A stretch of DNA of 32,115 nt. It comes from an uncultured Parvularculaceae bacterium (GTDB lineage Bacteria > Pseudomonadota > Alphaproteobacteria > Caulobacterales > Parvularculaceae). A program made the translations under genes and the position numbers. Below the pieces are notes generated by a model, which was given only the letters and a program-made list of their open reading frames with translations, had not been told where the DNA came from and searched no databases. Of this stretch, positions 1 through 32,115 are shown in pieces. Positions within the stretch are counted from its first letter, which is position 1. Every line of letters begins with the position of its first letter. The stretch covers positions 1-32,115 of the forward strand of contig CALLVA010000167.1 in NCBI GenBank assembly GCA_938010655.1, read 5' to 3'.

Positions 1-22
1 ACTCACCTTTGAGGAAGAGTAA

Positions 23-187
23 ATGTCATTACGCAATTGTATTTTATTCTTAGTCGGCTCCCTAACCGTGGTCACCTTGATGCTGATGAATATGGGCAGC
101 TCAATGGTCACAGATTGGGAAGAAGAAACAGCCGCACGCCCAACATTCACCGCTGATAAGGCTTCCAAAGGCCACAAACGGGACTAA
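23..187 (+). CDS. Small single-pass membrane protein, unknown function
   Basis: A 54-residue open frame starts at ATG 23 and ends at TAA 185-187. A purine-rich ribosome binding site (GAGGAAGAG, 11-19) lies just upstream, which is the main support for translation. Residues about 6-25 are strongly hydrophobic and methionine-rich, giving one predicted membrane helix. The remaining 30 residues are polar, with an acidic DWEEE patch followed by a basic tail ending in KGHKRD. I do not recognise the family. The AmpG-like permease begins only 27 bases after its stop, so the two are probably co-transcribed, and the small protein could be an accessory subunit of some kind; that is inference from position only. 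Confidence 0.55.
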   Translation: MSLRNCILFLVGSLTVVTLMLMNMGSSMVTDWEEETAARPTFTADKASKGHKRD

Positions 188-214
188 GCTGGGATTTCAA
201 CCTCAGGAGCTCTT

Positions 215-1900
215 ATGGCCGCCACCCCTCCCATTATGACATCTCTAACAAAAGCTTTTATTGGCCCCCGTGTGGCCATGTTTATTTTGGGGATTGCTCA
301 GGGATTACCCTATGCGCTGCTAACCGGTACGGTGATGGCATGGTTATCAAATGCGGTAGATACATCTACCATTGGTATCCTCTCATGGGGGGCATTAGCA
401 TATGCGTTTAAATTTATATGGTCCCCGGTTGTTTCTACTTTTATGCCAGTCCCCTTCAAAGAAGGTGGCCCATTTGGTCGGTGGCGCGCATGGATGATTT
501 TCACACAAATTCCAATTGTGATCGCCCTGTTTTTCATTGCTAATATTGAAGCAGGACAGCAACTAGGTTTGGTCGCACTTCTGATCGTCATCGGTACATT
601 CAGCGCCGCAACAAATGATATCGCCATTGATGCATGGCGGATCAAAGCGTCACGCACCAGCGAAATGCTCGATACACTTTCAACACTTGTGCAGCTTGGC
701 TTCAGATCGGCCGCCTTTATGGGTGGCTTTTTCGCGTTAATTTTTGCGGCACGACTTGGCTGGCAAACGACTTGGTGGATCATGGCTATTGCCATGACAC
801 TCTGCTTTATCAGCGTTTTGTTTATGCCAGATGTGGATGAATCACAATCAGCTAAGCCCAGCATCACATTGGGCGTGTCTCTTGGCAAAGATCGCCATAA
901 ATATTTGATCCCTGTGCTCATTGCTTGGGGCATCTCAATTTCGGTTTTGTTTGGATATATGTTCCTTACAGTGACAGCAGAAGACGCGCCGAGTACGCGC
1001 AACTTTACGCTCTATGTCGGTCCGCTGATCATTTTGGCTTGCGTTGGCACACCCGCCCTCATGTCAGCACTCTTGCTAAAGCGCGATGAAACTTTGACGA
1101 CAGATGGCCCGGAAGCGACTAGCGGTATGGATATTTTATGGGCAAATTTATTAGAGCCCATGATTGATTTAATTAGAAGACTACGATGGAGCGCCTTTCT
1201 GATACTGGGGCTTGTCCTCACCTACCGTTATGCCGATATGGTTTGGGGGGCATTTGCCTATCCATTCTATCTTGGCGCACCTGACAATAATGGGGGCCTA
1301 GGACATACGTTGGATGAAGTGGCAGCAGCCTCTAAATTTTTCGGCGTTATCATGACAATTCTCGGCACAGCTGGCGCTGGCGCCGTACTAGCCTTTTTGG
1401 GTCGCATGAATGCGCTTGTGATCGGCGCAATATTAGCGGCAGCAACAAATCTTCTGTATGCGGATCTTGCAGCAGGCGGGGCCAATATCGAGGCCTTTAT
1501 TTCCTTTATGCACTTGGAAACATTTTTTAATTTCCTAAATATTCCTATCCAATGGATATTTAATGAAGGCACTGTCACTATGGATAGTCGTCTTCAGGGA
1601 TTGATGGTGGTCATCGCTGGCGAAAACCTCGTGGTCGGCTTTGCTAGCGTTGTTTATGTCGCTTATCTCTCTTCCATCGTGAATAAACGCTATGCAGCAG
1701 TTCAATATGCGTTACTTGCTTCACTTACCATGCTAATTGGCGCAATTGGACGACCTCTGCTTGGCGAGCTGATTGAAGAACGCGGATTTGCGTATGTGTT
1801 CGTTTTAACTGCTCTGCTTGGTTGCATCGGTGTAGCCTTCAGCCTCGCTGAATGGATACGTCAGCGCGGCGGCAAAAAACCTGCAATCAACATGGAATAA
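215..1900 (+). CDS. AmpG-like MFS permease (PAT family)
   Basis: A 561-residue polytopic inner-membrane protein of the major facilitator superfamily. The N-terminal pattern (RVAMFILGIAQGLPYAL, then FKFIWSPVV and a WRAWMIFTQI loop) and the NDIAIDAW segment near residue 137 match the peptide/acetyl-CoA/AmpG transporter family. AmpG imports GlcNAc-anhydroMurNAc peptides for cell-wall recycling, and related members carry other substrates. It is longer than enterobacterial AmpG (about 490 residues), with extra sequence in the central loops around residues 210-330. The start at 215 is supported by AGGAG at 205-209; a second in-frame ATG at 236 is possible. It follows the 54-residue membrane protein closely. 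Substrate specificity cannot be read from sequence, so the muropeptide role is a family-level inference. Confidence 0.8.
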   Translation: MAATPPIMTSLTKAFIGPRVAMFILGIAQGLPYALLTGTVMAWLSNAVDTSTIGILSWGALAYAFKFIWSPVVSTFMPVPFKEGGPFGRWRAWMIFTQIPIVIALFFIANIEAGQQLGLVALLIVIGTFSAATNDIAIDAWRIKASRTSEMLDTLSTLVQLGFRSAAFMGGFFALIFAARLGWQTTWWIMAIAMTLCFISVLFMPDVDESQSAKPSITLGVSLGKDRHKYLIPVLIAWGISISVLFGYMFLTVTAEDAPSTRNFTLYVGPLIILACVGTPALMSALLLKRDETLTTDGPEATSGMDILWANLLEPMIDLIRRLRWSAFLILGLVLTYRYADMVWGAFAYPFYLGAPDNNGGLGHTLDEVAAASKFFGVIMTILGTAGAGAVLAFLGRMNALVIGAILAAATNLLYADLAAGGANIEAFISFMHLETFFNFLNIPIQWIFNEGTVTMDSRLQGLMVVIAGENLVVGFASVVYVAYLSSIVNKRYAAVQYALLASLTMLIGAIGRPLLGELIEERGFAYVFVLTALLGCIGVAFSLAEWIRQRGGKKPAINME

Positions 1901-1914
1901 TAAAAAAACGCAGC

Positions 1915-2457
1915 TTACCCGATACACGCGCCAACGCTGGGGGTTGGTTCTGTCGTGTAAACGCCAGCGGCACTGAGCGATGAAATAATGGCGACACCTG
2001 ATTGTCTTGTGACCACCGCGTAAACTTTGCACCCTTGAAGGTCATAACGTCTGAACTCAGAGACACCCTCGGCACGCACGAGAACAGCCTGTCCGATGAC
2101 GCTTTCCAGCGCGCTAATATCTTGCCCGATAAAATCTGCTTCTGAATAGCGGGCTGGGCCGCTGGGCAGAGCTGTTTCTGGAAGAGGTTTGGCGGTGGCG
2201 ACAGGGCTTGAACTTGGCTTCGCAGGTGCCTCACCAGTGCCGCCCAAAAGGTCGCTGATTTGATCTCTGGAAGAGGTTGTTGTTGATGGGCTTTCAACAG
2301 GTTTTTCTTCGGCTTGTGTCGTTTTTTGCGGTGAGCCTTTAATGCGGTCTAACATTTGCGGCGTGGCGCAAGACCCCGTGACGATGAACAAACAAGCGCT
2401 CATCCCTAAGAGACGACGCTTTGTACCTTTTGTGAAAATCGCTTTTTTCAACATCAT
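1915..2457 (-). CDS. Putative lipoprotein, unknown function
   Basis: A 180-residue frame on the minus strand. A signal peptide with basic N-terminus and hydrophobic core ends in the lipobox-like TGSC at about residues 27-30, so the mature protein is probably anchored in a membrane through its acylated cysteine. A serine/proline/threonine-rich linker (about residues 45-90) follows. The C-terminal part, after ADFIGQDISALESVIGQA, has a short pattern (RAEG..EFRRYDLQGCKVYAVV) resembling small alphaproteobacterial proteins in which a 'reduced-identity strand plus conserved Cys' motif ends the chain. The start was set at 2457 because GAGGA lies just upstream (complement of 2462-2466) and the signal peptide begins there; ATG 2454 is equally possible. 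The frame stays open upstream to 2877, but that part lies antisense to the kinase gene. It is convergent with the AmpG-like gene, 14 bases away. Confidence 0.65.
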   Translation of the reverse strand: MMLKKAIFTKGTKRRLLGMSACLFIVTGSCATPQMLDRIKGSPQKTTQAEEKPVESPSTTTSSRDQISDLLGGTGEAPAKPSSSPVATAKPLPETALPSGPARYSEADFIGQDISALESVIGQAVLVRAEGVSEFRRYDLQGCKVYAVVTRQSGVAIISSLSAAGVYTTEPTPSVGACIG

Positions 2458-2534
2458 ATGATCCTCAACATGCCAAGACGATTCCCAACTATTGGAACGA
2501 GACTTGTCAGAACCCTCTCTGTGCCATAAGAGCG

Positions 2535-2557
2535 AGCCGAAATCCAGCCATTCGGCT
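2535..2557. repeat. Inverted repeat in divergent promoter region
   Basis: AGCCGAA (2535-2541) and TTCGGCT (2551-2557) are a perfect 7-base inverted repeat separated by 9 bases. It sits in the 140-base gap between the divergent lipoprotein and adenosine kinase genes, so it could be an operator or an RNA hairpin in the kinase leader. No T-run follows, so it is not an intrinsic terminator. Function is unknown. Confidence 0.35.
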
Positions 2558-2597
2558 AAGCCTATAAAAGCTATTGGCGCAATGCAAAGGAAACCCC

Positions 2598-3593
2598 ATG
2601 TCCGACCGTTATGATGTTCTAGGTATAGGCAATGCCATTGTGGATGTACTTGCCCATTCTGATGAGGCTTTTCTAACAACTCATGACATTCCCAAAGGGG
2701 GCATGATCCTGATTGATACCGAGAAAGCAGCCGCCATTTATGGTGGCATGGAACCTGTAGCCCAAGTCTCAGGCGGGTCTGCTGCCAACTCCATTGCCTG
2801 TTTGGCCTCTCTGCAAGGGCTTGGGGCTTTTGTTGGAAAACTTGGAGAGGATGAGCTTGGGGATGTTTTTCGATCAAGCCTCAGAGAAAACAACGTTCAT
2901 TTCGAAAGCGCAACGACCAATGAAGCCCCAACAGGGCGCTGCTTGATCAATGTCACGCCAGATGCCGAACGGTCTATGGCGACGTTTATTGGCGCGGCGG
3001 CCATGATCACGGAAGAAGACATGACGCCGGAGCTGATCCGCGCAGCGAAGGTCACCTATTTTGAGGGCTATCTCTTTGGCTATGATAATGCGGTGGATGC
3101 TTTCACCCATGCTTGTGGCATTGCCCATAAGGCTGGCAATAAGACCGCTTTGACATTGTCGGATGCTGGACTGGTTAGCGCCTTGAAAGGCAGAATACTG
3201 CCGGTGATTAAAGATTATGTAGACATTGTTTTCGCCAATGAGGCAGAAGCTTTGGCGCTTTTTGATGTGACAGATCTTGATGAAGCGGTTTCTGCCTTGC
3301 GGGACATAACGCCTTTTGGTGCCATTACACGGTCAGAAAAAGGGTCAATTGTTTTTGGACCAGATACAGACCCCGTGGCTGTGCCCGGCTATAAGCCTGC
3401 CCAATTGATAGATACCACTGGTGCGGGCGATGCTTATGCTGGGGGATGGCTTTATGGCTTTGGCCGGAATTTGGACCTTGAAGATTGCGCCCGCATTGGC
3501 AGCCTCTGTGCCACAGAAGTGATCAGCCATATTGGACCAAGACCTGAAGTCTCTTTGGCTGAATTGGCAAAGGCTGAAGGGCTTATAAAATAG
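2598..3593 (+). CDS. Adenosine kinase, PfkB family
   Basis: A 331-residue ribokinase/PfkB-fold carbohydrate kinase. The opening YDVLGIGNAIVDVLA, the GGSAANS substrate-binding segment (about residues 63-69), and the C-terminal PfkB signature DTTGAGDAYAGGWLYG with the GAGD anion hole and catalytic aspartate are all present. The overall pattern matches the alphaproteobacterial group annotated as adenosine kinase, which phosphorylates adenosine to AMP with ATP in the cytosol. A related nucleoside or sugar kinase activity cannot be excluded. The start at 2598 is preferred over the upstream in-frame ATG at 2574 because an AAAGGAAA ribosome binding site lies 4-12 bases upstream and the fold begins at once. 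The gene stands alone, divergent from the lipoprotein gene and convergent with the four-helix membrane protein gene. Confidence 0.88.
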   Translation: MSDRYDVLGIGNAIVDVLAHSDEAFLTTHDIPKGGMILIDTEKAAAIYGGMEPVAQVSGGSAANSIACLASLQGLGAFVGKLGEDELGDVFRSSLRENNVHFESATTNEAPTGRCLINVTPDAERSMATFIGAAAMITEEDMTPELIRAAKVTYFEGYLFGYDNAVDAFTHACGIAHKAGNKTALTLSDAGLVSALKGRILPVIKDYVDIVFANEAEALALFDVTDLDEAVSALRDITPFGAITRSEKGSIVFGPDTDPVAVPGYKPAQLIDTTGAGDAYAGGWLYGFGRNLDLEDCARIGSLCATEVISHIGPRPEVSLAELAKAEGLIK

Positions 3594-3601
3594 CCCTTCA
3601 G
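3574..3601. repeat. Strong hairpin across the adenosine kinase stop codon
   Basis: CTGAAGGGCT (3574-3583) and AGCCCTTCAG (3592-3601) form a perfect 10-base stem with an 8-base AT-rich loop that contains the start of the TAG stop codon (3591-3593). There is no T-run on either strand, so it is not a classical intrinsic terminator. It may stabilise mRNA 3' ends or act with Rho between the two convergent genes. Confidence 0.5.
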
Positions 3602-3614
3602 GCTCAAAGCAAAG

Positions 3615-4040
3615 CTAGACAAGAATTCCGCTGGCTTTCATGCGGCGCGCATACATCAATAGGAATATCGCAACGATGAAAATCGTAAATGAGAACAACG
3701 CTCCGCCTGCGCCCATTTGGCTAAACCCATCTCGGAAGCCATAGAGATAAATCATATTCACCAACAAGCCGATAAGCGACAAGGCGAAAACTGGCACTGC
3801 GAGGCCCTTGCGGCATAATATTAAGATGCAACCCAAGACGCCGCCCCAAACTGCTATGGCCCACGCCGCAACAGACCAGCTTGGGAAGCTATAGAAAAAA
3901 GCGAGTTCTTCCGCTGTATAATTCGACATATAGGCTTCGTTTTTCGTCTTGGTCATGACGTAATCAAATGCGCCCATGGCATTCCACAAAACGCCAATAA
4001 TGCCCACAACCCAGATGTGCCAAGGGGTATATGTTTTCAT
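3615..4040 (-). CDS. Small four-helix membrane protein, unknown function
   Basis: A 141-residue integral membrane protein. Four hydrophobic stretches are visible: about residues 7-27, 52-75, 80-101 and 112-133. The segment between helices 1 and 2 carries NYTAEELAFFYSFPSW, and helix 2 contains WAIAVWGGVLG; both look conserved in a family of small bacterial proteins often left as hypothetical. No catalytic or metal-binding motif is apparent. The start at 4040 is supported by GGGAGAA 8 bases upstream. It lies downstream of hisE on the same strand after a 77-base gap, so it may be read from the histidine operon or from its own promoter. Function is unknown. Confidence 0.7.
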   Translation of the reverse strand: MKTYTPWHIWVVGIIGVLWNAMGAFDYVMTKTKNEAYMSNYTAEELAFFYSFPSWSVAAWAIAVWGGVLGCILILCRKGLAVPVFALSLIGLLVNMIYLYGFRDGFSQMGAGGALFSFTIFIVAIFLLMYARRMKASGILV

Positions 4041-4117
4041 GATAGTGTTCTCCCTATTTTATGATGGGAGAATTATACACTGCGACAGGCTGACGCGGAA
4101 GGGACACCTTACAGTCT

Positions 4118-4438
4118 TTATGATCTGCCAGCCTTTTCCTCATGGCCCGATTGGCCGGTGCGTGCAGCAAGTGTTTTGGCCACCTCTTCTGGGCTGACAT
4201 CATTTGAAGCCATAAGAACCAGCAAATGATATAAGACATCCGCGGCTTCATCGGTGAGGTTTTGCTTGTTTTGCAAAGCCCCAGCAAGCGCCGCTTCCAC
4301 GGCTTCTTCCCCAAATTTTTTAGCACATTTTTCAGGCCCTGCATTTAAAAGGCTGGCGGTGTAGGAACTGGCCGGATCTGCACCACGCCGTGCCTCAATC
4401 GTCGCAAAAAGATCCGTTAAAACATCACCCAAACGCAT
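4118..4438 (-). CDS. hisE: Phosphoribosyl-ATP pyrophosphatase HisE
   Basis: A 106-residue stand-alone HisE, which hydrolyses phosphoribosyl-ATP to phosphoribosyl-AMP and pyrophosphate at step 2 of histidine synthesis. The all-alpha MazG-like fold is marked by RRGADPASSYTASLL (residues about 18-32), the KFGEEAVEAALA metal-binding helix with its EExxE-type acidic residues, and the DEAADVLYHLLVL helix with the second acidic pair. The start at 4438 has a good ribosome binding site (AGGAGG) 5 bases upstream. It is the last his gene of the cluster, 9 bases after hisF. No hisI (phosphoribosyl-AMP cyclohydrolase) is fused or adjacent, so that gene must lie elsewhere. Confidence 0.95.
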   Translation of the reverse strand: MRLGDVLTDLFATIEARRGADPASSYTASLLNAGPEKCAKKFGEEAVEAALAGALQNKQNLTDEAADVLYHLLVLMASNDVSPEEVAKTLAARTGQSGHEEKAGRS

Positions 4439-4447
4439 TTTCGCCTC

Positions 4448-5218
4448 CTAGTTGATCCCATCAAGGCGCATGGCAAGGCCCTTTGATTGCATATATTGTT
4501 TTGCTTCTGAAATGGTATATTCACCAAAGTGAAAAATAGATGCCGCGAGAACCGCAGAAGCGTGACCCTTTGTAACACCGTCTACCAAATGGTCCAGGGA
4601 CCCCGCGCCGCCAGAAGCGATTACAGGGATATTGACGGCATCAGCAATGGTTTTGGTCAGAGCAAGATCATAACCGTTTTTTACGCCGTCCTGATCCATA
4701 GACGTCAGGAGGATTTCGCCAGCGCCAAGACTTGCCACTTGCTGCGCAAAGGCCACCGCATCAATGCCAGTGCGCTCTCGCCCTCCATGGGTAAAAATCT
4801 CCCATTTATTCTCCCCAACGGCCCGCGCATCAATTGCGACAACAATACATTGCGCCCCAAAGACCAAAGCGCCATCAGCCACGACTTGAGGGTTTTTCAC
4901 TGCGGCAGTATTTATCGCCACCTTATCTGCGCCCGCCAAAAGAAGCGCGCGCATGTCTTTTACTTCCCGCACCCCGCCGCCAACAGTTAGCGGCATAAAG
5001 CATTGTTCTGACGTTCTGGAGACCATATCAAGCAAGGTGCTCCGGCCTTCATGGCTGGCGGAAATATCCAGAAAGCATAATTCATCAGCCCCGGCAGCAT
5101 CATATGCTTTAGCCGCTTCCACAGGGTCACCCGCATCCCGCAAGCCCACAAAATTGACGCCCTTCACGACACGACCATCTTTCACATCAAGGCAAGGTAT
5201 GAGGCGCGTTTTTAGCAT
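4448..5218 (-). CDS. hisF: Imidazole glycerol phosphate synthase subunit HisF
   Basis: A 256-residue (beta/alpha)8 barrel, the cyclase subunit of the HisFH synthase, which uses ammonia from HisH to convert PRFAR to imidazole glycerol phosphate and AICAR. The opening [19 protein letters not shown] contains the catalytic Asp11. The second catalytic Asp is in [15 protein letters not shown], and the phosphate-binding loops VGGGVR and ASGGAG are intact. Length is normal for the family. Its ATG follows the hisA stop with no gap (TAA 5219-5221 then ATG 5216-5218), implying translational coupling. It sits between hisA and hisE, and the catalytic partner HisH is encoded two genes upstream. Confidence 0.97.
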
Positions 5219-5953
5219 TTAAATCGCCTTTGCTGCGGCCAATGCCTCTTCGGGGGAAATCCGCCCATCATATAACGCTCGACCAATAATCACGCCGTCA
5301 ATATTTGAGTGGTTCTTCGCGCGCAAATCTATAACGTCTTTGACGGAGGCGACCCCGCCAGAAGCAATGACTGGTATAGAGACAGCATCCGCTAAAGCAG
5401 CCGTGCCCTCTATATCGACCCCGGTTAAAGCGCCATCACGCGAGATATCTGTGTAAAGAAGCCCGGCCATACCTGCGTCCTCAAAGCGCCGACCAATATC
5501 GACCGCTGTATGGGAGGTGGTTTCAGCCCACCCTTCTGTGGCAACCATGCCATTTCGGGCATCAACCCCCACAACAACCTGCCCCGGAAACGCCTTTCCG
5601 GCGGCTTTGACAAAGTCAGGGTCACTCACAGCAGCGGTGCCTAAAATCACTCGGCTGATCCCTGTTTCGAGCCAAAATGAAACACTTTCCATTGTGCGAA
5701 TACCACCGCCAAGTTGGGTATGGCCTTTGGTGGCTCCAAGGATGGCTTCCACAGCGGCCTTATTCGCAGAGTCGCCAGAAAATGCGCCATCCAGATCCAC
5801 AATATGAAGCCAGTCAAACCCCGCAGCGCCAAACGCATCTGCTTGAGCCGCAGGACTATCATTATAGACCGTTGCCTTATCCATCTCGCCATGGAGCAAA
5901 CGCACGCATTTGCCCTGTTTGAGGTCAATCGCAGGATAAATGGTCATTGTCAT
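5219..5953 (-). CDS. hisA: ProFAR isomerase HisA
   Basis: About 244 residues; the (beta/alpha)8-barrel isomerase that converts ProFAR to PRFAR, the substrate of HisF. The first strand [16 protein letters not shown] carries the N-terminal catalytic aspartate, [14 protein letters not shown] the second one, and LGGGIR and ASGGVAS are the two phosphate-binding loops. The start was placed at 5953 because this ATG overlaps the hisH TGA in an ATGA (5950-5953), typical of coupled genes. Two other in-frame ATGs exist, at 5968 (19-base overlap with hisH) and 5947. HisA and HisF are homologous barrels, and here they are adjacent with no intervening base. Confidence 0.96.
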
Positions 5954-6600
5954 AATTGTCCGTCCCATTTCAAGAAATTGGTTAGAAGCTGAAGGCCATA
6001 ACGTTGGCTTTTTTCAGGGTGAAATTGCGTCCCGATAATATTATCCCGTCCCACAATGGCACAAAACTCTCCCCCGTGATCACTCGTCGCCAGAATATGA
6101 GCATCATCCTCCGGGACCATGTGAAACGAATGTACAAAATAGGCGTGTAAATCATTCACCGGGGGCAATACGGGATGGGGTTTGGTCAAGTCTAAATTAT
6201 TCCAGCCCATATGCGGAATTTTATAATCCCGGCCTTTCGGCTCTAAGGGTTTTACAACGCCCGGCAACCACCCAAGACCATCAGCGCCGCCAAACTCCTC
6301 GCCCTTACTAGCTAAAAGCTGCATGCCAACACAGATACCCAAGAATGGTCGTTTCTCATCCAAAACGGTATTCTCTAAGGTCTCGATCATATCAGGCACA
6401 GACTTCAAGCCCGCCATACACGCGCCAAAGGCGCCCACGCCCGGCAACACAATCTTATCTGCACGCGCGACCGTCGCCGCATCAGCCGTCACCTCAATTT
6501 GATATGACAAGCCTGCTTCTTTATTCGCGCGCACAAAGCTCTTTTGCACAGAGCGCAAATTGCCGGAGCCATAATCTATGATGGTCAAAAGCTTCATCAT
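5950..6600 (-). CDS. hisH: Imidazole glycerol phosphate synthase subunit HisH
   Basis: About 216 residues; the class I glutamine amidotransferase that supplies ammonia to HisF. The opening [17 protein letters not shown] is diagnostic. The triad is complete: the nucleophile Cys in [11 protein letters not shown] and His and Glu in GTQFHPEKS near the C-terminus. The VLPGVGAFG oxyanion region is present. The start is uncertain because no clear ribosome binding site is visible: ATG 6600 or 6597 fits the first beta strand best, while an upstream ATG at 6618 would add six residues. It overlaps hisA by 4 bases and follows hisB by 54 bases. Confidence 0.95.
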
Positions 6601-6654
6601 CGCGCATGTGCCATGCAAATGGTCAAAGGGCCAGTGTTTCTTTACCGGGAACGT

Positions 6655-7248
6655 TTAGCCCCCCAAAACGCCCTTCGTGGAAGGTGTTTGCCCTGCCTGG
6701 CGAGGATCTGGCGCAATCGCCATTTTCAACGCCCGAGCAAGAGCTTTAAAGCAGCTTTCAACAATATGGTGGTTATTTTCACCGTATATATTTTCAACAT
6801 GTAATGTCAGGCCAGCATTCATAGCGAAGGCATGAAACCACTCCTTGAACAGCTCCGTATCCATTTCACCCAATTTGTCGCGTGAAAAATCCACTTTCCA
6901 AATCAAATAGGGCCGCATGGAAACGTCCAGCGCTGCTCGGGTTAATGTCTCATCCATCGGAATATAAGAATGGCCATACCGGGTGATGCCCGTCATATCG
7001 CCCAAAGCCTTCGCGACGGCCTGCCCCATGACGATCCCCACATCTTCAGTCGTGTGGTGTCCATCAATGTGCAAATCGCCTTTGCAGCGCACTTTTAGGT
7101 CAATCAAAGAATGTTTGGAAAACCCCTCCAGCATATGGTCCAGAAAGCCAATGCCGGTTTCCACATCATAAGCCCCCGTCCCATCCAAATTGACGGAAAC
7201 AGATATATCGGTTTCTTTGGTTTTGCGGGCGATATCAGCGCTGCGCAT
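6655..7248 (-). CDS. hisB: Imidazoleglycerol-phosphate dehydratase HisB
   Basis: A 197-residue monofunctional IGP dehydratase, the step after HisFH in histidine synthesis. Both metal-binding duplicate motifs are present: [13 protein letters not shown] in the first half and [18 protein letters not shown] in the second, together with [14 protein letters not shown]. The start at 7248 is chosen because AGGAG lies 7 bases upstream (complement of 7256-7260) and the result has the normal family length; the frame is open further up to 7311. It is the first gene of the minus-strand run hisB-hisH-hisA-hisF-hisE, so the operon promoter should lie in 7249-7409. No phosphatase domain is fused, unlike enterobacterial HisB. 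Confidence 0.96.
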
Positions 7249-7362
7249 GGGACTTCTCCTATTCGGACTGTTCAACTTATGTGGCCTTGATATAGGGCCT
7301 TCTTCGCTCAATACACGGAAAAGATTGATACTTCACCTTTAAATTCCCAAAAGAATGGTTAT

Positions 7363-7377
7363 TTAAGATATGGTTAA
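7363..7377. promoter_or_regulatory. Candidate CtrA-binding site
   Basis: TTAAGATATGGTTAA is an exact match to the TTAA-N7-TTAA consensus bound by the alphaproteobacterial cell-cycle regulator CtrA. It ends 32 bases upstream of the DUF937 start codon and lies in the 161-base gap between divergent hisB and that gene, so it could act on either. A match this short can occur by chance in AT-rich DNA, so its role is inferred. Confidence 0.4.
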
Positions 7378-7409
7378 TCATTCTGATACGCTGAAAAAGG
7401 AACTACTTT

Positions 7410-8012
7410 ATGTCACTTATGGATATGCTTCAAAACACCATCGCTAAGCAAGTCGCCGGAAACGCTGCTGCCAAGCTTGGTCTTCCCACTGAAATGGTCG
7501 AAAAATTGATGCCAATGGCGCAATCCATGATGATGAGTAAAATCGCCACAAATGCCCAAAAGCCCGAAGGCGCAGAGGCTTTAATGGGGGCACTTAAGAA
7601 ACATACAGGCTCTCTTTTTGATGAACCTACTGCTGTAGACCAGGATGGCGTCCTGAATGACGGACAAAAAATGATGGGTCACGTATTCGGGGGGGATGCG
7701 GGCGTGAATCAAGCGCAAAACGCCTTAGCCAAAATGGGGGGCATTGATGCCTCTAAAGCGGCTGGGTTGCTCGCAATGGCAGGGCCTCTCGTCATGGGCG
7801 CTCTAGGCAAGAAAAATCAAGAGCAAGGCGGTTTTGATATGAGCAGTCTAACTGGCCTTCTCAACCAAGAAAAACAACAAGCAAAAGCGGCTGTGCCCTC
7901 CGGCCTTGGCGGAATCCTCGATATGATTGATGGTGACGATAATAGCGACATTAAAGATGACCTTTTGCAAAAAGGCATGGGCATGCTCGGCGGGCTTTTT
8001 GGTAAAAAGTAA
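7410..8012 (+). CDS. DUF937 domain protein
   Basis: A 200-residue protein rich in glycine, alanine, methionine and lysine, with no signal peptide or membrane helix. The repeated glycine-rich helical pattern (GQKMMGHVFGGDAGVNQAQNALAKMGGIDASKAAGLLAMAGPLVMGALGKK, residues about 88-137) is typical of the DUF937/YidB-like family, whose function is not established. The C-terminus is also characteristic (GLGGILDMIDGDDNSDI, then KGMGMLGGLFGKK). The start at 7410 has a purine-rich AAAAAGGAA upstream. It is a monocistronic unit, with a possible CtrA site in front and a strong intrinsic terminator 26 bases after the stop. Confidence 0.85.
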   Translation: MSLMDMLQNTIAKQVAGNAAAKLGLPTEMVEKLMPMAQSMMMSKIATNAQKPEGAEALMGALKKHTGSLFDEPTAVDQDGVLNDGQKMMGHVFGGDAGVNQAQNALAKMGGIDASKAAGLLAMAGPLVMGALGKKNQEQGGFDMSSLTGLLNQEKQQAKAAVPSGLGGILDMIDGDDNSDIKDDLLQKGMGMLGGLFGKK

Positions 8013-8038
8013 GCTTCTCTTGCCATAGTGAATAAGAT

Positions 8039-8070
8039 AACGCAGGCTTATTAAGTCTGCGTTTTTCTTT
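8039..8070 (+). terminator. Intrinsic terminator after the DUF937 gene
   Basis: An 11-base stem (8039-8049 with 8053-8063, one G-T wobble) with a 3-base loop is followed by a T-rich tail (8062-8070). It separates the DUF937 gene from the amidase gene. Confidence 0.85.
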
Positions 8071-8096
8071 AGGCGTGACCCAAATAGGAGAAAAAA

Positions 8097-9728
8097 ATGT
8101 CTAAAACATCCCTTCTTTTCGCGGTGATTTCAATTGCTGCATTCGGTTGCGAAACACTTCCCGCCTCTTCAACAAATGATCCCAATTCAAAAGCTATTGT
8201 AAAAGCCGCCGCCCCCTCAAAAGAGCTCGACCTCTCAACTGCATCACTGCAAGACATTGCTGTTGCTATTGAAGCGGGTGATATCACATCGCGCGAAATC
8301 ACCGCTGCCTATTTGGCGCGGATAGCTGAGATTGATGAGGGTTTACAATCGGTATTGACGATAAACCCAAATGCGCTGGATGACGCCAAAGACTTAGATG
8401 CGATGTTGGCGGCGGGTCAAAAAAAGGGGCCGCTCCATGGAGTTCCCATCCTTCTTAAAGATAATATAGAAACAGCCGACCCCATGCCAACAACGGCTGG
8501 TGCATATGCTCTTGCTGAAAATATGACGGGGCGTGACGCTCCATTAGTTGCGCGCCTGCGCAGCAACGGAGCTGTTATTCTTGGGAAGACAAATCTTTCT
8601 CAATGGGCAAACTTCCGTTCCGAGGGATCAATTTCAGGCTGGTCAGCCATTGGGGGCCAGGTGCGCAATCCCCATGCGCTAGATCGCTCCCCTTGCGGAT
8701 CATCTTCAGGCAGCGGCGCCGCCACCAGCGCGTCTCTCGCCGCAGCGACGATTGGCACAGAAACAAATGGCTCAATCATTTGCCCGTCTTCTATGCAAGG
8801 CATTGTTGGGTTTAAACCAACGGTAGGGCTTGTCTCTCAAGATTTAATTATTCCCATATCACATACACAAGATACTGCTGGCCCCATGACAAGAACAGTC
8901 ACGGATGCTGCCATCATGCTTTCTTCGATGGCGGACCCTGCACATCCTGCATTTAAGACGGATTTCACAAAAGACTTTTCCAAGAACGCCCTACAAGGAA
9001 AACGCATTGGCGTTTTGCGCTTTGCACAGGGCAATCGCCCGGAAATATCCAGTTTATTTGAGGCTTCCCTATCCCAGTTAGAAGAAGCAGGCGCTATTCT
9101 CGTCGACATAGAAAAATATGATGTAGCCCCAACATTTTGGGAAGAAAGCTATCATGTGCTCAAAGTTGAATTTGCAGAAGGTATCAATTCATATTTAGCC
9201 AATACGCCCAACACTGTCACGACACGGACTTTGGAACAATTAGTTACCTTTAACGAAGAAACAGAAACGGATGAGCTTCAGCTTTTCAATCAAGATATCT
9301 TCACTGGTTCTTTGGAAGCGGCATCTCAACCCAAAAAGAAGTATGAGGACGCGCTTGAAAATGTATTAAAAGCGACGCGGCAAAACGGTATCGATAAAAT
9401 GCTCGCCGATCATGAGGTCGATTTACTTGTTGCACCTTCCACCAATCCAGCCTTTTTAATTGATCCCGTTTTTGGCGATAGTTATCAAGGCGGCGTGGGC
9501 GCGGGATGGATTGCTGCTATTGCTGGCTATCCGCACTTAACAGTACCTATGGGCCAAATGCGAGGCTTGCCCGTTGGCTTATCCATTATTGCTGGAGCAA
9601 ACCAAGATCAAGACGTTTTAAAAGCTGGGTTTGTTTTTGAACAGAAGAGTCAAAAATTCACGCCTCCCACTTTTCTAAAAACAATTGATGATCTGCCGAG
9701 CATAAAAAATGCCCTCCAGGCGGAGTGA
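8097..9728 (+). CDS. Amidase-signature hydrolase, predicted lipoprotein
   Basis: A 543-residue amidase-signature enzyme. The Ser-cisSer-Lys triad is present: Lys121 in VPILLKDNIET, the cis-Ser in CGSSSGSGAA (residues 200-209), and the nucleophile Ser226 in GTETNGSIICPSS. The family hydrolyses carboxylic amides; it includes GatA, but this protein has no gatB or gatC beside it, and its N-terminus is a signal peptide with the lipobox AFGC at residues 15-18. It is therefore predicted to be a periplasmic lipid-anchored amidase rather than part of the tRNA amidotransferase. The substrate is unknown. The start has AGGAG 7 bases upstream. It lies between the DUF937 terminator and hslV and appears to be a separate transcription unit. 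Confidence 0.88.
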   Translation: MSKTSLLFAVISIAAFGCETLPASSTNDPNSKAIVKAAAPSKELDLSTASLQDIAVAIEAGDITSREITAAYLARIAEIDEGLQSVLTINPNALDDAKDLDAMLAAGQKKGPLHGVPILLKDNIETADPMPTTAGAYALAENMTGRDAPLVARLRSNGAVILGKTNLSQWANFRSEGSISGWSAIGGQVRNPHALDRSPCGSSSGSGAATSASLAAATIGTETNGSIICPSSMQGIVGFKPTVGLVSQDLIIPISHTQDTAGPMTRTVTDAAIMLSSMADPAHPAFKTDFTKDFSKNALQGKRIGVLRFAQGNRPEISSLFEASLSQLEEAGAILVDIEKYDVAPTFWEESYHVLKVEFAEGINSYLANTPNTVTTRTLEQLVTFNEETETDELQLFNQDIFTGSLEAASQPKKKYEDALENVLKATRQNGIDKMLADHEVDLLVAPSTNPAFLIDPVFGDSYQGGVGAGWIAAIAGYPHLTVPMGQMRGLPVGLSIIAGANQDQDVLKAGFVFEQKSQKFTPPTFLKTIDDLPSIKNALQAE

Positions 9729-9797
9729 TATAGCTTGACCCCAGCGAGGCAACAGGCTCTTTAGCCCTACATTGTTTCACAAAGTTAGGAGCCTCCC

Positions 9798-10376
9798 ATG
9801 TCTCACTTTTCTGGTTCTGATAGCCCTGTCATGCACGGCACCACCATTCTTGCCGTGCGCCGAAATGGCCAAGTGGCTGTTGGCGGCGATGGACAAGTCT
9901 CCCTTGGCCAAACTGTGATGAAAGGCGATGCGCGAAAAGTCCGCCGCATTGGAGGGGGCAATGTAATCACAGGGTTTGCTGGCGCCACGGCAGATGCTTT
10001 TACCCTTCTTGAACGTCTGGAAAGCAAACTCGAGCAATATCCCACGCAATTGACCAGAGCCTGCGTCGACCTTGCTAAAGACTGGCGCACCGACAGATAT
10101 TTGCGCCGCTTGGAAGCTATGATGATTGTGGCGGATAAAGATGTGACGCTCATGCTCTCTGGCATAGGGGATGTGTTTGAACCAGAGCAGCTTGATGATA
10201 CGAAAAAAGGCGGTGTCATCGCCATTGGCTCTGGTGGGAATTATGCGCAATCAGCAGCCTTAGCGCTTTATGAAAACACAGATCTTACGGCAGAAGAGAT
10301 CGTCAAAAAAGCAATGGCCATCGCCGGAAAAATTTGCGTTTATACAAATGACAGCCTGACCCTTGAGGTCATTTAG
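9798..10376 (+). CDS. hslV: ATP-dependent protease peptidase subunit HslV
   Basis: A 192-residue proteasome-beta-like threonine peptidase that forms the core of the HslUV (ClpQY) protease in the cytosol. The catalytic N-terminal threonine of the mature enzyme is the first Thr of [13 protein letters not shown] (residue 15), so a 14-residue propeptide must be removed. [14 protein letters not shown] and the glycine-rich [16 protein letters not shown] are conserved. The start at 9798 has TAGGAG 6-11 bases upstream. The ATPase gene hslU is not adjacent but lies 2.3 kb away beyond two minus-strand glycosyltransferase genes. The stop overlaps the stop of the convergent glycosyltransferase gene by 4 bases. 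Confidence 0.96.
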
Positions 10377-11284
10377 TCCCGCTCTTTGCCTATACCACTT
10401 CCCACAATCATGGAGTGATATAAGCCTGCCATCCAATATAGACCGCCAATTGCAAAAAGAGGACTGATCAGGAAAGTCTTCAATTTTTGAGGCGTTGTTT
10501 GATACCGCATATGGCGCGCGAGAATACGAATGATTTTGAACCCCGAAACAAAGGGGAGCAATAAGAATAAAATGATCTTTTTGATTTTTGATTTATGGGC
10601 ATACCGAATAAAATATAAGTTTTTGCCATTGATATAAATTTTACGCATGACTTTTTTCATAGGCGAGTCTTGAATTTGAAGACCCAGCAAATCTGGCGTG
10701 AACATTAATTTTTCACCGCTGCGCAAAAGCCGCTCTGTCAATTCCGTATCTTGCATGCGCGGAATGTCTTTGAAGCCACCACAGCCAATAAATGTTTCCC
10801 GGTCAAATGCCATCAAGGCTGAACTCAAATTCGACCGTGGAAAAACAGGGCGTCCTTTTTGGGATTCGTGGTTGAAAAAATAATGTTCAAGATATGATGC
10901 TGTTGTGGAACTTACCTCTTCATTGAGCTCAAGGGCTCCCCCAAAAATTCTGTTTCCTTGCTGATAAAACTGCCACGCAGCCTCAAGCGCCTTGGGTGCC
11001 AGAACAACATCTGCATCGACAAATATCATCAAATCCCCAGATGCAATTTGAGCCCCTATATTCCGCCCTTTGCCGGGGTTAAACCGCGTTGCTTCATGGT
11101 GAAACTTAACAAATGAAAAATCAGCACAAATATTTTGAACAGCATCACTTTCCGAACAATCCACAACAATCACTTCATATAAAAGTGTCGTCTGTTGCTC
11201 TGCTAAGGCTTTCAGCGTATTTGGCAAGTTTTCTTGTGCATTATAGCTTGGTATGATTATCGAAATATTCATGACTGGAAACAT
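10373..11284 (-). CDS. Family 2 glycosyltransferase
   Basis: A 303-residue GT-A fold glycosyltransferase. The N-terminal [13 protein letters not shown] begins the nucleotide-sugar-binding fold, and the metal-binding DXD is in [13 protein letters not shown] conserved [16 protein letters not shown] segment (about residues 180-195) matches the acceptor/catalytic ED region of GT2 enzymes. Two hydrophobic segments near the C-terminus ([15 protein letters not shown] and [17 protein letters not shown]) suggest membrane association. It probably adds a sugar to a surface polysaccharide or lipid-linked glycan; the acceptor is unknown. Start 11284 is uncertain because no good ribosome binding site is seen; ATG 11272 (MNISIII) fits the fold equally well. 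It lies 19 bases downstream of the GT4 gene in the same operon. The DNA at about 10560-10680 is visibly AT-richer than the flanking hsl genes. Confidence 0.88.
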
Positions 11285-11303
11285 ACTTTAATTTGTAAAC
11301 GGA

Positions 11304-12491
11304 TTATGACTGAAAGATTTTTAGGCGCTGTTGAACAACTTTTTCGATATTAAATTGATCATCTATCAAGGCCCGTGCCTTGTCTATTTTAGCTTTGTCA
11401 GCCTTGAAAGCTTGAAGCGCGTCTGCCAAAGCTGTTGCATCTTTTTCTGGTACCAAAACGCCTGTATCATCCCGCACCAACTCAGGTATGCCTGAATGTG
11501 CCGTGCCGATGACCGGCACACCACTTGCCATCGCTTCCATCAACACAACAGGTATCCCCTCCATTTCGCCGCTTTCGCTCGTCACTGAGGGGACGACAAC
11601 AACATCTGCCGCAAGCATTTTTGATTGTACTTCTGACATCGGCGCATGGCCCGGCAATTTTACGATGTCTTGCATTTTCAAGGTTGAGATTTGGGCTTTG
11701 ACATCATCATGTAATGGGCCAGAGCCTAAGATTTCCACGTCAAGCTCTACGCCGCGCTGCGCCAAAATATCTGCTGCATCGACGAGATACTTAAATCCCT
11801 TCTTCTCAACAAAACGTCCTACGGCCAATACTTTCAGCGGATTGTGCGGTGGCACAAACTCCCGTTTGATAAATTGATCCATCACCATGCCACATCGGAC
11901 AACCTTGGATTTATCCTGACACGGATGAACGTCACTATAATAATCAATGTTAAACTGAGAAATCATCAGCAAATTTTTTGCTTCGCGTAATTTTGAGGCC
12001 AAGGCATCCACATGGGGCAGATCGCGCTCTCCAGCGGAATGCACTGTGACGCTATAAGGCGCGTTGCTTAATAATGATGCAAACATGGCGATGGAGCTTG
12101 AAACGTTCAAAAAATGCGCATGTATGTGAGTTACGTCCTCACGCTCAAACTGAGATGCAAAGCGTGCAGCGACCATTAAGTGATACAAGACTTTTAAACG
12201 ACGTTTCAAAGAGCCATTTTTTGAGGAAAGGGCAATCCCAATACCTTTGAAATATTTCCCAGGCTTCGTGATCAGATATTTCACATTCGCCAAAAATGTT
12301 GCCACGGGGGCAATGGGATAAAGATAAGTTGTCTCGTCTACCAAGTCTTTTGCGTCATCCGCGCAAGCCGTATCTTGGCGCACCCCAAAAAGCGACACGC
12401 CGTGACCTTGCTTGCGCAATTCCCGAATTTCCCGTCGGATAAAAGTATGGGAAGGTGTCCCAAAACAGGTCGTGAGGTAAACAAGCTTCAT
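11304..12491 (-). CDS. Family 4 glycosyltransferase
   Basis: A 395-residue GT-B fold retaining glycosyltransferase. The N-terminal domain starts LVYLTTCFGTPSHTFIRREI, a pattern seen in colanic-acid/exopolysaccharide GT4 enzymes, with the HIHAHFLN segment near residue 125. The C-terminal donor-binding domain has KVLAVGRFVEKKGFKYLVDA and the EX7E motif in the stretch SESGEMEGIPVVLMEAMASG (about residues 300-320). It likely transfers a hexose to a growing surface glycan at the cytoplasmic face; donor and acceptor are unknown. It is the first gene of a two-gene operon with the GT2 gene, transcribed away from hslU, and a good sigma70-like promoter lies 30 bases upstream of the start. Confidence 0.9.
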   Translation of the reverse strand: MKLVYLTTCFGTPSHTFIRREIRELRKQGHGVSLFGVRQDTACADDAKDLVDETTYLYPIAPVATFLANVKYLITKPGKYFKGIGIALSSKNGSLKRRLKVLYHLMVAARFASQFEREDVTHIHAHFLNVSSSIAMFASLLSNAPYSVTVHSAGERDLPHVDALASKLREAKNLLMISQFNIDYYSDVHPCQDKSKVVRCGMVMDQFIKREFVPPHNPLKVLAVGRFVEKKGFKYLVDAADILAQRGVELDVEILGSGPLHDDVKAQISTLKMQDIVKLPGHAPMSEVQSKMLAADVVVVPSVTSESGEMEGIPVVLMEAMASGVPVIGTAHSGIPELVRDDTGVLVPEKDATALADALQAFKADKAKIDKARALIDDQFNIEKVVQQRLKIFQS

Positions 12492-12521
12492 TCAAGTTCC
12501 AAAATGCAACAACTGTGGCGG

Positions 12522-12549
12522 CTTATATGCCATAGTTTGCATGTGTCAC
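12522..12549 (-). promoter_or_regulatory. Sigma70-type promoter for the glycosyltransferase pair
   Basis: On the minus strand GTGACA (complement of 12544-12549) and TATAAG (complement of 12522-12527) match the -35 and -10 consensus at 5 of 6 positions each, with a 16-base spacer. The -10 lies 30 bases upstream of the GT4 start codon at 12491. This supports independent transcription of the glycosyltransferase operon. Confidence 0.5.
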
Positions 12550-12676
12550 ACCATTTAGTTGATTTTAGACCCAAAACCTTTTTTTAGCGGGAAGTTTTCC
12601 CATAAGGTCATTGCCAGTGCCCATAAAAACCTTAAATACGGCGTCACTCACCATCTTAACTTTTTAAAGGCCCCTT

Positions 12677-13987
12677 ATGACTTCTTTCTCCCCGCGCGAA
12701 ATTGTTTCAGAGCTAGACCGGTTTATTATTGGCCAAAACAAAGCCAAGCGGGCCGTGGCTGTGGCGCTGCGCAACAGGTGGCGGCGGCGGCAACTTCAAG
12801 GCAGTTTGAAAGAAGAAGTCACTCCGAAAAATATTCTGATGATTGGGCCGACAGGCGTTGGCAAAACAGAAATATCCCGCCGCTTGGCCAAGCTGGCCGG
12901 GTCGCCTTTTATTAAAGTAGAAGCAACGAAATTCACTGAAGTAGGCTATGTGGGTCGGGATGTTGAATCGATCATTCGAGATTTGATGGAAATTTCTATC
13001 GGCTTAATGCGCGACAAAAAGCGCGAAGAGGTGAAAACCAGAGCTCATGGGGCCGCTGAAGATCGGGTGCTGGAAGCATTGGTTGGCGAAAACGCCAGCG
13101 AAGCTACTCGGCAAACCTTCCGCAAAAAACTCCGCGAAGGAGACCTGGACGACAGAGAAATTGAAATAGATCTGCCAGATACAGGCAAAGGCGGCATGCC
13201 CACTTTTGATGTTCCCGGAATGCCCGGTGCTCAAATGGGCATGATCAATATTTCTGACATGATGGGCAAAGCCTTTGGCACGCCGCGCAAGACCAAAAAA
13301 GTTCGAGTAAAAGACGCCTATGAACCTTTGCTCGCAGAAGAAGGCGACAAGCTTGTTGATGATGAAAGCTTAACTCAAGAGGCTTTGGAAGCGGTTGAAA
13401 ATGATGGCATCGTCTTTTTGGATGAAATTGACAAAGTATGCCGGTCTTCTGAAAAATCTGGCGCGGATGTTTCCCGCGAAGGCGTGCAACGAGATCTATT
13501 GCCCTTAATTGAAGGGTCCACCGTCCCCACAAAGTATGGCCCGGTTAAAACTGATCATATTCTATTTATTGCGTCTGGCGCATTCCACATTGCCAAGCCT
13601 GCGGACCTGCTACCGGAATTGCAGGGTCGTTTGCCCATTCGTGTGGAGCTTGAGGCCCTGACAAAAGAAGACTTTAAGCGCATCCTGACGGAGACTGAAG
13701 CGGCCCTCATCAAGCAATATGTGGCATTGATGGCTACAGAAGGGCTGACTTTGGATTTTACGGATGGCGGGATCGACGCCATTGCTGACCTTGCAGCACA
13801 GGTGAACGTTTCTGTCGAAAATATTGGGGCCAGACGCCTTGCCACAATTATGGAAAAAGTGCTTGAGGAAATTTCCTTTGATGCGGCGGATAAATCCGGC
13901 GAAACCATCGAAGTGACGAGAGAATTTGTCGAAACCAATATTGGCGATCTGGCTCGAAATACTGATTTATCAAAATTTATCCTTTAA
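12677..13987 (+). CDS. hslU: HslUV protease ATPase subunit HslU
   Basis: A 436-residue AAA+ unfoldase that feeds substrates to HslV. The N-terminal [35 protein letters not shown] is diagnostic. Walker A is GPTGVGKT (residues 57-64), followed by the pore motif in [15 protein letters not shown]. Walker B is VFLDEIDK, with Asp249 and Glu250. The sensor-2 region [17 protein letters not shown] and the C-terminal NTDLSKFIL tail, which inserts into HslV, are present. Length is normal for the family. AAAGG lies 6-10 bases upstream of the start. Because hslV is separated by two opposite-strand genes, hslU must use its own promoter in 12492-12676, so subunit balance cannot rely on one transcript. Confidence 0.96.
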
Positions 13988-14059
13988 TTACAATATCTTG
14001 CCCGTTGTTGCCCAGAGTCCCCACTTTAGCAGGAGAACACCTGCCGGGACTGGTACTTT

Positions 14060-14090
14060 CGTTAAGAGGTGGTAAACTATTTCCTTAACG
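14060..14090. repeat. Inverted repeat / candidate operator upstream of the prephenate-dehydratase-like gene
   Basis: CGTTAAG (14060-14066) and CTTAACG (14084-14090) are a perfect 7-base inverted repeat with a 17-base spacer, 66 bases upstream of the next start codon. The left arm also begins TTAA-N7-TAAA (14062-14076 region), one mismatch short in the second half-site from a CtrA box. A DNA-binding site for a dimeric or cell-cycle regulator is possible; this is inference. Confidence 0.4.
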
Positions 14091-14155
14091 ATATTTTGTG
14101 ACTGCCCTTTTGGCAGCGCTGATCAGGGGATGTCACTTCGGGGGCAGACAGATTT

Positions 14156-15520
14156 ATGGCAGATGGATTTGATAGAAACACGAATAGAGGCAAAGGCTTA
14201 ATCGCTTTTACTCATGAAGAGCACGGGCTTGGCGCAAAAGCGGCACAGAACTATTCAAATTCGACCGCCCGCAGCACACCGCGCTCGACACCTGCTGATA
14301 CTTTTACCTCTTTGATCAGCAAACATGTTGATACGGCCATTGTGCCGATTGAAAACGACATTGGCGGATATAACACGAACACCCTGCTTTCCCTGATTGA
14401 TTTCAAGGGATATGAAATCAAAAAAGATGTTTCGAGTCAGGACCGTTATGTTCTGGCTGTGCCTTATGCTCAGGTCATGGAATTATCGGAATCTTCTTTT
14501 TCATCTTCATTCAGCAAAAATCTAACCGTTGGTAATTTGCCAAGAGATATGCAAACGCAAGAAGCTTTGCGCCGTCGCATCAGCTCTGTTTTTGTTTCAT
14601 CTGATGCGCAAAGCCGATGTGGTCCTGCCCTTGATGGTCTTCGGGCTGAAGGCATGGACATTAAACCTATCCCAAATGGAGCAGACCCATATCGCTTTGG
14701 CGTGAAGACGGGTTTTGATAGCCTCGATAGAGATCGTATTATTGAAACACATCACAGCGATGCGACAGGCGATAATATGCGCGTTAGCAAGATGCGTGGC
14801 TCCAATTATACAAAAAGCTTAAACGCTGTTTTGCTCCCCTTTGATCAAGCGACGCTTGGTATGCGGAGTTTGAATGCTGAAGAAACGTCAAAACATGTTA
14901 GTTTTGGAGAGAGCGATTACATCATCATTGAGGATCGCCTTGAGGGTGAACAGGATATCAATACACGTTTCCTCGCTGTTGGCCGCGCCAAACCAAATCA
15001 GATTAGTTTGGGCCGCAAAATTGCTTATACGCTTTTTGGCTGGACCCCTTATTGGCGGCCTGAGGTAGCGGAATATACAAAACGTTCTGGCCCGCTTCAC
15101 AAAGCTTTTAATGATCGCAAAGGAGACGAAAAAAATATTCGTGTTCTTATTAAAGCAAGTTCTGCTGGGCGCAATGTTACGGATATCTCGGCATTGTCTC
15201 GCGAAATAGCGAAGCAAGGATTGAATTATTCAATCGTACCAATTGCAGATCGTCCTGATGTACCAACTGTTTTTGAGGTTGAACTTAAGTCTCGCAAACA
15301 AATTGATTATTTAGGGGATGTTTTGGAGTTTGCCTTCCGGGATCACCACGGTTGGAAAGCAAAAGTTTTGGGCATGTATCCAACAAGCTCCGCCATGATC
15401 GGCAACAAGCCGGCAAAAGTGCATAATCCATTTATCCGACCTATTTATATCACCATTGCAACAGGGGCGATCATTTATGCTGTTGTTGAATATGTTCGTT
15501 TTAAAATGAATGGTGGCTAA
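14156..15520 (+). CDS. Diverged prephenate dehydratase/ACT-like protein with C-terminal membrane helix
   Basis: A 454-residue protein that reads as a strongly diverged prephenate dehydratase. LIAFTHEEHGLGAKAAQNY (15-33) aligns by eye with the family's GPEGTFSEEAA start. AIVPIENDIGG (61-71) matches the VPIENSxxG motif with Asp for Ser. VSSDAQSRCGPAL recalls the SHPQALAQC region, and DINTRFLAVG keeps the family's catalytic TRF triplet (Thr270-Phe272). Residues about 328-411 resemble the PheA-type ACT domain and end in VLGMYPTS, close to the typical VLGSYP. The GALV and ESRP phenylalanine-binding motifs are replaced by AGRN and ADRP. A hydrophobic helix (430-447) with a short basic tail anchors the C-terminus, which is unusual for this soluble enzyme. 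It may be catalytically altered or regulatory. The start has only a weak ribosome binding site. It stands alone between hslU and a bidirectional terminator. Confidence 0.65.
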   Translation: MADGFDRNTNRGKGLIAFTHEEHGLGAKAAQNYSNSTARSTPRSTPADTFTSLISKHVDTAIVPIENDIGGYNTNTLLSLIDFKGYEIKKDVSSQDRYVLAVPYAQVMELSESSFSSSFSKNLTVGNLPRDMQTQEALRRRISSVFVSSDAQSRCGPALDGLRAEGMDIKPIPNGADPYRFGVKTGFDSLDRDRIIETHHSDATGDNMRVSKMRGSNYTKSLNAVLLPFDQATLGMRSLNAEETSKHVSFGESDYIIIEDRLEGEQDINTRFLAVGRAKPNQISLGRKIAYTLFGWTPYWRPEVAEYTKRSGPLHKAFNDRKGDEKNIRVLIKASSAGRNVTDISALSREIAKQGLNYSIVPIADRPDVPTVFEVELKSRKQIDYLGDVLEFAFRDHHGWKAKVLGMYPTSSAMIGNKPAKVHNPFIRPIYITIATGAIIYAVVEYVRFKMNGG

Positions 15521-15541
15521 ACAAAATTGTTTATCCAAATC

Positions 15542-15571
15542 AAAAAGCCTCGCCCCGCGCGGGGCTTTTTT
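15542..15571. terminator. Bidirectional intrinsic terminator
   Basis: AAAAAGCC (15542-15549) pairs with GGCTTTTT, around a GC-rich self-complementary core (15552-15565), and T-runs are seen on both strands. It lies between the convergent prephenate-dehydratase-like and Smr genes and can serve both. Confidence 0.8.
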
Positions 15572-15578
15572 GTGCTTA

Positions 15579-16184
15579 TCATTTTTTTAGAAAAACGTAA
15601 AAAGCCCCCGCGCCGCCATGGCGTTGATGGGCTTGTGAGACGCTGGCAATATGATGACTTAAGGGGCCATCAACCCAATCGAGAAAACGGCGTCGCAGGA
15701 CACCCCGCGGCGCTTCATGCAGGGGCAAATTTCGCGCTTCAGGAGGGCCTTTGCCCGTAATGACCAACACGCATTTATTTTGATGGATTTTCGCTTGGTT
15801 TAAAAAAAGCTGGAGCCGTTGAAAAGCTTGCTCTTGCGTTAATCCATGCAGGTCTAATGTAGCATCAATATTGCGTCGCCCTCTTGAGACACGCTTCGCT
15901 TGACGAGGGTCCCCTGCCCCAACAAGGCTATGCTGCAAAGGAGACAGAGACGCTTTTACATCGTTCAGTGTCAGCAAGGGTTTAGAATATTGTTTGCGTG
16001 GGGGTTTTGAGACCAATGTATGAGGCGCATTTTGATCTTCGCAGGCTGTCAGATGCGCATGGCTTGAAGGGTCGCCTTGTGTAATAGGTTCTACATCTTT
16101 AGTGACTTTTTGCCAGAGAGACGTTTCTTCACTCGACAGAATACGCTTAGACCTTGCCTTAGAAGTTTTCTGTTTCTTTGGCAT
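15579..16184 (-). CDS. Smr-domain protein (MutS2/Smr family)
   Basis: About 201 residues. The N-terminal half is lysine/serine-rich and low in hydrophobicity, probably disordered. The C-terminal half is an Smr domain: ATLDLHGLTQEQAFQRLQLFL with the LDxHG motif, VLVITGKG, and HQRHGGAGAFYVFL with the terminal GGxGAxYV motif. Smr domains have nicking endonuclease or RNA-cleaving activity in several proteins; the role of the alphaproteobacterial stand-alone form is not established. ATG 16184 is preferred, while an in-frame GTG at 16196 would start two bases after the mltA stop. It is the last gene of the minus-strand operon Tim44-like / mltA / smr. Confidence 0.88.
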   Translation of the reverse strand: MPKKQKTSKARSKRILSSEETSLWQKVTKDVEPITQGDPSSHAHLTACEDQNAPHTLVSKPPRKQYSKPLLTLNDVKASLSPLQHSLVGAGDPRQAKRVSRGRRNIDATLDLHGLTQEQAFQRLQLFLNQAKIHQNKCVLVITGKGPPEARNLPLHEAPRGVLRRRFLDWVDGPLSHHIASVSQAHQRHGGAGAFYVFLKK

Positions 16185-16198
16185 TTTGTTGACCACGG

Positions 16199-17551
16199 TT
16201 AAACTTGGCCTTCAGTTAAAAGCCTTTGCGCCACTGCGTTTGGTAAAAAAACAATCATCTCCCCAGCCTGTTTCATCACACCAGCAATGTCCCCTGCTTC
16301 AGGTCCACTCCCAACAAACACATCGCCGCGCACTGCGCCTTTAATGGCGCCGCCTGTATCTTGCGCAATCATCAACTTATGGCTGAAGCTTTTCGCCTCT
16401 CCAGCAAGCCCTGCCCCCAATTCTTCAATCTTCAACAAGATCGGCGCTCCCATCGCGTGATATCGTCGATCCACCGCTAAGCTTCGCCCGGACACTAATT
16501 GCACCCCTTGCGCGCCAAGAGGACCAAGTTCTGGTCTTTTCAAATCATCAATAGATTGAAAAAAAACATAGGACGCATTGGAATATCGTACCTCGGCTGC
16601 CGCTTGTGCATCCGCCGTCTCAAGCCATTGCCGAATAGTCTGCATAGATATTTGTTCAAGCGGAATCTCGCCAGAGCGAACTAATGTTCGCCCAATGGGG
16701 GTATAACTGTGACCATTTTGAGCGGCATACCCAATACGACGAATTTCACCATTTACGTTTATTTTCCCAGACCCTTGAATTTGTAAAAAAAGCAAATCAT
16801 TCGGGTCCATCCAGAGCAATGGATCACTGACAGGCGTGGTAATAATCTCTTGATGATCCGCATAAGGAATTAAGGTCTTCCCGTCTATGCGACCAGCTAT
16901 TTTCTTCCCCTTCAGATCATCCCTAAAAGCCCCCAGATCAACACTGATTAAGTCTTCTGGTTTTGTTAAAGCTGGTACTGAGAATTTTTCAGAAAATTCG
17001 GGTGATCCCTCATAGATTGGTTCATAATAGCCTGTGAATAAGCCTGTTTCAGTATAGCTTGGTGCTGCGCCCTCTTCTTCTTGAGGTTGATAAATTCGAA
17101 TGGGTGTAAAATGCGTTTCAAAAAACTCTTGGGCTGCACTGGCATTTGTGGAAAGTCCCTCTGTGGTGAGAGCAACATTGCAGGCTGGCTGCCAATCCTC
17201 AACTTTACCACTCAAAGAAAAACCATCTATTTTTTCAAGAGGGTTTGCCGCCTCCCCGTTGCTTTTGCGCATCAAAGCTTCACAGGAGAGTTGGAAGGGT
17301 AAAATTGCCTCATGGGGGGCGGCTGTTGGCCAAGAGGAAATAGTTTTAAAATCTAATTTTGAAACTTTTATAGGCGATAAGTTAACCTGAGGCGGTGTTT
17401 CTGGTGGTTGTAAGCCTTCTTCAGTGCTCACTATGCTGATTATATGATAGGTAGCGAGCGCCACAAAGGCCGCGCCCAGCCCAAGAGCTAGTGGTTTCCA
17501 AAATGTCTCAGGCTTTGCCGACGTGGTTTCTTCATCAATAACAACATCCAT
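16199..17551 (-). CDS. mltA: Membrane-bound lytic murein transglycosylase A
   Basis: A 450-residue MltA, which cleaves the MurNAc-GlcNAc bond of peptidoglycan with formation of 1,6-anhydromuramic ends, acting in the periplasm. The MltA barrel region includes TGLFTGYYEPIYEGS and LLFLQIQGSGKINV, and the C-terminal 3D domain has the acidic active-site motif IAQDTGGAIKGAVRGDVFVGSG. The enzyme is anchored by a predicted transmembrane helix at residues 20-41 after a short acidic cytoplasmic tail, rather than by a lipobox as in E. coli. The start at 17551 is supported by AGGGGCGGG just upstream and by its position 22 bases after the Tim44-like stop; the frame is open to 17602. Its products could be recycled by the AmpG-like permease at 215-1900. 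Confidence 0.93.
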   Translation of the reverse strand: MDVVIDEETTSAKPETFWKPLALGLGAAFVALATYHIISIVSTEEGLQPPETPPQVNLSPIKVSKLDFKTISSWPTAAPHEAILPFQLSCEALMRKSNGEAANPLEKIDGFSLSGKVEDWQPACNVALTTEGLSTNASAAQEFFETHFTPIRIYQPQEEEGAAPSYTETGLFTGYYEPIYEGSPEFSEKFSVPALTKPEDLISVDLGAFRDDLKGKKIAGRIDGKTLIPYADHQEIITTPVSDPLLWMDPNDLLFLQIQGSGKINVNGEIRRIGYAAQNGHSYTPIGRTLVRSGEIPLEQISMQTIRQWLETADAQAAAEVRYSNASYVFFQSIDDLKRPELGPLGAQGVQLVSGRSLAVDRRYHAMGAPILLKIEELGAGLAGEAKSFSHKLMIAQDTGGAIKGAVRGDVFVGSGPEAGDIAGVMKQAGEMIVFLPNAVAQRLLTEGQV

Positions 17552-17573
17552 AGCACCCGCCCCTATAAATGGT

Positions 17574-18221
17574 TCACTCAGAAGCGCTGCCACCTGTGGC
17601 AACTAATAACCAGTTTGGATCACGATTTTTAAGAGACTTGGAAAATGTCCATCGGTCTCGCACAAGGTCAATCCGGTTTGGATCTCCCTCAACCACGTTT
17701 TCGTCTTTGTCGCGCACCACACGGGTTTGGTCTGACTCAAATTCCACCGTTATTCTGGCTCTGGTATCATTAATGTCTGATGTGATGATTTCAGCTTTGC
17801 TAATCCCCACAAATTGCAAATCAGACGTCTGGCCAAGGGCATCTCTGGCGGCGACAGCGGATTCAAACGCACGATAAACCGAAGGCTCCACATAAGGTTT
17901 GACGTCTCGCAGCTTGCCGCTTGCAAAAGCGTTTACAATCATTTCATAGGCTGCTTTTGCACCGTCAATAAATTGGGGGCCGTCAAAATCTGGCCAAACC
18001 TTGATAATGTCTTGTGCCCACGCTGGTTGCGGCACAACTGGCTTAGCTGCCTCTTTCATCAATTCTTCTTGTGCATCAGCTTCAGAGTCATTTTTTGGAG
18101 GGGTCATCGGCGTGCGATCACGCTCTTCAGGCTCATGTCCATCTCGGCGGCCCAAAGTCGCATAGAGTTGATAACAGACAAGCACTGCCATAATGGCTAC
18201 AAAAATCAAACTTACATCCAT
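17574..18221 (-). CDS. Tim44-like domain inner-membrane protein
   Basis: About 215 residues. Residues 3-20 are a single N-terminal membrane helix (LIFVAIMAVLVCYQLYATLG), followed by a charged proline-rich linker with RDRTPMTPP. The C-terminal Tim44/NTF2-like domain (about residues 70-215) has FIDGAKAAYEMIVNAFASGKLRDVKPYV and ends LKNRDPNWLLVATGG, which is the family's signature close. Tim44 is the mitochondrial import motor adaptor; alphaproteobacterial homologues (TimA) are membrane proteins of less certain role, possibly linked to membrane-protein biogenesis. The start at 18221 is chosen because the helix begins there and GAAAGAGA lies upstream. It is the first gene of the operon with mltA and smr, divergent from fxsA. 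Confidence 0.9.
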   Translation of the reverse strand: MDVSLIFVAIMAVLVCYQLYATLGRRDGHEPEERDRTPMTPPKNDSEADAQEELMKEAAKPVVPQPAWAQDIIKVWPDFDGPQFIDGAKAAYEMIVNAFASGKLRDVKPYVEPSVYRAFESAVAARDALGQTSDLQFVGISKAEIITSDINDTRARITVEFESDQTRVVRDKDENVVEGDPNRIDLVRDRWTFSKSLKNRDPNWLLVATGGSASE

Positions 18222-18373
18222 GTCGCAGTCTCTTTCAAACGCTCTATCGGTCGTATGGTCTTCTGTCTTACCTCTTGGGGGGGTGCAATTTAAATCTGCC
18301 TCTCCCAAAATCATATTCCATGCTTATATAGGACGTGTTGTGAAAAAATACCCTTAATGAGAGCGTTTTCCGA

Positions 18374-18784
18374 ATGGCCTATTTCCTATTACTGCTCATC
18401 GCCCTGCCCTTTGCCGAAATTTATGTCTTGCTAAAGGCTGGTGGGGCTTTTGGATTGTTGCCCGTTATGCTCGCGACAGTGTTCACAGCTATTCTCGGTG
18501 GTTTTATTATCAAAATTCAAGGGATGAACGCAGTATCCCAATTGCGGCATGATATGCAGGATGCGCGGGTGCCGGTAGAACCTGTGGCAGATGGCGTATT
18601 TCTGCTGATTTGCGCCCCGCTCCTGATGACCCCCGGTTTTATTACTGATTTTATTGGCTTCTCCCTTCTCGTTCCCCCAATCAGGCATTTCTTTGCGAAA
18701 AGATTTCTGAGATGGCTCAAAGGCAAAGTGGCCACTGGCGAAGCACGGATGACCATCATCAGGCCCAATGATCCCCCAAGATGA
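18374..18784 (+). CDS. fxsA: FxsA family membrane protein
   Basis: A 136-residue inner-membrane protein. The opening LLIALPFAEIYVLLKAGGAFGLLPVMLATVFTAILGGF gives two membrane helices with the family's conserved E-I-Y turn. The segment DGVFLLICAPLLMTPGFITDFIGFSLLVPPIR is the highly conserved central FxsA motif. FxsA was named in E. coli for suppression of F-plasmid exclusion of phage T7; its cellular role is unclear. No strong ribosome binding site is seen before 18374. It is divergent from the Tim44-like gene and upstream of secB by 99 bases, an order shared with other alphaproteobacteria. Confidence 0.92.
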   Translation: MAYFLLLLIALPFAEIYVLLKAGGAFGLLPVMLATVFTAILGGFIIKIQGMNAVSQLRHDMQDARVPVEPVADGVFLLICAPLLMTPGFITDFIGFSLLVPPIRHFFAKRFLRWLKGKVATGEARMTIIRPNDPPR

Positions 18785-18883
18785 TCCGTTGAGCCGCCTG
18801 GACGCTTCGCCCACTTGTTCATTGCGTGGCCCTATGCTAGCAGCGACCCCTTGTTTTTTTGATCAATAAAGGAAGGACTTTTC

Positions 18884-19390
18884 ATGTCTGAAACCACGCC
18901 GCAACCAGATGCAGAAGCGAGTGCGCCAGAAGTTCGCATGGTCACCCAATATGTGAAGGATCTCTCCTTTGAAAACCCAAATGCACCTGAGCAAGTTCGG
19001 CCAGACCCCTCACCTGCAATTGATATTAGCGTAGATGTTGGCGCGCGGCCTGTTGGACAGGATCACTATGAAGTTGAATTGGCATGTAGTGCCCATGCGA
19101 CACGCGGCGATGACAAGGTCTTTGTTGTTGAAGTGAATTATGCTGGCATATTCCTGATCAAAGGGATCCCACAAGAGCATTTTGAGCCTATTCTGTTTGT
19201 AGAGTGCCCTCGCCTCTTATTCCCGTTTTTGCGTCGAATTGTGGCCGATAATGTACGTGATGGTGGCTTTATGCCGTTAATGCTTGAGCCGCTCGATTTT
19301 GCCTCAATGTATCAACAGCAAAAAGCGCAACAAACCCAAGCCGCCCAACAAGGCAATGACGGCACACCGCCTGCGGAAACCACGGCTTAA
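18884..19390 (+). CDS. secB: Protein-export chaperone SecB
   Basis: A 168-residue SecB, the tetrameric cytosolic chaperone that keeps preproteins unfolded and hands them to SecA. The core is clear: QYVKDLSFENPNAPE near residue 22, the SecA-binding acidic patch in HYEVELACSAHATRGDDKVFVVEVNYAGIF, and ECPRLLFPFLRRIVADNVRDGGFMPLMLEPLDFASMY. The C-terminal tail is glutamine/alanine-rich (QQQKAQQTQAAQQ) and lacks the zinc-binding Cys residues seen in some SecBs. A strong AAGGAAGG precedes the start. Its stop overlaps the stop of convergent dnaQ by 4 bases (19387-19390). Confidence 0.96.
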   Translation: MSETTPQPDAEASAPEVRMVTQYVKDLSFENPNAPEQVRPDPSPAIDISVDVGARPVGQDHYEVELACSAHATRGDDKVFVVEVNYAGIFLIKGIPQEHFEPILFVECPRLLFPFLRRIVADNVRDGGFMPLMLEPLDFASMYQQQKAQQTQAAQQGNDGTPPAETTA

Positions 19391-20085
19391 TTTTTATATT
19401 TCGCCCAAAGGGGTGTGTCCATTTCGGCGATAAACGCCTCATGGGCCGCCCGCTCCTGGTCTGGCATCTGGAGGATGAGTGGGTTTGATCGGCGTAGCGT
19501 TTCTCGCGCGGCGCCTGTCACACCATCACTGCCACTGGACATGGCAAGATCAAAGCCCCCCTGCAGGCCGCCTGTCAGCTCAATATACACCTCTGCGAGC
19601 AATCTGGAATCAAGTAGTGCTCCATGGCCATGTTTTTCTCTCTCGGTCGTATTGATACCGAAACGAGAGCATAAAGCATCCAAAGAGGCAGGCGCACCCG
19701 GAAATTTTTTGCGGGCAATGACCAGAGTATCGGTCACCTCATTTTCCAATTTCGGCAACCCGGCTTTTTCCAGCTCGAATTGCATAAAGCGCATATCGAA
19801 CTGTGCATTATGGGCGATAAGCTCCGCCCCTTCCACAAATTCGCGGAAAGCTTCTCCAATGGAAGGATCACTAAAAAGCGGCTTATCTTTTAGAAATTCT
19901 TCGGAAATACCATGCACCTTGAAAGCGCCTTCAGGCATATCCCGCTCTGGGTTCACGTAAACATGAAAAGTTCGACCTGTGATCGCCCCTCGCACAAGCT
20001 CCAAAGCGCCGATTTCAACAACCCGGTGCCCCTCTTCAGGCTTGAAGCCTGTGGTCTCAGTATCAAATACAATTTGCCGTTCCAT
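19387..20085 (-). CDS. dnaQ: DNA polymerase III epsilon subunit (proofreading exonuclease)
   Basis: A 232-residue DEDDh 3'-5' exonuclease. Exo I is FDTETTG (Asp and Glu), Exo II is LIAHNAQFDMRFMQFE, and Exo III is HGALLDSRLLAEVY with the catalytic His. After about residue 175 a linker and a C-terminal QERAAHEAFIAEMDTPLWAKY tail follow, which in homologues binds the polymerase alpha subunit. It provides proofreading for the replicase. It is the last gene of the minus-strand run PPSR-maf-aroE-coaE-dnaQ, 9 bases after coaE. Confidence 0.96.
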   Translation of the reverse strand: MERQIVFDTETTGFKPEEGHRVVEIGALELVRGAITGRTFHVYVNPERDMPEGAFKVHGISEEFLKDKPLFSDPSIGEAFREFVEGAELIAHNAQFDMRFMQFELEKAGLPKLENEVTDTLVIARKKFPGAPASLDALCSRFGINTTEREKHGHGALLDSRLLAEVYIELTGGLQGGFDLAMSSGSDGVTGAARETLRRSNPLILQMPDQERAAHEAFIAEMDTPLWAKYKN

Positions 20086-20094
20086 GAAGATGTA

Positions 20095-20712
20095 TTATCC
20101 TGATTTGATACTAGATGTAGTCAATTCTTGTAAAATTTTCTCCACATCTTGTGTTGCATGCACCAGGCCTTTGTCAGTCCAAATGACGTAATCAGCTCTT
20201 TTAAGCCGCGCTTCTTCTGGAAGTTGCCTTTTCAGAATGGCTTGATATTTTTCCTCAGTCATACCTGGCCGGGCGAGCACGCGCTCGCGCCTAATATCTT
20301 CTGCCGCGGTAACGACAATGACTTTATCAAACACCTCAGCCGTCGTTTCCTTTTCACCTTCGAAGAGGAGGGGGATATCCAGCAAAATAAGGGGTATGGC
20401 CTGCGCTTCCGCCAGAGCCAGAAACCCTAAACGATCCCCAAAAACAAGGGGATGTACGATTCCTTCAACCAGTTCAAAGTCTTTCGGGGTGGAAAGAAGA
20501 TGCGCCGAGAGTTTAGCGCGATCAATCCCGCCATGCATATCAGCAATCTTCGGGAAGGCCTTTAGCAGAGGCCCTGTGGCGGCACCCCCCGGCGCATATA
20601 GCCGATGCACCGCCTTATCAGCATCCCAAACCCGCACACCGCGTTCTGCAAATAAGCTAGCCGTTGTGGATTTGCCCATACCAATTGAGCCAGTCAGCGC
20701 TAGTTTTATCAT
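20095..20712 (-). CDS. coaE: Dephospho-CoA kinase
   Basis: A 205-residue P-loop kinase that phosphorylates the 3' hydroxyl of dephospho-CoA, the last step of CoA synthesis. Walker A is LTGSIGMGKSTTA (residues about 6-18). DADKAVHRLYAPGGAA carries the conserved Asp, and HPLVF and LILLDIPLLFEG are typical of the family. LARPGMTEEKYQAILKRQLPEEARLKRADYVIWTD is the C-terminal lid region. Its ATG (20710-20712) overlaps the original aroE stop codon (20709-20711), which shows that the 3' part of aroE was once translated right up to coaE. Confidence 0.95.
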   Translation of the reverse strand: MIKLALTGSIGMGKSTTASLFAERGVRVWDADKAVHRLYAPGGAATGPLLKAFPKIADMHGGIDRAKLSAHLLSTPKDFELVEGIVHPLVFGDRLGFLALAEAQAIPLILLDIPLLFEGEKETTAEVFDKVIVVTAAEDIRRERVLARPGMTEEKYQAILKRQLPEEARLKRADYVIWTDKGLVHATQDVEKILQELTTSSIKSG

Positions 20713-21545
20713 GAAGCGGCCAAGACCGATAAAATATGGTTTTCAAGGTCCTGATCGACGATTGGCGTTTGGCCATACCATTTAGAGAACGCGGGCACAG
20801 CTTGGTTTAAGAGCATTGGCAGTCACCCAATATTTGTCAGGCCATAGTTATCAGCTTGGACGAGGAGGGGGGTTTTTAGGGGAGTGTAAATGATATCAGC
20901 TACAAGTGTGCTCGCCTTCGCTTTTGCTAAAGATATGGGTAATTCACCCTGACCTTTCATACCTAAGGATGTTGTGTTTATGATGCAATCAACATCCGCC
21001 ACCGCATCAGAAATATTATTCCAGTCAATAACTTGCGTATTTAGATGTGGTAGGGCCTTTGCTAGGGTTTCGGCTTTTTCTTGGGTTCTATTTGCAAGAA
21101 CAACGTCAGTCACTTCTCTAATCGCTAATGCTTCACACACAGCAGGAGCTGCGCCGCCCGCCCCAAGCACCAATGCTGACCTTGGCGGGGTAGGGCCCAT
21201 GATTAGATCTAAACAGGCCACAAAACCTGCCACATCCGTATTTTCTGCCTCAATACCCCGATCTGTAAATGTAAGAGTGTTTGAGACCCCCAGCCGATGG
21301 ACAAGATCGCTCTTATGGTCAGTGACGCTTGCCGCATGCGCCTTATGGGGCAGGGTCACATTGCACCCCGAAAAGCCCTTATCTCGAAAATTCTTAATCG
21401 CCGCCCCAAAGGACACAGGATCAGGCTCAACGGGTAATTTTTCATAGGTCCCATCAATCTTCAGCTTTTCAAGCCAAAACCCATGAATATGAGGCGACAA
21501 GGAATGGCTGATGGGCCAGCCAATAATCCCAGATTTGATGGTCAT
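20709..21545 (-). pseudogene. aroE: Shikimate dehydrogenase aroE with an in-frame TGA
   Basis: The frame from ATG 21545 encodes 240 residues and stops at TGA 20823-20825, but the same frame continues without another stop for 37 codons to TGA 20709-20711. The continuation (LPMLLNQAVPAFSKWYGQ, then TPIVDQDLENHILSVLAAS) is a normal AroE C-terminus, so the TGA replaces one codon, expected to be the conserved Gly of the family's DGLGML segment. Upstream, SHSLSPHIH, NVTLPHKAHA with the catalytic Lys, NTDVAGF with the catalytic Asp, and the NADP loop LGAGGAAPAV are intact. Without readthrough the protein loses the helix with the shikimate-contacting Gln (MLLNQA). A point mutation, a sequencing error, or readthrough (TGAC is a leaky context) are the options. 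The gene lies 3 bases after the maf stop, and its original end overlaps coaE. Confidence 0.85.
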
Positions 21546-21548
21546 AGT

Positions 21549-22151
21549 TTAAAATTCCAATTCTAGGCGAGGGCGCAAAAACGCTATTAAGGGGAGCAAA
21601 GGAAGACCCAAAATAGAGAAATAATCCCCTTCAATTTCTTCAAACAAACGCGCTCCATGACTTTCTAACATATAAGCGCCAACCGTGGCTAAAACCTCTT
21701 CTCCAGCACTAGAAAGATAAGCGTCTATCTCTTCATCCGATAATTTTCGCATTCTAAGAGCTGGGGCGCAAGAATAGGCAAAGACCGGGTTTCCGTTTTC
21801 ATAGACCACCAGTGCCGTGTGAAGCAGATGAGTCTTGCCCGAAAAAAGCGCTAAACGTTCTTTTGCAGCGGCCATCGACGTTGGCTTATCAAAGCCCTTG
21901 CCTGCTAGCCCCATAATCTGGTCTGCCCCAATCACGAAGCCTGGGGTTTTTGCGCTCACTACTTTTGCTTTTTCATGAGCCAAGAGGAGGGCGGTTTCAT
22001 CCAAGCTTTTGCCTTGCGCAGAAGCTTTTAGTTTCAATTCGTCTTCATCCACATGGCTAATAATTGTTTCAAACGAAAAACCAGCACCTGAAAGAACCGC
22101 TGCTCGGCCTTTGCTGCCTGACGCAAGAATAAGGTCTTTTGCGGGTTTCAT
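21549..22151 (-). CDS. maf: Maf-like nucleotide pyrophosphatase (YceF-type)
   Basis: A 200-residue Maf/Ham1-fold pyrophosphatase. Substrate-binding DLILASGSKGRAAVL opens the protein, DEDELK follows, and FVIGADQIMGLAGKGFDKP contains the catalytic Asp in GADQ. Gln after the Asp is typical of the YceF branch, which hydrolyses 7-methyl-GTP, whereas YhdE-type enzymes have GADT. GAYMLESHGARLFEEIEGDYFSILGLPLLPLI is the conserved C-terminal region. Its start overlaps the PPSR stop by 4 bases (22148-22151), and aroE follows after 3 bases. The substrate assignment is a family inference. Confidence 0.92.
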   Translation of the reverse strand: MKPAKDLILASGSKGRAAVLSGAGFSFETIISHVDEDELKLKASAQGKSLDETALLLAHEKAKVVSAKTPGFVIGADQIMGLAGKGFDKPTSMAAAKERLALFSGKTHLLHTALVVYENGNPVFAYSCAPALRMRKLSDEEIDAYLSSAGEEVLATVGAYMLESHGARLFEEIEGDYFSILGLPLLPLIAFLRPRLELEF

Positions 22152-23005
22152 GTATCATATCCACTTCGGCGCGCAGACAGCCGAGAGATGATATTCGCCG
22201 CTGTTTCTTCAACCGAGCGCCGGGTCACATCAATGGTGGGCCAGCCATTTTTGGCAAAATAGCGTTTTGCTTTGATAATTTCTTGGCGGATTAGATCACT
22301 ATCAGCGTAGTCTGTATCATTTTCCGCATTGATGTTTTGAAGCCGGGACGACCTTATTTGGGCTAACCGATCAGGGCTTGCTGTTAAGCCGATTACCAGC
22401 GGGTGCTTGAGTTTTGTGAGTTCTTGGGGAAACTCATTGGTTGGGACCAAGGGAACATTGGCGGCCTTTATGCCTCGGTTCGCAAGATACATACATGTGG
22501 GTGTTTTTGATGTTCGGCTCACCCCCACAAGAACAACATCGGCTGTCTCCAAATCCCACAATAATTGGCCATCATCATGGGCAAGAGTATAATCAAGCGC
22601 AGCGATGCGCTGAAAATAATCTTCATCCAATGTGTGTTGGGCCCCAGACTGCATGGTTTGTTCAACCCCTAGATAATCTGTAAACGCATTAAGCATTGGA
22701 TCCAGGACGGAAATCGCTGGCACTTGAAGCTCGGCACATTTCACTTCCAAATGCCGCCGCAAAACCGGATCAACAATCGTGTACATGACAAGACCGGGAG
22801 AACCTTCAATCCGGGCCAGAACTTCATTGAGCTGTTTTTGAGACCGAATAAGCGACGCCACATGCTCCAATGGTTTGGCAACCTTGAACCGAGCAGACGT
22901 TGCTTTCAGCATCGTGCTTAAAGTTTCGCCGGTGGAATCTGATACTAAATGCACATGGAAATATGTGTTCGCTTCTCGCGATAGGCTTGGGGCTTTAAAA
23001 TCCAT
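22148..23005 (-). CDS. Pyruvate,phosphate dikinase / PEP synthase regulatory protein (DUF299)
   Basis: A 285-residue bifunctional kinase/pyrophosphorylase that switches PPDK or PEP synthase off and on by ADP-dependent phosphorylation and phosphate-dependent dephosphorylation of a Thr. FHVHLVSDSTGETLSTMLKA is the N-terminal signature. The nucleotide-binding loop is VLVGVSRTSKTPTCMYLANRGIKAANVPLVP. SRSVEETA-type residues (RRSVEETAANII) close the domain. It is the homologue of Rickettsia RP001, the gene that borders oriC in several alphaproteobacteria. AGAAGGGGG precedes the start. It heads the minus-strand operon, and hemE diverges from it across the putative origin. Confidence 0.93.
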   Translation of the reverse strand: MDFKAPSLSREANTYFHVHLVSDSTGETLSTMLKATSARFKVAKPLEHVASLIRSQKQLNEVLARIEGSPGLVMYTIVDPVLRRHLEVKCAELQVPAISVLDPMLNAFTDYLGVEQTMQSGAQHTLDEDYFQRIAALDYTLAHDDGQLLWDLETADVVLVGVSRTSKTPTCMYLANRGIKAANVPLVPTNEFPQELTKLKHPLVIGLTASPDRLAQIRSSRLQNINAENDTDYADSDLIRQEIIKAKRYFAKNGWPTIDVTRRSVEETAANIISRLSARRSGYDT

Positions 23006-23458
23006 TTTTCCCCCTTCTATTTGTGTAAAACGCGGTCGAAGCCGGTGTAGAACTTGGAACTAAGCTCATTCCTATCTCGTTTTTTCAAAATTGTCTTGCT
23101 CAGAAAATAACTCGAGAGAACTTATTCGGACTTTTCCTTCATTTTGGACCCATCTTTTCCGCCCTACTTTTTGGGGGTAAAGTCATCCCGGAACGCTCGT
23201 GGAAATGTGAACAAAACCTTAAATTATTTTATTTGAGTTTCGGAACTACCTCAGTATGTCCACGGCGCTACTTTCAGCCATACATTATTTTGAATTTCTC
23301 AATCGTTGGGGAAAACCCAATAGCAACTTTTCGCAACTCATTTTTTAAGACATTTGACCTGTTTTCCACAGGCTTATTACTCTTATTAGTTTTTCTTTTC
23401 GAGAAAGAGTGTGGTAGGGCCATCTCATCATCTTGAACTTCATCCCAAGACCTTCCTT
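23006..23458. other. Putative chromosomal replication origin (oriC)
   Basis: This 453-base gene-free gap between the divergent PPSR (RP001 homologue) and hemE genes is where Caulobacter and Rickettsia oriC lie. It contains DnaA-box-like 9-mers: TTTTCCACA at 23362-23370 (one mismatch from TTATCCACA), the complement of TTTTACACA at 23022-23030, and the complement of TTGTTCACA at 23206-23214. An AT-rich stretch at about 23211-23240 could be an unwinding element. A short hairpin TTGGG/CCCAA (23306-23320) is also present. No perfect DnaA box was seen, and no perfect TTAA-N7-TTAA CtrA site. The regions beside each start codon must also hold the promoters of hemE and the PPSR operon. The origin call rests mainly on gene order. 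Confidence 0.6.
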
Positions 23459-24493
23459 ATGACCAAAGACAGCTTATTCCTTAAAACACTTAAAGGCGAG
23501 CAATCCCTTTCAACACCTACATGGTTTATGCGCCAAGCAGGGCGGTATTTGCCGGAATATCGGGCCATACGGGCAGAGGCAGGCTCTTTTACCGATCTTT
23601 GTTATAATCCCGGCTTTGCGACAGAAGTGACATTACAACCAATCCGCCGGTATGACATGGATGCCGCCATTCTGTTTGCGGATATTTTGCTCATTCCTGA
23701 AGCCATGGGGATGGATTTAAGTTTTGTTGCCGGCGAGGGGCCGCGATTAAAGCCTGTTGTATCGGCTGAAAATGTGACAGAATTGACCGTCGAGCGCGTG
23801 AGAAATCATTTAAGCCCTGTTTTCGAAACATTATCGCGCTTATCGGCAGAATTAGACCCATCAAAGGCACTTATTGGGTTTGCAGGTGCGCCTTGGACAG
23901 TGGCGACCTATATGTTAGCGGGCCAAGGCACGAAAGACCCAAGCGCCAATCGTCAATTTATATATAATCATCCTAAGGCATTTGCAGAATTGATTGAAAA
24001 ACTAGTGGATGCCACCACAGATTATCTTCTTGCCCAAGTTGAAGCTGGGGCGGAGGCTATTCAACTTTTTGATAGTTGGTCAGCCGGATTGCCGCAGAAA
24101 TTGTTTGAGCAAGCCTGTCTTGAACCGACAGCGGAAATTGCGCGGCGCTTGAAAAAAGATCATCCTGATATTCCGATCATCGCTTTTCCCAAAGGCGCAG
24201 GACCGCTTTATACGTTATACACAAAAGTAGATGCGTTTGATGGTCTATCAATAGACACAGGTCTTCCTTGGGCGTGGGCGCTGGAAAATATTTCTCCTTA
24301 TAAAACCGTGCAAGGGGGCCTTGATCCATTATTAGTGGTGAAAGGCGGAGAAGAAATGGCCGAGGCCGCACGAATGTTGCGCGATACTTTCAAAGATGTG
24401 CCGTATATATTTAATCTTGGCCATGGCTTTGTGCCCCATACACCGCCAGAACATGTGGCTGATCTTATGACGATCATCCGGGAGAAAGAATAA
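23459..24493 (+). CDS. hemE: Uroporphyrinogen decarboxylase
   Basis: A 344-residue HemE that decarboxylates uroporphyrinogen III to coproporphyrinogen III in heme synthesis. The N-terminal signature PTWFMRQAGRYLPEYRAIR has the conserved Arg pair, and FADILLIPEAMG has the catalytic Asp. FAGAPWTVATYMLAGQGTKD and FDSWSAGLP are family motifs. The C-terminal FNLGHGFVPHTPPEHV is also typical. ATG 23459 is preferred over an upstream GTG at 23411 because the fold starts there and length is then normal; only a weak ribosome binding site is visible. Its stop overlaps the hemJ start by one base (TAATG at 24491-24495). Confidence 0.96.
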   Translation: MTKDSLFLKTLKGEQSLSTPTWFMRQAGRYLPEYRAIRAEAGSFTDLCYNPGFATEVTLQPIRRYDMDAAILFADILLIPEAMGMDLSFVAGEGPRLKPVVSAENVTELTVERVRNHLSPVFETLSRLSAELDPSKALIGFAGAPWTVATYMLAGQGTKDPSANRQFIYNHPKAFAELIEKLVDATTDYLLAQVEAGAEAIQLFDSWSAGLPQKLFEQACLEPTAEIARRLKKDHPDIPIIAFPKGAGPLYTLYTKVDAFDGLSIDTGLPWAWALENISPYKTVQGGLDPLLVVKGGEEMAEAARMLRDTFKDVPYIFNLGHGFVPHTPPEHVADLMTIIREKE

Positions 24494-24939
24494 TGCAGGA
24501 TTTTTTACTGTCAGCTTATCTCTGGATAAAGTCGCTACACTTAATCGCTGTGATCGCTTGGATGGCCGGCCTTATGTATCTACCGCGGCTCTATATTTAT
24601 CATATGGGAGCAGAGAAAGGCGGAGAAGCAGAAAAAAACTTTATCATTATGGAACGCCGCCTTTTGAAAGGCATCATGAACCCATCCATGATAGCAGTAT
24701 GGCTTCTCGGGATAATTTTATTGGTGGCACAGCCACAATATATGACTGAGCCTTGGTTTATCTTCAAATTTCTATGTGTGATTGGCATAACTGGTGTCCA
24801 CGGGGTCTATGGCGGGGCTTATAAAAAGTTTTTAGCGGGGGAGCGGCCAAAGACAGATAAATTTTGGCGGATCTGTAATGAAGTTCCGTTTATCTTAATG
24901 ATCATCATCGTCATTATGGTCATCGTGAAACCTTTTTGA
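24493..24939 (+). CDS. hemJ: Protoporphyrinogen oxidase HemJ
   Basis: A 148-residue inner-membrane protein of the HemJ (UPF0093) family, which oxidises protoporphyrinogen IX to protoporphyrin IX in bacteria lacking HemG and HemY. Four membrane helices are visible: about residues 11-30, 60-80, 90-108 and 127-147. LHLIAVIAWMAGLMYLPRLYIYH, near the N-terminus, holds the conserved His and Arg residues, and MERRLLKGIMNPSM and HGVYGGAYKKF are also conserved. It is coupled to hemE by a one-base overlap, so two heme steps are co-expressed. hemH, found between them in some relatives, is absent here. Confidence 0.94.
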   Translation: MQDFLLSAYLWIKSLHLIAVIAWMAGLMYLPRLYIYHMGAEKGGEAEKNFIIMERRLLKGIMNPSMIAVWLLGIILLVAQPQYMTEPWFIFKFLCVIGITGVHGVYGGAYKKFLAGERPKTDKFWRICNEVPFILMIIIVIMVIVKPF

Positions 24940-24971
24940 GGGCTTTAAATAGACCAAAGAGACGCATTTTC

Positions 24972-25001
24972 TTGACGAAGGCCTTGTTTTTGGTGTTTAA
25001 A
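24972..25001 (+). promoter_or_regulatory. Candidate rho promoter
   Basis: TTGACG (24972-24977) and TTTAAA (24996-25001) with an 18-base spacer resemble a sigma70 promoter (5/6 and 4/6 matches). It lies about 115 bases upstream of the rho start, leaving a long 5' leader. Confidence 0.35.
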
Positions 25002-25063
25002 GAAAAAAAGCGGGGCGTTCTGTCTCAGCTAATTTCATAAGACGTCATTCCCATATCGAAAAC

Positions 25064-25081
25064 GCGCGCTCCTTAGCGTGC
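25064..25081 (+). other. Hairpin in the rho 5' leader
   Basis: GCGCGCT (25064-25070) pairs with AGCGTGC (25075-25081), one G-T wobble, with a four-base loop, 33 bases before the rho ATG. Rho genes are often autoregulated through their leaders, so this structure could take part; that is inference. Confidence 0.3.
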
Positions 25082-25114
25082 CGTCTCTTTCTATTTATAA
25101 GGTTGTCCCTGCTC

Positions 25115-26386
25115 ATGTTGCCAAGTGCGATCACGCTTCAAGAACTCAAAGATAAGTCTCCTGCCGAACTGGTTTCTTTTGCCGAAGAGGTTGGTGTTGA
25201 AAATGCATCCACCATGCGCAAACAAGACATGTTGTTCGCTATTTTGAAAGAAATGGCTGAACAGGACGTGGAAATCAGCGGCGGCGGCGTGTTGGAAATC
25301 TTGCCGGACGGGTTTGGTTTTTTACGATCCCCAGAAGCGAACTACCTTGCGGGACCAGATGATATTTATGCGTCGCCAAATGTGATCCGCAAATTTGCGT
25401 TGAAAACAGGCGATACTGTTGTTGGCGAGATACGCAGTCCGAAAGATGGCGAACGCTATTTTGCGATGACGAAGGTTAGCACCATCAACTTTGAAGATCC
25501 TGAAAAGGTGAAACATAAAGTTCACTTCGATAATCTCACCCCATTATACCCTGATGAGCGGTTGAAAATGGAAATTGAGACGAAAGAAGGCAAAGACTTT
25601 TCAGCACGAGTGATCGATTTGGTCGCGCCGCTCGGAAAAGGACAACGTGCCTTGATTGTTGCGCCGCCGCGAACAGGTAAGACAGTTCTTCTTCAAAATA
25701 TTGCCCATTCGATTACGGCGAACCACCCAGAATGTTATCTGATTGTTTTGCTGATTGATGAACGCCCAGAAGAGGTGACGGACATGCAGCGATCTGTGAA
25801 AGGGGAAGTTGTTTCTTCCACTTTTGATGAACCTGCAAGTCGCCATGTTGCTGTATCTGAAATGGTGATTGAAAAAGCAAAACGTCTTGTGGAACATGGC
25901 CGCGATGTTGTTATTTTGCTGGATTCGATCACGCGTTTAGGCCGGGCCTATAATACGGTTGTTCCTTCATCTGGTAAGGTTCTAACGGGGGGCGTGGATG
26001 CGAATGCGCTTCAACGCCCAAAACGTTTCTTTGGTGCGGCCCGAAATATTGAAGAGGGCGGCTCTCTCACCATTATCGCGACAGCTTTGATTGATACTGG
26101 CTCGAAAATGGATGAAGTAGTGTTTGAAGAATTTAAAGGCACCGGCAACTCTGAAGTCGTGCTGGATCGTAAAGTGGCAGATAAGCGAACCTTCCCGGCG
26201 ATTGATATTGCCAAATCCGGTACGCGGAAAGAAGACTTACTTGTCTCGAAGGAAGACCTTTCAAAAGTATTTATCTTGCGCCGTATTCTATCTCCGATGG
26301 GGTCTGGAGATGCGATCGACTTCTTGCTGGATAAGCTACGCCAGACAAAAACCAATGCCGATTTCTTCGATTCTATGAATACTTAG
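25115..26386 (+). CDS. rho: Transcription termination factor Rho
   Basis: A 423-residue hexameric RNA helicase that terminates transcription. The N-terminal domain begins [27 protein letters not shown]. The primary RNA-binding cold-shock-like domain has [25 protein letters not shown]. Walker A is [17 protein letters not shown] and Walker B is [16 protein letters not shown]. The Q- and R-loop segments [27 protein letters not shown] and [13 protein letters not shown] are conserved. ATG 25115 is preferred; a TTG at 25103 would add four residues but has no ribosome binding site at proper spacing, while AAGG at 25099-25102 serves the ATG at 12 bases. It follows hemJ after 175 bases with a candidate promoter of its own. 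Confidence 0.97.
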
Positions 26387-26404
26387 ACGAAAAACATTCA
26401 GTGA

Positions 26405-27337
26405 TTAGAGACAAGCGGCGGGCGATAATGTTCCGCCGTTTTTTCTTATTTGGGAGACAGCAGCAGCAGGCGTATCTGTTGCCAAGATGTCCACACCGTT
26501 TGAGATAAAATCAGTATAAAGATTATATGAACCAGCTTTGGCAATCTTTTTATCAATAGAATTGCGGCCGCCAAGGGTCCCAAAAATAACCTCAATGCCT
26601 TTATTATCCAAGGTTTTATAGAGCGCTTCATCGGTTTCACTATTCCCAGTCCAAGCGAGGACTTGATTTGAGGGGATTCCGCTATCTTCAAATTTCGCTA
26701 ACTTATCGCCATCTGTGATCGTGACTGAAATCATGGCATCTGGCATTTTGCGATGCAGAATCTTCGCTTGGGCCAAAGTGTAAGCGATAAACAGAACACG
26801 TTTTTCCGCCCCTGCCTTTTTTACAGCAGCAATAACATCATCATAATCAACAGAGCGTTTCATATCGAGCTGTAAAATCGTTTTTCCATCTGCCCAGGTC
26901 AGAGCTTCTTCAAGAGTAGGGGGTCTTTCAGACAAAACCTTGCTGTTCTCAACGATGCGCAAAGCGTCAAACTTTGTGCGACTTAAATCCGCAATAGGGC
27001 CTGTGCCATTTGTGGTGCGATTAACGGTGTCATCATGCATCAAAACCAATGTGCCATCCGCGATTGAGGCAACATCAATTTCCATCATGGCTGGGCTTAT
27101 GGCTAATGTATTTGCCATCCCCAAAATTGAGTTTTCCGGGTTGCCTCCGCGATGAGCGCTAATTATGGGAATGAGGTTTTCATCCATACAGTTGAAAAAA
27201 TCAGGCAAAGACGAATTGATGGCAAAAATATCATCCTTGGACTGAATAATATCTTCAGAAGGAGAGGGTGTCTCAGATATATTTTGCGAGCAGGCGATTA
27301 GGGCAAGCAATGGCAATGTGATGACAAATTTATTCAT
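26405..27337 (-). CDS. Glycerophosphodiester phosphodiesterase family lipoprotein
   Basis: A 310-residue GDPD-fold protein. A signal peptide ends in the lipobox LIAC (residues about 13-16), so the enzyme is probably lipid-anchored in the periplasm or outer membrane. Catalytic motifs are present: ISAHRGGNPENS with the His/Arg and Glu, MEIDVASIADGTLVLMHDDTVNRTTNG with the metal-binding Glu-Asp and second His, and LQLDMKRSVD in the barrel. Members hydrolyse glycerophosphodiesters to glycerol-3-phosphate and an alcohol; the substrate here is unknown. GAGG lies 7-10 bases upstream of the start. Its last codons overlap the terminator hairpin of convergent rho. Confidence 0.87.
   Translation of the reverse strand: MNKFVITLPLLALIACSQNISETPSPSEDIIQSKDDIFAINSSLPDFFNCMDENLIPIISAHRGGNPENSILGMANTLAISPAMMEIDVASIADGTLVLMHDDTVNRTTNGTGPIADLSRTKFDALRIVENSKVLSERPPTLEEALTWADGKTILQLDMKRSVDYDDVIAAVKKAGAEKRVLFIAYTLAQAKILHRKMPDAMISVTITDGDKLAKFEDSGIPSNQVLAWTGNSETDEALYKTLDNKGIEVIFGTLGGRNSIDKKIAKAGSYNLYTDFISNGVDILATDTPAAAVSQIRKNGGTLSPAACL
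26413..26445 (+). terminator. Intrinsic terminator of rho, inside the 3' end of the convergent gene
   Basis: AAGCGGCGG (26413-26421) pairs with CCGCCGTTT (26433-26441) around an 11-base loop, followed by a T-run (26439-26444). It lies 26 bases after the rho stop, and the same bases encode the last residues of the GDPD lipoprotein on the minus strand. Confidence 0.8.
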
Positions 27338-27405
27338 GAGGGAACCTCGTCAAACGATATAGAATGTGGCACATATCTATCGAATTTATAAAAGGCGGAT
27401 AATAC

Positions 27406-27648
27406 ATGAAGCTCACGATTAATATAGATTGCACGCCCGAAGAAGCGCGGGCTTTTTTTGGGCAGCCTGATGTCACGTCTATTAATAAAATCATTGTCGA
27501 AGAACTCGAAAAAAACACCCGGGATAATTTGGACAAGTTGGCTGATCCGGCAAAATTCTTCGAAAAAGCCTATGCGAGCGGCGGCTCTATGGAGCAAATG
27601 CAGAATATGTTTGCGGCCATGATGGCTGGTACTGCTGGCAAGAAATAG
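27406..27648 (+). CDS. Small DUF6489-type protein
   Basis: An 80-residue protein beginning KLTINIDCTPEEARAFFGQPDVTSINKIIVEEL, a pattern I recognise as the DUF6489 family of short alphaproteobacterial proteins, whose function is unknown. The C-terminal half is helical and amphipathic with a methionine-rich segment (MEQMQNMFAAMMAG). There is no signal peptide or catalytic motif. AAAGG lies upstream of the start. It is 16 bases from mnmE, so the two are probably co-transcribed, and it is divergent from the GDPD gene. Confidence 0.75.
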   Translation: MKLTINIDCTPEEARAFFGQPDVTSINKIIVEELEKNTRDNLDKLADPAKFFEKAYASGGSMEQMQNMFAAMMAGTAGKK

Positions 27649-27664
27649 ATAGGCCTGGATTTTC

Positions 27665-28996
27665 ATGGCGCGGGCTGATGAGACTATTTTTGCATTATCA
27701 TCAGGCGCAGGCCGTGCTGGTGTTGCGGTTTTTCGGCTGAGCGGCCCGCAAAGTATTGAAATTACTCATAAAATTTGCAAACCTCTCAAGCAAATGGGCC
27801 ATGTCTATGTTAGAAGTATGGCCAATCCAGCCACGAATGAATTAATTGATAAGGGGGTCGTTTTCCTCTTTAAAGCGCCGAGCAGCTTTACCGGGGAGGA
27901 TATGGCGGAGCTTCAAACTCATGGGTCTTTGGCTGTTATAAAAGCGATGACCGATGTGTTGATCTTTTTGGGCGCGAGACCAGCTGATCCAGGTGAATTT
28001 ACGGAACGTAGTTTTCGCAATGGCAAGATGGATTTAACCCAAGTCGAAGCGCTTGCGGATTTGATTGAAGCTGAAACAGACAAACAGCGCAAAGGCGCGC
28101 TGGGGCAACTTGGCGGGCATCTTTCTAAGGTGGGGGCAGAATGGCGCAAAAAACTTATTGGCGCTTTGTCCCCCCTGGAAGCAGCGATTGATTTCCCGGA
28201 TGAAGATGACATTCCTGCGGAAATAGAAGCCAGAGCAAAACCTGTATTAGAGACATTAATTGAAGACCTGCGCGGTTTCTTAAAGGGGAGCGAAAACGCA
28301 CAGCGCTTGCGCAAGGGGGTTACAATCGTCTTGGTTGGACCGCCCAATTCAGGAAAATCGACGCTCTTAAATTGGCTGGCCGGAAGCGACATCGCCATCG
28401 TCTCAGACTTAGCGGGCACCACCCGCGACACGATTGAAGCGCGGCTTGATCTGGCAGGGATACCCGTTACCCTAATTGATACGGCAGGACTTCGAACAAA
28501 GACCGACGATGTGATAGAGATTGAAGGCATGCGCCGCACGATGGCGAAGGCCAAAGAAGCGGATCTTCGGATTGGGCTGATATCTGCCGACGAAACAACC
28601 TCTCTAAATTTGATCAAAGAAAGCTTGAGCTCTGAGGATTTGATCGTTTGGAACAAGACCGATATTTCTGACGCAAGGAAGCTCACCCATGAGGGCATAA
28701 AAATTTCTGCCAAAACAGGCGAGGGGATGGATGCTTTTTTGGCGCTGCTAGAGCAGAAGGTCACATCGCTTTGCGGCAGCGGCGAGGAGCCAGCTTTGAC
28801 CCGCGCACGACATGTATATGCTGTCAGAGAAGCGATCACCTCTTTAGAGCGAGCGATCCATATGCTCCAAGCAGGGCCGGAAATGGTCGCTGAAGATGTT
28901 CGTCGAGCCATCCAATCGCTTGGATATCTAACAGGGGATGTTGGCGTGGAAGACATATTAGGTGAAATCTTTTCTTCTTTCTGCATCGGTAAATAA
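27665..28996 (+). CDS. mnmE: tRNA modification GTPase MnmE
   Basis: A 443-residue MnmE (TrmE), which with MnmG installs 5-carboxymethylaminomethyl on wobble uridine 34 of certain tRNAs using tetrahydrofolate and GTP hydrolysis. The N-terminal folate-binding domain starts FALSSGAGRAGVAVFRLSGP. The inserted G domain has G1 GPPNSGKSTLLN, G2/G3 regions TTRDTIEARLDLAGIPVTLIDTAG, and G4 NKTD. The C-terminal active Cys is in the FCIGK ending. It lies 156 bases upstream of its partner mnmG, and two parS-like sites occupy that gap, the first beginning two bases after the stop. Confidence 0.97.
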   Translation: MARADETIFALSSGAGRAGVAVFRLSGPQSIEITHKICKPLKQMGHVYVRSMANPATNELIDKGVVFLFKAPSSFTGEDMAELQTHGSLAVIKAMTDVLIFLGARPADPGEFTERSFRNGKMDLTQVEALADLIEAETDKQRKGALGQLGGHLSKVGAEWRKKLIGALSPLEAAIDFPDEDDIPAEIEARAKPVLETLIEDLRGFLKGSENAQRLRKGVTIVLVGPPNSGKSTLLNWLAGSDIAIVSDLAGTTRDTIEARLDLAGIPVTLIDTAGLRTKTDDVIEIEGMRRTMAKAKEADLRIGLISADETTSLNLIKESLSSEDLIVWNKTDISDARKLTHEGIKISAKTGEGMDAFLALLEQKVTSLCGSGEEPALTRARHVYAVREAITSLERAIHMLQAGPEMVAEDVRRAIQSLGYLTGDVGVEDILGEIFSSFCIGK

Positions 28997-28997
28997 A

Positions 28998-29013
28998 TGT
29001 TTCACGTGAAACA
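28998..29013. promoter_or_regulatory. parS centromere-like site 1
   Basis: TGTTTCACGTGAAACA is a perfect 16-base palindrome and matches the conserved bacterial chromosomal parS consensus recognised by ParB. It lies immediately after the mnmE stop, about 2.6 kb upstream of parA and 5.5 kb from the putative oriC, which fits the known parS position in alphaproteobacteria. Confidence 0.9.
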
Positions 29014-29068
29014 CTCCGGCTCTTTTATGTAAATCAATCTTCAAATTTGACTCGAGTTAAACTCAAAT

Positions 29069-29084
29069 TGTTCCACGTGGAACA
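29069..29084. promoter_or_regulatory. parS centromere-like site 2
   Basis: TGTTCCACGTGGAACA is a second perfect palindrome, differing from site 1 at the symmetric positions 5 and 12. It lies 55 bases beyond site 1 in the same mnmE-mnmG gap, so ParB could load on both copies. Confidence 0.88.
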
Positions 29085-29152
29085 CCTTTTATAAGCGTCC
29101 AGATCAACACTTTTCACTGGCTTCTATTCCTATAGATCGCTACATCACCTCC

Positions 29153-31039
29153 ATGTCTGAAAACGCACAATATGATGTGATCGTCATTGGGGGAGGCCAT
29201 GCGGGCTGCGAAGCTGCCGCCGCCGCGGCGCGAGCTGGCGCTCGAACATTGTTGGCGACCCACAAGATTGAGACGATCGGAGAGATGTCCTGCAACCCGG
29301 CTATTGGAGGATTGGGCAAAGGCCATTTGGTTCGTGAGATCGATGCATTGGATGGGTTGATGGCGCGGGTAATTGATCAATCTGGTATTCAGTTTCGAAT
29401 GCTCAATCGCTCCAAGGGACCAGCTGTGCGTGGGCCCCGTGCGCAAGCGGATCGCAAACTTTATCGCGAGACGATGCAGCAGCTTTTGCGCAAGCAACCC
29501 AATCTGACAATTGAGAGCCATAGCGTCGAAGACTTGATCGTGGAAACCGGAAAAATTGCCGGGATTGTCACGAAAGATGGTGCGGCGATTAGGGCCCCAG
29601 CTGTAGTTCTCACGACGGGGACTTTTTTGAAAGGGATGATCCATATCGGCGATAAGCGCATTCCGGCTGGACGGGTTGGGGAAGAGCCTGCCATCGGATT
29701 GTCGAACCGTCTTTATTATTTGGGCTTGCCAATGGGCCGACTGAAAACGGGAACCCCGGCCCGGCTTGATGGACGAACAATTGAGTGGGATAGGCTGGAA
29801 ATGCAACCAGCTGATAAAACGCCAATCCCTTTTTCTTTTTTGAATGAAGAAATTCATGTGAAACAAATTGAGTGTGGCATCACCTATACGACGCCCGAAA
29901 CCCATAAAGTGATTGCAGACAATATTGATAAATCCGCTGTTTATGGCGGCGCGATTTCCGGGCAGGGACCGCGTTATTGTCCGTCCATTGAAGACAAAGT
30001 CGTCCGCTTCGCGGAACGAAATCAGCATCAGGTGTTTTTGGAACCTGAGGGTTTGGACGATCACTCGGTCTATCCAAATGGTATTTCTACCTCCTTGCCA
30101 GAAGATGTGCAGGCCGCATTTTTGAAGACCATCCCTGGTTTGGAAAATGCTAAAGTCATTCGATATGGCTATGCGATCGAATATGATTATGTGGACCCGC
30201 GTGCATTGACGAATACGCTTCAGGTGAAGGTGTTGCCAGGCCTGTATTTGGCGGGGCAGATTAATGGCACCACAGGATATGAAGAAGCGGGCGCGCAAGG
30301 TTTGATGGCGGGTGTAAATGCCGCTCGAAGCGTTGAGGGGTCTGCTCCTTTTATCTTGGATCGGTCGCAAGCTTATATTGGTGTGATGATTGATGATCTT
30401 ATCTCTCGCGGCGTCACTGAGCCTTATCGGATGTTCACGTCCAGAGCTGAATATCGCCTGACATTGCGCGCGGATAATGCTGACCAAAGGTTGACCGCGC
30501 TGGGTGTTGAGGCTGGGGTCGTAAAAGAAGAGCGCGCTGCATTGTTCCACGTGAAACAAAATGCTTTGGCTGAGGCTAGAAGCTGGGCTGCTCAAACCAA
30601 ATTGTCTCCTTCTAAAGCGCAAGAATTTGGGATCAAGGTGACTCAAGATGGCCGCAAACGGACTGTGCTGGAATATCTTGCCTATCCGGGGATCACCTCC
30701 AAGACGTTGGAATCCCTCTGGTCGGAATTGGCGACCATGCGAGAAGATGTCTGCGAACAGCTGGAAATTGACGCGCTTTATGCAGGATATATGGATCGCC
30801 AACAGGCTGATATTTCCGCTTTCAAAAAAGATGAGGCGCTGATCATTCCAGAGAATATGGACTATGCCTTGATCACTGGTCTTTCAAATGAGGTCCGGCA
30901 AAAGCTTGAAAAAGCGCAACCTGCCACGATTGGTCAGGCGGGGCGGATCGAGGGGGTAACCCCTGCCGCAATGGCGCTGGTGTTGTCGTGGATCCATAAA
31001 AATACCTCTCCTCAAAATAGGAAACCTAATGTTCACTGA
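29153..31039 (+). CDS. mnmG: tRNA uridine-5-carboxymethylaminomethyl synthesis enzyme MnmG
   Basis: A 628-residue FAD-dependent enzyme (GidA), partner of MnmE in wobble uridine modification. The FAD-binding loop is [22 protein letters not shown]. Signature 1 is [22 protein letters not shown] with the conserved Cys, and signature 2 is [20 protein letters not shown]. The C-terminal tRNA/MnmE-binding helical domain includes [22 protein letters not shown] and [17 protein letters not shown]. Length is normal. It overlaps rsmG by 11 bases. A parS site is embedded in the coding sequence at 30543-30558, where it encodes part of LFHVKQN without disrupting the frame. Confidence 0.97.
30543..30558. promoter_or_regulatory. 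parS centromere-like site 3, inside mnmG
   Basis: TGTTCCACGTGAAACA equals the consensus parS of Bacillus and related chromosomal sites, and lies about 1.1 kb upstream of parA within the mnmG coding frame, where the codons read LFHVKQ. It differs from a perfect palindrome only at one symmetric pair. Confidence 0.88.
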
Positions 31040-31658
31040 TCCCCGATGGAGCAGCTTTGAATTGACGGAGCGCGCCCGCGCCCGTCTCCAAGCCTATAAT
31101 ACACTCCTTCAGGATTGGGGGGGACGCATTAATTTGGTGGCCCGATCTACTTTGCCAGAAGCGGAAGAGCGACACTTTCTAGACTCAGCGCAGCTCATGC
31201 CCCTTCTTCCGGCTGGGTGTAAGCAGATGCTAGACTTTGGTTCCGGTGCTGGTTTTCCAGCTTTGGTGATCGCCATTCTGGCTGCGGAAAAGCCTGAGCT
31301 CCAAGATATGAAAATCACGCTTCTCGAAAGCACGGGCAAAAAATGCCACTTCCTGCAAACCGTGGTGGATGATCTTGGCTTGGACCAGGTAACCATCGAG
31401 AACCGGCGGGTTGAAGCAAGCTCAAAGCTGAAAGCGGATGTCATTACAGCGCGCGCCTTAGCGAATTTGGACAAATTATTGACCCTTTCGTTTCCTTATT
31501 TGAAACCCGAAACGATATGTCTTTTTCTTAAGGGCGAACGGGCAACAAGTGAATTGACGGATGCCGCGGCGCAGTGGACAATGGAGGCCATACCTCACAA
31601 AAGTATGACCCATGAGTTGGCGCAAATACTTGAAATCAGGAAGATAAAACGTGTCTGA
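31029..31658 (+). CDS. rsmG: 16S rRNA (guanine527-N7)-methyltransferase RsmG
   Basis: A 209-residue SAM-dependent methyltransferase (GidB) that methylates G527 of 16S rRNA. The N-terminal region has [30 protein letters not shown], with the conserved N-L-V and RHFLDS features. The SAM-binding motif is [18 protein letters not shown], followed by [39 protein letters not shown] is the conserved later motif. It overlaps mnmG by 11 bases at its start and parA by 8 bases at its end, so the three are translationally coupled. Confidence 0.96.
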
Positions 31659-32115
31659 GTCAACATTATCCTCCCCGAAAAAAGCCCCTCGCATTTTGGC
31701 CATTGCGAACCAAAAAGGGGGGGTTGGTAAAACAACGACGGCCATCAATCTTGGTACTACTCTCGCCGCGATTGGTGAAAAAGTGCTCATTATTGATCTC
31801 GATCCGCAGGGCAACGCTTCCACGGGTCTCGGTGTGGACGCTTCAAACCGGAAGATCAGTACTTATGATGTGCTGATGGGAGAAGCAAATCTCGCAGATA
31901 CGGAGCAAGTGACCAATGTTCCGCGTTTGACGATTGCCCCGGCGGATGTTGGCTTGGCCGGTGCTGAGATTGAGCTGATTGATGTAGAAGACCACCATTT
32001 CTGCTTAGCCCGGGCGATTGAAAAATTTGCCAAAGCGCGGCCAGACATTACGTATATCATGATTGATTGTCCGCCGTCTTTGAGCTTGCTGACCATCAAT
32101 GCGATGGCCGCGGCA
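31651..32115 (+). CDS. parA: Chromosome partitioning ATPase ParA (cut by window end)
   Basis: The first 155 residues of a ParA/Soj-type ATPase; the rest lies beyond the window. The deviant Walker A motif is ANQKGGVGKTTTAINLG, with the signature lysine. DLDPQGNASTGLG (Walker A' and switch I) and IDCPPSLSLLTINAM (Walker B) follow. It works with ParB bound at parS to segregate replicated origins, and parB should follow downstream. The start is GTG at 31651, inside the last codons of rsmG, with AGGAAG 7-12 bases upstream. An N-terminal extension of about 13 residues ([13 protein letters not shown]) precedes the fold. Confidence 0.95.
   Translation, partial: MSESTLSSPKKAPRILAIANQKGGVGKTTTAINLGTTLAAIGEKVLIIDLDPQGNASTGLGVDASNRKISTYDVLMGEANLADTEQVTNVPRLTIAPADVGLAGAEIELIDVEDHHFCLARAIEKFAKARPDITYIMIDCPPSLSLLTINAMAAA

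Follow-up and report, generated by a model that had tools for sequence, protein, structure and literature searches.

The window, the whole 32,115-nucleotide stretch of DNA that was analysed, corresponds to contig C167 in a genome assembly of 2.19 Mb and 78.5% completeness, and it carries, in order, hslV, two glycosyltransferase genes, hslU, the gene studied here (gene X), convergent smr, mltA and tim44 genes, and then fxsA and secB. Gene X (14156..15520, plus strand) is an ATG-initiated frame of 454 amino acids in the open-reading-frame listing of the window and encodes a diverged prephenate dehydratase (PDT)/ACT-like protein with a predicted C-terminal membrane anchor. Its same-strand neighbour upstream is hslU (12677..13987, plus strand; Pfam AAA_2), its convergent neighbour downstream is an smr-domain gene (15579..16196, minus strand; Pfam Smr), and hslV (9798..10376, plus strand; Pfam Proteasome) lies further upstream; all three belong to the conserved context by synteny. 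The two glycosyltransferase genes (10373-12491, minus strand) separate hslV from hslU in the window, and the spacing between hslV and hslU varies widely in other Parvularculaceae too. The fxsA gene (18374-18784) is found between tim44 and secB in most Parvularculaceae and was not detected there in the outgroups L150 and L153. A preliminary description of this DNA had taken the X frame for a genuine gene, which is borne out by its PF00800 match, the selection acting on it and its homologues across Parvularculaceae, and the PIEN, TRF and VLGMYP stretches that it listed lie at residues 64-67, 270-272 and 404-409 of the translation. Nearly all homologues begin with MADG (14156-14167), often extended to MADGA or MADGS, for no evident reason; the copies in genus g3 mostly carry ANQ in its place.

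A Pfam scan with the prephenate dehydratase profile PF00800 gave a significant match to X, limited to residues 27-100 (E 8.6e-7; 29.4 bits against a curated cut-off of 25.2 bits), and 27 of 30 homologues, each scanned singly, matched the same profile at E<=0.1. When a profile of the X family was compared with PDB sequences, PDTs ranked first (6vh5 with E 8.5e-4, 3mwb and 2qmx), and hhalign of the family against canonical PDTs of the same order returned a probability of 97.6 and an E of 3.6e-12. X is a member of the prephenate dehydratase family, PF00800, and a strongly diverged one, as first described: it scored 26.3 bits against 219 and 12.3 bits against 359 for the NCBIfam prephenate dehydratase equivalog cut-offs. 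The second, canonical pheA for which a search had been proposed was found elsewhere in the same genome (G000:C128:4880-5407, E 1.9e-55), and a canonical pheA separate from X was present in all 56 examined genomes that are at least 90% complete. Judged by its sequence, X is not an ordinary pheA, because it falls far under the equivalog cut-offs, a separate canonical pheA is present and the canonical motifs are lost. With phmmer, X also matched the SasA kinase weakly (E 0.34), which we attribute to chance.

AlphaFold2 models of the window protein (mean pLDDT 70.8, pTM 0.58) and of the Amphiplicatus orthologue (mean pLDDT 77.4, pTM 0.71), both of moderate confidence and built from window and related-locus sequences only, predict a PDT fold for X. 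The top 12-13 Foldseek matches of both models were PDTs or PDT-related (TMt 0.63-0.76), with 3luy, labelled putative chorismate mutase, counted as PDT-like from its score only, and structures of GqqA (7am0) were among the best. The structure prediction suggested in the preliminary description thus returned a PDT-type fold twice. The predicted two-lobed, periplasmic-binding-protein-type domain covers residues about 14-278 (14195..14989, plus strand) and is supported by hhalign and Foldseek.

An ACT-like domain is predicted to follow at residues 327-410 (15134..15385, plus strand), where the window model has a beta-alpha-beta-beta-alpha-beta topology that recurs at residues 371-479 of the Amphiplicatus model. 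No Pfam ACT profile matched X and hhalign gave a probability of only 0.5, so that the ACT-like end noted earlier holds as predicted topology and goes undetected by any sequence profile. In this segment RP is partly kept, but neither ESRP nor GALV, the ACT phenylalanine-binding signature, is present; the canonical columns are replaced, as the preliminary description had reported.

Alignment of canonical PDTs with the matching columns of the X alignment showed that the canonical motifs ENS, SHxxAxxQC, DTAGAA and TRF are not conserved across the X family. Among the canonical motif positions, only the PIEN proline, the cysteine at the QC position and the TRF phenylalanine are invariant. The PIEN motif itself (14345..14356, plus strand) keeps its proline in all members while EN varies, and the EN(S) position reads END, QND, EDD, ESD, YDD, YNP or others, in line with the altered ENS serine described before. 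SHxxALxQC is replaced by ASxDAxxRC or AGPEAARRC, and DTAGAA by xPYR or EPHR, the latter column pairing, taken from the profile alignment, being the least certain. The TRF triplet (14963..14971, plus strand) is retained in the window copy and in most Marinicaulis-type copies; it is not a family trait, as relatives carry THF, ERF, SRF or TSF, some genera having E or S for the threonine and others H or S for the arginine. We take this threonine, from E. coli PDT studies, to be among the catalytic residues of canonical PDT. In 30 X sequences, E21, Q135, C155, R180, R194, S211, F272 and R329 are invariant. The identity of the catalytic PDT residues used here is drawn in part from PMC8192741.

The predicted C-terminal membrane helix, placed at residues 430-447 when the sequence was first described, was recovered as a model helix at residues 427-451 (15434..15508, plus strand), and hydropathy located a hydrophobic 19-mer at residues 426-444 with a Kyte-Doolittle (KD) mean of 1.74. 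A C-terminal hydrophobic segment of KD at least 1.4 occurs in 58 of 64 X orthologue sequences, a set drawn from two collections that includes near-duplicates, versus none of 21 canonical PDTs. Five of the six orthologues under this threshold score 1.21-1.39, and one (L030) has no such segment. At L030 and L087, the g6 orthologue stops before the transmembrane segment, through either loss or truncation. No N-terminal hydrophobic segment was found in any of the 64 sequences, and most Marinicaulis-type relatives carry two extra hydrophobic segments ahead of the ACT-like domain. The window protein lacks a signal peptide, and at most about ten residues follow its anchor; the simplest predicted topology is therefore that of a C-tail-anchored protein whose body lies in the cytoplasm.

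Of 60 Parvularculaceae genomes, 54 have a homologue of X, and 239 genomes from the rest of the order have none. Relatives carry the names Marinicaulis, Parvularcula, Amphiplicatus and Parvularculaceae, which places the window in Parvularculaceae. These relatives were found with an alignment of better conserved relatives; a profile-free scan of genome contigs with the window protein as single sequence found nothing. Outside Parvularculaceae, samples of the class (385 genomes) and the phylum (399 genomes) yielded only three short, weak matches, the two from the class sample falling within reading frames as long as canonical PDTs (279 and 313 amino acids), and a plasmid search gave no match. Six family genomes are without X: G008, G018 and G630 are each less than 90% complete, the G031 assembly also has no hslU, and G034 and G516 (genus g3) are near-complete. 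In these last two genomes the absences look like real losses, and in G034 the 10 kb that follow hslU contain no X. Two genomes of genus g2 (Marinicaulis-type) have, in addition to the main copy, a second, shorter X-like frame of 431-441 amino acids (G548:C7:7105-8238 and G664:C137:3756-4877).

The neighbourhood survey proposed for X showed that the hslU-X-smr slot is kept in most of the family, with the order hslV-hslU-X holding across most Parvularculaceae. In the outgroups L150 and L153, from another family of the order, the arrangement is hslVU-smr-mltA-tim44-secB with hslU adjoining smr and no X between, an empty site in keeping with X having been inserted on the stem of the Parvularculaceae. 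The earlier statement that relatives usually have no gene in this slot holds for those two genomes, and fails within Parvularculaceae, where X is nearly universal there. In genus g3, X lies about 0.7-6 kb from hslU and faces an HlyIII gene rather than smr, and no functional partner emerged among the neighbour genes checked there. In seven close pairs, dN/dS of X (Nei-Gojobori) was 0.02-0.15, with several dS values above 1 and therefore imprecise, versus 0.01-0.03 for hslU. X is clearly under purifying selection, predates the genera of Parvularculaceae and, far from being peculiar to one genome, is shared by almost the entire family.

Upstream of X, the element TTAAGAGGTGGTAAA (14062..14076, plus strand) matches TTAA-N7-TTAA, a CtrA-type box, at 7 of 8 positions and is conserved upstream of orthologues. 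A full 8/8 match was found in 25 of 46 upstream regions, many of them from one genus, and a match with one mismatch in 10 more, and a perfect box arose in 0.1% of shuffles. The box mostly lies 42-54 nt ahead of the start codon (94 nt in the window) and stays constant while most of the flanking upstream sequence varies; it is mostly missing in genus g3. No perfect box was found upstream of hslU, hslV, secB, fxsA, tim44, mltA or smr. In most regions the first TTAA follows a G, so that the complementary strand reads TTAA-N7-TTAAC, the consensus that CtrA ChIP-seq gave in Hyphomonas neptunium (PMC7200025). The window's genome has a ctrA whose product is 83% identical to a CtrA query from Caulobacter. 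CtrA control of X is plausible, and we infer rather than assert it because TTAA-N7-TTAA showed no genome-wide enrichment over its reversed form and no perfect site lies upstream of the ctrA genes examined. Alternatively, the box may belong to the core of the promoter.

Taken together, we consider it fairly probable that X is a tail-anchored, probably non-catalytic offshoot of PheA that binds a metabolite in the cytoplasm and serves as a regulator at the membrane, possibly in time with the cell cycle. The proposal of a repurposed or inactive homologue stands, with the catalytic motifs not conserved and a canonical pheA present alongside; prephenate and aromatic amino acids, the ligands it named, are candidates only. 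A PheA-type PDT would have been duplicated anciently, at or near the base of Parvularculaceae, and the duplicate would have taken up its place between hslU and smr. There it would have come to be held in the inner membrane by its C-terminal tail, with both domains, PDT-like and ACT-like, on the cytoplasmic side, and would have lost the PDT active site and the ACT phenylalanine-binding signature, and presumably its activity, while gaining invariant residues of its own. An open-closed movement is known for PDTs. In X, a small metabolite may bind the cleft between the PDT lobes, an ACT dimer or both, and such binding could drive the same movement of the lobes, which would be relayed at the membrane to some partner, making X a sensor or regulator and not a maker of phenylpyruvate. 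The CtrA-type box suggests that production of X may be timed to a cell-cycle or polarity programme.

Other readings of X were weighed against this one. X could still be a dehydratase: a PDT or arogenate dehydratase whose active site has been rebuilt and which, tethered to the membrane, makes phenylpyruvate or phenylalanine there. The PDT fold is intact in both models, TRF persists in most Marinicaulis-type copies, and the window copy keeps both PIEN and TRF, so that some dehydratase activity may survive in it; however, the replacement of ENS, SHxxAxxQC and DTAGAA, the change of the TRF threonine to E or S in other genera and the retention of canonical pheA in the same genomes make this unlikely. 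If the PDT scaffold of X served some other enzymatic chemistry, the new invariant polar residues would be accounted for, and there is a precedent in GqqA of Komagataeibacter europaeus (PDB 7am0), a PDT homologue with acylase activity on acyl-homoserine lactones as well as PDT activity (PMC8192741) and one of the best fold matches. GqqA, however, is a PDT of canonical length (281 amino acids) that complements pheA and is not singled out by the fold match, and therefore X, more distant and carrying a membrane anchor, shares with it no more than any PDT would; we regard this reading as quite improbable.

The conserved hslV-hslU-X order would fit a partnership with the neighbouring HslUV protease, for instance as a membrane adaptor or substrate, but a conserved promoter element precedes X itself, hslVU is also present in genomes without X, and the drift of X away from hslU in genus g3 argues against an obligate link, leaving such a partnership very improbable. 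That X is merely a decaying, functionless pheA duplicate is scarcely credible: loss of the catalytic motifs and absence from the near-complete G034 and G516 would be expected of such a gene, but its retention across most genera of the family, its invariant residues, its conserved promoter and, above all, the low dN/dS contradict it.

PheA is known from textbooks as a soluble enzyme of biosynthesis. X resembles the PheA-type PDT-ACT proteins (PF00800; PDB 6vh5, 2qmx, 2qmw, 3mwb) in domain order, fold and PDT profile, and the window copy shares PIEN and TRF with them. It differs in its length of about 440-640 amino acids, with inserts within the PDT domain, versus about 280 for PheA (the contrast first drawn for the 454-residue window protein), in its unconserved catalytic and phenylalanine-binding motifs, in its C-terminal anchor and, in some relatives, in the two further hydrophobic segments ahead of the ACT-like domain. 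X is like C-tail-anchored proteins in having no N-terminal signal, one helix at the extreme C-terminus and a short tail; no PDT or ACT member of that class was found in the literature searched, nor any membrane-anchored PDT in open-licence papers. Caulobacter is a cell-cycle model, and KidO and GdhZ are metabolic enzymes with cell-cycle roles there. Its citrate synthase CitA is likewise described in PMC7083601 as acting on the cell cycle independently of catalysis. These proteins offer, within the same order as X, an analogy for an enzyme fold serving as regulator, and their folds are unrelated to that of X.

X represents a new variant, specific to one lineage, within a known family, and is defined by its alignment, the empty-site comparison and the promoter element, and genome annotation may take it for a second pheA; cultured strains of Marinicaulis and Amphiplicatus exist. 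A more specific version of the preferred reading is speculative and unlikely as it stands: a PheA pseudoenzyme, tethered to the membrane and present throughout the family, would sense a metabolite of the shikimate or aromatic branch, or another small anion, and pass this state to the cell-cycle or polarity programme run by CtrA in Parvularculaceae. If the regulator reading is true, relatives of Caulobacter would have duplicated an amino-acid enzyme, stripped the copy of its catalytic signature, given it a membrane anchor and maintained it by strong selection, a clear example of such an enzyme turned probable membrane regulator.
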